Source of the DNA: Senegalimassilia faecalis | Lineage (GTDB): Bacteria > Actinomycetota > Coriobacteriia > Coriobacteriales > Eggerthellaceae | DNA: 64,000 nucleotides | Reading direction: 5' to 3' | Assembly (NCBI RefSeq): GCF_004135645.1 | Contig: NZ_SDPW01000001.1 | Coordinates: 248,001-312,000 of the forward strand | Part shown: piece by piece, positions 1-64,000 of the stretch | Layout of the letters: every line of letters begins with the position of its first letter | Numbering within the stretch: the first letter of the stretch is position 1 | Program-made: the position numbers and the translations under genes | Notes under the pieces: generated by a model | What the model was told of the DNA's origin: nothing | The model's input: the letters and a program-made list of their open reading frames with translations, nothing else | Database searches by the model: none

Positions 1-52
1 CACTTGTGTTATTGTACCAACCCTGCTGCGCTCTTGCGACGGATAGAACGGT

Positions 53-2647
53 TTATCCGTGAAAACCCACGAGCTTGGCGATAGCCGGCAGCAGTTTTGC
101 GACATCAATGGGCTTCGCGAAGTGCGCGTTCATGCCGGCGTCAAGGCTTGCCTGCACGTCGTCGTGGAACGCGTTTGCCGACATGGCGCAGATAGGGACC
201 GTTTTCGCGTCAGGGTGGTCAAGCGCGCGGATGGCGCGCGTGGCCTCCAGGCCGTTTTTGCGCGGCATCATGATATCCATGAACACGATATCGAACGCGC
301 CGGTGCTTGAAGCGGCGAAGATGTCGACCGCCTCCTGCCCGTCCCACGCCCGCGTCACGCGTGCGCCCAGGTCAACAAGCAGGCATTCGGCTATCTCCAT
401 GTTCATCTCGTTGTCTTCCACCAGCAACACGTTGGCGCCGCGCAACGAGTCGGGCACGTTGCCGACATCGGAGCGGTCGATGCGGCAGGCCGTGTCGATG
501 GCAAACGACAGCGTCACGCGAAACGTGGTGCCCTGCCCTTTCGCCGACGTCCAGGAGATGGTGCCGCCCATGGCCTCGACGAGCTTCTTCACGATGGACA
601 GGCCCGTGCCGCTGCCTTCGTACACGGTGCGTGCGCCGGGCGCTTCTTGCGCGAACGGCTCGAACATGTGCTGCTGGAACTCCTCGCCCATGCCGATGCC
701 ATCGTCGCTGCACGAAAACTCGTATGTTGCCTTCCCCTGCGATGCGCCCTTGAACTGTATCGAAAGCTGCACGGAACCCTTCGGCTTGCCGTATTTCACC
801 GCATTGCCCACCAGGTTCATAAGAACCTGCCCCACGTGGCGGGGGCTGCCAAGCAAATAGGCGCAGTACGCGTCGTCCACGTGCGCGATGCGGCATGTTA
901 TGCCCTTCGCGTCGGCCTGCGGCTGGATGACTGCCTTAACCTTGTTGAGCACGTCGTTCAGGTCAAGGCAACGGTGCTCAAGCGCCACTTCGCTGCCTTC
1001 AAGTTTCGCCATGTCAAGCACGCTGTCAACAAGCGATGTAAGCGTATCGAGTGAAACGAGCGCCTGTTCCCGGCAATGCTGTTGCAGCGCGGCGTCTTGC
1101 GGATGTGCGGCCGCAAGCTGCACATAGCCTTTAGCGCCGTTGATGGGCGTGCGCACGTCGTGGCTGATACGGCGCAGAAACTCGCTTTTCGCGTTGTTCG
1201 CGATCTTCGCGGCGCGCGCCTCTTCCAAGATACGCTCCTGGTAATCGGCCTCGCGCTTCTTTTCCTGATCGACGTCCTGCAAAAGCGCCAACACGCGCGC
1301 GGGCTGGCCTTCGGCGTCGTAATCGACGACGGTAACCGTCACGCGGCACCAGCGGTTTGCGCCGCCGTGCGTGGCCACGTAGTCGGTGTAGAAGCTTTTG
1401 CGCACAGCGCTAGTGTTGCGCTTGCTAAGGTTTTCCCTGATGAACTGGGCCGACATGCGTTTATCAAGCACGCGCCGGTACTCGGGAAGCACCATGGTGC
1501 CCAAGAACAGCTTCTTCAGCTCCGTGTACTCGCCCTCCTGCGACACGGCGTCTTCCAACCACGGCGCAAGGTAAATGGTTTGGTAGCGGCTTTCGGCCAA
1601 ATCGACGCGGAACAGCGTGAAGTAAACGGACTCGAGCGATTTCAGCATCTCGACGGTATGCGTAAGATCGCGGTTGGCATCTTCGAGCTTTTCCTGGTTG
1701 CGATACAGCGCGCGGGCGCGCACGAAGAAGAACACGAGGCACAGCAGCAGGTACGCCACCGCCACGATGCCGGCCACGATAAGCGCAACCACGTAGATGG
1801 CCGACATGGGGTAATACACGTACAACTCATAGCTGGCCGCTTCGCTGCGATAGCCCCAGCCCATGCCCATGTCCATGCGGACCGGATGCAGGTGCGCGTC
1901 ATTGGGAGCCGCCGATATGCCCGAAAGCAGCGTGTCGTCGGCCACGTCAAGGTCGCGCAAGGCATCGTTGCTTGACGCACGAACATGCCCGTCTTCGGCG
2001 ATGGCGTAATTGCCGCCGTCTTCAAGCTGCAAGCCGGAAAGCAGGCTTTCAAGATCGTCTTCCGTGCCGGTAATCAAGCCGGACGGCTGCTCGTAGAAGC
2101 CGACGATGAGCCCCGGCGCGTCCTTGCGCGCCACGGCGCACACGTCGTAGAACGCCCCGTCGACCTGCACGCGGTCGGCATACACCTTTTCCGGATAGTC
2201 GACGATGTCGGCCACCAAACTGCCCAGCGATGTTTCGGCCCAGCTTGTATCGCGGAACTGGCGCGTGTAGCCCGAAGCCTGCAACTGCATGTCACCGCCG
2301 ATGACCGAGATGCCCGTCAGGTTCAGATCGCCTACCTGCTGCTCCAGGAACGCGTCGTTGACCGAATCGGGGTTCGATGCAAGGTAAGAGCTGAACTGCT
2401 GCATCTCGTACGTAAGGTGGAACAGGCTTTTCGTGCGGTCGGCCGCCATGAGCTTCTCGTAGCTGCCGCATTGCTGCTGCAGCGTGGCGGTAACGTCGCC
2501 GGCAAGCGATGACACGACGCCGATGCGCGCCATGCATGCCACGGCAAACGCAATGGCGATAAGCGCGAGGCCGGCCACCACGGCGCGGCGCACGCTGGTA
2601 TCCCACGCGCGCAGGGTATCGGGGTTCATGGTTTGCTTCTTATTCAT
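53..2647 (-). CDS. Hybrid sensor histidine kinase with C-terminal receiver
   Basis: Membrane hybrid kinase that should autophosphorylate on His and pass the phosphate to its own receiver. One membrane helix lies at about residues 20-44, an extracellular sensor of roughly 235 residues follows (family not recognised), and a second helix lies at about 282-308. A linker and PAS-like stretch (330-465) precede the phosphoacceptor box ISHDVRTP (His near 495), the ATP-binding boxes NLVGNAVKYG, DDGIGMG and GTGLSIVKKL, and a receiver with acceptor Asp near 790 in FMDIMMP. There is no DNA-binding output domain, so a phosphotransfer partner is expected elsewhere. Start 2647 is chosen because GGTGGAG precedes it and it overlaps the stop of the upstream binding-protein gene by 8 bases; a longer frame to 2719 would lie inside that gene. 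864 residues. Confidence 0.93.
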   Translation of the reverse strand: MNKKQTMNPDTLRAWDTSVRRAVVAGLALIAIAFAVACMARIGVVSSLAGDVTATLQQQCGSYEKLMAADRTKSLFHLTYEMQQFSSYLASNPDSVNDAFLEQQVGDLNLTGISVIGGDMQLQASGYTRQFRDTSWAETSLGSLVADIVDYPEKVYADRVQVDGAFYDVCAVARKDAPGLIVGFYEQPSGLITGTEDDLESLLSGLQLEDGGNYAIAEDGHVRASSNDALRDLDVADDTLLSGISAAPNDAHLHPVRMDMGMGWGYRSEAASYELYVYYPMSAIYVVALIVAGIVAVAYLLLCLVFFFVRARALYRNQEKLEDANRDLTHTVEMLKSLESVYFTLFRVDLAESRYQTIYLAPWLEDAVSQEGEYTELKKLFLGTMVLPEYRRVLDKRMSAQFIRENLSKRNTSAVRKSFYTDYVATHGGANRWCRVTVTVVDYDAEGQPARVLALLQDVDQEKKREADYQERILEEARAAKIANNAKSEFLRRISHDVRTPINGAKGYVQLAAAHPQDAALQQHCREQALVSLDTLTSLVDSVLDMAKLEGSEVALEHRCLDLNDVLNKVKAVIQPQADAKGITCRIAHVDDAYCAYLLGSPRHVGQVLMNLVGNAVKYGKPKGSVQLSIQFKGASQGKATYEFSCSDDGIGMGEEFQQHMFEPFAQEAPGARTVYEGSGTGLSIVKKLVEAMGGTISWTSAKGQGTTFRVTLSFAIDTACRIDRSDVGNVPDSLRGANVLLVEDNEMNMEIAECLLVDLGARVTRAWDGQEAVDIFAASSTGAFDIVFMDIMMPRKNGLEATRAIRALDHPDAKTVPICAMSANAFHDDVQASLDAGMNAHFAKPIDVAKLLPAIAKLVGFHG

Positions 2648-3446
2648 GCTCCACCCCGGAAAGCGCTTTCTGGGAATCAAGCCCGTAAGACTGAACGATG
2701 GCGGCCGTGGTGCCGTCAAGGCTCATCTGATGCAGGGCATCCCCAAGCGCCGAGCGAACCGCCGTGGAGCTGTTCTGCGGAAACGCGACGCCAAGCGCGG
2801 CGCGCAAAAGTTCGCCGTCAAGGAAGCGGTAATCGACGCCCGTGTTTTGCAGGTACCACGCCAGCGTTGCCGCGTGGCCGGCAAGCGCGTCGACGAACTT
2901 GTTGCGCAGCGCCGCCGCCATTTCGCTGACATCGGACAGGCAGTAGACGTTTTTCACGGCCGGAACGCCGGCGCGTTCAAGGAAGATGGACTCGGGCTTC
3001 GTGGAGGCCTTCACGGCAACGCGCGTGCCCGCCAAGTCGGCAAACGACTGGATAGGGCTGTCGTTGAGCACGGCAACCGCCTGACGGCTGTACAGATACG
3101 GGCCAACCCAGGCGTAGCTATCTTCGCGATCGTTCATGGAATAGCAGCTCCACAGGCAATCTACCTGGCCGCTTTCAAGGAATTGGTCGCGATTTTCCCA
3201 GTCGACTTGCTTGAACTCGGCGCGCAAGCCCGCGCGCCGGCACGCTTCTTGCGCGATTTCGACGTCGATACCGGCCATGTTGCCGTTGTCGTCGACGAAC
3301 ACAAACGGGCGATACTCGTCATAACCGATGGTAAGTGTTTCGGTTGGTTCGGGCGCCGACTCGCGCTGCTGGCAACCAGTAAGCAGCGAGATGGCCACGG
3401 ACGAGCACGCGCAAAGCGCCAAGACGCAAAACCGTCGACGAAGCAA
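2640..3446 (-). CDS. Solute-binding lipoprotein, SBP family 3 (amino-acid type)
   Basis: Extracellular binding protein of the polar amino-acid family (SBP_bac_3), 268 residues. It opens with a basic N-terminus and hydrophobic stretch ending in the lipobox LLTGC (Cys25), so it should be a membrane-anchored lipoprotein. The mature part starts with the family-like TLTIGYDEYRPF and has the usual two-lobe layout (NMAGIDVEIAQEACRRAG). The start is TTG at 3446, preceded at 7 bases by GGAGG; a longer frame to 3530 would place the lipobox too far in. No permease or ATPase follows. Instead the next gene, overlapping by 8 bases, is a hybrid kinase, which suggests the protein is a ligand-sensing partner of that kinase rather than a transport subunit (inference). 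Confidence 0.88.
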   Translation of the reverse strand: MLRRRFCVLALCACSSVAISLLTGCQQRESAPEPTETLTIGYDEYRPFVFVDDNGNMAGIDVEIAQEACRRAGLRAEFKQVDWENRDQFLESGQVDCLWSCYSMNDREDSYAWVGPYLYSRQAVAVLNDSPIQSFADLAGTRVAVKASTKPESIFLERAGVPAVKNVYCLSDVSEMAAALRNKFVDALAGHAATLAWYLQNTGVDYRFLDGELLRAALGVAFPQNSSTAVRSALGDALHQMSLDGTTAAIVQSYGLDSQKALSGVEHE

Positions 3447-3492
3447 TGCGACGCCTCCTCCCCCGATAGAGCCGATACAACCTAAAAACAGA

Positions 3493-3521
3493 ATTATAGC
3501 GAACTCAAAGGCTGCGCAAGA
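3493..3521 (-). promoter_or_regulatory. Predicted promoter of the binding-protein/kinase operon
   Basis: A perfect TATAAT (-10, 3493-3498) lies 17 bases from a weak -35 TCTTGC (3516-3521), about 45 bases upstream of the TTG start. No other strong -10 is seen nearby. Confidence 0.5.
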
Positions 3522-3634
3522 TAGGCGCACACAGCGCGTTCATACGATTCATCGATTGGGAACCGGATGGGCTTGTTCGTTACCGAATGAGGAAAGCGGG
3601 CCGGCGGCATGTCGTCGGTAATCTGTCTGCAGCC

Positions 3635-3700
3635 CGCATCCGTTAACGGATGCGCCGAACGCCCCGTTTTCCTGCAGTTTCGTCCGTTATTTGTCCGTTA
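3635..3700. promoter_or_regulatory. Operator-like cluster of TCCGTTA half-sites
   Basis: A perfect 20-bp palindrome at 3635-3654 contains TCCGTTA in both orientations. Two more direct copies of TCCGTTA lie at 3683-3689 and 3694-3700. Direct copies are spaced 44 and 11 bases, which is whole helical turns. The cluster sits upstream of the binding-protein/kinase promoter and downstream of the tmRNA terminator. The remaining intergenic DNA from 3522 to 3773 shows no gene. Confidence 0.45.
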
Positions 3701-3773
3701 ATGCCTTCTCGAAGTAGCGGAATTTACCGCGAATTGCTCTGATATACCCCACATGTAGAATATCTATTAAACA

Positions 3774-3816
3774 CGAAAAAGGCCGCCTGAACTGTGAAAA
3801 CAGAACAGACGGCCGT
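3774..3816 (-). terminator. Intrinsic terminator of the tmRNA gene
   Basis: On the minus strand an imperfect stem (GGCCG.CTG..CTG pairing with CAG..CAG.CGGCC) is followed by TTTTTCG, directly downstream of the tmRNA 3' end. Confidence 0.75.
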
Positions 3817-3824
3817 GAAAAGAC

Positions 3825-4194
3825 TGGTGGAGGCGCGGAGAATCGAACTCCGGTCCATACTACATAATCCCCGAGGCTCTACAAGCTTATTCCGTTGTCG
3901 GGATTCGAAGCCTTGCGGTCAACGGACAAACGTAGAGGCTTCTAGTCGGTTCAATCTTTATCGAAGCCATACCGGCCACGTGCTTCGATGCAGTCCCCTA
4001 AAATGACATCGCGCCCGAGCCGGGGACAACCCGGGGTTGACGTGCCAGGTGCGAATTAAGCAGCCATGGCGAGCGCCGGAGCGCTCTGAGAGTTGTTCTT
4101 GCCAATTAACTTGACGGTACCCCTGTTTTACGTGGCGAGGAGACCACGACCTGCTCCTCAGTTCAAACATACCATGTCGAAACCAGTCGCCCCC
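3825..4194 (-). ncRNA. ssrA: tmRNA (transfer-messenger RNA)
   Basis: One-piece tmRNA of 370 bases that, with SmpB, rescues stalled ribosomes and tags the unfinished protein for proteolysis. The 5' end GGGGGCGAC and 3' end CGCCTCCACCA form a 7-bp acceptor stem with the G-U third pair read by alanyl-tRNA synthetase; CCA is encoded. The T-arm region GGAGTTCGATTCTCC and the 5' tract GGTTTCGACATGGT are typical. The tag frame runs from GGC at 4103 to TAA at 4056 and encodes GKNNSQSAPALAMAA. A perfect TTGACA lies at 4240-4245 but no matching -10 is visible, so the promoter is undecided. smpB lies just upstream. Confidence 0.96.
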
Positions 4195-4285
4195 GTGAAG
4201 TTCGGCGCTCTGCCGAAGCGGGACGCTGCGGTCCACCGTTGTCAATGTGCCGCGCGAGCGTATGCCCTACGCGTAACTTGATATG

Positions 4286-4804
4286 CTACTTCAAAAGCGA
4301 GCTGAAGTCCAATGCGCTTTTGATGTCGTCGAACGCGCCCTTGAACTCGGCCGCCATTTTCACGCCGTCCTTGAAGATGGCGTTCATGTCGTCGGTGGCC
4401 TGCTGCACGCCGTCGCGCGTGATGCCAAGGCTGCCGTCGTCGACCACGTCGTACACGTCGTGTTCCGGCTCGTCGTCTTCCACGTACAGGTACTCGGCCT
4501 CTTCGCCGTCTTCCATGATGACGAAGCCGATGCGGTTGCCGTCCTCGTCTTCCAGGTAGCGTACGATGTCGTCGTCGGAAAGCTCCAGCTCAACGACCTC
4601 GAGGTCCTCGTCGGCGTTTTCTTCGGCGGCATCGGCCTCCTCTTCGGCAGGCTCTTCGGCTTCCGCATCGTCCTGTTCGTCTTCGGCGGCACCGGCCTCT
4701 TCGGGCGCTGCAACGGGCTCGGCCGCGATGCCCTCGGCAGCTTCGACCTGCTCGTCGGCGGCTTCAAGCTCTTCCTGGCTTGCGATTACATCCTGCTCGC
4801 TCAT
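4286..4804 (-). CDS. Acidic protein of unknown function coupled to smpB
   Basis: A 172-residue protein I do not recognise. Residues 1-75 are almost only Glu, Asp and Ala and should be disordered. Residues 75-125 look like a small beta-rich domain (DDIVRYLEDEDGNRIGFVIM). The last 45 residues look helical (AIFKDGVKMAAEFKGAFDDI). The start ATG at 4804 overlaps the smpB stop as ATGA and has AAAGGAG 6 bases upstream, so translation is likely coupled to smpB. Between smpB and ssrA, it may act with the trans-translation system, but this is context only. No membrane segment or signal peptide is present. Confidence 0.75.
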   Translation of the reverse strand: MSEQDVIASQEELEAADEQVEAAEGIAAEPVAAPEEAGAAEDEQDDAEAEEPAEEEADAAEENADEDLEVVELELSDDDIVRYLEDEDGNRIGFVIMEDGEEAEYLYVEDDEPEHDVYDVVDDGSLGITRDGVQQATDDMNAIFKDGVKMAAEFKGAFDDIKSALDFSSLLK

Positions 4805-5268
4805 CGACGGCTCCTTTCCTTCAGTGCGCGCTCGATCTCGCGCTTCGAATCGCGCGCGGCCATGGCGGCGCGCTTGTCGTAGTTCTTCTTGCCGCGGCAA
4901 ACGGCCAGCTCAACCTTCACGAGCGACTTGTTGTTGAAGTACATCTTCAGCGGTACCAGCGCCATGCCCTTTTCCTTCGTTTGCTGCTCGAGCTTGCGAA
5001 TCTCGTTTTTGTGCAGCAGCAGCTTGCGCTTACGGTCGGGGTCGGGGTTGGCGATGTTGCCGAACGCGTACGGCGGGATGTGCACGCCGTGCAGCCACAC
5101 TTCGCCGTGGCGGATAAGCGCGAAGCAATCCGTCAGCTGGCAGTGGTTGTCGCGCAGCGAGCGCACTTCCGTGCCCGTGAGCGCTATGCCGGCCTCGTAC
5201 GTTTCAAGCACCTCGTAGTCGTGAAGCGCCTTGCGGTTGCGCGCGATGTCGCTGGGCTGCTTCTTCAT
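4801..5268 (-). CDS. smpB: SsrA-binding protein SmpB
   Basis: RNA-binding partner of tmRNA, needed to deliver it to stalled ribosomes. The 155 residues match the family in length and motifs: NRKALHDYEVLETYEAGIAL at the start of the barrel, TGTEVRSLRDNHCQL, HIPPY, KRKLLLHKNEI and a basic C-terminal tail (KRAAMAARDSKREIERALK) that enters the ribosomal mRNA channel. It starts 3 bases after the stop of the M42 peptidase gene and overlaps the next gene by 4, so the three genes form one operon pointing at ssrA. Confidence 0.97.
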   Translation of the reverse strand: MKKQPSDIARNRKALHDYEVLETYEAGIALTGTEVRSLRDNHCQLTDCFALIRHGEVWLHGVHIPPYAFGNIANPDPDRKRKLLLHKNEIRKLEQQTKEKGMALVPLKMYFNNKSLVKVELAVCRGKKNYDKRAAMAARDSKREIERALKERSRR

Positions 5269-5271
5269 GCG

Positions 5272-6384
5272 CTACTCCCCCTCTGGCGCGTCGTCGGCAT
5301 CGCTGGCGGCGGCAAGACCCGGCACGAACGTGTCAGCATCGCACAGGTCAAGCGCGAACTGCACGAACAGCTTCACGCACGCGTCAAGGTCGTCAAGGCA
5401 GATGACCTCGGTGGGCGTGTGCATGTAGCGCAGCGGCACGGACACCAGGCCCGTGGGAATGCCGGCACGCGACACCTGGATGGGCCAGGCGTCGGTTCCC
5501 GAATGGCCGGGAAGCGCCTCGACCTGGTACGGGATGCCGGCCGCCTTCGCCGCGGCAACCAGACGCTCGTACACGTACGGGTTCGCGTTCGGGCCGCGGC
5601 CGATGACCGGACCGCCGCCGCACTTGATGTCGCCGAACTTCGCATGGCTGATGCCGGGGTAATCGGTTGCGTGCGTGACGTCGAACGCCACGGCAACATC
5701 GGGGGCCACGCCAAACGCCGAGGTGGTGGCGCCGCGCGTGCCGATTTCCTCCTGCGTGGTGCACGCGGTCGTGACCGTGCCCGGCGCGCCGCCGGCCGCC
5801 GCAAGCTCTTCAAGCACGCGCGTGATCACCCACACGCCGCACTTGTCGTCAAACGCGCGCGACACGCCCATGTGCTTGCCGAAGCGCTCGAAGCCCACGC
5901 CGAACGTGATGGGGTCGCCCACGGCCACAAGCCGCTTGACCTTCTTCGCCGGAAGGCCCAGGTCGATGACCAGGTCGGACAGCGGCGTGACCTTGTCGCG
6001 CTCGCCTGCGGAAATGAGGTGGATGGGCTTGCGGCCCACCACGCCGCGCAGCGGAACCGCGGCACCCGATGCGTGCACGTCGACGCGCAGACCCGGCAGG
6101 ATGGCCGCATCGACGCCGCCGATGGCGGCCACGGACAGAAAGCCGTCGTCGGAAACGTTGACCACCATCAGGCCAATCTCGTCCATGTGCGCCGCAAGCA
6201 TGAGCGAAGGCGCCACGCCGCTGCCGGCGAGGCTTGCGTGCACCGAGCCCATGACGTCGGTTTCCACGCGGTCGGCCACGCCGTCAAGACGATGGCGCAC
6301 CAGCGCGGCGATGCGCTGCTCGCAGCCCGTCGGCGACGGGGTTTCCAGCAGCGATTTCAGGAATTTGCGATCTTGTTTTCTCAT
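5272..6384 (-). CDS. M42-family metallo-aminopeptidase
   Basis: Cytosolic dinuclear-metal aminopeptidase of family M42 (FrvX/YpdE/CelM relatives; some members form large tetrahedral complexes). It has 370 residues, the normal size. Metal and catalytic residues are visible in order: AAHMDEIG, AFDDKCG, TTQEEIGTRGA, AFDVTHATD and RYMHTPTE. The N-terminal LLETPSPTGCE is typical. ATG at 6384 has AAGGAC at 7 bases. It heads the operon with smpB. Substrate preference cannot be read from sequence; annotation as an endoglucanase, common in this family, is not supported by any motif here. Confidence 0.92.
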   Translation of the reverse strand: MRKQDRKFLKSLLETPSPTGCEQRIAALVRHRLDGVADRVETDVMGSVHASLAGSGVAPSLMLAAHMDEIGLMVVNVSDDGFLSVAAIGGVDAAILPGLRVDVHASGAAVPLRGVVGRKPIHLISAGERDKVTPLSDLVIDLGLPAKKVKRLVAVGDPITFGVGFERFGKHMGVSRAFDDKCGVWVITRVLEELAAAGGAPGTVTTACTTQEEIGTRGATTSAFGVAPDVAVAFDVTHATDYPGISHAKFGDIKCGGGPVIGRGPNANPYVYERLVAAAKAAGIPYQVEALPGHSGTDAWPIQVSRAGIPTGLVSVPLRYMHTPTEVICLDDLDACVKLFVQFALDLCDADTFVPGLAAASDADDAPEGE

Positions 6385-6404
6385 GAGAGTCCTTACCTTT
6401 CGCG

Positions 6405-6455
6405 AAAAGCGCGGCGGGTGCCGTGAGGCGGCATACCCGCAAAACCCGCGCTTTT
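6405..6455. terminator. Composite hairpin, likely terminator after the YhcH gene
   Basis: An outer 10-bp stem (AAAAGCGCGG with CCGCGCTTTT) encloses an inner stem (GGGTGCCG with CGGCATACCC). On the minus strand it ends in CTTTTCGC. It separates the YhcH-like gene from the M42-smpB operon. Confidence 0.55.
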
Positions 6456-6523
6456 CCTGGTGAAATGCAAGTCGAATGGGCGCCCGGCCGCTGCCGAGAG
6501 CCAGAAAACCCTGCGCACTTGGC

Positions 6524-6982
6524 TTATGCGCGCACCTTCACGACGATTTTGCGCACGTGGCACGGCTCGGCGCCAAGCGTGCAGCCCGGCTTGTGCGCGT
6601 CTTCGGGAGCAAGCACGGCCATGTCGCCGGCGCGCAGCACCACGTCGGTAGTGCGCTCGGGCGTGGCGTACAGGCCGAAGTCGTTGCCTTCGTCGAACGG
6701 CTGCGCCTCGTCAAGACCTTCAAGCTGGGCATACTGCAGCAGCTCTTCGCCGGACACCACGAACTGCACGTCGTAGTAGCGGCGATGCGCCTCAAGCTGC
6801 TTTTCGGCGGCGGGCACGGTGCCGTACTCCTGCACGTTGGCGAACACGTCGTCGCCGTCGATGTCGTTACGGCCGAGCGGCAGCTCGGAGAGGTTGTCCT
6901 GCCGCAAGAACGCGTAGGCCTTCGCGAAGCGTTCGTTGAGGTAGTCGTGTGCGGATGCGTGGTCGATAGTCGTTACCAGCAT
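6524..6982 (-). CDS. YhcH/YjgK/YiaL family protein (DUF386)
   Basis: Small cupin-like protein of 152 residues from the family that includes EbgC and NanQ, some members of which interconvert sugar anomers (sialic acid). Visible family traits are GRNDIDGDDVFANVQEY near the N-terminus, the metal-site type stretch EAHRRYYDVQFVVSGEE, and DMAVLAPEDAHKPGC near the C-terminus. Start ATG 6982 has AAAGGA at 6 bases; a longer frame upstream lacks a ribosome site. It stands alone, with no sialic-acid or galactosidase gene beside it, so the sugar acted on is unknown. A candidate -10 (TATACT, 7039-7044) lies about 50 bases upstream. Confidence 0.85.
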   Translation of the reverse strand: MLVTTIDHASAHDYLNERFAKAYAFLRQDNLSELPLGRNDIDGDDVFANVQEYGTVPAAEKQLEAHRRYYDVQFVVSGEELLQYAQLEGLDEAQPFDEGNDFGLYATPERTTDVVLRAGDMAVLAPEDAHKPGCTLGAEPCHVRKIVVKVRA

Positions 6983-7236
6983 GTTGTTCCTTTCATTGGG
7001 TTGCGGCGCGTTCGGCACCGCGTTGTTTCGCACGAGCGAGTATACACCCCGCAAGCGGCGCGGCGGCGCCGGCAGACATCGCACCACGGCATGCACAGGA
7101 GCTGTTCATGGGCAGAAGCGTTTCGGCTGATGAACGAGCAGAGGTAAAGGGTGCATCGACGGGAACTTATCGCGATGAACATGCGTGACGCCCGCCCTCC
7201 CCCATATCGCCCAACTACCCGAGCCGCGAAACGGCG

Positions 7237-7761
7237 CTATGCTCGCGCGCCTTGCTCGCCCGCATTGTGAGCCACCCGAGCGCGACGCAGCGGCTCCAGC
7301 AGCCGATCGACCTGCGTTTCGTCGAGCACGTCGACGCCCGCATCGCGCAGAAGCGCTGCGGCCACGCCCCAACCTTCTACCAGCGTGCCGGTAAACGAGC
7401 CGTCGTACACCTGGCCGCTGCCGCACGAGGGGCTTTTCGACTTCAGCACGGCCACGCGGCAATCCGCATCGCGCAGCTGCTCCAAACACCGCGACGCGCC
7501 CGCATGGAAACGCTGCGTCACGTCGGCGCCGGTGGCGTCCACGACGCGCACCGGGCGCGTGCCCGCCTCGATCTCGCACGGCGGGTGCGGAATGGAAAAG
7601 CCGCCGGCCACTTCAGGGCAGATGGGAACCACTTTGCAGTATCGGGCAAGCTGCATGGCCTGCTCACAGGGCTTCGACGTACCGTCGAAGCGGCATGGGC
7701 GGCCCAGCAGGCAGGCGCTGACGGCCACCACGGGCGTTATGTCGAGATTCGTTTCGTTCAT
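7237..7761 (-). CDS. DUF523 family protein (YbbK-like)
   Basis: 174-residue protein of the DUF523 family, whose biochemical role is not established. The conserved Cys-containing motifs are present: VAVSACLLGRPCRFDG at the start, PICPEVAGG, and KSKSPSCGSGQVYDG with FTGTLVEGWG. The Cys/Asp pattern suggests a metal or iron-sulfur site (inference). A TACAAT hexamer lies only 6 bases before the ATG, so the mRNA may start at the start codon. It is transcribed divergently from the NifX-like gene. Confidence 0.85.
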   Translation of the reverse strand: MNETNLDITPVVAVSACLLGRPCRFDGTSKPCEQAMQLARYCKVVPICPEVAGGFSIPHPPCEIEAGTRPVRVVDATGADVTQRFHAGASRCLEQLRDADCRVAVLKSKSPSCGSGQVYDGSFTGTLVEGWGVAAALLRDAGVDVLDETQVDRLLEPLRRARVAHNAGEQGARA

Positions 7762-7767
7762 ACCTTC

Positions 7768-7773
7768 ATTGTA
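7768..7773 (-). promoter_or_regulatory. Candidate -10 of a leaderless DUF523 mRNA
   Basis: TACAAT ends 6 bases before the ATG at 7761, so transcription would begin at or next to the start codon. No convincing -35 is seen. Confidence 0.35.
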
Positions 7774-7844
7774 ACGCGCCAGGTCAAATGGCGAACGCTG
7801 CCCTTAATCCTAGCGAAATGCTACTTGTAGACTATCAAAAATCT

Positions 7845-7874
7845 TTGGGTGCACCACGGCCTTTGTGCTAGAGT
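7845..7874 (+). promoter_or_regulatory. Predicted promoter of the NifX-like gene
   Basis: Extended -10 TGCTAGAGT (7866-7874) with a weak -35 TTGGGT (7845-7850) at 18 bases. The same TGCTAGA element is found before ftsE and secA. Confidence 0.5.
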
Positions 7875-7945
7875 TGGGCCTCGTGAGGGCGCGACGGCGT
7901 GGGAGGACGGAGCGCGGCAAAGCACGAAAAGAAAGGGCAAACGTC

Positions 7946-8314
7946 ATGAAAGTTGCAATCCCCAGCGAAACCGGCGAAGGCCTGACCAGCGTCCGCAGCG
8001 GGCATTTCGGTCACACGCCGTGGTTCACCATCGCCACCATTGAAAACGACGAAGTGGTGAAGGTCGAGTCCGTGAAGAACGTCGACCACGACCAGGTTGG
8101 CTGCGGCGGCGTCATCGAGTTCGCCCACAGCCTGGGCATCGACGCCATGATCACCGCCGGCATGGGGCGCCCGCCGTTCATGCGCTTCACGCAGTACGGC
8201 GTGGCGGTGTACCTTGAACAGCAAACGCCGATCGTGGGCGACGTGGTGAACAAGTTCATTGCCGGGCAATGCCCGCGCATGGTGCTTGAGAACGCCTGCA
8301 ACCACCAGCACTAG
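7946..8314 (+). CDS. NifX/NafY-type dinitrogenase iron-molybdenum cofactor-binding domain protein
   Basis: A stand-alone Nitro_FeMo-Co domain (122 residues), a fold that binds metal-sulfur clusters. Typical features are the N-terminal MKVAIPSETGEGLTS, the HFGHTPWFTI strand-loop, and the GIDAMITAGMGRPPFMRF loop. Nothing else in the window relates to nitrogenase. Such single-domain proteins occur widely in anaerobes near metal-cluster and hydrogenase genes, and their function is largely unknown. Start ATG 7946 follows AAAGGG; the longer upstream frame crosses the predicted promoter. A 12-bp palindrome (GCCGCTAGCGGC) lies about 30 bases after the stop. Confidence 0.88.
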   Translation: MKVAIPSETGEGLTSVRSGHFGHTPWFTIATIENDEVVKVESVKNVDHDQVGCGGVIEFAHSLGIDAMITAGMGRPPFMRFTQYGVAVYLEQQTPIVGDVVNKFIAGQCPRMVLENACNHQH

Positions 8315-8366
8315 CGGTTGTTCCGGGCACGTCCGGCGTTGCGCCGCTAGCGGCCAATCACTGCCT

Positions 8367-8372
8367 TATAAT
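8367..8372 (+). promoter_or_regulatory. Candidate -10 for the NUDIX gene
   Basis: Perfect TATAAT without a recognisable -35, about 70 bases upstream of the NUDIX start. Confidence 0.35.
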
Positions 8373-8388
8373 CCAAGCAAGCGAACCG

Positions 8389-8410
8389 CGACCCGGCCTG
8401 CGCCGGGTCG
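8389..8410 (+). other. Strong hairpin in the NUDIX 5' leader
   Basis: CGACCCGGC pairs with GCCGGGTCG around the loop CTGC and is followed by TTTCC. It could end the NifX-like transcript or act as a leader hairpin of the NUDIX mRNA, as the TATAAT lies just upstream. The T-run is too short to decide. Confidence 0.45.
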
Positions 8411-8441
8411 TTTCCGTATCAAGACCATGTTGGGAGCACCA

Positions 8442-9029
8442 ATGGGAATTGCCGAAGATCTGCGCGCGTTTTCGCCGTCATGCGAACAAGAAGCGGCCGA
8501 CCGCGACTTCATATTGCAGCGCCTTGCCAGCGACCCTGAGGCGTTCGACCGCACGTCGCCGGCGCACATGGCGTGCTCCATATGGACGGTGAACCCCACG
8601 TTCACTCAAACGCTGCTGGTGTACCACAACATCTACGACTCGTGGAGTTGGATCGGCGGGCACGCCGACGGGCAGCGCGACCTTGCAGCCGCGGCGCTGC
8701 GCGAGCTTGCCGAGGAAACGGGCGTTGCGCACGCGAAACTGGTGCCGTGCGGGCCGGGCAACCTGCTGTCCTGCGAGGTGCTCACCGTCGATGGGCACGA
8801 GAAGCGCGGCGCTTACGTCAGCTCGCATCTGCACCTCAACGTCACGTACCTGGCCGTGGCAGACCCGGCCGAGCAAGTGCGCATCAAGGTCGACGAGAAC
8901 AGCGGCGTGCGCTGGGTGCCGCTTGACGACGCCGTTGCGCTATCAACCGAACCATGGATCCGCGACCGCATCTACCGCAAGCTCATCGCGAAAACGCGCG
9001 AATTGGCGCCGAGGTTCGCCATCAACTAG
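8442..9029 (+). CDS. NUDIX hydrolase
   Basis: Cytosolic NUDIX pyrophosphohydrolase of 195 residues; substrate unknown. The box reads GGHADGQRDLAAAALREL then AEETGV. The catalytic REL-x-EE-x-G core is intact, whereas the first Glu of the consensus is Arg, a variation seen with the GGHADG form of the family. Start ATG 8442 is preceded by GGGAG at 7 bases; the frame open further upstream has no ribosome site. The gene converges with the amidase gene, and no terminator is evident in the 46 bases between them. Confidence 0.9.
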   Translation: MGIAEDLRAFSPSCEQEAADRDFILQRLASDPEAFDRTSPAHMACSIWTVNPTFTQTLLVYHNIYDSWSWIGGHADGQRDLAAAALRELAEETGVAHAKLVPCGPGNLLSCEVLTVDGHEKRGAYVSSHLHLNVTYLAVADPAEQVRIKVDENSGVRWVPLDDAVALSTEPWIRDRIYRKLIAKTRELAPRFAIN

Positions 9030-9075
9030 ACAACCGGTAACCGATATCAACCGGAATTTGCAGCACCTCGTACAT

Positions 9076-10173
9076 TCAGATGATGTTGCCGTGGATGTCT
9101 GCATGGTGGACGTCATCGAAGCGGCGTCGGATGGCTATGTCGGCCGTGAGGTTCTTGTTGTCGAAGACCACCGACCACTGCGTGTTGCTGGTGACGTCTT
9201 CAGGGTTGGGCTCTTGCGCGGCGGCGGCCAACGCGCGCCAGGCCGTTACCTGCGCGTCTTCGCCGACCGGCGCGCCGTCAAGCACCGCCTCGATGGCGTC
9301 GTAGCGCTCGCGCCCGTGCCCGTAGCGGCCGTTTTTCTGGTTCGGCTTAACCAGCCCCTCGTGCATGACGAAGAAGTTCGTGACCTGGCGGCACGGCGTG
9401 ACCACTGGCAGGCGCTCGGGGCTGTCGCAATCGTATTCGACCACGCGACCGTCGCCTGAGGCGTCCGTGATGTAGTAATGGTAGTCGCGCCCGCTGGTGG
9501 CGAACATATCGTGGGCAAGCAGCAGGTCGACGGCCTCCTGCGTGGTAGCGGCGCGGTCAAGCACCAGGCGAATGACCAGCGGCGTTGACAGCACGGGCTT
9601 GCCGGTGACGCGGTGCGTGGGCTTGCTGTCAAGCGTCAGCACGGCGATGGAAACGCCTTTCTCGTTCACGCCGTCAAGGCACACGAACGGCGCAGCCAAG
9701 CACGCCAGGCGCGACTTCACGTCCGCGAACGGATTGTTTGCGTGCACGTTGTCAAGCGCGGCGAACGCGATGGACTCGTAGCCGCCCTTCGGCGCGCAGT
9801 GCACAAGCATGGCCGACGTGTCCAGCTTGAAGTCGTAGTTGCGGCCCATAAGCACCTGATCGCCGACGTTAAGCGCGAACGCGCTGCAGCCGAATTCGGG
9901 CGCCTGCATGTGTGCAGGCAGAAACGGCAGCGCCTCGCGGAAAATGGCGTCGGCCGTGTCCTGGTCGCCGCCGAGGCCACGGTCGATCAAACGGTCGAGG
10001 TTATAGGGGTACGTGACGTCCATGGCATACAGGTTGTACGCACCCTCGGCGTGCGTGATCTGGCGAACCGTCGAAAGCGCGTGGGCGCGCGGGCCGTACA
10101 GTCCGATGCCGGCGCCGACCGCCGCTCCCGCCGCGCATGCCGCAACCGTGCCGAACACTTCGCCAAGCTTCAT
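9076..10173 (-). CDS. Choloylglycine hydrolase/acid-ceramidase-like linear amide hydrolase
   Basis: N-terminal-nucleophile amidase of 365 residues in the group containing bile-salt hydrolases, acid ceramidase-like and NAAA-like enzymes. The likely nucleophile is Cys96 in FGCSAF. GRNYDF, CLDGVNEKGVSIAVL and the C-terminal NTQWSVVFDNKNL support the fold. Unlike classical bile-salt hydrolases (Cys2), about 95 residues precede the Cys, beginning with a hydrophobic helix (residues 5-26), so self-cleavage and export or membrane anchoring are expected. ATG 10173 has AAAGGGG at 6 bases. Bile-salt, N-acylethanolamine or penicillin substrates cannot be separated from sequence. Confidence 0.85.
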   Translation of the reverse strand: MKLGEVFGTVAACAAGAAVGAGIGLYGPRAHALSTVRQITHAEGAYNLYAMDVTYPYNLDRLIDRGLGGDQDTADAIFREALPFLPAHMQAPEFGCSAFALNVGDQVLMGRNYDFKLDTSAMLVHCAPKGGYESIAFAALDNVHANNPFADVKSRLACLAAPFVCLDGVNEKGVSIAVLTLDSKPTHRVTGKPVLSTPLVIRLVLDRAATTQEAVDLLLAHDMFATSGRDYHYYITDASGDGRVVEYDCDSPERLPVVTPCRQVTNFFVMHEGLVKPNQKNGRYGHGRERYDAIEAVLDGAPVGEDAQVTAWRALAAAAQEPNPEDVTSNTQWSVVFDNKNLTADIAIRRRFDDVHHADIHGNII

Positions 10174-10220
10174 AGCAGCCCCTTTCAACGTACGCGCCGC
10201 GCGCGTTTGCTTATGGCGGA

Positions 10221-10248
10221 ATTATCGCACACTTCGCCACCCTGCCAA
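10221..10248 (-). promoter_or_regulatory. Predicted promoter of the amidase gene
   Basis: -35 TTGGCA (10243-10248) and -10 GATAAT (10221-10226) are 16 bases apart, about 48 bases upstream of the ATG. Confidence 0.55.
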
Positions 10249-10537
10249 CGCCAGCACCAGGCAACGGCACTAATGGGCCGCATCGCCGCACGAACACGGC
10301 GGCAACCTCACTGTCAATGCAACGAGGTCAACACATCGAGATGTACCTATCACCGCGATTCACCTTCGCCGTCCGCCTTCCGAAAGCGCGCTCGATTACG
10401 TGCCAAGACCTGAAGCCGCTGGCAGCCACGGGGAGACGCTGTGCAATCATCGCCGCCCGGCGGCGGGCGGGCTTGCCAATGTGCGCTAAAATAGACGTTT
10501 GCACAACATGAGGTTGTAAGGAAGGAAGCCAGCCGTC
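10249..10537. other. Intergenic region between amidase and SNF2 genes
   Basis: No gene seen. It holds a GC hairpin at about 10453-10470 (CCGCCCG, loop GCGG, CGGGCGG), a possible -10 TAAAAT at 10487-10492 for the downstream gene, and a small inverted repeat ACAAC/GTTGT at 10503-10517. Confidence 0.4.
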
Positions 10538-13500
10538 ATGAACTTGGAAAAGCCCATCGCCTCGCAATGCAACCCGCGCGCGCTTGCGCGTGGGCGTGCC
10601 ATCGCCGCGTCGGATCGCAACATCCTGACCAAGCAGGTGCGCTACGACGCCGACGAGTCCATCATCAGCGCGTTCGTTGCCTCAAGCAGCGGATGGGACG
10701 ACCGCTACCGCACGTCGGTGACGCTCGACGAGGATGCCGGCGACGTGGTGGACTACTCGTGCACGTGCCCGGCGTTTCGCGAATACAACGGCATGTGCAA
10801 GCACTGCGTGGCGCTGGCGTTGACGTTTTCGGAGCGCCCCGACACGTTCATGGGCTACCAGGCGCACCGCACCGCGCAGTCGTCGGCGTGCATCGCCGAG
10901 TTCATGAAGCGCACCGAAGCGCTTGACGCCGAGGACACGCCCGCCGGCTCGGTGCGCCTGCACGCCGAGCTGTCGTTCGGCTACGGCCTGTGGTCGGCGG
11001 CGTTTCGCATCTCGGGGCCGGCGGGCACGCCGTATGTGGTGAAGTCGCTCAGCGAGTTCGCCGAGCGCATGCGCCGCGGCGAAGCGTACGCTTACGGCAA
11101 GAAGCTGTCGTTCACGCACGCCCCCGCCCTGTTCGACGACCGCTCGCGCGCCGTGGCGCAGTTCATCGAGCGCGCGTGCTCCATGCGCGAGGCGGCCGAC
11201 GACGGCCCGGCATGGCTGCGCCGCCAAACGGCCCAGGTGGGACGCACGCTGCAGCTTTCGGAAGCCGAAGCGGTGGAGCTGCTCGACCTGCTTGAGGGCG
11301 ACGTGTTCTCTATCCACGGCGCCGATTTCGCCACGCCAACGGTTGAGCGCGTACGCGTGGTGCGCGAGGACCCCGCCATCTCGCTGGGCCTTGCGCGCGC
11401 CGAGCACGGCTGGACCATCGAGCGCGGCGAGCGCATCCGCATCGCCGAGCAGGCGGGGCAGCTGTACGTGTGGCTTGGCAACGACGTGGTGCACCGCTGC
11501 TCGGCGGCGTTCGCGCGCTGCGCCGACTTTTTGCGCACCGTGTATGACAGCGACGAGAACACCCTGTTCATTGCCGACGGGGACATGCCGCTGTTCTGCG
11601 CGGCGGCGCTGCCGCTTATCGAATCGCAAATGCAGGTCAGCGCGCCGGACGAGATAAACGCCTATCGCCCCGTTCCCTGCAAGCTGGAGTTCTACTTCGA
11701 CAAATCGGCGAAGCACGTGCACATCGGCGCGCAGGCCGTGTACGACCAGCACCGCTTCGCGCTGCGCGGGCAGGTGCCGAAGGCGGCCGAAGGCGATAAA
11801 CCCACAGGACCGGCGCCGCTGCGCAACCAGCGCGTTGAGGCGAAGGCATCCGCGCTTATCGAGCGCTTCTTCGGCCCCGAGAGCGCATCCATCGCGCTGT
11901 CCGAGGAAGACGCCGTGGCCCGCCTGGTGTTCACAGGGCTTTCCGAGTTCCGCACGCTGGGCGACGTGTTCACCACGCCGGCGTTCGACAGGCTTATCAA
12001 AGACGAGAAGCCGCGGTTGAGCCTGGGCGTGTCGCTGTCGGGCAACCTTATCAACCTGACGGTGGATGCCGGCGACTTGGCGCCTGTCGAGCTTGCGGCT
12101 ATGCTGGCCAGCTACCGAAAGAAAAAGCGCTACCACCGCTTGCGCGGCGGCGCGTTCGTGGACCTGGAGGACTTCGACCTGTCGCAGCTTGACCGGCTGG
12201 CGTCCGATCTGGGCATCACGCAGAAAGAGCTTGCAAGCGGCGTGGTGGAGCTGCCGTCGTTTCGCGCGTTTTACCTGGACGAGGAGCAAAACCTTGACCG
12301 CGACCGCAGCTTCGCGCAGTACCTGGAAAACTTCCATCGCGTGAACGAGACGAACTACAGCGTTCCCGAAGGGCTGACGGCCACGCTGCGCCCCTACCAG
12401 GTGGAGGGCTTCCGCTGGCTTTCGGCGCGCGTGGACGCAGGGTTCGGCGGCATCCTGGCCGACGAGATGGGCCTGGGCAAATCCGTGCAGCTTATCAGCT
12501 TGCTGGTAGCGCGGGCGCAGGAGGCGCGCGGCGTGGGGCCCAGCTTGATCGTGTGCCCTTCGTCGCTGGTGTACAACTGGCTGGCCGAGTTCGAGCGGTT
12601 CGCGCCGGGGCTTTCCGTTGCCGCCGTGGTGGGCAACGCCGCCGAGCGCAAGGTTATCCGCGGCCGGGCGTTTTCCGCGTACGACGCGCAGCTGGCCGCC
12701 GCTGCAGGCACGGCCGATTCCGGCAGCGCGCCTAATGCCGGTGACCAGCTTTCACCGGTTGATGTGTTGGTGACGTCGTACGACCTCGCGCGCATCGACT
12801 CGCCCGATTACGCCGGGCGCGAGTTCTACCTGTGCGCGCTTGACGAGGCGCAATACATCAAGAACCCCGCAACGCTGACCACGCGCGCCATCAAGCGCCT
12901 CGGCGCGCGGCACCGCTTCGCGCTGACGGGCACGCCCATGGAGAACCGCCTGTCCGAGCTGTGGAGCATCTTCGACTTTCTGATGCCGGGGCTGCTTGGC
13001 CCCTACGCGCGGTTCCGCGAGCGCTTCGAGCTGCCCATCGTCGGCGGCGATGAAGACGTGGCCGCGCGCCTGACGGCAGCAACCGGGCCGTTCATTCTGC
13101 GCCGCCAGAAGGCCGACGTGCTGACCGACCTGCCCGACAAGCTGGAAAGCGTGGTGTACGCGCCGCTTGAGGGCCAGCAGCTGAAGCTGTACCGCGCCCA
13201 CGAGCAACACCTGCGTGAAGAGCTGACGCGCCAGCGCCGCGAGCGCAAGGAGCGCCAGGCCAAGCGCGCAGCCGGCGAGCAGGTGTCCAACGTGGAGGTG
13301 CTGGCCGAGCTCATGCGCCTGCGGCAGCTGTGCTGCGACCCGCGCCTGGTGTTCGAGAACTACCGCGGGCACGGCGCAAAGCTCGACGCTATCATGGAGC
13401 TGGTGTCCTCGGCGCGCGACGGCGGCGAGAAAACGCTGATATTCAGCCAGTTCACCAGCTTCTTGGAGCTGATCGCGCAGCGCCTTGACGAGGCCGATAT

Positions 13501-13885
13501 CACGTACTACACCATCACGGGCTCCACGCCGAAGAAAGACCGCGTGGACATGGTCAACGAGTTCAACAGTAACGACGTGCCCGTGTTCCTGGTGTCGCTG
13601 AAAGCCGGCGGCACGGGGTTGAACCTAACGGGCGCCAGCGTGGTCATCCACGCCGATCCGTGGTGGAACGCCGCCGCGCAGCAGCAGGCCACGGACCGCG
13701 CGCACCGCATCGGGCAAACGCGCGTGGTAAGCGTGCAGAAGGTTATCGCGAAAGGCACCATCGAGGAGCGCATCCTGCACCTGCAGGAAGAGAAGAGCAA
13801 GCTGGCCGACCAGGTCATCGGCGCGGCGGGCATGTCGCTTGCGAGCTTGAGCACCGACGAGCTCATCGACTTGCTTGGGGAGTAA
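10538..13885 (+). CDS. SNF2-family helicase with SWIM zinc finger
   Basis: Large DNA-translocase-type ATPase of 1115 residues. A SWIM zinc finger lies at residues 73-95 (CTC ... CKH). A long middle region of about 500 residues has no recognised domain. The SNF2 motor follows: Walker A DEMGLGKSVQ near 645, the DEAQ box near 768, TGTPMENRLSELW, and the helicase C-terminal motifs FSQFTSF, LKAGGTGLNLTGA and QATDRAHRIGQ near 1050. Bacterial members are implicated in transcription recycling or DNA repair, but this subfamily is not characterised. It is a lone gene, closed by a terminator shared with accDA. A low-complexity insertion (AAAGTADSGSAPNAG) lies near 730. Confidence 0.93.
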   Translation: MNLEKPIASQCNPRALARGRAIAASDRNILTKQVRYDADESIISAFVASSSGWDDRYRTSVTLDEDAGDVVDYSCTCPAFREYNGMCKHCVALALTFSERPDTFMGYQAHRTAQSSACIAEFMKRTEALDAEDTPAGSVRLHAELSFGYGLWSAAFRISGPAGTPYVVKSLSEFAERMRRGEAYAYGKKLSFTHAPALFDDRSRAVAQFIERACSMREAADDGPAWLRRQTAQVGRTLQLSEAEAVELLDLLEGDVFSIHGADFATPTVERVRVVREDPAISLGLARAEHGWTIERGERIRIAEQAGQLYVWLGNDVVHRCSAAFARCADFLRTVYDSDENTLFIADGDMPLFCAAALPLIESQMQVSAPDEINAYRPVPCKLEFYFDKSAKHVHIGAQAVYDQHRFALRGQVPKAAEGDKPTGPAPLRNQRVEAKASALIERFFGPESASIALSEEDAVARLVFTGLSEFRTLGDVFTTPAFDRLIKDEKPRLSLGVSLSGNLINLTVDAGDLAPVELAAMLASYRKKKRYHRLRGGAFVDLEDFDLSQLDRLASDLGITQKELASGVVELPSFRAFYLDEEQNLDRDRSFAQYLENFHRVNETNYSVPEGLTATLRPYQVEGFRWLSARVDAGFGGILADEMGLGKSVQLISLLVARAQEARGVGPSLIVCPSSLVYNWLAEFERFAPGLSVAAVVGNAAERKVIRGRAFSAYDAQLAAAAGTADSGSAPNAGDQLSPVDVLVTSYDLARIDSPDYAGREFYLCALDEAQYIKNPATLTTRAIKRLGARHRFALTGTPMENRLSELWSIFDFLMPGLLGPYARFRERFELPIVGGDEDVAARLTAATGPFILRRQKADVLTDLPDKLESVVYAPLEGQQLKLYRAHEQHLREELTRQRRERKERQAKRAAGEQVSNVEVLAELMRLRQLCCDPRLVFENYRGHGAKLDAIMELVSSARDGGEKTLIFSQFTSFLELIAQRLDEADITYYTITGSTPKKDRVDMVNEFNSNDVPVFLVSLKAGGTGLNLTGASVVIHADPWWNAAAQQQATDRAHRIGQTRVVSVQKVIAKGTIEERILHLQEEKSKLADQVIGAAGMSLASLSTDELIDLLGE

Positions 13886-13914
13886 ACGCGGCGTCATCAC
13901 CGCCTGCCAGCAAC

Positions 13915-13947
13915 AAAAGAGCCGGCCCCACAGGGACCGGCTCTTTT
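13915..13947. terminator. Bidirectional terminator between SNF2 gene and accDA
   Basis: AAAAGAGCCGG pairs with CCGGCTCTTTT across an 11-base loop, giving a T-run on both strands between two converging genes. Confidence 0.9.
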
Positions 13948-13960
13948 CGCATTCGCCGAA

Positions 13961-16468
13961 CTAGAACTTGCGGAAACGCTGGTAGCGCTGTTCAAGCAGC
14001 TCTTGCTCGCTTAAGGCGCACAGCTCGTCAAGAGCTTCGCGCACGTATTCGCTAACGTTTCGCTCGGCCGCCTCGGGGTTCTCGTGCGCCGGGCGCGGAC
14101 CCTCGGACACCACGTCATCGATGATGCCCAGCTCGCAAGACTCGTGCGCGCTCATCTTCATGACGGCCGCCGCCTCGGGCGCGCGCGTGCGGTCCTTCCA
14201 CAGGATGGACGCAAACCCTTCAGGCGACAGCACGGAGTACACGGCGTGCTCCTGCATGGCCACGCGGTTGGCAACGGCCAGCGCCAGCGCGCCGCCCGAC
14301 CCGCCTTCGCCCAAAAGCACGGTAACCACCGGCACCTTCAGGCCGGCCATGGCAACCAGGTTGTCGGCGATGGCGTTGCCCTGCCCACGCTCCTCGGCCT
14401 CGGTGCCGCAGAAAGCGCCCTGCGTGTCCACCAAGCACACGATAGGACGGCGGAACTTCTCAGCCTGGCGCATAAGGCGCAGCGCCTTACGATACCCCTC
14501 GGGCTGCGGGCAACCGAAATTGCGCGCGATGCGCTGCTTGAGGTCGGCGCCCTTTTCCTGGCCGATAACGGTGACGGCGCGCCCGCCGATCCAGCCGACG
14601 CCGCCGATGATGGCGCCGTCGTCGGCGAAGCCGCGATCGCCATGCAGCTCGATGAACCCATCGACCATTGCGTTGATATACGCAACTGACGTGGGACGAT
14701 GCACGTTGCGCGCCAGCTGCACGCTTTGCCACGCGCGGTTTTCCGCCGACATGGTAACTGCTTCCTGCACGAGCGCGGCGTCGTCGGCGTCAAGCGACGA
14801 GTCACCTTCAGCATCGAAGCCGCCCTTCGCGATAGCGCGCTCAACGCGACGGCTGACCGACGTGCGGTTCGCATCCGCACGCAGACCCGCCGGAAGCGCA
14901 TCGTACAACCGATCGCGCACGCGCCCTTTGGCCACGCACGCGGGTTCAGGCTTCAAATCGGTATACATCACGGTGTTGTACGTGCCGGTGCCAGCTTGAA
15001 GGTTGTCGCACACGGCCTGATAGCTGACAAGGATGTCGCGGTCGCCGGCGTTGTGCGCCGCGCCCGTGGCCTGCTTCGATGTGGACAGATGCAGCGCCAG
15101 CAGATGCGCAAGCGTGGCGCGCAAATCCGGGCGCGGCACGATGGCGTCGATAAGCCCGTGCTCAAGCGCGAACTCCGCCGTCTGGAACCCTTCGGGAAGC
15201 TCTTGGCGAATGGTGTCGCGGATGACGCGTTGGCCGGCAAACCCGATAAGCGCGTGCGGCTCGGCCAAGATGATGTCGCCGTCCATGGCAAACGAAGCCG
15301 TCACGCCGCCGGTGGTGGGATCGGTAAGCACCGAGATATACGGCAGATGCACCTCGGCGTGGCGCTGGATAGCGCACGACGTCTTCGCCATCTGCATAAG
15401 CGACACAAGGCCCTCTTGCATGCGCGCGCCGCCCGAAGCGGTGAAGATGACGACGGGCAGGTGCAGGCGCGTGGCGCGCTCGAACAGGCGCGTGACCTTC
15501 TCGCCCACCACGTTGCCCATAGAGCCCATGAAAAACGTTGACTCCATGATGCCGATGGCCAGGCGCAGGCCCGCGATGCAGCCCTCACCCGTGCGCACGC
15601 CTTCCTCAAGGCCCGATTTTTCGCGCTGGGCAGCAAGTTTGTCCAGGTAACCCGGGAAATTCAGCGGGTCGGTTTCCTGAAGCCCCTCGTCCCACTCGAT
15701 GAACGATCCGTCGTCAAGCAGATTGTCGATGCGCTCCGACGACGTCATGCGCAGGTATCCGCCGCAATTCGGGCAGGCGAAGTGCGAAGCGGCCAAACTG
15801 GTGCTGTCGAACTTCATGCCGCACTTCGGACACGTCCGCCACGTGCCGCACACGTTTGCCGGCTTGTCCGTGGCGCAAAGCACCCAGCCGAACTGCGGCG
15901 AATTGCCCAGCGGGCGAAACACGCGGATGTCATCGGCCGCGGCGCGCGCCAAAAACGTGTCAACCTCGGCAAGCGCCAGAGATTCCTCGCCCAGCAATAC
16001 CACCGCAGCGCCGCAAGCGCGGGCAGCCTCAAGCACGGCATAGCCGTTGGCAAACAGCGCGTCGCCGCCTTTGCCGGGCAGGCACGCGCGCACATCGGCA
16101 GCGCGCAGGTACGCATCGCCGGCACGCTCCTCGGTGTAGGCCGCCGCGGCCACCATGCCGGCATCTTGCACCGCAAGCAGGATCTTCTTCACGGCACGGC
16201 CACGGGAAACCACCAGCGCCACAGGCGCATCGGCGGCTTCTTCACGCACGGGCGAAACCACTTCGGCGGCGTCCACATACGTGGACATGTCCGCAGCGTC
16301 CAGCGCATTCGGAGCAACGGCAGACTGGGCGCGCGCCTCCACGGCGATGCGCGTCAAACGGTACGCAACAGCCGCATCGTGCGGTTGCGCGCCGCTGCCA
16401 TCTGTGCGCGAATTGACGAACGAGCCCTCGCTATCGAACGTGATGTACCCTGTTTTCGTGCGTTTCAT
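13961..16468 (-). CDS. accDA: Acetyl-CoA carboxylase carboxyltransferase, fused beta-alpha, with N-terminal biotin-carboxylase-like segment
   Basis: Transfers the carboxyl group from biotin to acetyl-CoA to make malonyl-CoA. AccD and AccA are one chain of 835 residues. The beta half (about 205-480) starts with the zinc ribbon TCPKCGMKFD ... FACPNCGG and has FTASGGARMQEG. The alpha half (about 520-835) has ELHGDRGFADDGAI, VDTQGAFCGTEAEERGQ and GEGGSGGALAL. Residues about 80-186 resemble the pre-ATP-grasp domain of biotin carboxylase (RGRAVKKILLAVQDAG ... AYTEERAGDAYLRAADV) but lack any ATP-grasp part. Complete accB and accC are not in the window. ATG 16468 follows GAAGGA; an in-frame TTG at 16483 is weaker. 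It is the last gene of the fab operon. Confidence 0.93.
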   Translation of the reverse strand: MKRTKTGYITFDSEGSFVNSRTDGSGAQPHDAAVAYRLTRIAVEARAQSAVAPNALDAADMSTYVDAAEVVSPVREEAADAPVALVVSRGRAVKKILLAVQDAGMVAAAAYTEERAGDAYLRAADVRACLPGKGGDALFANGYAVLEAARACGAAVVLLGEESLALAEVDTFLARAAADDIRVFRPLGNSPQFGWVLCATDKPANVCGTWRTCPKCGMKFDSTSLAASHFACPNCGGYLRMTSSERIDNLLDDGSFIEWDEGLQETDPLNFPGYLDKLAAQREKSGLEEGVRTGEGCIAGLRLAIGIMESTFFMGSMGNVVGEKVTRLFERATRLHLPVVIFTASGGARMQEGLVSLMQMAKTSCAIQRHAEVHLPYISVLTDPTTGGVTASFAMDGDIILAEPHALIGFAGQRVIRDTIRQELPEGFQTAEFALEHGLIDAIVPRPDLRATLAHLLALHLSTSKQATGAAHNAGDRDILVSYQAVCDNLQAGTGTYNTVMYTDLKPEPACVAKGRVRDRLYDALPAGLRADANRTSVSRRVERAIAKGGFDAEGDSSLDADDAALVQEAVTMSAENRAWQSVQLARNVHRPTSVAYINAMVDGFIELHGDRGFADDGAIIGGVGWIGGRAVTVIGQEKGADLKQRIARNFGCPQPEGYRKALRLMRQAEKFRRPIVCLVDTQGAFCGTEAEERGQGNAIADNLVAMAGLKVPVVTVLLGEGGSGGALALAVANRVAMQEHAVYSVLSPEGFASILWKDRTRAPEAAAVMKMSAHESCELGIIDDVVSEGPRPAHENPEAAERNVSEYVREALDELCALSEQELLEQRYQRFRKF

Positions 16469-16507
16469 GATCAAATCCTTCAAGGCGGCATGCCCGCCCG
16501 TTACCTG

Positions 16508-16960
16508 CTATTGCTCGGCTTTCGCCATGACGTATTTCTGCGTGGCCGTGGCCGCAACCTTATCGCCCACGAGCGCCTCCACGTCGGCGACCACCATGCG
16601 CGACGAGTTGCGCGTAATGGTTGCCTTCAGCGTCAGCGTGTCGCCCGGCTGCACCTGGTTGCGGAACTTCGCCTTGTCGATGCCGGCGAAAAATCCCAGC
16701 ACGCCGGGCTCGTCGCGACCCACCAGCGCGCAAAACGACGCCGTCTGCGCCAGCGCCTCCATGATGATGACGCCGGGCAGCACCGGATGGCCGGGGAAAT
16801 GGCCGGCGAACAGCGGCAGCTTAGGGTCAACGTCAAGCTCGGCCGTAATGGAAACGCCCGGCTCGCACGCAACCACGCGGCTCACCCACACAAATGGATC
16901 GCGATGCGGCAGCACCTGCTCGATAACATCGCGCCCACAAGGATAAGAAATGTCCAACAT
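16508..16960 (-). CDS. fabZ: 3-hydroxyacyl-ACP dehydratase FabZ
   Basis: Dehydrates 3-hydroxyacyl-ACP in type II fatty-acid synthesis. The 150 residues are of normal length, with PHRDPFVWVSRV and the catalytic block GHFPGHPVLPGVIIMEALAQ (His and Glu present). Start ATG 16960 has AGGA about 8 bases upstream; an ORF extension of 7 residues has no support. It lies 39 bases before accDA and 250 bases after fabF, with a repeat element between, so it may also have its own promoter. Confidence 0.95.
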   Translation of the reverse strand: MLDISYPCGRDVIEQVLPHRDPFVWVSRVVACEPGVSITAELDVDPKLPLFAGHFPGHPVLPGVIIMEALAQTASFCALVGRDEPGVLGFFAGIDKAKFRNQVQPGDTLTLKATITRNSSRMVVADVEALVGDKVAATATQKYVMAKAEQ

Positions 16961-17055
16961 AGAAGAATTCCTAACCAACAAAATCCCAGGTCAAATACCT
17001 GAGAAGAACCATCGCTTAACCCGCAACCTCGAATGTACGACCCCCAGGTCGCACC

Positions 17056-17208
17056 AAAGTCAGCGAGGGTGCCTGCAGTGCCCTAGATTGTGGGGAACGC
17101 AAGGGCGCCGCGTACTTTGGTACGCAAGCCCTTGGGTTCGCCGCAAGCTGGGGTGCTGCAGGCGGCCACAGCGTCGAGTAGGTCCGGCTGCCGACAGGCA
17201 GACGGAAC
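17056..17208. repeat. Structured foldback repeat, copy A (inside the fab operon)
   Basis: A 153-bp element between fabF and fabZ, starting 3 bases after the fabF stop codon. It shares AAAGTCAGCGAGGG, GGGCGCCGCG, ACGCAAGC and CAGCGTCGAG with copy B at 47207-47357. It folds on itself: GCCTGCAG pairs with CTGCAGGC, CAAGGGC with GCCCTTG, GCGTAC with GTACGC, and CTGCC with GGCAG. No start codon lies inside. The 74 bases on to fabZ hold only small inverted repeats. Confidence 0.75.
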
Positions 17209-17211
17209 CAC

Positions 17212-18492
17212 CTAGAACGGCGAAACAGCAAGAACGGCGTTGTGGCCGCCGAAGCCGAGCGAGTTCGACAGCGCTACTTTCTGAGGGTAGTTCTGCAGCG
17301 GCTCGGACACCACGTTCACGGGGCACTCGGGGTCGGGCTGGGCAAAACCTGCCGTGGGCGGCACGCACTGATTGGCCACCGAAAGCGCGGTGACCACGGC
17401 CTCAACCGCGCCGGCGACACCCAGCGTGTGGCCCAGCGAGCCCTTCACCGACGTGATGGGAATCTTGCGCCCCAGCTCATCGCCAGCAAGCGCGATGAGC
17501 GCCGCAGCCTCGGTGGCGTCGTTGGCATGCGTGGACGTGCCATGCGCGTTCACGTGCCCCAGGTCGGCCACGGTGAAACCGCCCTCGTCAAGCGCCTGCT
17601 GCATGGCGCGCTGGATGCCCTCGCCAGTGGGGTTCGGCGCCGTCATGTGGTAAGCGTCGCCCGTCGAGCCGAAACCGGTGATCTCGGCGATGGGCTTCGC
17701 ACCGCGCGCCAGCGCATGCTCCAGCGATTCCAGCACCAGCACCGCGCCGCCTTCGCCCGCCACGAAACCGCTGCGGCGCACGTCGAACGGCATGGACGCC
17801 GCCTGCGGGTCCTCGGCATGCGTCAGAGCACCAAGGTTCGTGAAGCCCGCGATGCAGATGGGGTTCACCGATTCCTCGGAGCCGCCGGCAAGCGCCAGGT
17901 CGCAATAGCCGTGGCGGATGGAGCGCACGGCCGAGCCGATGTTGTGCGCGCCGGTGGCACACGCGGTGGACACGTCGATGCACTCGCCGCGCATGCCGTA
18001 GCGGATGGCGATGTGGCCGGCGGCCATGTTGCCGATCATCGTGGGGATGAACAGCGGGTTCACGCGCTTAGGACCCTTCTCGTCAAGCGTGCGGAAACCC
18101 TTTTGCAGCTCGTCGATGCCGCCGATGCCCGCGCCGAACACCACCGCGGCGCGCGTGGGGTCCTCGTCGTCCATGTTGACGCCCGCCTGCGCCATGGCCT
18201 CGTCGGCGGCGATGAGCGCGTACTGCACGAAGCGCTCGAAGCGGCGCGCCTCCTTCTTCGTCAAGCCATATTCCGTGGCGTCGAAATCGGGCACCTCGGC
18301 CGCGATGCGCACCTCGTAGTCGCTTGCATCGAAGTGCGTGATGGGGCGCACGCAGCAGCGCTTGCCCATGACGGCATCCCACAGCGCCTGAACGCCCACG
18401 CCCGCCGGCGTGACGGCGCCCATGCCCGTGATGACGACGCGGTGCGTGCCGTCCGCGCGCCTGACTTGCGTGTTCGCTACCTGCTCGCTCAT
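17212..18492 (-). CDS. fabF: 3-oxoacyl-ACP synthase II (FabF)
   Basis: Condensing enzyme that elongates acyl-ACP with malonyl-ACP. The 426 residues carry the Cys-His-His triad in STACATGAHNIG, VNAHGTSTHAND and KGSLGHTLGVAG. The N-terminal MSEQVANTQVRRADGTHR is a slightly longer lead than usual before VVITGMGAVTPAG. The ATG overlaps the fabG stop as ATGA. No fabH is seen in the window. Confidence 0.97.
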   Translation of the reverse strand: MSEQVANTQVRRADGTHRVVITGMGAVTPAGVGVQALWDAVMGKRCCVRPITHFDASDYEVRIAAEVPDFDATEYGLTKKEARRFERFVQYALIAADEAMAQAGVNMDDEDPTRAAVVFGAGIGGIDELQKGFRTLDEKGPKRVNPLFIPTMIGNMAAGHIAIRYGMRGECIDVSTACATGAHNIGSAVRSIRHGYCDLALAGGSEESVNPICIAGFTNLGALTHAEDPQAASMPFDVRRSGFVAGEGGAVLVLESLEHALARGAKPIAEITGFGSTGDAYHMTAPNPTGEGIQRAMQQALDEGGFTVADLGHVNAHGTSTHANDATEAAALIALAGDELGRKIPITSVKGSLGHTLGVAGAVEAVVTALSVANQCVPPTAGFAQPDPECPVNVVSEPLQNYPQKVALSNSLGFGGHNAVLAVSPF

Positions 18493-19253
18493 AGTGCCAA
18501 ACCTCCGTCAACACAAATGACCTGGCCGGTAATGTAGCCGGCCTCTTCGCTTGCCAAAAAACGCACCAGGTGCGCCACATCGGCCGCCCGCCCGAAGCGC
18601 TTGAGCGGAATCTGCGCGCCGATGGCCTCGCGCTGCTTTTCGGACAGCGCGTCGGTCATGTCCGTGGCAATGAACCCGGGGGCCACGGCATTCGCCGTGA
18701 CGCCGCGCGCCGCCAGCTCGCGCGCGATGGTCTTCGTCAGCCCGATGACGCCGGCCTTCGAAGCCGCATAGTTCACCTGGCCGGCGTTGCCGCCGATGCC
18801 CGAGATGCTGCTCATGTTGATGATGCGCCCATAGCGCTGCTTCATCATGATCTGGCCCGCGGCCTTGCAGCACAAAAACGTGCCTTTGAGGTTCACGTTG
18901 ATGACGTTGTCGAAGTCTTCCTCCTTCATGCGCACCATCAGCCCGTCGTGGGTGATGCCGGCATTGTTCACCAGCACGTCAAGGCGGCCAAACGCCTTAT
19001 GAGCCACGGAAACCAGCGCGCTGGCCTCATCGGCATTGCCCACGCTGGCCGCCACGGCAAGCGTCTGCACGCCGTATCGCGCCGCAAGCGCATCGGCGTG
19101 TTCCTGCAGCGCGGCAAGGCCGCGTTCGCTAGAGCAGTTCAGGCACACGTTGTAGCCGGCCTGCGCAAGCTCGCTGGCAACAGCCAGCCCGATGCCGCGC
19201 GAAGAGCCGGTGACCAGCGCGCTTTTGCGCTGGGTATCGTTCGTTTCGCTCAT
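18489..19253 (-). CDS. fabG: 3-oxoacyl-ACP reductase (FabG)
   Basis: NADPH-dependent short-chain dehydrogenase that reduces 3-oxoacyl-ACP. The 254 residues have the cofactor motif TGSSRGIGLAVA, NNAGITHDGLMVRMKEEDF and the catalytic SSISGIGGNAGQVNYAASK (Ser, Tyr, Lys), then the FabG-like APGFIATDMTDAL and GYITGQVICVDGGLAL. It sits 3 bases after fabD and overlaps fabF by 4. Confidence 0.97.
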   Translation of the reverse strand: MSETNDTQRKSALVTGSSRGIGLAVASELAQAGYNVCLNCSSERGLAALQEHADALAARYGVQTLAVAASVGNADEASALVSVAHKAFGRLDVLVNNAGITHDGLMVRMKEEDFDNVINVNLKGTFLCCKAAGQIMMKQRYGRIINMSSISGIGGNAGQVNYAASKAGVIGLTKTIARELAARGVTANAVAPGFIATDMTDALSEKQREAIGAQIPLKRFGRAADVAHLVRFLASEEAGYITGQVICVDGGLAL

Positions 19254-19256
19254 GGG

Positions 19257-20195
19257 TTACTCCTCATCGGTTGCGCAGCGCGCAACGAAAGACTCGAATG
19301 ATTCGGCGTCCTGCACGCAGGCGCGCGCGGCGGTGCGATCGATGCGCTTGACCAGGTTCGTCAGCACGCCGCCGAAGCCAACCTCCACGAACGCGGTTTC
19401 GCCCTGCGCCACAAGCGCTTGGACGCTTTGCTGAAAACGCACGGGGTGCGTGAGGTGGCGCACCAGGTGCTCGCGCGCATCGGCAGCGCGAAGCGGGCTG
19501 GCGTCGGTATTGCAGATAAGCGGCACGGAAGGCTCGGCGAACGCGACGTTGGCCAGGTACGCGTCAAGGCCCTCGGCCGCAGATTGCATAAGCGGGCTGT
19601 GGAAGGCGCCGGACGTGGCAAGGCGCGAGAAGCGCTTGCCCGCCACCGCCCACGCGGCCTCAGCGCGCTCCACCGCCGCAACTTCGCCGGAAACAACAAT
19701 CTGACCAGGGGCGTTGAAGTTCGCCGGCACCAGCACCTGACCTTCGGCGCACGATTGGCACACCTCGGTCACGCTTTGCTCGTCGGCTTTCAGAAACGCG
19801 CTCATCACGCCGGGGTGCTGCTCGGCGGCTTCGGCCATAAGGCGCGCACGCTCGGCAACGAAGGCAAACGTGTCGGCATCGGAAAGCATGCCGGAGACGG
19901 CAAGCGCGCTGACCTGGCCAAGCGAGAAGCCCAGCACGGCGGAAGGCCGCGCGCCGCGCGCTTCAAGCGCATGCGCGATGCCCACGGACAACGCGCACAT
20001 AGCCGGTTGGGCGAAGCGCGTATCGTTGAGCTTTTCAGCCGGGGCGTTCAGCATGACGTCGGCCACGTCATAGCCCAGCACATCGGATGCGCACGCCAGC
20101 GTTTGCGCCACTTCCGTGACTTCCATAAGCGAAGCGCCCATGCCGGGCTTTTGCGCGCCCTGGCCGGAGAACAAAAAGACGGGATTCACGTTCAC
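19257..20195 (-). CDS. fabD: Malonyl-CoA:ACP transacylase FabD
   Basis: Moves malonyl from CoA to acyl carrier protein. The 312 residues begin FLFSGQGAQKPGMG, have the nucleophile elbow GFSLGQVSAL (Ser) and the catalytic His in SGAFHSPLM. It lies 7 bases after fabK and 3 before fabG, in one transcription unit. Confidence 0.96.
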   Translation of the reverse strand: MNVNPVFLFSGQGAQKPGMGASLMEVTEVAQTLACASDVLGYDVADVMLNAPAEKLNDTRFAQPAMCALSVGIAHALEARGARPSAVLGFSLGQVSALAVSGMLSDADTFAFVAERARLMAEAAEQHPGVMSAFLKADEQSVTEVCQSCAEGQVLVPANFNAPGQIVVSGEVAAVERAEAAWAVAGKRFSRLATSGAFHSPLMQSAAEGLDAYLANVAFAEPSVPLICNTDASPLRAADAREHLVRHLTHPVRFQQSVQALVAQGETAFVEVGFGGVLTNLVKRIDRTAARACVQDAESFESFVARCATDEE

Positions 20196-20202
20196 GCCCC
20201 CT

Positions 20203-21165
20203 TTATGCGCGCTGCGCGTTGGCGTCGGCCGCTTGCTGCAAGTCGCGTGCGCCGCGAGAGAGCGCCTGCTCCATCAGCTCGTCGATGACCTGGCGCGCCG
20301 TCTTGCGCTCGTGCACTAAGGCCGCCACCTGGCCCGCCATCATGGAACCGTTGTCAACATCGCCCTCCACGGCACGGCGAAGGCTGCCGGCGTACATGGC
20401 CTCAAGCTCGTCGCCGTTTTTCGCCATGTCGGCCTCAAGCTTGCGCACGTTGCGCGCGAACTTGTTCTTCAGGCAGCGCACCGGATGCCCGCTGCCGCGG
20501 CCGGTGACGATGGTGTCAGAATCCTTCGCGGCCAGCACGCGCTCTTTGTAGGCGTCGGCCACCGTGCACTCCTCCACCGTCAGAAAGCGCGTGCCCATCT
20601 GGACGCCCTCGGCGCCCAGCGCGAACGCGGCCGCGATGCCGCGCCCATCGGCAATGCCGCCGGCAGCGATGACGGGGATGGACACCGTGTCGCACACCGC
20701 CGGCACCAGCGCCATGGTGGTGAGCTCGCCCACATGCCCGCCGCTTTCGGTGCCTTCGGCGACCACGGCATCGGCGCCAAGGCGCTCCATGCGGCGCGCA
20801 AGCGCGGTGGTGGCAACTACGGGGATCACCTTGATGCCGGCCTCTTTCCACATGTCCATGTAGTTGGCGGGGCTGCCGGCGCCCGTGGTGACCACGTCGA
20901 TTTTCAGGTCCACCAGCAGGCGCGCCAACTCGGCGGCGTTGGGATCCATGAGCATGACGTTCGCGCCGAGGGGCTTGTCCGTGACGGCGCGGGCGGCGCG
21001 CACCTGCTCCTCGACCCACGACAGCGGAGCGCCGCCGCACGCGATGATGCCAAGCCCGCCCGCCTCGCTGACGGCGCCGGCCAAGCTGGCGTCGGCGATG
21101 CGCGCCATAGCACCCTGGATGATGGGCACCTCGATGCCCAGAAGTTCGGTGATGCGAGTATTCAT
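20203..21165 (-). CDS. fabK: Enoyl-ACP reductase II (FabK), FMN-dependent
   Basis: Flavin enzyme of the nitronate-monooxygenase fold that performs the last reduction of the elongation cycle in organisms without FabI. The 320 residues show IEVPIIQGAMARIADASLAGAV, the flavin/phosphate stretches AGGIADGRGIAAAFALGA and GVQMGTRFL, and SGGHVGE with the conserved His. First gene of the fab operon. The 222 bases upstream have no clear sigma promoter; TTGCAT and CATACT about 19 bases apart near 21225-21260 are weak candidates. Placement with fabD and fabG argues for FabK rather than nitronate monooxygenase. Confidence 0.92.
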   Translation of the reverse strand: MNTRITELLGIEVPIIQGAMARIADASLAGAVSEAGGLGIIACGGAPLSWVEEQVRAARAVTDKPLGANVMLMDPNAAELARLLVDLKIDVVTTGAGSPANYMDMWKEAGIKVIPVVATTALARRMERLGADAVVAEGTESGGHVGELTTMALVPAVCDTVSIPVIAAGGIADGRGIAAAFALGAEGVQMGTRFLTVEECTVADAYKERVLAAKDSDTIVTGRGSGHPVRCLKNKFARNVRKLEADMAKNGDELEAMYAGSLRRAVEGDVDNGSMMAGQVAALVHERKTARQVIDELMEQALSRGARDLQQAADANAQRA

Positions 21166-21387
21166 TTCTGTTTTGTTCCTCTTCTTGCGCGGTGCAGACA
21201 GCGCACAACATGCGCCCGATTTTCGTACCCGAGTATGTTAGTCCAACGTCGCGACCATGCAACCCGCCGCCACAGCGTTTCACGTTATCTGCGCGTTGCG
21301 TTCAAACCCCACACGCATTTGACGTGCGGTTATGAATGCATGAAGATTCACCTGCGTAGTAAAAGAGCCCGATAGCTGAAGAAGGCG

Positions 21388-23361
21388 TCACTTTTCCAAG
21401 CGAAAGTCAAGGCGGCCCGCTTTCGCATCGGCAGCGACCAAAACCACGCGCACGCGCTGCCCCAGACGGAACACTTTGCCGCTGTCCTGCCCCACCAGCT
21501 GATAGCGCACCGCATCGCACGCGAAGTACTCGTCGCCCAGATAACGCGCCGCCACCATGCCCTCGGCGGTGTTGTCCAGGCTGACGTACATGCCATACGA
21601 CGCCACGCCCGACACGGTGGCGTCGAACGCCTCGCCGAGAAAGCCCGCCATGTACTCGATGAGCTTGAGCTCCTGCGACTGGCGCGCCGTCTTCTCGGCA
21701 ACGCGCTCCATGTCCGAGGCGTGCTCGGCTATCCACGGCAGCGCCGCCACTTCCTGCTCGAATTTTTGCGGGCGCCGCGTCAGCTGCGCGCGTAGCATGC
21801 GGTGCACCACCAGGTCGGGATAGCGGCGAATGGGGCTGGTGAAGTGCGTATACGCTTCGCTGGCCAAGCCGAAGTGGCCGTCGCACGTAGGCTTGTACGC
21901 GGCGCGCTTCATGGCGCGCAACACCAGCGTCTGCACCAAGTTGCCCTCGAGGCGGCCCTGCGATTCGGAAAGCACGCGCGCGATGGCGTGCGCATCGCCC
22001 GCCACGAACCGCTCGGGGCTGATACGAGAGAACCAGCTGAACTCCTGCAGCACGGGAAGCAGCGCCGCCAAGCTATCGGGCGAAGGCTTCTCGTGCACGC
22101 GGTACAGCGCAGGGAAACCGCGCTCGCTTAGGTGCTGGGCCACCACCTCGTTCGCCAGGATCATGGCCTCTTCCACCAGCGAAGTTGCCTCGGTTTTGCG
22201 GCGCAGGTCAACGCGCACGGGCTTGCCGTCGTCGTCAAGCGCCACGCGGGCTTCCGGGAAGTCGAAATCGAGGCCACCAGCTGCCTGACGCGCTGCGATA
22301 CGCGCTTTGGCGAACTGCGACAGGAACCGCACGCGCTGCATGATGTCGTCGGGAAGGGCGGCATCGCCGTCAAGCGCCTGCTGCACCTGCCCGTACGTCA
22401 GCCGCGCCTGCGAGCGCATAAGCGCCGGGTAGATGTCGTAGCCGACGGCCTTCCAGTCCTGGTCAAGGTACACGTCGCACGTCATGCATCGGCGCGTTTC
22501 GTTCGGGTTGAGCGAGCACAGGCCGTTCGAAAGCTGCTCGGGAAGCATGGGGATGACGCGGTCGACCAGATACACGCTGGTGGCGCGGCGGCGAGCGTCA
22601 AGATCAAGCGAACTGTTCCACGGCACGTAGTACGACACATCGGCGATGTGCACGCCAAGGCGCCACACGGCACCGTCGCGCAGGAAATCCTGCGCCGGGT
22701 CAAGCGAAAGCGCATCGTCGAAGTCTCGCGCATCGGCCGGGTCGATGGTGAACACGCAGCGGTCGCGCACGTCGCGATACCCTGCGGCAAGCGCGCCCAC
22801 CTCGTCAAGCTGGGCCGCCTGCGCCTCGGCGAGCGCGCCTTCCGAGAACACGGTTTCCAGCTTGTTGCGCGCAACGATGGCGTCAACGGAAATGGTAGCT
22901 TCCTCGGCGGTGCCCAGCACCTCTTCGATAACGCCGCACGCTGCTTCGTGGCGCGAAGGGTACGCCGTCATGCGCACGCGCACGAGCGCCCCATCGGGCA
23001 CATCGGGGAAATCGGCGCGCATGGTGAAAATGTCATAGGAGATGTTGCGGTCTTCAGGCACCACCACGCCGAACGGTTCGGCCACCTCATAGCGGCCCAC
23101 CACCGTATCGTGCGCGCGGTCGATGACGCGCAGAATGCGTGCAGCGAGGCGCTCTTCGGCAGCGCCTTTCTGCGCACCGTGCGCCGGCAGCGGCGCAATT
23201 TCCACCAGATCGCCGTCGAACGCTCCTGCCATCTTCGATTCGGGAATGAAGTATTCGCCTTCGGCCGTACGCACGAAACCGAACGTGCCGCCGTGCACCG
23301 TCAGCACGCCATGCGGGTTTGCGCGAGGTCGGCGGCGCGTATGCTTGCGCGTGCGCCCCAT
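21388..23361 (-). CDS. rnr: Ribonuclease R
   Basis: Processive 3'-5' exoribonuclease of the RNB family that degrades structured RNA. In 657 residues it has a short basic N-terminus, a cold-shock-like domain (GGTFGFVRTAEGEYFIP), the RNB core with metal ligands in FTIDPADARDFDDALSL and HIADVSYYV, the REALIADB-type stretch FTSPIRRYPDLVVHR, and a C-terminal S1 domain (GVASYGMYVSLDN). It lacks the helix-turn-helix of the E. coli enzyme, so it is shorter. The ATG directly follows the ctpA stop. RNase R also takes part in trans-translation quality control. Confidence 0.95.
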   Translation of the reverse strand: MGRTRKHTRRRPRANPHGVLTVHGGTFGFVRTAEGEYFIPESKMAGAFDGDLVEIAPLPAHGAQKGAAEERLAARILRVIDRAHDTVVGRYEVAEPFGVVVPEDRNISYDIFTMRADFPDVPDGALVRVRMTAYPSRHEAACGVIEEVLGTAEEATISVDAIVARNKLETVFSEGALAEAQAAQLDEVGALAAGYRDVRDRCVFTIDPADARDFDDALSLDPAQDFLRDGAVWRLGVHIADVSYYVPWNSSLDLDARRRATSVYLVDRVIPMLPEQLSNGLCSLNPNETRRCMTCDVYLDQDWKAVGYDIYPALMRSQARLTYGQVQQALDGDAALPDDIMQRVRFLSQFAKARIAARQAAGGLDFDFPEARVALDDDGKPVRVDLRRKTEATSLVEEAMILANEVVAQHLSERGFPALYRVHEKPSPDSLAALLPVLQEFSWFSRISPERFVAGDAHAIARVLSESQGRLEGNLVQTLVLRAMKRAAYKPTCDGHFGLASEAYTHFTSPIRRYPDLVVHRMLRAQLTRRPQKFEQEVAALPWIAEHASDMERVAEKTARQSQELKLIEYMAGFLGEAFDATVSGVASYGMYVSLDNTAEGMVAARYLGDEYFACDAVRYQLVGQDSGKVFRLGQRVRVVLVAADAKAGRLDFRLEK

Positions 23362-24651
23362 CTATTCACGCACCATTGACTGCGCCATTTCCAGCGCGAA
23401 CGACTTCTGGTTGTCTTCGTCGCTTGACAAGGCAATGGCCACGTCAGGGTTGATGCCCAGGCCGTCGATGTCGTGGCCCAGCGGACTTTTGTAGTATGCC
23501 GCGGTGTAACGAAGCGCGCCGCCAAACGACAAATCATGCGTCACCTGCACCGAGCCTTTGCCCAACGTGGTGGCGCCCACCAGCGTAGCGCGCTGGTTGT
23601 CCTGCAGCGATGCAGCAATAACCTCAGCAGCAGAAGACGTGTTGCCGTTCACCAACACCACCAGCGGCTTGTCGGTCAGCACCGAGCCCGTAGCGTTTTT
23701 CGTGGTCTCGTCAGCGCCCGTGGTGACGATGCGCACGATGGTGCCGCTTTTCACGAAGTAGCTGGAAATGTCCACGGCTTGCGTCAGATAACCGCCGGGG
23801 TTGTCGCGCAAGTCAAGCACATAGGCCTGCGCACCCCGCGCGTCCAAGTCGGAGATGGCCTGGCGCACCAGATCGGCCGAGTTCTGCGAAATCTGCCGCA
23901 GCTGAATGTAGCCCACCGAATCGGAAAGCTCGGTGGTGACGTTTTTCACGGTAGAGGACGTAACGGTAAGGGTGGTGGTGAATTCCGTGCCCGTTGCATC
24001 GTCAAGCGACGCGCCGCGGCGCCACGTGATAACCACCTGCGAACCTTCATCGCGTTTAAGCGCAGCCGTGACCTCGGACGTTGACCACGCGTGGCTGCGA
24101 TCGCCGTCGATGGCAACCACCACATCGCCCGAACGCACGTCGGCCGCTTGCGCATCGGAGCCTTCGAAGACGTCCACGGCATAGGCGTTGCCGTTGTATT
24201 CGTTGAACAGCACGCCCACCCCGTCGCCCGAAGACGCAGCATCCTGGTTGGAGTTCATGGCCGTGCGGCGGCTGGCGTCGTAATAGCGCAGGTACGGGTC
24301 CTGCGTAGACAGCGCGAACGCATCGAGCATCTTCGTGGTGGCCGTGTCCAAATCGTACGAATCCAGGCTGTCGTTGTTCACGATGCCTTCCACCTCGTCC
24401 ACACGCGCCGAAAGCGAATTGTACGTAGTGGGCTGCTGCGAGGCCTTCGCCTTCGCATCGGGGCTGCCGGTAAGCTGCGTGAGACCCAGCGAATCGAGCA
24501 AATCAACGTTGCCGCGAACGGCGAAGCCGCCGGCAAACGCGGCGGCTACGACGATGATGCACGAAAACACTTTCGCCAACTTTATGTTGCGGGCCCGCGC
24601 CTTGCGCGCAGTGGCCGCTATGGATGACTTCTTGTCGAAATGCCTTGGCAC
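23362..24651 (-). CDS. ctpA: S41-family carboxy-terminal processing protease
   Basis: Membrane-anchored serine protease of 429 residues. A basic N-terminus leads into one membrane helix (about 25-48). A PDZ domain follows (about 125-215, with SGDGVGVLFNEYNG and VRSGDVVVAIDGD). The S41 domain has VLDLRDNPGGYLTQAVD, catalytic Ser in VNGNTSSAAEVIAASL and Lys in TLGKGSVQ. It acts outside the membrane. Lying 13 bases after ftsX, it probably works with FtsEX on cell-wall enzymes or their regulators (inference). Confidence 0.93.
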   Translation of the reverse strand: MPRHFDKKSSIAATARKARARNIKLAKVFSCIIVVAAAFAGGFAVRGNVDLLDSLGLTQLTGSPDAKAKASQQPTTYNSLSARVDEVEGIVNNDSLDSYDLDTATTKMLDAFALSTQDPYLRYYDASRRTAMNSNQDAASSGDGVGVLFNEYNGNAYAVDVFEGSDAQAADVRSGDVVVAIDGDRSHAWSTSEVTAALKRDEGSQVVITWRRGASLDDATGTEFTTTLTVTSSTVKNVTTELSDSVGYIQLRQISQNSADLVRQAISDLDARGAQAYVLDLRDNPGGYLTQAVDISSYFVKSGTIVRIVTTGADETTKNATGSVLTDKPLVVLVNGNTSSAAEVIAASLQDNQRATLVGATTLGKGSVQVTHDLSFGGALRYTAAYYKSPLGHDIDGLGINPDVAIALSSDEDNQKSFALEMAQSMVRE

Positions 24652-24664
24652 GAAAGCTCCTGTT

Positions 24665-25573
24665 TTACACCTTCAGATAACGACGCATGGCGAATGCGGA
24701 ACCAAGCAAGCCGATGACCAAGCCAAACACCGCCAGCATCACATAGAACAGCGCGAATGTGCCGGTAGACAGGTCGATGGGCAGCCACGTCAGCGCGTTT
24801 TGCAGCTGCGGCAGCGCCAGGTTGCGCAAAAGCTCAAGCGAACCCACGGCAAGCGCCGCGCCGATGATGGCGTGCAAAGCGCCCTCCATCAAAAACGGCC
24901 CGCGGATGAACCCGTTCGACGCGCCCACCAAACGCATGATGGCGATTTCCTTGCGGCGAGCAAGAATAGCCAAGCGAATGGTGTTGTTGATGAACACGAG
25001 CGCGATGAAGATGAGCAGCGCGATAAGCGCCACGCCGATGACGCGAACATAGCTGGTAAGCTGGAACAGGCGGTCGACCGTCTTCTCGCCGTAACGCAGC
25101 GAGTCAGAAGGATCGGACGGGTTGTCGCAGATCTTCTGGAACGTGGTGTTCGCCTCGATCTGGTTGGCAACGTCCTCGACCAGCTGCGGGTCGGACAGCT
25201 CGACGTCGATGGAAGCCGGAAGCGGGTTCTGACCGTCAAGCGACTCGGCAATGTCCGAGCTTGAGGACTTCTTGAAGTTCTCAAGCGCCTGATCTTTGTC
25301 CGTGAAGCTGACCGAGGAAACGGCGCTCATGGACTGGATGGCCGACTGCAGCGACTGGATATCGGAGCTGGAGGCGTCGTCGGCGATCCACACCGTGATG
25401 TTGACCTCTTGCTCGACGGACTTCACCACGTTGTTCACCACAGAGCCGCCCACCAAAAAGATGCCGATGATCAAAAGCGACAGGAAGATGGTGACGATGG
25501 AACCAAGCGCCGTGGAAAGGTTGCGCGTGAAGCCGATCAGCGACTCCTTGAGAAAGTAAAAGAAACTAGACAT
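24665..25573 (-). CDS. ftsX: Cell-division protein FtsX
   Basis: Membrane partner of FtsE; the pair couples ATP hydrolysis to activation of peptidoglycan hydrolases at the septum. The 302 residues have helix 1 at about 20-45, an extracellular loop of about 110 residues and three C-terminal helices. The conserved cytoplasmic stretch [21 protein letters not shown] is clear. The first codons overlap the ftsE end by 8 bases. Confidence 0.95.
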
Positions 25574-26420
25574 CGAAACCGTACACCCCTCGATCTTGGT
25601 CGCGCGTCAGGTTGCCGCGGTCAAGCGCGATGACGCGACGACGCATGTTGTCCACCATTTCGCGGTCGTGCGTTGCAACGACGACGGTGGTGCCGGTGCG
25701 GTTAATACGCTCGAGCAGGTCCATGATGCCGCGAGACGTTTGCGGGTCAAGGTTGCCCGTAGGCTCGTCGCAGATAAGGACCGGAGGACGGTTCACGATG
25801 GCGCGGGCAATGGACACGCGCTGCTGCTCGCCACCGGAAAGCTGGTCCGGGCGCTTGTTCAACTTGTCCTGCAGGCCTACAAGGCGCAGCACCTCGGGCA
25901 CCTGCGTTTTGATGACGTGGCGGGATTTGCCGATTACCTCAAGTGCGAACGCAACGTTTTCGAATACCGTTTTGTTCGGCAGCAACTTGAAGTCCTGGAA
26001 CACGCAGCCGATGTTGCGGCGCAGGTACGGCACGCGCCAATTGCGCATGCTAGCAAGATCCTCATCGGCGATGTAGATGTGGCCCGACGTGGGCTTCACC
26101 TCGCGGATGAGCATGCGGATGAACGTGGTTTTACCGGAACCGGAATGGCCCACCAAAAACACGAACTCGCCTGCGTAGATTTGCAGGGAGATATCGTTGA
26201 GTGCGGGCTTGTTAGGCTGGGCCGGGTACACCTTCGACACATGATCGAACGTGATAACAGGTGTACCCGACTGCTGCGGAGTATCATCAATTTCAAGCAC
26301 CGGAAGCGATGCCGACAGCTGCGACGTCACTTGTCGCGCCGGCGCCGCATGCGCTGCTGCGTGCCGCCCAGGGCGCGCAGGAGCACCTTGGCTCATACTA
26401 TTCGTCACAGTTTGCTCCAT
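25566..26420 (-). CDS. ftsE: Cell-division ATP-binding protein FtsE
   Basis: ABC ATPase of the FtsEX complex. Walker [11 protein letters not shown], signature [14 protein letters not shown], Walker [12 protein letters not shown] and the switch His (ATHDREMV) are intact. The protein has about 53 extra residues before the ABC domain, rich in Ala, Pro and His, against a normal length near 230. Neither ATG 26420 nor the in-frame ATG 26396 has a clear ribosome site; 26420 is used because the predicted promoter lies just upstream. It leads ftsE-ftsX-ctpA-rnr. Confidence 0.93.
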
Positions 26421-26446
26421 TCATGTAGTGATGTACTGAGACGAAC

Positions 26447-26455
26447 AGATTCTAG
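26447..26455 (-). promoter_or_regulatory. Predicted extended -10 promoter of ftsE
   Basis: TGCTAGAAT on the minus strand, about 27 bases upstream of ATG 26420 and immediately downstream of the transketolase stop. No clear -35. Confidence 0.5.
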
Positions 26456-26463
26456 CAGAACCC

Positions 26464-27429
26464 CTAGTTGGCCGTGAGCCTTTTCACAGCTTTGACAATC
26501 GCCTTCGAATCCAGGCCGAAGTACGCCATAAGCTCTTCGAACTCGCCTGATTTGCCGAAGCGGTCGTTCATGCCGATGAACTGCATGGGAACGGGATGCT
26601 CTTCGACCAGCGCCTGCGCCACGGCTGCGCCAAGGCCGCCGTGCACGCTGTGCTCCTCGGCGACCACGACGCGGCCCGTCTTCTTCGCGGAGGCCACGAT
26701 GGTCTCACGGTCAAGCGGCTTGACAGAGAACGCGTCGATGACCTCGGCGGAAACACCTTCCGCCGCCAGCTCCTCGGCAGCAGCAAGCGCCTGCTCCACT
26801 TCCACGCCGCACGCCACGATGGTGACGTCGGTGCCTTCGCGCAGCACGTAGGCGCGGCCGAGCTCCAGCTCAACGCCATCGGCGTACACGGCAGGCACGG
26901 AAGCGCGGCCCATGCGCACGTATACCGGCCCCGGCGTTGCAGCGGCCAGGCGCAGCGCGGCGCAAGCGGCGGCGTAGTCGGCCGGCACGAGCACGCGCAT
27001 GTTCGGCAGGCCGGCCATAAGCGAGATGTCCTCGAGCATCTGGTGGCTGCCGCCGTCGGGGCCTACGGACACGCCGGCGTGCGTGGGGGCAACCTTCACG
27101 TTGAGGTTCGAGTAGCACACGGTGTTGCGGATCTGGTCGTAAGCGCGACCGGTGCCGAACACGGCAAAACTGCCGGTAAAGGCAACGTTGCCGCACGTGG
27201 CAAGGCCGGCGGCCACGTCGATCATGTTCTGCTCGGCGATGCCGCAGTTGAACAGGCGGTCGGCATAGCCGGCTTCGGCGAACTTCTTCGTGGTGGTGGA
27301 GCCGGTCAGGTCGGCATCAACGGCCACCACGGGCACGCCCTGGCCTGCCAGCTCGGCAAGCGTGACGCCATACGCAGCGCGCGTGGCGCGCTTGATGCGG
27401 GACTGTTCTTCGTTTGCAAGCTGTACCAC
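26464..27429 (-). CDS. Transketolase, C-terminal subunit
   Basis: Pyrimidine-binding plus C-terminal half of a split transketolase (321 residues), which transfers two-carbon units in the pentose-phosphate pathway using thiamine diphosphate. Visible motifs are VDADLTGSTTTKKFAE, GIAEQNMIDVAAGLA with the cofactor-activating Glu, and GVSVGPDGGSHQMLEDI. Start GTG 27429 lies 2 bases after the N-terminal subunit gene. The split form is common in anaerobes. Confidence 0.94.
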   Translation of the reverse strand: MVQLANEEQSRIKRATRAAYGVTLAELAGQGVPVVAVDADLTGSTTTKKFAEAGYADRLFNCGIAEQNMIDVAAGLATCGNVAFTGSFAVFGTGRAYDQIRNTVCYSNLNVKVAPTHAGVSVGPDGGSHQMLEDISLMAGLPNMRVLVPADYAAACAALRLAAATPGPVYVRMGRASVPAVYADGVELELGRAYVLREGTDVTIVACGVEVEQALAAAEELAAEGVSAEVIDAFSVKPLDRETIVASAKKTGRVVVAEEHSVHGGLGAAVAQALVEEHPVPMQFIGMNDRFGKSGEFEELMAYFGLDSKAIVKAVKRLTAN

Positions 27430-27431
27430 GG

Positions 27432-28259
27432 CTATGCCTCCTTCTTCGCGGCCTCAAGCTCGGCCACGGCCTGCTCGGTTTGCTCAGCGTTGGGGGCTTT
27501 GCCGTGCCAACCGGCCTGGTTTTCCATGAACGACACGCCCTTGCCCTTGATGGTGTTCGCCACCAGCACGTGCGGTTTGCCATCCGCAGCCGTCTTCGCA
27601 GCGGTAAGCACAGCAACAAGCGCATCGATGTCGTGGCCGTCGACGGTGCTGGCGTTCCAGCCGAACGCGGCGAACTTCGCCACCATGTCGCCCGGGTCGC
27701 ACACGTCGGCCGTGTCGCCGTCGATCTGCAGGTGGTTGCGGTCGACGATGGCCACCAGGTTATCGAGGCCCTCGTGAGCAGCCCACATGGCGGCCTCCCA
27801 CACCTGACCTTCTTCGCACTCGCCGTCGCCTAGCAGGCAGAACACGCGCTGCGGCTTGCCGGCCAGCTTCAGGCCGGCAGCGGCGCCGGCAGCGATGGAC
27901 AGGCCCTGGCCCAGCGAGCCGGTGGAAACCTCGACGCCCGGGCACAGGTTGCAATCAGGATGGCCCTGCAGGCGCGTGCCAAGCTTGCGCAGCGTGGAGA
28001 GCTCTTCACGCGGGAAGTAGCCGGCGTGAGCAAGCACGGCGTACAGCGCCGGCGCCGCATGGCCCTTCGCAAGGATGAAGCGGTCGCGACCCTCCCACTT
28101 CGGGTCCTCAGGGTTATGGTCCATCACACCGCCGAAATACAGCGCGGTGAGGATATCGGTGCACGAAAGCGACCCACCGGGGTGTCCGCTTCCCGCCTCC
28201 GCGATCATGCGCACGATGTCGATGCGCATGTCGCATGCCCGCAGCTCAAGCTCGGTCAT
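27432..28259 (-). CDS. Transketolase, N-terminal subunit
   Basis: Thiamine-diphosphate-binding half of the split transketolase (275 residues): EAGSGHPGGSLSCTDILTALYF, KGHAAPALYAVLA, STGSLGQGLSIAAGAAAGL and the cofactor motif GDGECEEGQVWEA with DRNHLQIDG. The ATG at 28259 is overlapped by an upstream minimal frame ATG-GAA-TGA (28256-28264) that has the better-spaced AAAGGA, so initiation may involve that start-stop. It is paired with the C-terminal subunit gene. Confidence 0.95.
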   Translation of the reverse strand: MTELELRACDMRIDIVRMIAEAGSGHPGGSLSCTDILTALYFGGVMDHNPEDPKWEGRDRFILAKGHAAPALYAVLAHAGYFPREELSTLRKLGTRLQGHPDCNLCPGVEVSTGSLGQGLSIAAGAAAGLKLAGKPQRVFCLLGDGECEEGQVWEAAMWAAHEGLDNLVAIVDRNHLQIDGDTADVCDPGDMVAKFAAFGWNASTVDGHDIDALVAVLTAAKTAADGKPHVLVANTIKGKGVSFMENQAGWHGKAPNAEQTEQAVAELEAAKKEA

Positions 28260-28381
28260 TCCATCGTCCTTTCGTCAGTTTGACGTTTTCCTATCAACAG
28301 GGAACGCTCTGGCTGCATTTCAGCCGCGTCCCGCTATCGCAATTGCTTGCCGCAGCCCCGCATGGCGGCCGCGGTGCAGCG

Positions 28382-29488
28382 CTACTCCTCTTGCGTGGAG
28401 ACGCGCCACTTGTGGTAGCCCACCACGAACTCGTCGATGTCGCCGCCAAGCACCGCGTCGACGTTGCCCGTTTCCACGCCGCTGCGCACATCTTTGACCA
28501 GCTGATACGGGAACAGCACGTAGTTGCGAATCTGGCTGCCGAAGCTGTTCTCCATGCGATCGCCGCGCAGCTCGTCGATCTGTTCGCGGCGCTTCTGCTC
28601 CTCGATCTCGTACAGCTTGGCTTTCAGCACGCGCAGGGCGGCTTCTTTGTTCTGCAGCTGGGATTTTTCGTTTTGGCACGTCACCACGATGCCCGTGGGC
28701 AGGTGCGTGAGGCGAACGGCCGAGTCGGTGGTGTTGACGCACTGCCCGCCCGGTCCGCTTGAACGGTACACGTCGACGCGCACGTCGTTCATGTCAAGGT
28801 TGACCTCGATGTCGTCGGGCAGCACCGGCAGCACCTCAACCGCGGCGAACGTAGTGTGGCGCCGCTGCTTCACGTCGGTGGGGCTGATGCGCACAAGGCG
28901 ATGCACGCCGTTCTCGCTGCGCAGCATGCCGTAAGCAAGGCGGCCTTCGATTTGCAGCGTGACCTTGTTCAGACCGACGGCCTCGGCGCCGGGCACCAGG
29001 TCAAGCACGCGGACCTTCCAACCTTTCAGATCGGCATAGCGCGTGTACATGTTGTACAACATGTCCGTCCAGTCCTGGGCCTCAAGGCCGCCCTGACCGG
29101 GGCTTACGGTCAAAATGCAATCACCAGCGTCGAAGCGGCCCGAGAACCAGCTGGTAATCTCAAGCTGGTCGAGCTTCGCGTCAAGCACCTCAAGCGTGGA
29201 TTGGACCTCTTCGGCGAACGCCGGGTCCTCGCCCGCCAGCTCATGCGCGGCGCGGGCATCGTCAAGCAAGCCTTGCGCGGCGCGATAATCGTCGATGACG
29301 TCGCGCAGCGCGCTGGCTTCCTTCGACACGCTTTGCGCATGCGCGGCATCGTCCCAAAACCCGGGCGCGGCGATCTGCGCATCAAGCGCCACCAGCTGCG
29401 CCGTTTTATCGTCGATATGCAAAAACGCGTGCGCGTCGGCGACGCGCTGCGCAATCTGCTCGATATCTTTCAGTTCTTTATCAGCCAT
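28382..29488 (-). CDS. prfB: Peptide chain release factor 2
   Basis: Reads UGA and UAA stop codons and triggers peptide release. The 368 residues carry the catalytic GGQ in SSGPGGQCVNTTDSAVRL. The recognition loop normally written SPF reads SPT here (VRISPTDVKQRRHTTF), which is unusual. The frame is continuous from ATG 29488, so the programmed frameshift of many prfB genes is absent. TATAAA lies 6 bases before the ATG and no ribosome site is visible, pointing to a leaderless mRNA. The frame upstream to 29617 lacks initiation signals. No clear terminator follows. Confidence 0.94.
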   Translation of the reverse strand: MADKELKDIEQIAQRVADAHAFLHIDDKTAQLVALDAQIAAPGFWDDAAHAQSVSKEASALRDVIDDYRAAQGLLDDARAAHELAGEDPAFAEEVQSTLEVLDAKLDQLEITSWFSGRFDAGDCILTVSPGQGGLEAQDWTDMLYNMYTRYADLKGWKVRVLDLVPGAEAVGLNKVTLQIEGRLAYGMLRSENGVHRLVRISPTDVKQRRHTTFAAVEVLPVLPDDIEVNLDMNDVRVDVYRSSGPGGQCVNTTDSAVRLTHLPTGIVVTCQNEKSQLQNKEAALRVLKAKLYEIEEQKRREQIDELRGDRMENSFGSQIRNYVLFPYQLVKDVRSGVETGNVDAVLGGDIDEFVVGYHKWRVSTQEE

Positions 29489-29494
29489 AGTTTT

Positions 29495-29500
29495 TTTATA
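29495..29500 (-). promoter_or_regulatory. Candidate -10 of a leaderless prfB mRNA
   Basis: TATAAA ends 6 bases before the prfB ATG, so the start site would coincide with the start codon. No -35 is recognised. The 238 bases between prfB and secA hold no other gene. Confidence 0.45.
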
Positions 29501-29726
29501 GTAGCAGCAAAGCGCCCCCACTGCCGAGGGCAGGGCGCAAGAGTGCATAGGTTTTTCGCACATGGCAGAAGGCCAACCCCCTGCCGAAAAGCGCGCGAAC
29601 CCGAACGAGCGCATCACGCCGTCTGCAGCCCTAGCCTTCAGCCTCTTAAACAGAGCAAGCCCCTCCCCCGCCGCAAGGAAAGCGCAGCAAGGGGAAAGGC
29701 TCGCATCGGGTTCATTCAGAAGGAAC

Positions 29727-32540
29727 TTACAGGTTCTTTCCGTGGCACTTCTTGAACTTCAAGCCGCTACCGCACGGGCAAGGATCGTTGCGCCCAACGT
29801 TGGCGAACGGGTCGTCCTTGTCCTTCACGTAGGTTTGGGCCTTCTGCGGCGCGGGCTTCGGCGCCGGCGCACCGGCCTGGGCGGCGCGCTGCTGCGCCTG
29901 ATGCTGTGCCACGGCAGACCCGACGCCCGTTTGGCCAAGCGCCTGCTCGGGGTTCGAGTAGCTTATACGTCCCGCAAGCGGGTCAGGCTCGGCCGGCATC
30001 TGCGGGGCGTTCTGCTGCACGGCAACCTGCAGGCGCAAAAGCGTGCGCAGATATTCCTCGTACATGGAGTGTGTCAGGTTGCTGAACGCCTTGTACGCCT
30101 CGTTCTTATATTCAACCAGCGGGTCGCGCTGGCCAAATGCGCGCAGGCCGATGCCCGTTTTCAGGTAATCCATGTCCTGCAGGTGCGCCATCCAGCGACG
30201 GTCGATGATGCGCAGCATGACCTGGGATTCCAGCATGCGCATGATAGGCTCGCCAAGCTCCTGCGTTTTAGCTTCCACCACGCCGTCAAGATACTCATCA
30301 AGCGCTTCGCACAGCTGCTCGGGGTCGTCGTCGTGATCGACCTCGGCGGCATGGAAATCCGTTCGGCCTGTCATGTTGGCTACCCAGCTGTCCACGGCCT
30401 TGCAATCCCAGTCGTCGGACGGCAGCTTCTCGGGGCAGTTCTCCTCCACCACGGCGGCAACGGCGTCGGCCACGATCTGGGGGATGCGGCCTTCCATGTC
30501 CTTACCGTCAAGAATGGCGTTGCGCTCTTCGTAGATGGCCTTGCGCTGCAGGTTCATGACGTCGTCGTATTCCAGCACGTTTTTACGTGCGGCGAAGTGC
30601 ATGCTTTCAACCTGGCGCTGAGCCGATTCGATGGCCTTCGACACCATGGACGCCTGGATGGGCATGTCGTCAGGCATGTTCGTCTTCTCCATCATGGCGC
30701 CGATTTTGTCCATACGCGCGCCGCCGAACAGACGCATCAGGTCGTCTTCAAGCGACAGGTAGAACTGCGTGGTGCCCGGGTCGCCCTGACGACCGGCGCG
30801 GCCGCGCAGCTGGTTGTCGATACGGCGCGATTCGTGGCGCTCGGTGCCGATGACGCACAGGCCGCCGGCTTCGAGCACGCGCTGCTGCTCAAGCTTGCAC
30901 GTAGCCTTGGCTTGGGCAAGCGCCTCTTTGCGCTGACCCTCGGAAGGTGCCGGCAAGCCGCCCTCCTCGGCGGGCTGGGCGCCCGGCTCAAGGTCGGGGT
31001 TCAACCCGCGCGCAAGCAGCACATCGTCGGCAAGCACCTCGGGGTTGCCGCCAAGCAAGATGTCGGTACCGCGGCCAGCCATGTTCGTAGCGATGGTGAC
31101 GGCGCCGACGCGGCCGGCCTGCGCGATGATATGCGCCTCGCGCTCGTGGTTCTTCGCGTTCAGCGTTTCGTGCTTGATGCCGCGCTTGTCAAGCAGGCGC
31201 GAGAGCCTCTCGGAGCTTTCGATGGACACCGTGCCGATAAGGCAAGGCTGGCCTGCTTCGTGACGTGCGGCAACGTCGTCGGCCACGGCGTTGAACTTCG
31301 CATCGATGGTGCGATAGATCAGGTCGTCCTCGTCGATACGCTTCACTTCCTTGTTCGGCGGAATGGCCACGACGGGCAGCTTGTAGATCTGGCGGAACTC
31401 GGCGTCCTCGGTCATGGCGGTACCGGTCATGCCCGAAAGCTTGTCGTACAGGCGGAAGTAGTTCTGCAGCGTGATGGTGGCCAGCGTTTGGTTCTCCTCA
31501 CGCACTTGCACGTGTTCCTTGGCTTCAAGCGCCTGGTGCAGGCCCTCGGAGTAGCGGCGGCCTTCCATGATGCGGCCCGTGAACTCGTCGACGATCTTCA
31601 CCTCGCCGTTGACCACCACGTAGTCAACATCGCGGTGGAAAAGGAACTGCGCCTTTAGAGCCTGCTGCAAGTGGTTCGGCAGCTGGCCGGACGGGTCGGC
31701 GTAGATGTCGTCGATGCCAAGCATCGTCTCGATTTTCGTGAGGCCCGACTCGGTGGCGTTGATGGTTTTCTTCGCCTCGTCCATCTCGAAGTCTTCATCA
31801 AGCTTCAAGGCAGGCATGACGCGCGCGAACTTGTTGTACGTGTCGGCCGCCTGCGTGCCCGCGCCCGAGATGATAAGCGGCGTGCGCGCTTCGTCGATGA
31901 GGATGGAGTCAACCTCGTCGACGATGGCGAAATGGTGTCCGCGCTGCACGCGCGCTTCGGCACGCGTGACCATGTTGTCGCGCAGATAGTCGAAGCCGAA
32001 CTCGGAGTTCGTGCCGTACGTGACGTCGGCCTGATAGGCGCGCTTCTTCATATCGGGGCGCATGCCGTTTTGGATCAGGCCCACGTTCATGCCGAGGAAC
32101 TGATATATCTTGCCCATCCATTGGCTGTCGCGGCGAGCCAGGTAATCGTTAACGGTGACGATATGGACGTTTTGCCCCGACAGCGCGTTGAGATAGCCGG
32201 CCAGCGTGGACACGAGCGTCTTACCTTCGCCCGTGCGCATCTCGGCGATCTGCCCGTCATTGAGCGCCATGCCGCCGATAAGCTGCACGTCGAAGTGACG
32301 CATGCCAAGCGTGCGCACCGATGCCTCGCGCACGGCTGCGAACGCTTCGGGCAGCACGTCGGATTCCGTGGCGCCGCCCGCCATGCGCTCGCGCAGCGCT
32401 GCGGTGACTGCGCACAGCTCTTCGTCGGATTTTGCCTGCATATCGGGTTCAAGGCTGCCAATCTTCGCGGCAAGGGCTTGGTAATTCTTCAGCTGCTTGC
32501 CTTCACCGAACGTCAACAGCTTCGAGAGGAAACCTGCCAT
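29727..32540 (-). CDS. secA: Protein translocase ATPase SecA
   Basis: Motor ATPase that drives preproteins through SecYEG. The 937 residues include MRTGEGKT (Walker A), VDEVDSILIDEART, NMAGRGTDI, the GRAGRQGDPG motif and a C-terminal zinc-binding tail NDPCPCGSGLKFKKCHG. An insertion of about 35 residues (around LLARGLNPDLEPGAQPAEEG) follows the GNPE motif, as in many actinobacterial and clostridial proteins. Start ATG 32540 has AAAGGA, though 11-12 bases away. Confidence 0.97.
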   Translation of the reverse strand: MAGFLSKLLTFGEGKQLKNYQALAAKIGSLEPDMQAKSDEELCAVTAALRERMAGGATESDVLPEAFAAVREASVRTLGMRHFDVQLIGGMALNDGQIAEMRTGEGKTLVSTLAGYLNALSGQNVHIVTVNDYLARRDSQWMGKIYQFLGMNVGLIQNGMRPDMKKRAYQADVTYGTNSEFGFDYLRDNMVTRAEARVQRGHHFAIVDEVDSILIDEARTPLIISGAGTQAADTYNKFARVMPALKLDEDFEMDEAKKTINATESGLTKIETMLGIDDIYADPSGQLPNHLQQALKAQFLFHRDVDYVVVNGEVKIVDEFTGRIMEGRRYSEGLHQALEAKEHVQVREENQTLATITLQNYFRLYDKLSGMTGTAMTEDAEFRQIYKLPVVAIPPNKEVKRIDEDDLIYRTIDAKFNAVADDVAARHEAGQPCLIGTVSIESSERLSRLLDKRGIKHETLNAKNHEREAHIIAQAGRVGAVTIATNMAGRGTDILLGGNPEVLADDVLLARGLNPDLEPGAQPAEEGGLPAPSEGQRKEALAQAKATCKLEQQRVLEAGGLCVIGTERHESRRIDNQLRGRAGRQGDPGTTQFYLSLEDDLMRLFGGARMDKIGAMMEKTNMPDDMPIQASMVSKAIESAQRQVESMHFAARKNVLEYDDVMNLQRKAIYEERNAILDGKDMEGRIPQIVADAVAAVVEENCPEKLPSDDWDCKAVDSWVANMTGRTDFHAAEVDHDDDPEQLCEALDEYLDGVVEAKTQELGEPIMRMLESQVMLRIIDRRWMAHLQDMDYLKTGIGLRAFGQRDPLVEYKNEAYKAFSNLTHSMYEEYLRTLLRLQVAVQQNAPQMPAEPDPLAGRISYSNPEQALGQTGVGSAVAQHQAQQRAAQAGAPAPKPAPQKAQTYVKDKDDPFANVGRNDPCPCGSGLKFKKCHGKNL

Positions 32541-32600
32541 ATGAGCGCCATTCCTTTCACGGTCGCACCTGCGACTCGTTGTTTTTCGCAATTGTTGTTA

Positions 32601-32609
32601 ACTCTAGCA
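32601..32609 (-). promoter_or_regulatory. Predicted extended -10 promoter of secA
   Basis: TGCTAGAGT about 60 bases upstream of secA, the same element as before the NifX-like gene. No clear -35. Confidence 0.45.
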
Positions 32610-32706
32610 TATCCTTCGATGAGCATGTTCTTTCAGCGCAATCTGTACAGCTTCTACGCACGCGTTACCGGGCCGTTACCGCCAAGACTAGGAAGCAGCG
32701 CCCGCA

Positions 32707-35250
32707 TCAGGCAACCTCCTCCTGTGCATCGATGATGCTGTGATACAGACGCATAGTTTCAGCCGAAGGGTCGATACCCAGGTCGTTCGAGAGGAATTTC
32801 CGGCACGAGAAGTACGTTTCAAGCGCGGCCGAACGCTGCAGCGAGGCAATCTGCGCGCGCATGACGGCGGCGTACGCGTCTTCGCGAGATTTGTCGCGGG
32901 AAAGCGCCGCGCGGGCAAACCACAGCCCTTGGCGCACCTCGCCGGCTTCCACCAGCTTGCCCGATGCCGTGACGAGCGCATCGACCAGGCGCGTGCGGCA
33001 ATCGCTGCGCAGATCGTCAAGCAGCTCGCAGCCCTCGTCACCCGGCAAAAGATCGCTGGAGAACGAATCCTCTATCTGAGAGAACAGGTGTCCCCACCCG
33101 CCGCGGCCAGGACGATTGAACAGCAACGCCCGGCAGACGCGGTCCAGTTCGGCAACATCGCTTGAAAGCAGGCTTGCGTCAAGGCGAATGCCGTATTGGC
33201 GCTTGATGAGGTAAGGGCACGTGCCATCCGGCATGCTCAGCGCCGTGCGCAAGCGCGACCAGGTGGCGTAGAAGTTGTTGCGCGCCCGCTCCATGTGCGA
33301 GTCGGGCCACAAGAGCTTCATGATGCGGTCGCGAGATAGATCGTGCCCCTGGTTGACCACCAGCAAGGCCAAAAGCGCGCGGACTTTCTCGCGCATAAGC
33401 AGGTTCGGGTCGATGCGCCTGTCCCCCATGAACACCTCAAGGCCGCCGAACAGGTTCACCGTCAGGCGAGGCGGCGTTCGCAACGCCATGTCGGAGCCCA
33501 CAGAAGCACACCTGAACGTATCGGGATGCGTTTTGTCGCGCACAAGACGGCGCTCAAGGGCCGCCGTGCGAGCCGCTTCGCACTGAATGCGCTGTTCAAG
33601 CAGCATGCGCTTTCGAGCCGCAGCGGCCACGGCGCAAGCCGCGTCAAGCGGCGGCATGGCAAGCACCCCGTTATCGACCAGCTGCTGAAACGCGGCCGCG
33701 GCCAACGCGCAGGGAAGCGACAGCGAGCCGGCATCGCCGAAGCGCGCCGTTGCCTCGCGCGCCACCATAGCGGCAACATCGGCCCATTCCTGTGCGCCGG
33801 CATCGGCTTCATCAAGACGGCCGAGCAACAACGCTGCCGCATACAGCGCCGAATCGCTGAGCGCGCGATCCGTTGTCGCATCAAGCCAGGCCCGCGCCAG
33901 CTCAACCCCAGAACTTGGCGCATCGAGCGCTTCCACGGCCATAGCGATATCGCGTAGCTCGTCGCCGCATTCCGCCTCGATGCCCACGGCGCACACATCG
34001 CGCGCCCGGGCCGCCGCCTGTTCAGACGCCTCACCAACCGAGCAGGCGCATTGCACCGCTTGCACAATCGCCCGCTCCACCACCGATGGCGCGCATGCGA
34101 TAGCGCGACGGGCAGCCACGCACGCAGCAACGTTTTCACCGAGCAAAGCGCACCGAACCGCCTGTGCCACGTGAGCGCTCGCGGAAAACACCTCGGGCGG
34201 CGTTGCGGCATACAGCCCGCGAGCCCGCATCAAGCAGCCAACGCGCTCAAGGTCGCGCGCGTGTTCTTCCAGCCATATCGCCCGCTCGGCGGCAGGCAAG
34301 AACAGACGCGCGACTTCGCAGGCACGCTCGGCATTTCCGCTTGCAAGCAGCGTTGATGCCACGTCTGCCGCAAGCTGCGCGGCCCCAACGCCGCCCGCAC
34401 CTGAAGCGATATCTTCCAACTTGCCGGCAAAAGCCTCGGCAACATCGCCGATGGGAAAACCCGCACAGCGAAACGATCTCTGAGCAACGTCGACGCCCAC
34501 ATAGGCGTGCGCAGCGGCAATGAACGACAAAGCTTCGGCATCCGCGTGCGCAATCCGCTCGACGGAGGAAAGCGGCCCCGAATCGAGGCACAGCAGCACA
34601 AACAACACAGCAAGCATCTGGCAGGGCAGCTCTTCGGTCAGCACGCCGCAAAGAAATGCCGCGTTTTTGCCGTCGCCCCAGGCGCAAGCCGGCACGCGAC
34701 GGGCACGCGGCACACGGTTTGCCGGCGTTTCATCACGCTCGGCAGGCGTGCGCAAAAAGTCGATCTCGTCGTTTGAAAGCAGCAGATCGTTCGCAAACAG
34801 CACCATACGGTCGCGTTCAGCCGCAAACGCATCGCACAGCGGCGTGCACGTGACGATAACCTCGCAACCACGATCGAGCAGCGTGTCAAGCAAGGCGCAG
34901 AAGGCGTCGACGCGCGCCCCGTCAAGCAACGGCACGTCTTCGAACACGGCAAGAAACGCGGGTTCTGTGGCATCAAGCAAGCCAGAGGCAATGCTTTCGC
35001 CATCAAGGTCGCGCAAGAAGCAGGGGCTGGAGCAGTCTAACCAATACACCTGGTTGAACCCGAATACGGTTTCGGCATATTCAAGGACCACGGACGATTT
35101 GCCAAACCCCGGCGGCGCTACCAAAAAGCGTGCGACGTTGCGCTCGCGCAGAAGGCGCGAGACCAAAGCGGGACGGGAATAAGCACGGTGCGCTGCAAAC
35201 TGCGGCGGCCGCTTCCCTCGGCACGCCGATGTTGCAAGATAGGTGAGCAT
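32707..35250 (-). CDS. Large transcriptional regulator: P-loop ATPase, repeat region and C-terminal winged-helix/BTAD
   Basis: 847-residue regulator. The N-terminal third resembles MalT/STAND ATPases: a conserved lead (RPALVSRLLRERNVARFL), Walker A VAPPGFGKSSVVLEY near 48-62, and a Walker B-type LAVFEDVPLLDG. The Ala-rich middle (about 250-590) should be helical repeats. From about 603 (RLTVNLFGGLEVFMGDRRI) it has an OmpR-type winged helix and then a bacterial transcriptional activation domain (residues about 700-845), as in SARP-type activators. The C-terminal DNA-binding position differs from classical SARPs, where that unit is N-terminal. It is a single gene between secA and rsfS with inverted repeats directly upstream. 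The target is unknown. Confidence 0.82.
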   Translation of the reverse strand: MLTYLATSACRGKRPPQFAAHRAYSRPALVSRLLRERNVARFLVAPPGFGKSSVVLEYAETVFGFNQVYWLDCSSPCFLRDLDGESIASGLLDATEPAFLAVFEDVPLLDGARVDAFCALLDTLLDRGCEVIVTCTPLCDAFAAERDRMVLFANDLLLSNDEIDFLRTPAERDETPANRVPRARRVPACAWGDGKNAAFLCGVLTEELPCQMLAVLFVLLCLDSGPLSSVERIAHADAEALSFIAAAHAYVGVDVAQRSFRCAGFPIGDVAEAFAGKLEDIASGAGGVGAAQLAADVASTLLASGNAERACEVARLFLPAAERAIWLEEHARDLERVGCLMRARGLYAATPPEVFSASAHVAQAVRCALLGENVAACVAARRAIACAPSVVERAIVQAVQCACSVGEASEQAAARARDVCAVGIEAECGDELRDIAMAVEALDAPSSGVELARAWLDATTDRALSDSALYAAALLLGRLDEADAGAQEWADVAAMVAREATARFGDAGSLSLPCALAAAAFQQLVDNGVLAMPPLDAACAVAAAARKRMLLEQRIQCEAARTAALERRLVRDKTHPDTFRCASVGSDMALRTPPRLTVNLFGGLEVFMGDRRIDPNLLMREKVRALLALLVVNQGHDLSRDRIMKLLWPDSHMERARNNFYATWSRLRTALSMPDGTCPYLIKRQYGIRLDASLLSSDVAELDRVCRALLFNRPGRGGWGHLFSQIEDSFSSDLLPGDEGCELLDDLRSDCRTRLVDALVTASGKLVEAGEVRQGLWFARAALSRDKSREDAYAAVMRAQIASLQRSAALETYFSCRKFLSNDLGIDPSAETMRLYHSIIDAQEEVA

Positions 35251-35256
35251 AAGTGA

Positions 35257-35278
35257 ACCAACTTCCCAACAAGTTGGT
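35257..35278. promoter_or_regulatory. Inverted repeat in the leader of the ATPase/BTAD regulator
   Basis: ACCAACTT and AAGTTGGT, perfect 8-bp arms separated by 6 bases, lie 7 bases upstream of the start codon. They could be an autoregulatory operator or a leader hairpin over the initiation site. A TATTAT at 35303-35308 may be the -10. Confidence 0.45.
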
Positions 35279-35379
35279 CAGTCACACGGCCAGTGCACCC
35301 TTATAATACCCCCAATATGTTGCGGCCTCCTTACACAGTTTTACCGTTTTGCGAGGTAGAGATGTTGCTCATAGGTGGT

Positions 35380-35416
35380 TGGTTGCACCAGTTACTACAT
35401 ATTGTGGTTGCAACCA
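35380..35416. repeat. TGGTTGCA repeats including a 12-bp palindrome
   Basis: TGGTTGCACCA (35380-35390) and the perfect palindrome TGGTTGCAACCA (35405-35416) are 25 bases apart, upstream of the ATPase/BTAD regulator gene and downstream of the rsfS terminator. Confidence 0.45.
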
Positions 35417-35440
35417 TGCGCAAACACCACGTTCACGCGA

Positions 35441-35482
35441 AAAAAGAAAAGCGCCCTCGCGAATTACCGCGAGGACGCTCTT
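35441..35482 (-). terminator. Terminator of the obgE-to-rsfS operon
   Basis: On the minus strand AGCG-CTCGCG arms around GTAATT pair with CGCGAG-CGCT and run into TTTTCTTTTT, just after rsfS. Confidence 0.85.
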
Positions 35483-35513
35483 CAAATGTGCGCTCAACGT
35501 CGGCCAACGGCGC

Positions 35514-35996
35514 CTATTCGCGCCCAACAAGCTTGGCGATGCGCTCGGAATACTGCAGGTCGGTCAAGCCCGCCTCGGCTTCCAGGTCCACGAGCGGCGC
35601 ATCGTTCCACAGCGCCTCAAGGCGGTAGTACTCGCGCGTTTCAGGCTGGAACACGTGCACGATGAAGCTGCCGTAGTCAAGCAGCGACCACGTGCCGTCG
35701 GCCGTGCCCTCGATGTGGAACGGCTTCGCGCCGCCGCGCACGCGGCACTGCTCTTCGATTTCGTCGACGACGGCTTCGACCTGGCGGTTGTTCGACGCCG
35801 TGCAGATGACGAAGTATTCGGTGACGCCGATAAGGTCGCCGACCTGCTGCACCATGATGTCGGTGGCCTTCTTCTCGTCTGCAGCCTGCGCGGCGATGAT
35901 GGCGCACTCGCGCGGACTGAGCAGGTCAGGCTTCTGACGGCCGTACATGTCGACGCCCTGATTGATGTGCGCCTCGTTGTTCATTGCTTCGCTCAC
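35514..35996 (-). CDS. rsfS: Ribosome silencing factor RsfS
   Basis: Binds ribosomal protein L14 and blocks subunit joining when nutrients are short. The 160 residues include the family core ADEKKATDIMVQQVGDLIG, TEYFVICTASNNRQVEAVVD, GTADGTWSLLDYGSFIVHVF and YYRLEALWND. GTG 35996 overlaps the yqeK stop as GTGA; the in-frame ATG at 35984 is an alternative. Last gene of the obgE operon. Confidence 0.95.
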   Translation of the reverse strand: MSEAMNNEAHINQGVDMYGRQKPDLLSPRECAIIAAQAADEKKATDIMVQQVGDLIGVTEYFVICTASNNRQVEAVVDEIEEQCRVRGGAKPFHIEGTADGTWSLLDYGSFIVHVFQPETREYYRLEALWNDAPLVDLEAEAGLTDLQYSERIAKLVGRE

Positions 35997-36664
35997 TTGT
36001 TACCTTTCGTGTGTTGCTGGGCCCGGCGCTTCTTATCGCAGGCCACATAGCTGTTCCAAACAGTTACCGTATCGGGATGAATGCGCTTGCGGCGCTGGAC
36101 CAGGTTCTCAAGCACATGCTGGAACGTGCTGAGGTACAGCTCCTGCAAATCGACCACGCCAACAAGCTGGCGCAGCGCTTCGATGCCCGGATAATCGCGC
36201 GACGGCTCGATAGCGTCGGCCGTGTACACGATCATGTCGAGGTCGGTCATGTGCACGGCGCCGGTGGTGTGCAGCCGGATGGACCGAAGCAGCGCATCAG
36301 GAAGCTGCGGGAAGTCGCGCTTGAGCGCTGCCGCCGCCGTAGGCCCGTGCAGCAGGTGCGGCATGTCCATATAGCTTGCAAGCTGCTCCGCTAGGCCAAG
36401 TTCGGCCACGCGACGGCGAATGCCCTCGTCATCGTAGCCCTTGTCCCAGTCGTGCAGCAAACCCGCCAAGCGCGCCAGGCCCTCGTCCGCGCCATAGATG
36501 CGCGCCATGCGCCCGGCCATCTCCGACACGCCCAGCGAATGCTCGAAGCGCTTCGGCTTCACGCGCTGCGCCAACTCGGCGCGCCGTGCCTGGAAAAACG
36601 CATCGCTTAGCACGTCGACGTGCGCATCTTTAACCGTCAAACCCCGGTCACCTTCCTTGCTCAC
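35993..36664 (-). CDS. yqeK: YqeK-type HD-domain phosphohydrolase
   Basis: Predicted symmetrical diadenosine-tetraphosphate hydrolase of the YqeK family (223 residues). HD-domain metal ligands appear as RFEHSLGVSEMAGRMA, LLHDWDKG, HLLHGPTAAA and VYTADAIEPSRDYPG. GTG 36664 overlaps the nadD stop (GTGA), and its own stop overlaps rsfS. The nadD-yqeK-rsfS order is standard in Gram-positive genomes. Confidence 0.92.
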   Translation of the reverse strand: MSKEGDRGLTVKDAHVDVLSDAFFQARRAELAQRVKPKRFEHSLGVSEMAGRMARIYGADEGLARLAGLLHDWDKGYDDEGIRRRVAELGLAEQLASYMDMPHLLHGPTAAAALKRDFPQLPDALLRSIRLHTTGAVHMTDLDMIVYTADAIEPSRDYPGIEALRQLVGVVDLQELYLSTFQHVLENLVQRRKRIHPDTVTVWNSYVACDKKRRAQQHTKGNK

Positions 36665-37425
36665 CGCTGCACCGCTTCCTTATCATGAGCACCCGAAACA
36701 TACAATCGATGTTCGTGAATATAGTCGAGCACCCGCTGCATCGTCAAATAGCGAATAGACTTGCCGGCCGCCACACGGGCGCGCAAATCGCTCGATGAAA
36801 CGGCCAAGCCCGTGGTTTCAAGCAGGTGAATGCGGAAATTGCCCGCCTGCTCGATAGTGGCGCGTTGCTCCTCGGTAAACACATAACCCGGCCGCGTCAC
36901 CGCAATGAGGTCCGCCAGGTCGGCGATGGCCGCGCTTTCCCGCCACTTCAGGATGGAGCACACCGCATCGGCGCCCGTGATGAAGTACAGCGAAACGTTT
37001 TTTGGGTAGTGCGCGCGCAGCTGCCGCAGCGTGTCAGCCGTGTACGTGACGCCCGGTCGGTCGATCTCGATGCGGCTGACATCGAACGCGGGGTTTGACT
37101 CAACGGCCAGCTGGCACATGCGCAAGCGCTGCTCGGCGCTGGTGACGTGGCGCTTCAGCTTGAACGCCGGCATGCCCGCCGGGATGAACACCACCGCGTC
37201 AAGGCCGAATGCCTCGCGCGCCTGCTCGGCGCAGGCCAGATGCCCGATGTGCACGGGGTCGAACGTACCGCCCATGATGCCCAGGCGCGCCGGCGCGCCG
37301 TCAGCGCCCAGGTTGTCGAAACGATGGCTCACCACCAGCCTGCTGGAGAAGCCAGCCTCATCCGCAGCAGACACCACGCCGCCCACTTCGGAAGCGCATA
37401 CCTGACCCGCGTTTACCCTAGGCAC
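36661..37425 (-). CDS. nadD: Nicotinate-nucleotide adenylyltransferase
   Basis: Makes deamido-NAD from nicotinate mononucleotide and ATP. GIMGGTFDPVHIGHL holds the nucleotidyltransferase HxGH motif; KLKRHVTSAEQRLRM and VSSSDLRARVAAGKSIRYL (ISSTxxR-like) complete the site. The start is uncertain. GTG 37425 overlaps the proA stop by 8 bases but leaves about 48 residues before the fold; later GTG codons around 37335 would give a normal N-terminus. 254 residues as drawn. Confidence 0.9.
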   Translation of the reverse strand: MPRVNAGQVCASEVGGVVSAADEAGFSSRLVVSHRFDNLGADGAPARLGIMGGTFDPVHIGHLACAEQAREAFGLDAVVFIPAGMPAFKLKRHVTSAEQRLRMCQLAVESNPAFDVSRIEIDRPGVTYTADTLRQLRAHYPKNVSLYFITGADAVCSILKWRESAAIADLADLIAVTRPGYVFTEEQRATIEQAGNFRIHLLETTGLAVSSSDLRARVAAGKSIRYLTMQRVLDYIHEHRLYVSGAHDKEAVQR

Positions 37426-38734
37426 GAACTTGCCCCGTTCCGCGCAGCACGTACTTGTACGAAGTAAGACCTTCAAGCGCAAACGGCCCGCGCACGTGCA
37501 GCTTCTGAGTGGAGATGCCGATTTCGGCGCCAAGACCGAACATGCCGCCATCGGTAAATGCCGTGGAAGCGTTCACGTACACCGCCGCAGCGTCCACTTC
37601 GTTCACGAAGCGCTCGATGGCCTGCGCACCTGCAGCGCTGCCCTCGTCCGCCACGATGGCCTCGGAATGCTTCGTGCCGTAACGGTTGATGTGCGCAATA
37701 GCCTGGTCAACACCGGAAACACAGCGAACCGCCAGATCAGGGGCCAGGTATTCCGTTCCCCAATCGGACTCGGTAGCACGCTCGATGCGCAACGCAGGGC
37801 CAACCGGTAACCGGTCTGCACCGGCAGCAAGCGCCGCCTTGCACGCCAACTCGTCGCCATGGATGTGCACGCCCTTGTCGGCAAGCAAGCCGAGCAGCTC
37901 AGGAAGGAAATCCAGCGCCGCCGCTTCATCGACGAGCAGCGTCTCGCACGCGTTGCACACGCCGTAGCGTCGGCACTTCGCGTTCACCACGATGTTGCGC
38001 GCGCGGGCGAAATCGGCCGTTTCGTGCACGTACACGTGGCAGTTGCCCGTGCCCGTCTCGATGACCGGAACTTTTGCGCACTCGACGCAGTGGCGAATCA
38101 GGCCCGCGCCGCCGCGCGGCACCAGCACGTCGACAATGCCGTGCAGGCTCATGAGCACGTCGGCCGCAGCACGATCGGTGGACTCGATGCTGCCGATGCA
38201 GCCCGCCGGCATGCCTGCCGACACCGCCGCGTCGTGCAGCACATGCGCGATGGCGGCACACGACTTCGCTGCAAGCGAGCCGCCGCGCAGCACGCACGCG
38301 TTGCCCGATTTCAAGCAGATGCCCGCCGCATCGGCCGTGACGTTCGGCCGCGCCTCATACACCACGGCAACCACGCCGAGCGGAACGCTCACGCGCGTCA
38401 GCTGGATGCCGCTTTCAAGCGTCCGCTGTTCCTGCACGCGCCCCAGCGGATCGGGCAGCGCCACCAGCTCCTCAAGCGCGCCGGCCATAGCCTCGATGCG
38501 CGCCTCATCGAGCATCAAGCGGTCAAGCAAACTTTCCTGCGTGCCGGCCGCGCGGGCGGCGTCCATGTCCTGCGCATTAGCGGCAAGCACGTCGACGCGG
38601 TTCGCACGCAGCGCCGCCGCCATGGCGGCAAGCGCGTTGTTGCGCACGTCGGCGCTTGTTTGCGCAAGCGGCGCCGCCGCAGCCTTCGCCGCCTCGGCGA
38701 TGGCGCGCACTTCCTGTTCAAGCGAAGCGGTCAT
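37418..38734 (-). CDS. proA: Glutamate-5-semialdehyde dehydrogenase
   Basis: Second step of proline synthesis: reduces glutamyl-5-phosphate with NADPH. The 438 residues include ARPNVTADAAGICLKSGNACVLRGG, the catalytic Cys in KCRRYGVCNACETLLVD and the C-terminal RGPFALEGLTSYKYVLRG. It follows proB by 11 bases and overlaps nadD. Confidence 0.96.
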   Translation of the reverse strand: MTASLEQEVRAIAEAAKAAAAPLAQTSADVRNNALAAMAAALRANRVDVLAANAQDMDAARAAGTQESLLDRLMLDEARIEAMAGALEELVALPDPLGRVQEQRTLESGIQLTRVSVPLGVVAVVYEARPNVTADAAGICLKSGNACVLRGGSLAAKSCAAIAHVLHDAAVSAGMPAGCIGSIESTDRAAADVLMSLHGIVDVLVPRGGAGLIRHCVECAKVPVIETGTGNCHVYVHETADFARARNIVVNAKCRRYGVCNACETLLVDEAAALDFLPELLGLLADKGVHIHGDELACKAALAAGADRLPVGPALRIERATESDWGTEYLAPDLAVRCVSGVDQAIAHINRYGTKHSEAIVADEGSAAGAQAIERFVNEVDAAAVYVNASTAFTDGGMFGLGAEIGISTQKLHVRGPFALEGLTSYKYVLRGTGQVRA

Positions 38735-38745
38735 GAACTTCCCTC

Positions 38746-39887
38746 CTATTCGAAAACCACCAGCTCATCGCGGTGGACGATGGGCTTTTCGGCCAGCGCG
38801 GCAAGCAGGCGGTTGCGCTCGATGGCCTCGCGCGTCTTCCCGCAGGCAAGCTCCACCTCGTCGGCGGAAAACGCCGTGCGCCCGCGCGCGAACAGATGCC
38901 CCGTGCCGTCTTTGATGTCCACGATGTCGCCAGCATCGAAGCGGCCTTCAACGCCGGAAACGCCCACGGACAGCAGCGAACTTCCGCGCTCGATGAGCGC
39001 AGCTTTCGCCCCGTCGTCTACCACCACGGCACCTCGCGCCGAATCGCCGAGCGCGATCCACAACTTGCGCGGCGTGATCTCGTGCGGGCGCGCCTTCGCG
39101 GAGAAGCGCGTGCCCACCTGCTTGCCGGCCGCCGCGTCCTCCACCACGTTGTCCTGACGACCGTAGCAGATGATGAGCGGGATGCCCGCCACCATAAGCA
39201 CGCGCGCCGCCTTGATCTTCGTGATCATGCCGCCCGAGCCCACCGTGGAACCCGCGCCGCCGGCCACGGCCAGAATCTCGGGCCCGATCTTGTCCACGTG
39301 CTCGATAAGTTTGGCCTGCGGGTTCGTGTTCGGGTTGGCATCGTACAGCCCGTCGATGTCAGACAGGATGACCAGCAAGTCGGCATCGATGAGGCACGCC
39401 GCCAGCGCGGCCAACGTGTCGTTGTCGCCGAACTTGATCTGCTCGACGGCAACGGTGTCGTTCTCGTTGATAATGGGCACTACGCCTAGGTCAAGCAGGC
39501 GCAAAAGCGTATTGCGCGCGTGCAGATACGCCTGACGGTCGGCTGTATCGCGCCTGGTCAAAAGCACGGTGGACGTAACGATGCCATGGCGGGCGAACAC
39601 CTCGGCATACGCCGTTGAAAGCGCCGACTGCCCCACCGAGGCCGCCGCCTGCAAGCTGGGCATGTCGGTTGGCCTGCGATGGATGCCCAAGGCTTCAAGG
39701 CCGCACGCGATGGCGGCCGACGTGACGATGACCGGCTGCCAGCCCGCATCGCGCACGCGCGCCACCTGATCGGCAAGCTTGCGCAGATAGCCGTAGTCAA
39801 TGCTGCTCTCAGACGTGGTCAGTGTCGACGACCCGATCTTGATGACCAGGCGCCGCGCACGCGACCCTTGTGCATCCGTTTCGCTCA

Positions 39888-39888
<1 letters not shown>
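38746..39888 (-). CDS. proB: Glutamate 5-kinase with PUA domain
   Basis: First, usually proline-inhibited, step of proline synthesis. The 380 residues comprise the amino-acid kinase domain (VIKIGSSTL, VPIINENDTVAVEQIKFGDND, SDIDGLYDANP, GSGGMITKIKAA) and a C-terminal PUA domain (from about 280). The ATG shares a base with the obgE stop (TAATG), which implies coupled translation. Confidence 0.96.
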
Positions 39889-41650
<1,762 letters not shown>

Positions 41651-41668
41651 GTCATTCCCTCCTTACAA

Positions 41669-41974
41669 TTAAGCGATGGACTTGATTTCAACGCGCGTGA
41701 GCTGCTGGCGATGGCCGCGCAGCTTCTTGTAGTTCTTGCGCTTCTTGAACTTGAACACCAGCTGCTTGGGGCCCTTGAACTGCTCAACGACCTCGGCGGT
41801 GACCTTCTTGGCGGAAGCCTTGGCCGGATCGGCCTCGACGACGTCGCCATCAACGAAGCAGATTACGGGAAGCTCAACGGTGGCGCCGACTTCGGCATCG
41901 AGCTTCTCGATGTTCAGCTTGTCCCCGACGGCAACCTTGTACTGCTTGCCGCCCGTTTTCACGATTGCGTACAT
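41669..41974 (-). CDS. rplU: 50S ribosomal protein L21
   Basis: Large-subunit protein L21, 101 residues, with MYAIVKTGGKQYKV, and KFKKRKNYKKLRGHRQQLT near the C-terminus. AGGAG precedes ATG 41974. The 230-base stretch up to polA carries repeated CACAAC motifs, described separately. Confidence 0.98.
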   Translation of the reverse strand: MYAIVKTGGKQYKVAVGDKLNIEKLDAEVGATVELPVICFVDGDVVEADPAKASAKKVTAEVVEQFKGPKQLVFKFKKRKNYKKLRGHRQQLTRVEIKSIA

Positions 41975-42101
41975 GTTTTCTCCTACTTTCGAAATAAACG
42001 CAAGGCGATAGCTTAGCAGCGCGACCGTAGCAAGTCAACGAAGTGAACGAATGCACAGTCTCCGCGTATCATCGCACTTATTTCCGCTGTACCTCCACGG
42101 G

Positions 42102-42197
42102 CACAACATTCGATATGATACCAGATGTTGTGGCTACACGCGGCGGCGTTGTGAGTTTCACGTCCACAACGCCGCCCTATCACGAAATGCCCACAAC
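42102..42197. promoter_or_regulatory. Cluster of CACAAC/GTTGTG motifs before rplU-rpmA
   Basis: Five copies of CACAAC or its complement lie at 42102, 42127, 42148, 42165 and 42192. The first two form an inverted repeat (CACAACAT/ATGTTGTG) around a candidate minus-strand -10 TATCAT (42115-42120). The middle two form a 12-bp perfect hairpin (42142-42176) without a T-run. The likely role is control of the rplU operon. Confidence 0.45.
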
Positions 42198-42203
42198 TTC
42201 GCG

Positions 42204-44834
42204 CTAATGCGCCTCGGCCCACGTATCGGCGGCGGAAACGTCGGCCAGAAGCGGTACCTTCAGCTCAACCACGTGCTCCATGACCTCGCGCACCATGTCC
42301 TCAAGCGCGGCCACTTCGTCTGCAGGTGCGCTGAAGTCCAGCTCGTCGTGCACCTGCACGAGCAGCCGGGCGCGAAAACCCTCTTCCATCAGGCGCGTTT
42401 GCACCTGGCGCATGGCAAGCTTGATGATGTCGGCGGCCGAACCCTGCATAGGGTGGTTCATGGCCGTGCGCTCGCCGAAGCCGCGCGTGTTGCCGTTGGC
42501 GGCGTGCAGCTCGGGGATGTGGCGCTTGCGGCCGAACATGGTTTCGGCGTAGCCCTTCGCGCGCGCCTCGGCCACGGTGGCATCCAAGTACTCGCGCACG
42601 CCGGGGTGCACGTCGAAGTAGCGGTCGATCATGTCCTTCGCCTCGCCAAACGAGATGCCCAGGCTTTGCGAAAGGCCGAACGCCTGCTGGCCGTACACGA
42701 TGCCGAAGTTCACGGCCTTCGCGCGGCTGCGCATCTCGGGCGTGACGTCGCAAATGGGCACGCCGAACACGCGCGAGGCCGTGGCGGCATGGAAGTCCGC
42801 GCCGCTGGTGAACGCCTCGATGAGGCTGTCGTCGCCCGACAGGTGCGCAAGCAGGCGCAGCTCGATCTGCGAGTAGTCGGCCGACACGAATTTGCAGCCC
42901 GGCTCAAGCGGCACGAAGCACTCGCGGATGCGGCGGCCAAACTGCGTGCGCACGGGGATGTTCTGCAGGTTGGGGTCCGACGAGGACAAACGCCCCGTAG
43001 TGGTAACCGTCTCGTTGAAGCTGGAGTGCACGCGACCGTCGCCGGCGCGCAGGCGCGGCAGCGCATCGATGTACGTGGACTTAATCTTGGCCAGCTCGCG
43101 GTAGCGCAGCACCAGCGCCGGCAGCTCGTGAACCTGGGCCAGCTCCTTGAGCACCTTCGCGTCCGTGGAGTATCCGCGCTGCGTCTTCTTCTTCGCCGGA
43201 AGGCCCAGCACCTCGAACAAGATGTGGCCAAGCTGCTTGGGCGAATCGACGTTGAACTCCTCGCCCGCAAGCTCGTAGATTTGCGCGCGCAGGCCTTCAA
43301 GCTCCGCGCCCGTAGACGCGCCCAGCTCGGCCAGGCGGTCGGCGTCGATGGCCGCGCCCGTGCGCTCCATGATGGCCAGCACCGCCACCAGCGGCAGGTC
43401 GATGTCGAAGTACGCGCGCGCCGAACCCTCGCGCTCAAGCGCGGCGGTAAGCGGCCCCACCAGCACGCGCGCGGCGGCCGCCTGGGCACATGCGCGCTGC
43501 TCGTCGGTTTTCGCCTCGGGCAACACGCCACCCACGTAGGCGTCAAGCAGCGCGTCGAACGAATACTCCGACACCGACGAGTTGAGCACGTAACCGGCAA
43601 GCCCCAGGTCAAACGCGCGCATGGCCATAAGCTGCGCATCGTCGACCAGCGCGGTTGCCGAGCTGTCCGACGGGTAGATGCGGTGCAGCGCTGCCTTCAC
43701 GTCAAGCGCGGCGAAGCTTCCCTGCGCCACGAGGCGCGCAAACGGCGCGGCCACCTCTTCACCTTCGAACACGGCGCAGCCGTTCGCGGCGCACACGGCA
43801 AGCACCGCGCCGCCGCCGAACAGCGACTCCTGCTCGGGGTCCACGAACGCCACGCCCACCTGTTCGCCCGACTTGATGGCGGCGTCCACCAGCGCCTCAG
43901 CCCCCGCGCCGCGCACAACCTCGCCCACCTCGATGGCGGCCGCCTTGCGCTGCGACTCTTCGCCCACCAGCTTCAGCACGCGCGCAAGATGCGCATTGAA
44001 GCGATACTTCGAGAACGTCTCGGTGACGGCCTCGGGCGAAAACGACGGGAACGATGCGCCTTCCAAGTCAAGCTCGAAGTCAAGGTCGCGCACGATGGTG
44101 GCCACCTTGCGGCTGGTAAACGCCGCTTCGCGGTTTTCGACCATGCGCTCTTTCTGCTTGCCCTTCAGCTCGTCGATGTGCTCGTAGATGCCCTCCAGGT
44201 TGCCGTAGGCCGTAAGCAGCTTCGCCGCCGTTTTGTCGCCGACGCCGGGCACGCCGGGGATGTTGTCGGAGCTGTCGCCTTTGAGCCCCAGAAAGTCGGG
44301 GAACTGCTCGGGGCCCACGCCGTAGCGGTCGCGCACCTCCGACGGCCCGTAAATGGCCACGTCGGTGATGCCCTTGCGCGTGGTGACCACGTGCGTCAGC
44401 TCGGTGCACAGCTGGTAGACGTCCTTATCGCCCGACACCAGAAGCGTGCGGTAGCCCAGCGCCTCGTCGCGCGCCGACACCGTGCCCAAGATGTCGTCGC
44501 CTTCCCAGCCCTTCACGCGCACCACGGGGATGTTCATGGACTCAAGCAGCTCTTCGATGATGGGGAACTGCACTTTCAGCGACTCGTCCATGGGCGGGCG
44601 CTGCGCCTTATACTGCTCAAGCGCCTCCATGCGAAACGCTGGGCGGCCGGCATCGAACGCGCACACGATGGCATCGGGCTGCGAGATGTCGATGAACTTC
44701 AACAGCATGGCGATGAAGCCGAACACGGCGTTGGTGGGCGTGCCGTCCGGCGCGTTCATGGTAAGCGGCACGGCGTGGAACGCGCGATGCATAAGCGAGT
44801 TGCCGTCGATGACGGCTACCTTTTTCTCGGGCAT
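42204..44834 (-). CDS. polA: DNA polymerase I
   Basis: Repair and Okazaki-fragment polymerase of 876 residues. The 5'-3' exonuclease domain occupies about 1-295 (DGNSLMHRAFHAV, GDKDVYQL, LKGDSSDNIPGVPGVG). The region 310-480 corresponds to the 3'-5' exonuclease domain, but its motifs are weak, so proofreading is doubtful. The polymerase domain has SADYSQIELRLLAHLSGD, KAVNFGIVYGQQAFGLS and VQVHDELDF. ATG 44834 has AAGGAC. A 941-residue frame on the opposite strand is only an antisense shadow. Confidence 0.97.
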   Translation of the reverse strand: MPEKKVAVIDGNSLMHRAFHAVPLTMNAPDGTPTNAVFGFIAMLLKFIDISQPDAIVCAFDAGRPAFRMEALEQYKAQRPPMDESLKVQFPIIEELLESMNIPVVRVKGWEGDDILGTVSARDEALGYRTLLVSGDKDVYQLCTELTHVVTTRKGITDVAIYGPSEVRDRYGVGPEQFPDFLGLKGDSSDNIPGVPGVGDKTAAKLLTAYGNLEGIYEHIDELKGKQKERMVENREAAFTSRKVATIVRDLDFELDLEGASFPSFSPEAVTETFSKYRFNAHLARVLKLVGEESQRKAAAIEVGEVVRGAGAEALVDAAIKSGEQVGVAFVDPEQESLFGGGAVLAVCAANGCAVFEGEEVAAPFARLVAQGSFAALDVKAALHRIYPSDSSATALVDDAQLMAMRAFDLGLAGYVLNSSVSEYSFDALLDAYVGGVLPEAKTDEQRACAQAAAARVLVGPLTAALEREGSARAYFDIDLPLVAVLAIMERTGAAIDADRLAELGASTGAELEGLRAQIYELAGEEFNVDSPKQLGHILFEVLGLPAKKKTQRGYSTDAKVLKELAQVHELPALVLRYRELAKIKSTYIDALPRLRAGDGRVHSSFNETVTTTGRLSSSDPNLQNIPVRTQFGRRIRECFVPLEPGCKFVSADYSQIELRLLAHLSGDDSLIEAFTSGADFHAATASRVFGVPICDVTPEMRSRAKAVNFGIVYGQQAFGLSQSLGISFGEAKDMIDRYFDVHPGVREYLDATVAEARAKGYAETMFGRKRHIPELHAANGNTRGFGERTAMNHPMQGSAADIIKLAMRQVQTRLMEEGFRARLLVQVHDELDFSAPADEVAALEDMVREVMEHVVELKVPLLADVSAADTWAEAH

Positions 44835-44879
44835 GAGTCAGTCCTTTTCGTCGATCAGGTTTGCACCCGAGTGTAACGC

Positions 44880-44915
44880 AAAAAGCGCCCCGCCGGTCAA
44901 CGGACGGGACGCTCC
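44880..44915 (-). terminator. Terminator of the glnA-glnR unit
   Basis: Imperfect GC stem (AGCG.CCCG.CCG with CGG.GGG.CGCT) followed by TTTTTG on the minus strand, between the regulator gene and polA. Confidence 0.8.
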
Positions 44916-44944
44916 AAGGTAAAACCAGCGGCTGCGTGGCGGCT

Positions 44945-45616
44945 TTACGCGCTCCACAGGTAACCGACGCCGCGCACCGTTTCCAGGTGCTGCGCCAGCT
45001 CGGGGCCCAGCTTCGCGCGCACGCGACGCACGTGCACGTCGACGGTGCGGCTGCCGCCGTAGTAGTCGAAGCCCCACACGCGGCGCAAAAGCGCGTCGCG
45101 GCTGTACGTGCGGCCGGGGTGCGTGACCAGAAACGCCAGCAGCGCGTATTCCAGGTACGTGAAGTCAAGCGGTTCCCCGCCGACGGTGACCTGGTACGTT
45201 GCCAGGTTGATGGTCATGTTGTCGACGGTGACGAAATCGGTGGACGTGCTTTCGTTGCCCGGCCACAAAAGCTGACGAATGCGGGCGGCGCATTCGGCGT
45301 TCGTGGCGCCGTGCACCACGAAGTCGCTTTTGACCTGCACGGGAAGGCGGAACTCGGCAAGCTGCTCTTCGTTGACGATGACCAGAAGCGAAGCCGACCC
45401 GTCTTCAAGCAGCACGGACTCCACCTGCGAAACGTTGGCAAGCGCATCGGCGCGCGCCTCGTAAATCACCAGGTCATAGGAAGGGTGCTGCGCCAGAAGC
45501 TTCTTGAACTGCACCGACGAGCCCGCAGCCACGTCCACATCCAAACCCGAAAGCACCTGCTGGAACTTATGGGCGTTGTCAAGGCTGTCGGCTATGAATA
45601 TGACCATCTTTCTCAT
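44945..45616 (-). CDS. glnR: GlnR-like orphan response regulator (OmpR family)
   Basis: 223-residue regulator with a receiver-like domain (1-115) and an OmpR winged helix (about 128-222: TYLEYALLAFLVTHPG, RDALLRRVWGFDYYGG, RTVDVHVRRVRAKLG). The receiver lacks the phospho-acceptor: the position after the DLVIY strand is Glu (DLVIYEARAD), so control by ordinary phosphorylation is unlikely. Its position 38 bases after glnA, the OmpR fold and a GlnR-type site at the glnA promoter support a role like actinobacterial GlnR in nitrogen control. The symbol is by analogy. No kinase gene is adjacent. Confidence 0.72.
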   Translation of the reverse strand: MRKMVIFIADSLDNAHKFQQVLSGLDVDVAAGSSVQFKKLLAQHPSYDLVIYEARADALANVSQVESVLLEDGSASLLVIVNEEQLAEFRLPVQVKSDFVVHGATNAECAARIRQLLWPGNESTSTDFVTVDNMTINLATYQVTVGGEPLDFTYLEYALLAFLVTHPGRTYSRDALLRRVWGFDYYGGSRTVDVHVRRVRAKLGPELAQHLETVRGVGYLWSA

Positions 45617-45654
45617 GCGCTTCGCCTTTCTTTCCTAACCCCTGCCACGCCGGT

Positions 45655-46998
45655 CTACAGAACCGCCAAGTAGCGGCTGCGTTCCCACTCCGACACGTTG
45701 GACTGGTACGCGTCCCATTCGGCGCGCTTGGCTTCCACCAGGTAGTTGCAGATGTGCTCGCCGAGCACGTCGTGCATCAGCTTCGACTCGGCGAACAGCT
45801 CAACGGCGTCTCCCAGGCTTTCCGGAAGCGTTTGGAAGCCCTGCTTGCGCAGCTCTTGGCGCGACTGCGTGAACAGGTCGCGGTCCTCCACCGGCGCGGG
45901 CGGCTCAAGGCCTTCCTCGATGCCCGCAAGGCCAGCGGCCAGCATGACGGAAAACGCCAGATAGGGGTTCGCGCTGGGGTCGGGGCTGCGCAGCTCCAAG
46001 CGGCAGGCCACCTCGCGGTTCGGGCGATATCCCGGCACGCGCACCAGCGTGGAGCGGTTCGCGCGCGCCCACGACAGGTAGATGGGCGCTTCCCCGCCGG
46101 CAAGCAGGCGCTTGTAGGAGTTCACGCACGGATTCGTGATGAGGGCGAACTCCGGCGCGTACTTCAAGATGCCGGCCAGGAACTGCTTGGCCGTGGTGGA
46201 CAGGTGGTAGCCCTGCATATCGGCTTCGTCGAAGAACACGTTGTTGCCGTCGAAGTCGAACAGGCTCATGTGCACGTGCATGCCGCTGCCCGGCTCGCCG
46301 GACATGGGCTTGGGCATGAACGACGCGTACACGCCGTGCTTCATGGCGATTTCCTTCACCACCAGCTTGTACGTCATGACGGCGTCGGCCATGGACAGCG
46401 CGTCGGTGAAGCGCAGGTCGATCTCGTGCTGGCTGGGCCCGTTCTCGTGGTGGCTGTATTCCACGGGGATGCCCATCTTCTCAAGCGTCAGCACGGTGTC
46501 GCGGCGCAGGTCGGAGGCGTAGTCAAGGCTGGTAAGGTCGAAGTAGCCGCCGCGGTCCAAAAGCTCGGTTCCGTTGGCGTCCTTAAAGTAGTAGTACTCC
46601 ACCTCGGGGCCGACGTTGAACACGTAGCCCATGTCCTGGGCACGCGCGACGGTGCGCGCCAGCACGTGGCGCGGGTCGCCCTCGAACGGCTTGCCGTCGG
46701 GCGTGCGGATGTTGCAGAACATGCGCGCCACGGCGTTGCTTTCCGGGCGCCACGGCAGCACCTGGAACGTGGAAGCATCGGGGAACGCCAGCATGTCGGA
46801 TTCCTCGGTGCGACAGAAGCCCTCGATGCAGCTGCCGTCGAAGCCCATGCCGTCGGCGAACGCATCTTCAAGCTCGCTGGGGATAACGGCGAACGACTTC
46901 ATGTGGCCGAGCACGTCGGTGAACCAGAAGCGCACGAAGTGCACGTCGCGGCTTTTGATGGTTTTCAGGACGAAATCCTGTTCCGGGTTGGAAGCCAT
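45655..46998 (-). CDS. glnA: Glutamine synthetase, type I
   Basis: Condenses ammonia and glutamate to glutamine. The 447 residues are the GSI-alpha length, without the adenylylation-type 470-residue form. Motifs include GFDGSCIEGFCRTEESD, GPEVEYYYF, SHHENGPSQHEIDLRF, MPKPMSGEPGSGMHVHMS and RSTLVRVPGYRPN. ATG 46998 has GGGGGA upstream. The ATP-site region lacks the adenylylated-Tyr loop context, so feedback and transcriptional control are expected instead. Confidence 0.96.
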   Translation of the reverse strand: MASNPEQDFVLKTIKSRDVHFVRFWFTDVLGHMKSFAVIPSELEDAFADGMGFDGSCIEGFCRTEESDMLAFPDASTFQVLPWRPESNAVARMFCNIRTPDGKPFEGDPRHVLARTVARAQDMGYVFNVGPEVEYYYFKDANGTELLDRGGYFDLTSLDYASDLRRDTVLTLEKMGIPVEYSHHENGPSQHEIDLRFTDALSMADAVMTYKLVVKEIAMKHGVYASFMPKPMSGEPGSGMHVHMSLFDFDGNNVFFDEADMQGYHLSTTAKQFLAGILKYAPEFALITNPCVNSYKRLLAGGEAPIYLSWARANRSTLVRVPGYRPNREVACRLELRSPDPSANPYLAFSVMLAAGLAGIEEGLEPPAPVEDRDLFTQSRQELRKQGFQTLPESLGDAVELFAESKLMHDVLGEHICNYLVEAKRAEWDAYQSNVSEWERSRYLAVL

Positions 46999-47062
46999 GG
47001 ATGATTCCCCCTTCTATCGCAGCGCCTTTGCACGGCGCAAAAGTTTCACGCAATACCTGAGA

Positions 47063-47093
47063 ATTATACCAAGCCGTGTTGCAGACAGGTTAC
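47063..47093 (-). promoter_or_regulatory. glnA promoter with GlnR-type operator
   Basis: Extended -10 TGGTATAAT with perfect TATAAT at 47063-47068. Upstream, GTAAC-CTGTCT-GCAAC (47079-47093, minus strand) fits the actinobacterial GlnR pattern gTnAC-n6-GaAAC with one mismatch and occupies the -35 region. Confidence 0.6.
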
Positions 47094-47156
47094 ACGTCAG
47101 AAAGCCCGCAGCACGAAAAAGGGGCCGCCATTTGCCAGGCTTTCGCGCACGCCACA

Positions 47157-47186
47157 AAAATAGCCGCCCCGTAAGGCGGCTATTTT
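47157..47186. terminator. Bidirectional terminator downstream of metNI
   Basis: AAAATAGCCGCC and GGCGGCTATTTT form a perfect 12-bp stem with a 6-base loop and T-runs on both strands. On the minus strand it ends the metN-metI transcript after repeat copy B. Confidence 0.9.
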
Positions 47187-47206
47187 AACCCGTCGCAGAT
47201 AGCGCT

Positions 47207-47357
47207 AAAGTCAGCGAGGGCCGCTGCGGTGCGTCGTATTCGCGGGTTCGCGAGGGCGCCGCGCACTTCGGCACGCAAGCTCTCGAGAGCGTGCGAAGAC
47301 GGCGTGCCACGGCGGCCCACAGCGTCGAGCAAATTCGTTTGCCGGCAGGCAAACGAA
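47207..47357. repeat. Structured foldback repeat, copy B (after metI)
   Basis: A 151-bp relative of the element at 17056-17208, beginning 2 bases after the metI stop. Its flanking hairpin TTCGTTTGCC/GGCAAACGAA is a perfect 10-bp stem where copy A has a different but still pairing sequence. The conserved core (CAGCGTCGAG, GGGCGCCGCG, ACGCAAGC, GTCAGCGAGGG) keeps the same order and spacing. Confidence 0.75.
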
Positions 47358-47359
47358 AC

Positions 47360-48037
47360 TTAGCGGATGCGCTTGTCGACTTTGCGCGCCACGAAGTCGC
47401 CGATGGACTGGAACACCTGCACCAGCACGACGCACAGCACGATGGACGCGATCATCACGTCGCCAAGGTAGCGCTGGTAGCCGTAGCGGATAGCGATGTC
47501 GCCGATGCCGCCCGCGCCCACGGCGCCGGCCATGGCCGTGTAGCCGAACAGCGTAATGACGGTGATGGATGCGCCGCGCACCAGCGACGGCAGGCTTTCG
47601 CGCAGCATGACCTTCACCACGATCTGCCACGTGTTCGCGCCGAAGCTTTGCGCCGCTTCCACCAGGCCACCGTCAACCTCGGCCAGGCTTTGCTCCACCA
47701 TGCGGCCAACAAACGGGATGGCCGCCACCGTCAGCGGCACGATGGCGCCGGGAACGCCCAGCGACGTGCCAACCACCAAGCGCGTGAACGGGATGATGGC
47801 CACCAGCAGGATGATGAACGGGATGGAGCGGCCGATGTTCACGATCCAGCCGAGCACCGTGTTCAGCGCGCGGTGCGGGCGCAGGCCGTCTTTGGCCGTG
47901 ACCACCAACAGTACGCCCAGCGGCACGCCGATGACGTATGCGAAGAACGTGGACACGATGGTCATGACAATCGTGTCCCACGTGCCCTGCGCGAACAGCG
48001 CGCCGTATTGGGCGATGAAGTTGCTGATGTAATCCAT
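47360..48037 (-). CDS. metI: MetI-type ABC transporter permease
   Basis: Permease of the methionine uptake family, 225 residues with about five or six membrane helices and the coupling loop EVDGGLVEAAQSFGANTWQI. GYTAMAGAVGAGGIGDIAIRYGY is highly typical of MetI. It directly follows metN with no gap. No metQ binding-protein gene is present in the window, so the ligand (methionine or another compound) is not proven. Confidence 0.9.
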   Translation of the reverse strand: MDYISNFIAQYGALFAQGTWDTIVMTIVSTFFAYVIGVPLGVLLVVTAKDGLRPHRALNTVLGWIVNIGRSIPFIILLVAIIPFTRLVVGTSLGVPGAIVPLTVAAIPFVGRMVEQSLAEVDGGLVEAAQSFGANTWQIVVKVMLRESLPSLVRGASITVITLFGYTAMAGAVGAGGIGDIAIRYGYQRYLGDVMIASIVLCVVLVQVFQSIGDFVARKVDKRIR

Positions 48038-48820
48038 TTACTTCGCCTCCCCCGCTTCGACGTTCTGCTCCGTTTCCACCAGCAAGCTGTCGTTGGAAAG
48101 CAGCTCGCGCGTGACGGGGCTTTGCGGATCGGAGAACACCTTCGCCGTGACGCCCTCTTCCACGATGCGGCCCTGGTCGATGACGGCCACGCGGTTGCAG
48201 ATCTTGCTGGCCACGGGCAGCGAGTGTGTGATGACCACGAGCGTGACGCCCAGGTTGCGGTTGATGTTCTGCAGAAGCTGCAGGATGGACGCCGTGGTGC
48301 GCGGGTCAAGGGCGCTGGTGGCCTCGTCGCACAGCATGACCTTCGGGTTGTTCGCCAGCGCGCGGGCGATGGCCACGCGCTGCTGCTGACCGCCGGAAAG
48401 CTGGCTGGGATAGCGCTGCGCCAGATCGGCCAGGCCCACCAGCTCAAGCAGCTCGTGGGCGCGCGCCTCGCGAGCTTCCTTCTTCTCGCCGCGCAGCTCA
48501 AGCGGGAACGTGACGTTGCGCAGCACCGTGCGCTGCTGGAACAGGCTGAAGTTCTGGAAGATCATGCCCACCTGCGCGCGCAGCTCAAGCAGCGCCTTGC
48601 CCGACAGGTTCGTGATGTCGCGGCCGTCGTAGATGATGGAGCCTTCCGTGGGACGCTCGAGCAGGTTGAGGCAGCGCACGAGCGTGGACTTGCCCGCGCC
48701 CGATGCGCCGATGATGCCGAACACGTCGCCATCGTTTATGGTGAGGTTCACGTTGCGCAGCGCATGGTGGGCGCGTTCGCCCTCGCCATACGTCTTGCAC
48801 ACGTGTTGCAGTTGAATCAT
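48038..48820 (-). CDS. metN: MetN-type ABC transporter ATP-binding protein, without NIL domain
   Basis: ATPase of the MetNI importer. GASGAGKSTLVRCLN (Walker A), QLSGGQQQRVAIARAL (signature), VMLCDEATSALDP (Walker B) and the switch His (ITHSLPVASK) are intact. The 260 residues stop soon after the ABC domain, while E. coli MetN has a C-terminal methionine-sensing NIL domain (about 343 residues in all), so substrate feedback of that kind is missing. ATG 48820 has CGGAAG; the frame to 49138 crosses the promoter. A 14-bp palindrome overlaps the ribosome site. Confidence 0.9.
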   Translation of the reverse strand: MIQLQHVCKTYGEGERAHHALRNVNLTINDGDVFGIIGASGAGKSTLVRCLNLLERPTEGSIIYDGRDITNLSGKALLELRAQVGMIFQNFSLFQQRTVLRNVTFPLELRGEKKEAREARAHELLELVGLADLAQRYPSQLSGGQQQRVAIARALANNPKVMLCDEATSALDPRTTASILQLLQNINRNLGVTLVVITHSLPVASKICNRVAVIDQGRIVEEGVTAKVFSDPQSPVTRELLSNDSLLVETEQNVEAGEAK

Positions 48821-48826
48821 GTCACT

Positions 48827-48840
48827 TCCGATCGATCGGA
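48827..48840. promoter_or_regulatory. Palindrome over the metN ribosome-binding site
   Basis: TCCGATCGATCGGA, a perfect 14-bp palindrome that includes the CGGA of the Shine-Dalgarno sequence. Upstream in the leader, GTGCGCGAT occurs twice as a direct repeat (48849-48857 and 48866-48874). Confidence 0.45.
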
Positions 48841-48888
48841 TGAATATCATCGCGCACCGGGCCAAATCGCGCACGGGCGCAACCTCGT

Positions 48889-48918
48889 ATGATACGGGGG
48901 AACAGGCCGAACCGTCAA
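48889..48918 (-). promoter_or_regulatory. Predicted metNI promoter
   Basis: -35 TTGACG (48913-48918) and -10 TATCAT (48889-48894) at 18-base spacing, about 70 bases before metN. Confidence 0.65.
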
Positions 48919-49004
48919 CCCAAAGCAACCGCGAACGGCCTTGCATTATTCCGACGACGCGGCAACGGTTTCGCCGATAACGCCCGGCGCGGCAGCACCG
49001 CCAT

Positions 49005-50132
49005 CTACCCGCGCGCAGCGCTTTCCACGCCGATGCCCTTCGCCTTTTCTCCCGCGAACTGCGCGGTGCGGCGCACCAGGTACGCAACGCCCATCGCGCG
49101 AAGCGCATGCACGGACTGGGCCGCCAGATGCTTTGCATACGGCAGCGGCGAAATGTTCGGCACGGGAAGGCCGCGCTGCTCGAAGTAGAAGCGCTTCTTC
49201 GCCGGAGATAGCTTGCCGCAATGAAGCACGTGCTGCTCGGGGATCATGTCGAACATGCGCTTCGTCATGCGGCGCACCACAGGGTTGTCCCAACCGTCGT
49301 CGATGATGGCGCCGTCAAGGTAGTTGAACGCGCGCACCGTATGCGCAAGCCAGATGCCCTCGTCGCGAACGCCCATGTCGTGCATCTCGCTTGTCATGTC
49401 CATCCAGCGCACGAACGGCAGCGCGATCTTCTCTTCCGTGGCGTGATGCAACGTAGAGCCGGGCAGGTCGGTGCGATAGCAGTAGAACATCTTGTCCAGA
49501 TACGCGATCTTGCGGGCACGGCAAAGCGTCTGCACCAAAAACGGGTTGTCCGCCCAGCCGGCGCCAGGATACGGATGGAACCGAATGCCCTGCTCATCCA
49601 AGAAAGCGCGGCGGTACAGCGCCGACCAGATGGAAGGATGCCCCTCAAGCAGAATGGGCGCGTCGGCAAGCACGAACGGCGCCTTCGATGTTGGCAGCGC
49701 GCGATACAACCCGCCGGGCTTCGTGTACAACGTGCTGGGGTTGTCCCATTCGTGCAGCTCAAGCCAAGGGGTTTTCACCACATCGATAGCGCCGCCAAGC
49801 GCATCGACAAGCGCAAGCATATCCTTGAACATGTCCAGCCGCAGATAGTCGTCGGGTTCCACGATGGCGATATATTCGCCGCACGCCATGTCCAGACCCC
49901 GATTGCACGTAGCCCCGTAGCCTTCGTTTTGCTTGTCGATGCACACGATGCGCTCATCGGCGTCGGCGTGACGGTGCATGATGGCGCTCGAGCCGTCCTT
50001 TGAGCCGTCGTTGAGGCAGATGATTTCGATATCGCGAAACGTTTGCCCCGAAACGCTGTCCAGGCACTCGTCAAGGAATTTCTCCACGTTACAGATAGGG
50101 ATGATTACCGAGATTCTTGGAGAACGCGTCAT
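49005..50132 (-). CDS. Glycosyltransferase family 2
   Basis: Cytosolic GT-A glycosyltransferase, 375 residues. ISVIIPICNVEKFLDECLDS, CLNDGSKDGSS and the metal-binding VEPDDYLRL show the family. The C-terminal part (about 210-375) is long, helical and without a membrane segment. ATG 50132 follows GGAAGG and lies 5 bases after the previous gene. Last of three family-2 enzymes in one operon, likely building a surface glycan; donor and acceptor are unknown. Confidence 0.9.
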   Translation of the reverse strand: MTRSPRISVIIPICNVEKFLDECLDSVSGQTFRDIEIICLNDGSKDGSSAIMHRHADADERIVCIDKQNEGYGATCNRGLDMACGEYIAIVEPDDYLRLDMFKDMLALVDALGGAIDVVKTPWLELHEWDNPSTLYTKPGGLYRALPTSKAPFVLADAPILLEGHPSIWSALYRRAFLDEQGIRFHPYPGAGWADNPFLVQTLCRARKIAYLDKMFYCYRTDLPGSTLHHATEEKIALPFVRWMDMTSEMHDMGVRDEGIWLAHTVRAFNYLDGAIIDDGWDNPVVRRMTKRMFDMIPEQHVLHCGKLSPAKKRFYFEQRGLPVPNISPLPYAKHLAAQSVHALRAMGVAYLVRRTAQFAGEKAKGIGVESAARG

Positions 50133-50137
50133 GTCGA

Positions 50138-51130
50138 TCACCTTCCCATCATCTTCGCCAAACGCGGGCCGTCGACGCCAAGGTAATGCAACGCAAGCGT
50201 CTTGCGATAGCGCGAGCGAACCATGCGCTCGAAGCGCGGGTGGCTGCTTGCAAGCCACGAGTAAAACGCCTTTGCGCGCCGCATGCCGCGCGCGCGATCT
50301 TCATCGTAGATAAGCGCGATGTTGAAGTGCGTGTGCAGCGCCAGCCGCACGCGATTGTCCAGGTACTGCGCAATGGGCCCCTGAAAACGACCTTGGTCGG
50401 CGAACGCAAGGATATCGCGCACCATAGCCGCGTGGTCCTCGTAGCGCTTGGCGTAGCTTGCGAAAGCCACGGACTGCTCCGCGTTGCCCAACAGGTACTG
50501 GTACACTTCCACCGGCGCGAACTGCACCGTAGCGGCATAACACGTTGCCATGACCACATACTGCAGGTCAACGTAGAAAATGCCTTCGTGCAGACGGATG
50601 TTGTTGAGCCGCAGAAGCTCGGTTTTCACGGAAAGCGTGTGGATGGTCAAAAACGCTTCGCACGCGCCGTCGCCGCATACGCTAAGGAAGTCGACGACGC
50701 CGGGCAGGCGAAAACCCGCCGGAAGATGGCAGTGCGTGCGCGCGTGGGTGGTCATGTCCACTTCGACCTTCTCGTCGACGAACAGGTCGGCGTCCGACGC
50801 TTTGAGCAGCTCCACAACACGTACCAAGCCATCGGTGTCAACCCAGTCGTCGCCGTCGACCACGCGAAAATACCGCCCCTGCGCATGGTCGATGCCCGCG
50901 TTCACGGCAGAACCGTGGCCGCCGTTTTCCTTCGAGACCAGGCGAAACAGCTGCGGCATGCGCTCGACGTAGCCCTGCGCGATGCGCGCCGTCTCGTCAG
51001 TGGACCCGTCATCGACCACGATGACCTCCACGTCGTCAGCCAAGCGCTCATCGGCAAGCGAATCGAGCCCGCGGCGCAGGTATCGCTCGACGTTATAGCA
51101 AGGCATGGCTATGGTGAGAACCTTTCCCAC
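50138..51130 (-). CDS. Glycosyltransferase family 2
   Basis: 330-residue GT-A enzyme with LTIAMPCYNVERYLRRGLDSL, VDDGSTDET, GHGSAVNAGIDHAQGRY and VVDGDDWVD. Start GTG 51130 is chosen from AAGGGG at 7 bases and the 2-base gap from the upstream gene; the frame open to 51295 lies inside that gene. Middle gene of the three-enzyme operon. Confidence 0.9.
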   Translation of the reverse strand: MGKVLTIAMPCYNVERYLRRGLDSLADERLADDVEVIVVDDGSTDETARIAQGYVERMPQLFRLVSKENGGHGSAVNAGIDHAQGRYFRVVDGDDWVDTDGLVRVVELLKASDADLFVDEKVEVDMTTHARTHCHLPAGFRLPGVVDFLSVCGDGACEAFLTIHTLSVKTELLRLNNIRLHEGIFYVDLQYVVMATCYAATVQFAPVEVYQYLLGNAEQSVAFASYAKRYEDHAAMVRDILAFADQGRFQGPIAQYLDNRVRLALHTHFNIALIYDEDRARGMRRAKAFYSWLASSHPRFERMVRSRYRKTLALHYLGVDGPRLAKMMGR

Positions 51131-51132
51131 AG

Positions 51133-52146
51133 CTAACCCCTTCCCTTTCCCGTAACCACGTTGTAAATCGCGAATTCCGCCCGCACAAGCGCAGGCACAT
51201 AGCGAAGCTGCCACGCGACAAGGCGCTTCGATGCCGGCAGGGGCGAAGCGGCAAGCCGCGGATAGTCGCTGACGAAGCGCTGGCGAAGCATGCACAGCGC
51301 ATCTTGGCCCGCTTGTCCGCTCAGCGCATCGTCGGTAATGCCGAAGCGCGCATATTTCACCAGCATGGAGAAAGCGCCCTTGGCCTGGCGATCGAGCGCA
51401 AGCTTTACCAAGCGCTCATCGCCGGCGGCGCGCGCGTAGCCGACCATCAGCTCGTCCGCCTCCAGGATTTGCATGGCGCGCTGCGACAAACCGCCCAAAG
51501 AGATGCTGCCCATATTCATAAAGTAATGGTATTCGACCCGGTTGGATTCGGCGGCGCGGCTTGCCAGGGGCAGCACGCGCATGTTGAACACGCGGTCCTC
51601 GCACGTCAGACCCACGGGAAACGGCTCGGGGCCAAGCGACTTGACCAGCCGGGCATCGTACAAGCGCGACCACACGGCGTATTCTTCCTGCTCAAGCATT
51701 TCGACCGCCGCGCCCACGCCGTCAAGCACGCGCACGACCTCTTCGCGCGGCTGGACAAAAGGCCCTTCGTTCGTGCATATTTCGCGCACGATATGCGCTA
51801 CCTGGCTTTGGGTGGAAAGCGCCGCTCGGTGCAGCGTTTCAAGCATTGTCGGCTCGAACCAGTCGTCGGCGTCCAAAAACGCCAAGAACCGCCCGCGCGC
51901 CAAGGCTATACCGTGATTGCGCGCCGCCGAAAGCCCCTGAGAACGTTCGTGGTGCACAACGCGATAGGCAGGTTTTTGCGCAAGGCGCTCGTCAAGCCAT
52001 GCGGCAGACCCGTCATCGGAGCCGTCGTTAACGACGATGACTTCAAACGAACGGAAGGTTTGCTGCTCGATGGAGCGCAAACAACGCTGCAAAAACGGCA
52101 GCGCGTTGCGCGTCGGCACAATGACGCTGATCTCAACCTCACCCAT
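51133..52146 (-). CDS. Glycosyltransferase family 2
   Basis: 337-residue GT-A enzyme: ISVIVPTRNALPFLQRCLRS, VNDGSDDGS, GLSAARNHGIALARGRF and FLDADDWFEP. The C-terminal half is helical and basic. First gene of the glycosyltransferase operon, divergent from the family-4 gene across a 93-base spacer. AAGGGG precedes the ATG. Confidence 0.92.
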   Translation of the reverse strand: MGEVEISVIVPTRNALPFLQRCLRSIEQQTFRSFEVIVVNDGSDDGSAAWLDERLAQKPAYRVVHHERSQGLSAARNHGIALARGRFLAFLDADDWFEPTMLETLHRAALSTQSQVAHIVREICTNEGPFVQPREEVVRVLDGVGAAVEMLEQEEYAVWSRLYDARLVKSLGPEPFPVGLTCEDRVFNMRVLPLASRAAESNRVEYHYFMNMGSISLGGLSQRAMQILEADELMVGYARAAGDERLVKLALDRQAKGAFSMLVKYARFGITDDALSGQAGQDALCMLRQRFVSDYPRLAASPLPASKRLVAWQLRYVPALVRAEFAIYNVVTGKGRG

Positions 52147-52222
52147 GCGGCCCCTTCCCGGCGGATTCTTTCTGCAAAACGGTTCGTATTGTACCCGATG
52201 GACCGTACAGCCCCACCAACCT

Positions 52223-52231
52223 TGCTATACT
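52223..52231 (+). promoter_or_regulatory. Extended -10 of a leaderless glycosyltransferase mRNA
   Basis: TGCTATACT ends 8 bases before the ATG at 52240, and there is no ribosome site between, so the mRNA should start at or within about two bases of the start codon. Confidence 0.55.
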
Positions 52232-52239
52232 TCCAAACC

Positions 52240-53535
52240 ATGGATACGAAACTCAAACAACACCGTCGCCGCATCGCCGTGGTCACCATGGGCGTGAAGC
52301 TTGGCGACGAGACGCGCGGCTACACGCGCTTTAGGTTCTTGTCGGAGCTGCTGGTTTCGCAGGGCTTCGACGTCGATCTGATCACCAGCTCGTTCCAGCA
52401 CTGGGAAAAGGCGCAGCGCGACACGACGAAGGCGTGCTACCAGGGCCTTCCCTACAACATCGTGTTCATCGACGAGCCGGGCTACACGCGCAACCTTGAC
52501 CTGCAGCGCATCCACAGCCACCACATCGCGTCGAAGAACATGCGCGAGCATTTCGAGCGCACGCGCGGGCGCTACAGCCTTATCTATGCGGAAATCCCGC
52601 CGAACGATGTGGCGCGCACGTGCGCGGAATGCGCCCATGAGCAGGGCATTCCGTTCGTGGCCGATATCAACGACCTGTGGCCGGAGGCCATGCGCATGGT
52701 GGTGGACGTGCCCGTGCTCAGCGACATCGCGTTCTACCCGTTCGCCCGCGACGCGCGCCGCGTCTACCAGCTGCTTTCCGGCGCCGTCGGCACGTCCGAC
52801 GAGTACGCCGCGCGCCCGGCGCGCGACCGCACGGCGCCCTACCCCAAGGTCACGGTATATGTGGGCAACAACCTTGAAGCCTTCGACGAAGGCGCGCGCG
52901 AGCACCTTGGCGACGTGGTGAAGCCCGAAGGCGAACTGTGGGCCATCTACGCGGGCACGCTTGGTGCCAGCTACGACGTGGCCACGCTCATCCGCGCGGC
53001 GGCCTTGCTTGAGAAGCGGCGCTGCACCCACGCGGCCGCCCGCGCCGCCGACGGGAACGCCAACAAGCATCGGCCGTTCCCGCCCGTGAAGGTGAAGATC
53101 TTGGGCGACGGGCCCGACCGCGAGAAGCTTGAAGCCTTAGCGCGCGAGGAAAACGCGCCCGTGGAGTTTTTGGGCTACCAGGACTACGCCAGCATGGCCG
53201 CGTGGCTGCGCGCAAGCGACATCACGGTGAACTCGCTGGTGAAAAGCGCGGCGCAAAGCATCGTCACGAAAATCGGCGACTACTTAGCCGCCGGCAAGCC
53301 CATGATCAACACCGGCTCGTCGCCGGAATTTCGCGCGAAGGTGACCGCCGACGGCTTCGGACTCAACGTCGAGGCCGAAAGCCCCGAGGCGCTGGCGAAC
53401 ACGCTTGAGGAGCTGGCGCGCAACGCATCGCTGCGCAAGATCATGGGAGCACGCGGACGCGCCGTGGCCGAGCGCGAGTTCGACCAGCGCACGTCGTACC
53501 TGGCTATCGTGAATTTGCTGCGCAATTTGCTATAA
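52240..53535 (+). CDS. Glycosyltransferase family 4 (GT-B)
   Basis: 431-residue GT-B enzyme. An N-terminal Rossmann half (RRIAVVTMGVKLGDETRGYTR) is followed by a C-terminal half with YAGTLGASYDVATLIRAA, KILGDGPDREKLEALA, VEFLGYQDYASMAAWL and KIGDYLAAGKPMINTGSSPE. This resembles WbuB-type amino-sugar transferases. It carries an Ala/Asp/Asn-rich insertion near residue 270 (HAAARAADGNANK). The long upstream frame from 51304 is antisense to the divergent gene and is not coding. Confidence 0.9.
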   Translation: MDTKLKQHRRRIAVVTMGVKLGDETRGYTRFRFLSELLVSQGFDVDLITSSFQHWEKAQRDTTKACYQGLPYNIVFIDEPGYTRNLDLQRIHSHHIASKNMREHFERTRGRYSLIYAEIPPNDVARTCAECAHEQGIPFVADINDLWPEAMRMVVDVPVLSDIAFYPFARDARRVYQLLSGAVGTSDEYAARPARDRTAPYPKVTVYVGNNLEAFDEGAREHLGDVVKPEGELWAIYAGTLGASYDVATLIRAAALLEKRRCTHAAARAADGNANKHRPFPPVKVKILGDGPDREKLEALAREENAPVEFLGYQDYASMAAWLRASDITVNSLVKSAAQSIVTKIGDYLAAGKPMINTGSSPEFRAKVTADGFGLNVEAESPEALANTLEELARNASLRKIMGARGRAVAEREFDQRTSYLAIVNLLRNLL

Positions 53536-53626
53536 ACGAAAGCGCTTGCGTCATCATCGTTGCAAGCATTTCCCCGCCCGGCCGCCACACGGCGGCTTGC
53601 GGCGTTTATATAGAAAAGGAGAAGGC

Positions 53627-54910
53627 ATGTCCGAACAGATTCGCATCCCTTTTTCACCGCCCGATATCACCGAGGCGGAAATCGCCGAGGTTGCCGATGC
53701 GCTGCGCAGCGGCTGGATTACCACCGGCCCGAAAACGAAGCAGCTTGAGCGCGAACTGGCCGATTTTTTGGGCACCGAACGCGTGGCGTGCCTGGGTTCT
53801 GCCACCGCGGCGCTTGAGTGCGCCCTGCGCGCGCTGGGCATCGGGCCAGGCGACGAGGTTATCACGAGCGCCTACACCTATACCGCCAGCTGCTCGCCCA
53901 TCTGCCACATAGGCGCCACGCCTGTGCTGTGCGATGTGGCGGCCGGCAGCTATGAGATGGACTATTCCCAGCTCGAACGCCTCGTCACGCCGCGCACGAA
54001 AGCAATCATCCCCGTGGATTTGGGCGGCGTCATGTGCGATTACGACGCGCTGCTCACCGCCATCGATGCGTTCGGCGGCGCCTGGTCGCCGGCCAATGCG
54101 CGCCAGGAGGCCATCGGCCGCATCGCCGTGGTGTCGGACTCGGCCCACGCGCTGGGCAGCGTGCGCCACGGCAAGCGCGCCGGGCAGGTGGCCGACCTGT
54201 CCACGTTCAGCTTCCACGCCGTGAAGAACTTCACCACGGCCGAAGGCGGCGCCGTCACGTGGCGCGCGGGGCTGTTCGATGCCGAAGAGCTGTACCACGA
54301 GTTCATGCTCATGTCGCTGCACGGCCAATCGAAAGACGCGCTGGCGAAAACGAAGGCCGGCGCCTGGGAGTACGACGTGGCCTTCCCCGGCTGGAAGTGC
54401 AACATGACCGACCTGCAAGCGGGGCTGGGCTTGGCGCAGATGCGCCGCTACCCCGGCATGCTGGCGCGCCGCCGCGCCATGATCGCGCGCTACCAGGACA
54501 ACCTTGCCGACATGGACCTGTCCATCATGCAGCACTACCGCGCTGCCGACGGCTCCGACGCCAGCCGCGCCGACGATGCCGCCGCGCGCGCCGATGCGAC
54601 GCAGGAGTCGTCGAGCGGGCACTTGATGCTGGTGCGCTTGAACGGACGCGGGCAGGCATTCCGCAACCGCGTCATCGAGCACATGGCCGAGGCGGGCGTG
54701 GCCACGAACGTGCACTATCAGCCGCTGCCGCTGCTGACGGCGTACAAGAACTTGGGCTTTGACATCGCCGATTTCCCGAACGTGTACGCGCAGTTCGAAA
54801 ACGAGATCACGCTCCCGCTGCACACGAAGCTTACCGACGTGGATATCGACGAGGTGAGCCGCGCGCTGCACGCCGCCTACACGCAAGCCGAAGCGGAGGG
54901 CCTGAAGTAA
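53627..54910 (+). CDS. DegT/DnrJ/EryC1/StrS sugar aminotransferase
   Basis: PLP-dependent aminotransferase that converts a nucleotide keto-sugar to an amino-sugar. The 427 residues include GWITTGPKTKQLERELADFL, CLGSATAALECALRALGI, SDSAHALGS and the PLP Lys in FHAVKNFTTAEGG. A low-complexity insertion of about 25 residues (ADGSDASRADDAAARADA) sits near 310-335. ATG 53627 has AAAGGAG. Its stop overlaps the sugar-transferase start, so the two probably make and load an amino-sugar on a lipid carrier. Confidence 0.93.
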   Translation: MSEQIRIPFSPPDITEAEIAEVADALRSGWITTGPKTKQLERELADFLGTERVACLGSATAALECALRALGIGPGDEVITSAYTYTASCSPICHIGATPVLCDVAAGSYEMDYSQLERLVTPRTKAIIPVDLGGVMCDYDALLTAIDAFGGAWSPANARQEAIGRIAVVSDSAHALGSVRHGKRAGQVADLSTFSFHAVKNFTTAEGGAVTWRAGLFDAEELYHEFMLMSLHGQSKDALAKTKAGAWEYDVAFPGWKCNMTDLQAGLGLAQMRRYPGMLARRRAMIARYQDNLADMDLSIMQHYRAADGSDASRADDAAARADATQESSSGHLMLVRLNGRGQAFRNRVIEHMAEAGVATNVHYQPLPLLTAYKNLGFDIADFPNVYAQFENEITLPLHTKLTDVDIDEVSRALHAAYTQAEAEGLK

Positions 54911-55506
54911 TGTACATGCGCTTCGGAAAACGCATCTGCGATATCATCATCGGCCTGGTGGCGCTGCCGTTCGTGCTGCTCATCATCGCCATGCTGGCAC
55001 CCATCATCAAGCACGAGGACGGCGGTCCGGTGTTCTACAACGCGCCGCGCGTGGGCAAAGACGGCGTGGACTTCAAGATGTACAAGCTGCGCAGCATGCG
55101 CGTGAACGCCCCCGACCTGGTCATGGAGGACGGCAGCACGTACAACGGCGCCGACGACCCGCGCATGACGAAGATCGGCGCGTTCATGCGCAAGACCAGC
55201 CTTGACGAGATGCCGCAGTTTCTAAACGTGCTCAAAGGCGACATGTCCGTAGTGGGCCCGCGCCCCGACCTGCGCCGCGAAACGGAGTTATACGAAGGCG
55301 AAGAGGGCCTGAAGCTTTCCGTGAAACCCGGCATCACCGGCTACGCCGCCGTGTACGGCCGCAACTCGCTGCCCTGGAAAAAGCGCCTGGCGCTTGACGT
55401 GTACTACGTGAAGCACGTGAACTTCCTTTTGGACGCGAAGGTGTTCTTCCGCACGTTCGCCACCGTACTCGGCCAAGAAGGCATCTACGTAGAAGGCGAA
55501 GAGTAA
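54910..55506 (+). CDS. Small lipid-carrier sugar-phosphate transferase (PglC-like)
   Basis: Monotopic phosphoglycosyl transferase of 198 residues that starts a glycan on undecaprenyl phosphate. One N-terminal hydrophobic segment (residues 10-33) anchors it. The catalytic core reads KMYKLRSMRVNAP, TSLDEMPQFLNVLKGDMS and VVGPRPDLRRE, and PGITGYAAVYGRN follows. It has only the PglC-type core and lacks the large membrane part of WbaP. TAATG overlap with the aminotransferase gene. Confidence 0.93.
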   Translation: MYMRFGKRICDIIIGLVALPFVLLIIAMLAPIIKHEDGGPVFYNAPRVGKDGVDFKMYKLRSMRVNAPDLVMEDGSTYNGADDPRMTKIGAFMRKTSLDEMPQFLNVLKGDMSVVGPRPDLRRETELYEGEEGLKLSVKPGITGYAAVYGRNSLPWKKRLALDVYYVKHVNFLLDAKVFFRTFATVLGQEGIYVEGEE

Positions 55507-55543
55507 TAAAGAAAGCCGCCCGATGAGGCGGCTTTCTTTATTA
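55504..55543. terminator. Bidirectional terminator after the sugar-transferase gene
   Basis: A perfect 17-bp stem (TAATAAAGAAAGCCGCC with its complement) around a 6-base loop begins at the gene's own stop codon and also serves trpS from the other side. Confidence 0.93.
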
Positions 55544-55586
55544 CTATCAATGCATGTTGTTTCATCGGCCTGCGGCCGATGAAACC

Positions 55587-56633
55587 CTAATACACCATGC
55601 CCATGGCTTCGCGGACTTGAGCGAGCGTTTCGTTGGCAATCTCGTTCGCTTGGCGATTACCTTCGTGCAGCACGTCCTTCACGTAGTCCATATCCTTGAG
55701 CAGCTCGCAGCGGCGCTCGCGGATGGGGGCCAAAAACTCGTTCACGCTTTCGGTAACGTACTTCTTCAGCGTACCCGAGCCGCCGTTGCCAATCTCTTCG
55801 GCAATTTCCACCTCGCCGCGACCGGTGCACAGCGACGCCGTGGTGATAAGCGCCGACACGCCGGGGCGGTTGTCGGGATCGAACGTGATGAAGCGCTCGG
55901 AGTCGGTCTGCGACTTCTTGATGAGCTTCGCCGTTTCCTCGGCCGTGGCCGATAGGCTGATGGCGTTGCCGTAGCTCTTCGACATCTTGCGGCCGTCAAG
56001 GCCAGGGATAAGCACGGCGTCGGTAAGCAGGCCGTCGGGCTCGGGGAACACGCGACCGTAGCGCTCGTTGAAGCGGCGCGCGATCTGGCGCGTTTGCTCG
56101 ATGTGCGGCAGCTGGTCTTTGCCCACCGGCACGATGTTGCCCTTGCAGAACAGGATGTCGCACGCCTGGTGCACGGGATACGTCAGCAGCAGGCCCGTGA
56201 GCGCATGGCCCGACGCCTCCTGCTCGGACTTCACCGTGGGGTTGCGCTCAAGCTCGGCTTCGGTGCACAGCGAGAGGAACGGCAGCATAAGCTGGTTCAA
56301 GGCCGGCACATGGGAGTGCGTGAAGATGATGGTCTTTTCCGGGTCGATGCCGCAGGCCAGGTAATCGATGACCATGTTGTACACGTTGTCCTGGATGTTG
56401 GCCGTGGTGTCGCGGTCGGTGATGACCTGGTAGTCGGCGATGACGATACGCGTGGTGATGCCAAGGTTCTGCAGCGCGACGCGCTCGCGGATGGTGCCGA
56501 AGTAATGGCCAAGGTGCAGCCTGCCCGTGGGACGGTCGCCCGTCAACATGCAGTACTTGCCCGGGTTCACAGCCAAGTCAGCGCGGATTTCGTCGCTGCG
56601 CTTCTTGCTGGTTTCAAAGCTATCGCCGCTCAT
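55587..56633 (-). CDS. trpS: Tryptophanyl-tRNA synthetase
   Basis: Class I synthetase charging tRNA-Trp, 348 residues. The HIGH-type motif appears in DRPTGRLHLGHYFG and the KMSKS motif in GRKMSKSYGN; PVHQACDILF and GKDQLPHIEQTRQIA are typical. ATG 56631-56633 has GAGG 4 bases upstream. A candidate -10 TATACT lies at 56677-56682. No T-box leader fits in the short 5' region. Confidence 0.97.
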   Translation of the reverse strand: MSGDSFETSKKRSDEIRADLAVNPGKYCMLTGDRPTGRLHLGHYFGTIRERVALQNLGITTRIVIADYQVITDRDTTANIQDNVYNMVIDYLACGIDPEKTIIFTHSHVPALNQLMLPFLSLCTEAELERNPTVKSEQEASGHALTGLLLTYPVHQACDILFCKGNIVPVGKDQLPHIEQTRQIARRFNERYGRVFPEPDGLLTDAVLIPGLDGRKMSKSYGNAISLSATAEETAKLIKKSQTDSERFITFDPDNRPGVSALITTASLCTGRGEVEIAEEIGNGGSGTLKKYVTESVNEFLAPIRERRCELLKDMDYVKDVLHEGNRQANEIANETLAQVREAMGMVY

Positions 56634-56682
56634 AATGCCTCACAATCATATGTTGGCGGATTTCAGTCGTTCGACTAGTATA

Positions 56683-57013
56683 ACCGTTTCCCCGCCGCCC
56701 GCGCCCAACCGCCAGCGCAAAACGGCGAAGAAGGGCACGCGGGCGCTAGGCAAACACGCTACCTGGGGCACATCGGCCGATAGGACTTTCCCGTCCGAAC
56801 CTTATTTCGCCAACCGAAGCAGGCCGCGCAGGTGCTGCCGGTGCACTCGCAGCTAACGCCGGATTGCCCGACCAGCTTCCACCCTGCGCCCCATTCGCAA
56901 GAAAGGTTGACGAAGGTGCCGTGTGGACAGCGGCCAGTTCTCGGCAATCGTGGCACAATAAGGTGCAGCAGGGCCACAGGCGCCCGCAAAGACGAGAACT
57001 TAAGGAGCAACCC
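56683..57013. other. Intergenic region between trpS and the LUD gene
   Basis: No gene seen. Short frames on both strands lack ribosome sites. It should hold the two divergent promoters. A weak extended -10 (TGGCACAAT near 56952-56960) may serve the LUD gene, whose AAGGAG is at 57002-57007. Confidence 0.4.
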
Positions 57014-57652
57014 ATGGCAGATCCGCGAACCGAAGCGTTCGCCCAAACGGCGAAGACCATCATCAACCAGCTAGAACGCCACGGCATGGAAGGTTATTTC
57101 TGCGAGACGTCGGCCGACGCCGTGGAACTGGTGCGCAAGCTGGTGCCCGAGGGCGCGTCTGTTGCATGGGGCGGCACGGCCACGTTCGCGCAAACGGGTG
57201 TGAAGGCCATGCTGGAAGCCGGCAACTACCGCATGATCGACCGCTCCGTGGCGAAAACGCCCGAAGAGGCGGAGCAGATCTACCAGCAGCATTTCGCCAG
57301 CGACTGCTTCTTCATGAGCACGAACGCCATCACGCGCAAGGGCGAGCTGGTGAACATCGACGGCAACTCCAACCGCCTGGCGTGCCTGCTGTACGGCCCG
57401 CGCGAGGTGTACGTGCTGGCAGGCATGAACAAGGTGGTGGAAGACGTTGACGCCGGCATCAAGCGCATCCACACCATGGCCTGCCCGCCGAACGCCGCAC
57501 GTCTGCACACCGGCACGCCATGCGAGCGCACGGGCGTATGCGGCAACTGCCACGAGGACGGCTGCATGTGCTGCAACATCGTGGTAACGCGCCACAACCG
57601 CCACACCGGCCGGATTAAAGTGATCCTCATCGCCGAGGATCTGGGGTACTAG
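57014..57652 (+). CDS. LUD-domain protein (LutC/YkgG family, DUF162)
   Basis: 212-residue LUD-domain protein. Relatives take part in lactate oxidation (LutC). GASVAWGGTATFAQTG, KTPEEAEQIYQQHFASDCFF, NIDGNSNRLACLLYGP and MNKVVEDVDAGIKRI are typical of the stand-alone group common in anaerobes. A Cys-rich C-terminal stretch (CERTGVCGNCHEDGCMCC) could bind a metal or iron-sulfur cluster. lutA and lutB are not nearby, so the process served is unknown. Confidence 0.88.
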   Translation: MADPRTEAFAQTAKTIINQLERHGMEGYFCETSADAVELVRKLVPEGASVAWGGTATFAQTGVKAMLEAGNYRMIDRSVAKTPEEAEQIYQQHFASDCFFMSTNAITRKGELVNIDGNSNRLACLLYGPREVYVLAGMNKVVEDVDAGIKRIHTMACPPNAARLHTGTPCERTGVCGNCHEDGCMCCNIVVTRHNRHTGRIKVILIAEDLGY

Positions 57653-57802
57653 CAAAGCAGCATTGATTGAAGCGCACCGCACAAGAAGCTAGCATCACGC
57701 TTCGCTTGAGGGGTGAGCACGGATTTGCAAAACTGCACCCGGTTTATCTTGACCCTGTTCCCATGAACGTGTTTGGCCTATATCCAATGTGCTCTAAGCA
57801 TG

Positions 57803-57830
57803 AAAAAGGCCAGGGGGAATCCCCCTGGCC
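57803..57830 (-). terminator. Terminator of the CAU tRNA gene
   Basis: GGCCAGGGGG pairs with CCCCCTGGCC around a 3-base loop, and TTTTT follows on the minus strand. The 150 bases from here to the LUD gene show nothing recognisable. Confidence 0.9.
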
Positions 57831-57838
57831 TGGTGTTT

Positions 57839-57913
57839 TGGTGGGCCCGCCCGGATTCGAACCGAGAACCAAAGGATTATGAGTCCCCTGCTCCACCGTT
57901 GAGCTACAGGCCC
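57839..57913 (-). tRNA. tRNA with CAU anticodon, probably tRNA-Ile2
   Basis: A 75-base tRNA with encoded CCA. The acceptor GGGCCTG pairs with CGGGCCC, the D-arm is GCTC/GAGC and the T-loop is TTCGAAT. The anticodon loop CTCATAA in GACTCATAATC, within AGCAGGGGACTC, resembles E. coli ileX, whose C34 is changed to lysidine. G1-C72 and weak anticodon-stem pairs exclude initiator Met; elongator Met remains possible. Confidence 0.85.
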
Positions 57914-58040
57914 GTAGCATGTTCGCGCAAAAGCTTGCAGGCGTGCACGCACGCGAAAAAACGCAAACTCAAAAACGCGGCGCACTGCAAACGTCCGGCA
58001 CCGCACACAGCGCCTTCGCCAACTGGAACACTATTGAAAG

Positions 58041-58071
58041 AAAAAGGCCGGAATCACTTGATCCCGGCCTT
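58041..58071 (-). terminator. Terminator of the tRNA-Val gene
   Basis: AAGGCCGGGATCA pairs with TGATTCCGGCCTT on the minus strand, followed by TTTC, directly after the tRNA 3' end. Confidence 0.88.
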
Positions 58072-58079
58072 GTCATTCG

Positions 58080-58154
58080 TGGTGGTCGCTACAGGATTTG
58101 AACCTGTGACCCCCGCCGTGTGAAGGCGATGCTCTCCCGCTGAGCCAAGCGACC
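58080..58154 (-). tRNA. tRNA-Val (CAC)
   Basis: A 75-base tRNA with encoded CCA. The acceptor GGTCGCT pairs with AGCGACC, and the T-arm is ACAGGTTCAAATCCTGT. The anticodon loop TTCACAC gives anticodon CAC, decoding GUG. Confidence 0.92.
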
Positions 58155-58245
58155 GAATTGCGTACTCCGTAGCGCGCTCAATATATATTAGAGGAACCCA
58201 CCCTACCGCGCAACCCCCAATTTTAACTTTTTTGAAAAAGTTTGG

Positions 58246-58274
58246 TTGCGACCATATGCCTGAATGCCTACAAT
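58246..58274 (+). promoter_or_regulatory. Predicted promoter of the YczE-type gene
   Basis: -35 TTGCGA (58246-58251) and -10 TACAAT (58269-58274) with a 17-base spacer. A small AACTTTTT/AAAAAGTT inverted repeat lies just upstream (58225-58242). Confidence 0.65.
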
Positions 58275-58346
58275 CGTAGCGGGGTTTGTGCGCGACCATT
58301 CATGACGCGGCGCAAAACCCTCCAGCCTCTCATAGAAAGAAGACGC

Positions 58347-59009
58347 ATGAAGCACATGGTAGGACGTTGGTGCCTGCTGGCCATCGGCATCGTGGTGATG
58401 GCGGCAGGAATCGTGATCGTGACGAAATCGGCAACCGGCAACACCCCCATCTCATCGACGGGGTACGTGCTGAGCGTGGCCTTCCCCAGCGTTTCCTACG
58501 GCGTGTTCATGTTCTTCTGGAATATCGCCCTGCTGCTAGGGCAAGTGGTCATCCTGCGCCGGCACTTCAAGGCACTTGCGCTGCTGCAGATTCCCATCTC
58601 CGTACTGTTCAGCTTAAGCATCGACGCGTTCAACGGCGTGCTTTCTTGGCTTGTCCCCGTGAACTACGCGCTATCGCTGATCACGCTGGCCGTGGGCATC
58701 GTGACGCTGGCGCTAGGCGTGTCGTGCACCGTGGTGGCCAACGTGACCATGAACTGCGGCGAAGCGCTGGTTGCCGCCATCACCAGCAAAACCGGCTGGA
58801 ACTTCGGCCACACGAAGGTGGGCTTCGACATCAGCTGCGTCATCATCGCCTGCGTCGTGTCGTTTTCCACCATGGGCACGCTGGTGGGCGTGCGCGAAGG
58901 CACGGTGGCCGCGGCCGTCATCACCGGCTTCGTGGTGAACTTCTTCGTGCGCATCATGGGCGGCGCCCGCCCCGCTATCGGTGCCGAGCACGAACAAACC
59001 GCCGCGTAG
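58347..59009 (+). CDS. YczE/YitT-like integral membrane protein (DUF6198)
   Basis: 220-residue membrane protein with five or six predicted helices (for example 8-25, 48-68, 80-100, 108-132, 163-180, 185-205). It opens GRWCLLAIGIVVMAAGIVIV, followed by NTPISSTGYVLS and GWNFGHTKVGFDIS, which are typical of the YczE family. Function unknown; a transporter role is often assumed without proof. Start ATG 58347 has GAAAGAAG upstream. Confidence 0.85.
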   Translation: MKHMVGRWCLLAIGIVVMAAGIVIVTKSATGNTPISSTGYVLSVAFPSVSYGVFMFFWNIALLLGQVVILRRHFKALALLQIPISVLFSLSIDAFNGVLSWLVPVNYALSLITLAVGIVTLALGVSCTVVANVTMNCGEALVAAITSKTGWNFGHTKVGFDISCVIIACVVSFSTMGTLVGVREGTVAAAVITGFVVNFFVRIMGGARPAIGAEHEQTAA

Positions 59010-59051
59010 CCAACGCCGAAAACGACCGCCGTTCACGCATGAGCATAGGCA

Positions 59052-59112
59052 GCGTCAAAAGGCTGGGTTCCTTCACGTGCTAAGCACTTGAAGGAACCCA
59101 GCCTTTTGACGC
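59052..59112. repeat. 61-bp near-perfect inverted repeat
   Basis: Two 24-base arms beginning GCGTCAAAAGGCTGGGTTCC are perfectly complementary. Inside, one mismatch is followed by GTGCT/AGCAC with a one-base centre. It lies 42 bases after the YczE-type gene and could act as a terminator on either strand (TTTTGAC), but it is far longer than the others here. Confidence 0.85.
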
Positions 59113-59150
59113 GATTTGCACCTAGTTTATTGCGTTGCAGAAAAACCACA

Positions 59151-59194
59151 GGGCCCGTCCGAAAGCTGCGAGATGCATTCGGACGGGCCCTTTT
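59151..59194. terminator. Terminator between the YczE-type gene and the RlmKL gene
   Basis: GGGCCCGTCCGAA and TTCGGACGGGCCC form a 13-bp stem followed by TTTTC on the plus strand. On the minus strand a T-run follows after a short gap. Confidence 0.85.
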
Positions 59195-59232
59195 CATGCC
59201 CTTATGAGCTGCTGTGCAAAGCTTGCTGTGCG

Positions 59233-61566
59233 CTACTTCACGTGGCGCACCAGGTAGCACTTGTGGATGCGCGGATTGCGCTCGAAGTCGTGCGGGATGG
59301 TTTGGGCCGTGATGTCCTCAAGTTCCACGCCGTACTTCTCCAGCTGCTCGAAGTCGGGCTTGAACGAGCGCAGGTTGCAGCTGAACACCGCGATGCCGCC
59401 CTTCGTCAAAAGGCGCGACACGCCCACCAGAAGCTCCACGTGGTCGCGCTGCACGTCCCATGTGCGCTTGCCCATGGCCTTCGAGTTGCTGAACGTGGGC
59501 GGGTCAACGAAGATGAGGTCGAAGCGACGCGGGTTGCGGCGGCACTGCGTGATCCAGTTCATCACGTCGCCGCGCTCGAACATGTGCTCGGGGCCGGAAA
59601 AGCCGTTCTGCTCCATATTGCGCTGCGCCCACTCAAGGTAAGTTTGCGACAGGTCCACCGTGACGGTTTCCACCGCCCCGCCGGCCGCCGCCTGCACCGT
59701 GGCCGAACCCGTGTAGGCGAACAGGTTGAGGAAGCGCTTGCCATCGGCCATGGAACGCACCATGGCGCGCGTGTCGCGGTGATCCAAGAACAGCCCCGTG
59801 TCCAGGTAGCCTGCCAGGTCCACTTCAAGCAGGCAGCCCGCCTCATCGACGTGCGTGACGTAGTTGCGCTTGCCCGCGCCCTGGTATTGCCCGCCGCCCT
59901 TGTCGCGGCAACGCACTTTCGAGAACACGTGGTCGGGGCGCACGCCAAGCACCACCGGCGCCACCGTCAGGATGTCGTCGAAGCGGCGGCGCGCCCTGTC
60001 CTCGTCGATGGAACGCGGCGGCGCGTATTCGGCAATGTGCAGGTACGTGTTGCCCTCGGCCTGGCCGGCACCCGTATAGATGTCGATAGCAGCCGCGTAA
60101 TCGGGCAGGTCGGCGTCGTACACACGATAGCACGTGACACCTTCGCGTCGCGCCCACTTGCGACGCTCTTTTGCCACCTTGCGCAGGCGATCGGCGAACT
60201 GCTGCGACGTTTCCTCGAACACCTCGACGGTGTGCTCGGCGCCGCCAGCGCTGTCGGGGATGACGGCCGTGGCCATTTCGGCAGGCGCGCGCATGAACAG
60301 CTGCGCCGACACCTCCACGCGCCCGCGGCCGAAGCGCAGCGTGTCGGCCGCATCGACGCCGAAGCGGCCCTGCACGCCCTGGCCGCCCACCACCACATAC
60401 ATGCTGCCCGCCGGGGCCGCCTGCGCGGCCTTCACGAACGCGGCAGCCTCCGCCTGGGCTCGCGCCTCGGACTGGATGCGGTCGCCCGCCGGCATGTTGC
60501 TGGCAACCAAGCACGGGCGCTGCGCGTCCTCGGCCGCCGTTTTACCTGCGGAAAGGCGCTCGGCCACGCCACAAGCGCGCCTGGTCATGTCCGCCACCAC
60601 GTGCGCGTCGCCGGCTTCGATGCTGACCACCTGGCGCAATCCCGCGCGCTTAGCGCGCGTGCGGGCGCGCGCGATGGCCGGGCTTGACGTGCAAGCGCCC
60701 ACGAAGCGCACGCGCTCCAGGTCGGGACGGTCGGACGCCGAAGTGCTGGCCGTGCCGGCGCCGCCCACCGCCTCCAGGCCTTCCTCGAAACGCTCGTCGG
60801 CCTCGTCGAGCAAGCGCTCCCACGCATCCTCGTCAAACGCCGCCCAGCCTTCAAAGCCCCAGCGACTGCGCGCCAAGCCCGGCGCCATGTCGCAGGCCAT
60901 GCCGGCAGCTTCCACCACCAGCGAGCCGTCGCCGCACGCCGGGTCCACCAACGCCGCCGTCTTGCACGACTCGCCCCACTGCGCCATGGCAAGCGCGCCG
61001 GCGGACAGCGCGCACTCAAGCGGCGCGTCCTGACCCGCATCGGGCTCCAAGTAAGCGCGCGCGTACAGCGATTCACCCGACAGGTCCAACGAGATAGTGG
61101 CGCGGTTTTCGCGCACGCGCACGTCGATGTTGGCATCGGGATCGGCGCTGTCCACGTTCGGGCGCGCCCCCGTGCGCTCGCGCAGCGCGTCGCAGATGCC
61201 GTCTTTGACCTTCAACTCCGTGAAGTGGGTGTTGCGCAGCTCGTCGTTCATGCCGTGCGCGTGCACGGCGATACTGGCGCCCGGAGCGATGACCTCATGC
61301 CACGGGATACGGCGGATGCCCTCGTACAGCAGGTTGGCATCGCCGGCGTTCACGCGCCGCACCACCAGCGTGATGCGCGAGGCCAAACGCGACCACAGGC
61401 ACACGCGCTGCGCCACCGCAGCCGTGCCGTAAAACGACACGCCGCCGTGCAGCGGGCGGATGCGGCGGGCGCGCAGGTGCTTAAGCTCGGCAGCCAAAAA
61501 CTGCTCGAAGCCCGCCAGGCAGCTGGCAAACAGCTCGTATTCAACTCGTTCATTCGTACTTGTCAT
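59233..61566 (-). CDS. rlmKL: RlmKL-like 23S rRNA methyltransferase, degraded RlmL motif
   Basis: Two-domain rRNA methyltransferase of 777 residues. The N-terminal half has a THUMP domain and an RlmL-type domain (m2G2445 in E. coli) with motif I VDPACGDGSLVVEAAG. Its motif IV, normally NPPY/F, reads ASNMPAGDR, so activity of this half is doubtful. The C-terminal half (RlmK-type, m7G2069) is intact: LNLFAYTGSATVQAA, VDLSQTYLEWAQRNM, FVDPPTFSNSK. An expanded linker follows the THUMP part. ATG 61566 is used; its ribosome site is weak. Confidence 0.88.
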   Translation of the reverse strand: MTSTNERVEYELFASCLAGFEQFLAAELKHLRARRIRPLHGGVSFYGTAAVAQRVCLWSRLASRITLVVRRVNAGDANLLYEGIRRIPWHEVIAPGASIAVHAHGMNDELRNTHFTELKVKDGICDALRERTGARPNVDSADPDANIDVRVRENRATISLDLSGESLYARAYLEPDAGQDAPLECALSAGALAMAQWGESCKTAALVDPACGDGSLVVEAAGMACDMAPGLARSRWGFEGWAAFDEDAWERLLDEADERFEEGLEAVGGAGTASTSASDRPDLERVRFVGACTSSPAIARARTRAKRAGLRQVVSIEAGDAHVVADMTRRACGVAERLSAGKTAAEDAQRPCLVASNMPAGDRIQSEARAQAEAAAFVKAAQAAPAGSMYVVVGGQGVQGRFGVDAADTLRFGRGRVEVSAQLFMRAPAEMATAVIPDSAGGAEHTVEVFEETSQQFADRLRKVAKERRKWARREGVTCYRVYDADLPDYAAAIDIYTGAGQAEGNTYLHIAEYAPPRSIDEDRARRRFDDILTVAPVVLGVRPDHVFSKVRCRDKGGGQYQGAGKRNYVTHVDEAGCLLEVDLAGYLDTGLFLDHRDTRAMVRSMADGKRFLNLFAYTGSATVQAAAGGAVETVTVDLSQTYLEWAQRNMEQNGFSGPEHMFERGDVMNWITQCRRNPRRFDLIFVDPPTFSNSKAMGKRTWDVQRDHVELLVGVSRLLTKGGIAVFSCNLRSFKPDFEQLEKYGVELEDITAQTIPHDFERNPRIHKCYLVRHVK

Positions 61567-61654
61567 TTCGAAGTCTTTCTTGAGGCGTCGAATATTCGGG
61601 CGTGCGGCCCTCAACCGAAAAGAAACGCGAGCCGTAAGCGACCCGCGTTTCCAT

Positions 61655-62914
61655 TTAATCTTCCAGGTAATCCTTCAGCTTCGAGCTGCGGGAAGGATGG
61701 CGCAGCTTCGCAAGCGTTTTGCTTTCGATCTGGCGAATGCGCTCGCGCGTGACGCCGAACTCGCGCCCGACCTCTTCAAGCGTGCGCGGGTGGCCGTCTT
61801 CCAGGCCGAAGCGCAGGCTGATGACCTTGCGTTCGCGCTCGGCCAGGCCGTCAAGCACCTTCGACAGCTGCTCTTGCAACATGCTGAAGCTGGCGGCGTC
61901 GGGGGGCACAACGGCGGCGTCGTCCTCGATGAAGTCACCGAGCTGGGAATCCTCTTCCTCGCCGATAGGCGTTTCCAGCGAAACCGGCTCTTGGCTGATC
62001 TTCTGGATTTCGCGCACGCGCTCGGCGGGCAGGCCCATCTCCTTGCCGATTTCCTCGGGCGTTGGTTCGCGACCAAGCTCCTGCAGCAGCTGGCGCTGGA
62101 TGCGCACGAGCTTGTTGATGGTTTCCACCATATGCACCGGGATGCGGATGGTGCGCGCCTGGTCGGCGATGGCGCGCGTGATGGCCTGGCGAATCCACCA
62201 CGTGGCGTACGTGGAGAACTTGAAGCCCTTCGTGTAGTCGAACTTCTCGACGGCGCGGATCAGGCCCAGGTTGCCTTCCTGGATAAGGTCCAAAAACAGC
62301 ATGCCGCGGCCAACGTAGCGCTTGGCGATGGATACGACCAGACGCAGGTTCGCCTCGATAAGCTGCTGCTTGGCGTCAAGGCCCACCTGCTCAACGCGGC
62401 CCAGGCGGCGCTTTTCGCGGCGATCGAGCTCGCGGCCTTCCTCTTCCGCCTTGTCAAGCTCGGCCGTAGCGGCAACGCCGGCCTCGATCTTCATGGCCAG
62501 GTCGATTTCCTCGGCGGCGGTAAGCAGCGGAACCTTGCCGATTTCCTTCAGGTACATGCGCACCGGGTCGCCCGTAAGCATGGTGACGTTGGCGGCTTCG
62601 TTGCGCTTGCGAACCGAGCTGCGCGTCTTTTTCGCGCGCACCTTCGGCAGCGACACGTCGGAAGCAGCTTTGAGCTCTTCCTCGGGAATGCCTTCGAGCA
62701 GGTCCTCTTCCTCGCCGTCCTCGTTGATGTTCGATTCGGGCTTGTCGTCAGAGGCAACCTCGGTGCTGCTCATATCGGGCTCGACGTCGTCCGCGTCAAG
62801 CACGTCCTCGTCCTCCAGCACTTCTTCCTCAACAACCGGCGCGGCCTTTGCGGCAGCTTTTGCGGTTTTTTTCGCTTTGGAAGCAGTTGCTTGGTTCTTC
62901 GAAGCTTGAGCCAC
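61655..62914 (-). CDS. rpoD: Principal RNA polymerase sigma factor (sigma-70)
   Basis: Housekeeping sigma factor of 419 residues. The N-terminus (1-105) is Ala/Lys- then Glu/Asp-rich, followed by region 1.2 ([11 protein letters not shown]), region 2 ([47 protein letters not shown]), region 3 and region 4 ([14 protein letters not shown]). Start GTG 62914 has AAAGGA at 8 bases; the open frame to 62962 lacks support. A leader hairpin and an extended -10 lie upstream. Confidence 0.96.
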
Positions 62915-62941
62915 GTGTTCTTCCTTTCGACAGGATAAATA

Positions 62942-62971
62942 GCGCCCTTTTACGTTCCGCAAAAAGGGCGC
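62942..62971 (-). other. Hairpin in the rpoD 5' leader
   Basis: GCGCCCTTTT pairs with AAAAGGGCGC (10 bp, 10-base loop) between the predicted start site and the GTG codon. There is no T-run after it on the minus strand. Confidence 0.6.
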
Positions 62972-62987
62972 AAAGATGCATCAAATT

Positions 62988-62996
62988 AAGATAGCA
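62988..62996 (-). promoter_or_regulatory. Predicted extended -10 promoter of rpoD
   Basis: TGCTATCTT on the minus strand, about 74 bases upstream of GTG 62914. No clear -35. Confidence 0.45.
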
Positions 62997-63114
62997 TAAT
63001 TTCCCCGTTTGATAAAGAGACGAACAGGGAGAAGTTCATGCGAACCCGAAGTTTCGGCGTCAGCGCAGCAGGCGAAAGCCTCGCGCGAACACCGCTTGCC
63101 ACGGCAACGAACGC

Positions 63115-63228
63115 AACGCCGCAAGCACGAAACGCCCGCCCTGGAAAGCCACGGCGCCAAGCGGCGAGCGTAACGCCGTAAGCACGAGATGTCAGCCCAG
63201 GAAAGCCACGGCGCCAAGCAGCGCCGCC
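63115..63228. repeat. 57-bp tandem repeat between priA and rpoD
   Basis: Two full copies (63115-63171 and 63172-63228) share AACGCCG, AAGCACGA and GGAAAGCCACGGCGCCAAGC; a partial, more diverged copy precedes them from about 63090. The unit is 57 bases, a multiple of three. No convincing gene covers it, and the rest of 62997-63280 shows nothing else. Confidence 0.8.
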
Positions 63229-63280
63229 AGCGCGAGACGTCGCTGCCGGCAATGCGCCGCGCCCGCAGGCCGCCGCACGC

Positions 63281-64000
63281 TTACAGCAAGTCGTCGGGGT
63301 CCACGTCCACCGCCACGTTCACCCATTTGTCGGGCTTGCGACGCCTGAAGTACGGCAGCAACACGCGCGAGATGTCGGCGTCGGCGGGGCACTTCACCAC
63401 CACGTGCCAGCGATACGTGTTGCGCAGCTTCGCCAGCACGCACGGCGTAGCGGGCAGCACAGCCCAATCCTGCCCGCCGTAGCTGTGCACGGCTTTGTCC
63501 AGGTCGCGCTGGATTTCCTTCGCAAGCGCCTGCACGTCGGGCTCGTGGGCGCCCCACACCAGCACGTTGGCCATGCGCACGTAGGGCGGATATCCCAGCA
63601 AGCGGCGCTTCGGCAGCTCGTCGCGCAGAAACAGCGCGCGGTCGTAGCACGCCGCCGCGCGGATGGGCGCGGCGTCCGACTCGTAGGTTTGCACGAGCAC
63701 GCGGCCGGGCAGCTCGGCGCGCCCGGCACGGCCGGCCACCTGCTCGATAAGGTCGAACGTGCGCTCGTGCGCGCGGTAGTCGGGCAGCTGCAGCTGCGTA
63801 TCGGCGTTGATGACGCCCACGAGCGTGACGTCGTCGAAGTCAAGGCCCTTCGCGATCATCTGCGTACCCAACAGCACGGCGGCGTCGGCAGCGGCGAACT
63901 GCTCGAGCAGGCGCTGGTGCGCGCCTTTGCCGCTGGTGGTGTCGGCGTCCATGCGGATGATGGGCACGTCCGGCCCCACGCCCTCCATGCCGTCGAGCAC
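63281..64000 (-). CDS. priA: Primosomal replication helicase PriA, C-terminal part (cut by the window edge)
   Basis: The last 239 residues of PriA, which restarts stalled replication forks. Helicase motifs V and VI are visible in LLGTQMIAKGLDFDDVTLVG and FDLIEQVAGRAGRAELPG, followed by the C-terminal domain (GYPPYVRMANVLVWG). The frame stays open to base 64000, so the start, the Walker A box and the zinc-binding region lie outside the window. Confidence 0.93.
   Translation of the reverse strand: MLDGMEGVGPDVPIIRMDADTTSGKGAHQRLLEQFAAADAAVLLGTQMIAKGLDFDDVTLVGVINADTQLQLPDYRAHERTFDLIEQVAGRAGRAELPGRVLVQTYESDAAPIRAAACYDRALFLRDELPKRRLLGYPPYVRMANVLVWGAHEPDVQALAKEIQRDLDKAVHSYGGQDWAVLPATPCVLAKLRNTYRWHVVVKCPADADISRVLLPYFRRRKPDKWVNVAVDVDPDDLL

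Follow-up and report, generated by a model that had tools for sequence, protein, structure and literature searches.

A foldback repeat family anchored at stop codons, with one copy between fabF and fabZ of Senegalimassilia faecalis, as candidate dispersed mobile DNA

The window analysed here, a 64,000-nucleotide stretch of the Senegalimassilia faecalis genome, holds two copies of a foldback element, A and B, whose parts and neighbours are listed in Table 1. The names of the genes beside them are NCBIfam matches, by which FabF, FabZ, MetI and also GlnA were confirmed. Copy A, about 95 nt from fabZ, lies inside the operon, as a preliminary description made from the sequence had proposed. The kinship of the two copies claimed there is equally clear: in a comparison within the window they are 71.5% identical over 165 nt (E 2e-17), and both are matched by a covariance model at these places (genome coordinates G000:C1:265056-265208 and 295207-295359). 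The inverted repeat on the 3' side of copy B was unlisted by the consensus terminator scan.

Table 1. Window positions of the two element copies, their parts and surrounding features
Feature	Positions	Strand	Basis
Copy A, foldback element between fabF and fabZ, operon orientation	17056..17208	minus	model match 145.6 bits, E 8.8e-36; sequence
H1 of copy A, 5' hairpin, begins 3 nt past fabF stop (17212-17214)	17182..17208	minus	consensus helix 1
Conserved box 1 of copy A, CTCGACGCTGTGG	17166..17178	minus	columns almost invariant
Long imperfect foldback of copy A; conserved mismatches (C.T, CA/CA, C.T), apical part variable	17070..17165	minus	helix 2; mismatch columns
Conserved box 2 of copy A, CCCTCGCTGACTTT (plus strand: AAAGTCAGCGAGGG)	17056..17069	minus	conserved columns, boundary analysis
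fabF, gene upstream of copy A	17212..18492	minus	TIGR03150 518 bits
fabZ, gene downstream of copy A	16508..16981	minus	NF000582 132 bits
Copy B, foldback element, immediately 3' of metI stop codon	47207..47359	minus	model match 151 bits, E 3.3e-37; sequence
H1 of copy B	47333..47359	minus	sequence and consensus helix
Box 1 of copy B	47317..47329	minus	sequence and conserved columns
Long foldback of copy B	47221..47316	minus	sequence and consensus helix
Box 2 of copy B	47207..47220	minus	sequence and conserved columns
metI, methionine ABC transporter permease, gene upstream of copy B	47360..48037	minus	NF008049 243 bits
Terminator-like inverted repeat (AAAATAGCCGCC..GGCGGCTATTTTT), ~20 nt 3' of copy B, separate from element	47155..47187		direct sequence reading
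tmRNA	3825..4194	minus	
tRNA gene	57842..57913	minus	
tRNA gene	58083..58154	minus	

Read in the direction of the gene, the element consists of a hairpin of about 27 nt that opens with GTTYCG (H1), followed by the box CTCGACGCTGYGG, by a foldback some 96 nt long whose tip is variable, and by the box CCCTCGCTGACTTT. Its length is almost fixed at about 152 nt (mostly 150-155 nt, from GTTYCG to GACTTT), with a sharp 5' boundary and a tapering 3' side. The left flank shows neither conservation nor a conserved tag. Terminal inverted repeats were not recognised, the ends GTTYCG and GACTTT being different, nor were target duplications, and no clean empty site was available. Across 22 copies of the genome, double changes were found in 27 of 38 consensus pairs (6 of 10 in helix 1, which is H1, and 17 of 21 in helix 2), and 95.9% of cells are paired, as against 77.9% after shuffling and 32-43% after sliding, which bears out the earlier remark that the segments between the conserved blocks diverge yet still pair. 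Certain stem positions are nearly fixed as unpaired, in mRNA sense as C.T, CA/CA and C.T mismatches; the conserved irregularities are thus C.A and C.T on the mRNA strand, and G.T and G.A on the opposite one. No U-run follows the element, and no terminator-like site was called within copy A or copy B. Lacking the U-run that follows the GC stem of an intrinsic terminator, the element was rejected as one; a separate terminator-like hairpin is present 3' of copy B. In three genome copies (G000:C1:1471065-1471276, 798274-798484 and 1268733-1268943) the tip contains a further nested repeat, roughly 60 nt long and unrelated to the element, that consists of two GC-rich hairpins, GCGCCCGCTCGGGCGC and GAACAAGCCACTGGCTTGTTC.

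The element had been described as present in two copies, which proved too few. A DNA search followed by a covariance model, built from 22 copies, returned about 30 copies in the 2.75 Mb genome, all of them found by this one model. The model search of genome and class that had been suggested did recover further copies: 121 of 298 genomes of the class carry the element, patchily and with 0 to about 40 copies per genome, and the carriers belong to the window's own family and, mainly, one sister family, whose genus g51 is probably Collinsella. When the phylum was sampled with 396 genomes, matches were confined to genomes of the same order, and a pattern search of named genomes gave only Eggerthellaceae-type records (Gordonibacter, Slackia, Candidatus Aveggerthella and uncultured Coriobacteriaceae). 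Collections of phages, plasmids and viral contigs contained zero matches to the element. The earlier statement that it belongs to no described RNA family holds, as Rfam at gathering score has no match in the window at the element's position, and at a permissive threshold the best result for copy A is a chance match (E 9.6). No published description of such a repeat family in this bacterial group was found in the open literature, most subscription journals lying outside its scope; as far as we could find, the family is undescribed.

The most striking property of the element is its placement, counted for 143 distinct copies with an approximate codon-usage gene caller, whose gene calls are likewise approximate. 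The upstream gene runs in the same direction in 128 of the 143 copies. Among 107 copies with a clean gap, 98 start at -1 to +7 nt from the upstream stop, whereas uniform placement would expect 15.2, and only one lies equally close to the downstream gene. A further 16 copies have the stop codon in or near H1. Fourteen copies precede a convergent gene, with 15 to 1261 nt of room behind the element, and in 13 of them it begins within -1 to +4 nt of the upstream stop. Since this spacing holds even where a convergent gene leaves as much as 1261 nt free, a mere tolerance of insertions in short operon spacers was rejected. Tolerance alone is insufficient: either insertion is drawn to the ends of translation, or only copies at these ends are useful or harmless. 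The phase after the stop is random (38/32/29), and an element for stop-codon readthrough was rejected because, with all three phases present, no common extension is possible. A preference for UAG stops was rejected as well, the stops being like those of other genes (TAG:TAA p=1) with TGA somewhat rarer (p=0.01).

A minority of copies lie within genes. Eleven were called as sense intragenic, most of them in one reading frame with a common peptide (like VPPACQPxEPADAAA..RTEVR..ISGTA..LADV), and some of the others lie at gene ends only. Clear in-frame hosts are PriA, an M18 aminopeptidase and a TauE-type exporter; in the aminopeptidase, the in-frame copy splits the model match around residues 200-251. 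Two copies lie antisense within genes. In four antisense copies, L190, L201, L234 and L238, an ATG follows the element within a few bases, and the end of H1 (GGAAC, GGAG) may act there as a ribosome-binding site.

The history of individual sites was followed across genera. Between fabF and fabZ, the window genome and genomes G024, G066 and G077 carry an intact element, G002 and G061 keep only remnants of it, G005 and G028 have other foldbacks in its place, and others lack it and have a short spacer. Long foldbacks unrelated to the element stand directly 3' of the same stops in this spacer (L129 in G005, L134 in G028) and in that between gyrB and gyrA (L356 in G161, L349 in G270). In all, 23 genes with 64 copies are sites shared between genera, for instance after frr, efp, ffh and rpmB; given about 30 copies spread over more than 2000 genes, few such sites would be expected by chance. 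Several same-site pairs are 84-96% identical in the element, compared with 52-79% at fourfold sites of the gene, and the spacer behind them is random; other same-site pairs are no closer than random copies. Because only part of them are closer than random pairs, same-site copies were rejected as simple orthologues. In G002, copies at two different genes match at 98.7% over a stretch running exactly from GTT to about GACTTTTAC, and their flanks are unrelated. Both genes carry elements in other genera too, so gene conversion could explain this pair. Long retention and copying between sites therefore both occur, the former visible in alike same-site pairs beside a random spacer and the latter in the G002 pair. 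At gyrB the empty sites look like deletions, and no empty site was close enough to reveal an exact insertion junction. The gyrB-gyrA spacer also holds, directly 3' of the gyrB stop, a hairpin-only copy (L339, G173) that is the exact reverse complement of L341 and L342 in two close relatives (G247, G227) with the same flanks, which amounts to an inversion in place.

The preliminary description favoured an RNA element acting on fabF and fabZ. In its general form, this reading takes the element as a functional 3'-untranslated or intercistronic RNA, transcribed along with the upstream gene, whose hairpins would protect that gene's mRNA against 3' exonucleases or be cut by RNase III, and so set the ratio of fabF to fabZ mRNA, much as has been considered for YPAL, NEMIS and REP. 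The single orientation and the tight link to stop codons would be natural for such an RNA, the terminator-like hairpin 3' of copy B suggests that copy B lies inside a transcript, and YPAL offers a precedent (PMC2229807). Retention at the same gene across genera beside a randomised spacer is also in its favour. Same-site comparisons gave 117 compensated, 31 wobble and 75 broken pairs (counts that are not independent events), and the excess of compensated over broken pairs points the same way, as does the very low folding energy of the mRNA strand. On the other hand, the element follows about 30 unrelated genes in the genome, with no obvious common function among the upstream genes; it is intact, decayed or empty at the fabF site in related genera and missing or decayed there in many relatives; and copies within proteins, in frame, also speak against it.

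The substitution pattern in the stems does not resemble that of selection on the mRNA strand. Changes on that strand gave wobble pairs and A.C in nearly equal numbers (211 to 192, 1.1:1), whereas RNase P RNA of the same bacterial family, treated with the same script, showed a clear wobble preference (150 to 23, 6.5:1). When only pairs supported on both strands are counted, wobble stands at 113 to 169 A.C, a slight excess that favours the opposite strand. Arm swaps (GC to CG, AT to TA) make up a 0.44 share of the double changes in close pairs, as against 0.17 in RNase P. Furthermore, 128 of 137 copies (131 when DNA parameters are used) have the more stable fold on the opposite strand, since the irregularities conserved as C.A and C.T in the message turn into G.T and G.A on it. 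In L123/L125 (Gordonibacter; TATACCCCGATCTGACGATCGGGGTATA) and in L230 (G028, at a gene for a glyceraldehyde-phosphate-dehydrogenase-like protein), H1 pairs the last codons of the host gene with a newly made complementary arm, and its loop contains the stop codon. Arm changes of this sort are known from the literature to arise by template switching (PMC8794818), and an H1 rebuilt from host codons is the footprint expected of it. Inversion of whole hairpins was rejected as the source of arm swaps in full-length copies, since none of 249 similar pairs is inverted and one hairpin-only copy alone is. From the lack of wobble preference, the excess of arm swaps, the opposite-strand folding and the host-codon arms of H1, we conclude that pairing is kept largely at the DNA level. 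We hold a functional RNA, the chief rival reading, to be possible but rather doubtful as the main explanation. The case carries a caution, as covariation on this scale would pass as proof of a structured RNA, yet the wobble signature of RNA is absent here and the covariation is better explained at the DNA level.

If arms can be copied from each other, foldbacks might also arise at gene ends again and again by template switching, with no mobility at all. The H1 arms copied from host codons (L230, L123), the excess of arm swaps and the unrelated foldbacks at the same stops in other species are all consistent with this. The boxes, boundaries and tip types common to unrelated loci require common descent, however. 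The fixed mismatches argue for recognition of the fold, which template switching by itself would not account for. Independent formation is for these reasons most improbable.

We consider it somewhat probable that copies A and B are old, dispersed, non-autonomous mobile foldback DNA, with pairing kept at the DNA level and any effect on fabF and fabZ secondary. The copy number, the patchy distribution, the sharp 5' boundary, the placement, the near-identical G002 pair, the in-frame copies, the stem changes, the rebuilt H1 arms and the inverted hairpin-only copy at gyrB all support mobile foldback DNA. A mobile origin of REP or MITE type had been named in the preliminary description as the main alternative; mobility indeed fits better than an RNA element, but the transposase of REPs was not found, since at E<=1 the genome gave no match to Y1 transposase (PF01797), with controls detected. 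No autonomous partner element was found either. Persistence at the same gene across genera beside a randomised spacer suggests some use to the host and counts against mobile foldback DNA, and so do the conserved mismatches, which would not be expected from template switching alone.

As mobile foldback DNA, a discrete unit of about 152 bp (GTTYCG to GACTTT) would have spread, and may occasionally still spread, within one bacterial order. Its substrate form would most likely be a folded DNA strand or a cruciform, and as the conserved irregularities read G.T and G.A on the strand opposite the mRNA of the upstream gene, that strand is presumably the one used. The element would be inserted, or would survive, nearly always at a stop codon and in the sense of the gene, with occasional in-frame copies within genes. 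The complementarity of its arms might be maintained by the needs of mobility together with template-switch copying of one arm from the other. We infer, rather than observe, the DNA strand, the route of recombination and the reason why stop codons are favoured. Once transcribed, copy A must form a strong hairpin in the fabF-fabZ mRNA that may alter the stability of either half as a by-product; an effect on message stability like the one reported for YPAL or NEMIS is plausible.

Two more specific mechanisms deserve mention. It is conceivable, though unlikely in our judgement, that insertion of the mobile element is actively steered, in one orientation, to where translated reading frames end, through a novel enzyme acting on the folded opposite strand and a mechanism that senses the stop of translation, for example because R-loops open the DNA at the point of ribosome release. 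The second is a folded single-strand recombination site like integron attC, in which a tyrosine recombinase would recognise the folded opposite strand and insert the element at gene ends. The attC site is a foldback after a gene, conserved in structure more than in sequence, and its active strand lies opposite the gene. The present element resembles it in standing as a hairpin immediately 3' of a gene, in keeping structure more than sequence, in its 5' GTT and variable tip, in the conserved unpaired features within a stem of otherwise free sequence and in folding better on the strand opposite the gene. It departs from attC in that GTTYCG at the 5' end does not fit the core motif GTTRRRY/RYYYAAC, the length is almost fixed, and copies follow core genes in place, with no cassettes and no array. 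An attC-like site is accordingly very unlikely. Whichever mechanism applies, a repeat anchored at stops in one orientation across a whole order points either to an insertion process able to sense where translation ends or to a 3'-end element common to housekeeping messages.

Among known repeats, YPAL of Yersinia is one of the closest in character. De Gregorio reportedly described YPAL insertion just downstream of stop codons in 2006, a trait shared with the present element, which lies on the transcribed strand just 3' of stops in the 98 of 107 copies counted above. YPAL, also known as RU-2, is about 168 bp long with internal inverted repeats and no TA termini, is abundant between genes, flanks itself with target duplications of 3-26 bp, could influence the stability of upstream transcripts and contains an open reading frame able to fuse in frame (PMC2229807). 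The similar size, internal inverted repeats, intergenic abundance and in-frame fusion were compared by description, not by sequence. The hosts are unrelated, duplications like those of YPAL were not recognised here, and strict orientation with a spacing of -1 to +7 nt is shown for the present element.

Other families share different features. The Rickettsia palindromic elements (RPE) are palindromes of about 150 bp, many of them in frame in unrelated genes with a shared peptide (PMC10969869), and the 11 sense intragenic calls with one conserved peptide in unrelated protein genes recall them, in a comparison again by description rather than sequence; here, however, most copies lie 3' of stops and only about 1 in 10 is intragenic, in a different phylum. 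REP elements (RAYT/GTAG, CGTC) are dispersed palindromes mostly downstream of genes, some supplying the stop codon and some intragenic, and those of the CGTC type also lack a known transposase (PMC3733652). The present foldbacks are likewise dispersed, mostly 3' of genes and sometimes intragenic, with no transposase found, as for CGTC REPs. Yet REPs measure 20-40 bp with a tag at the base of the hairpin, whereas the element has 152 bp, no GTAG and no Y1 transposase. The CGTC type has its motif right at the foot of a stem of 8-9 bp that starts with A-T pairs (PMC3733652), while here CGTC is part of box 1, read on the opposite strand, and lies several bases from the base of H1. Correia/NEMIS repeats are similar in size, form hairpins in mRNA that RNase III can cut and have been reported to undergo inversion of copies (PMC10969869), but they are MITEs with terminal inverted repeats, which were not seen in the present element. 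Because several defining features of YPAL, RPE, REP and Correia are missing or were not recognised here, the element is assigned to none of these groups; it forms a new family that is broadly of their kind and has an unusually strict placement.
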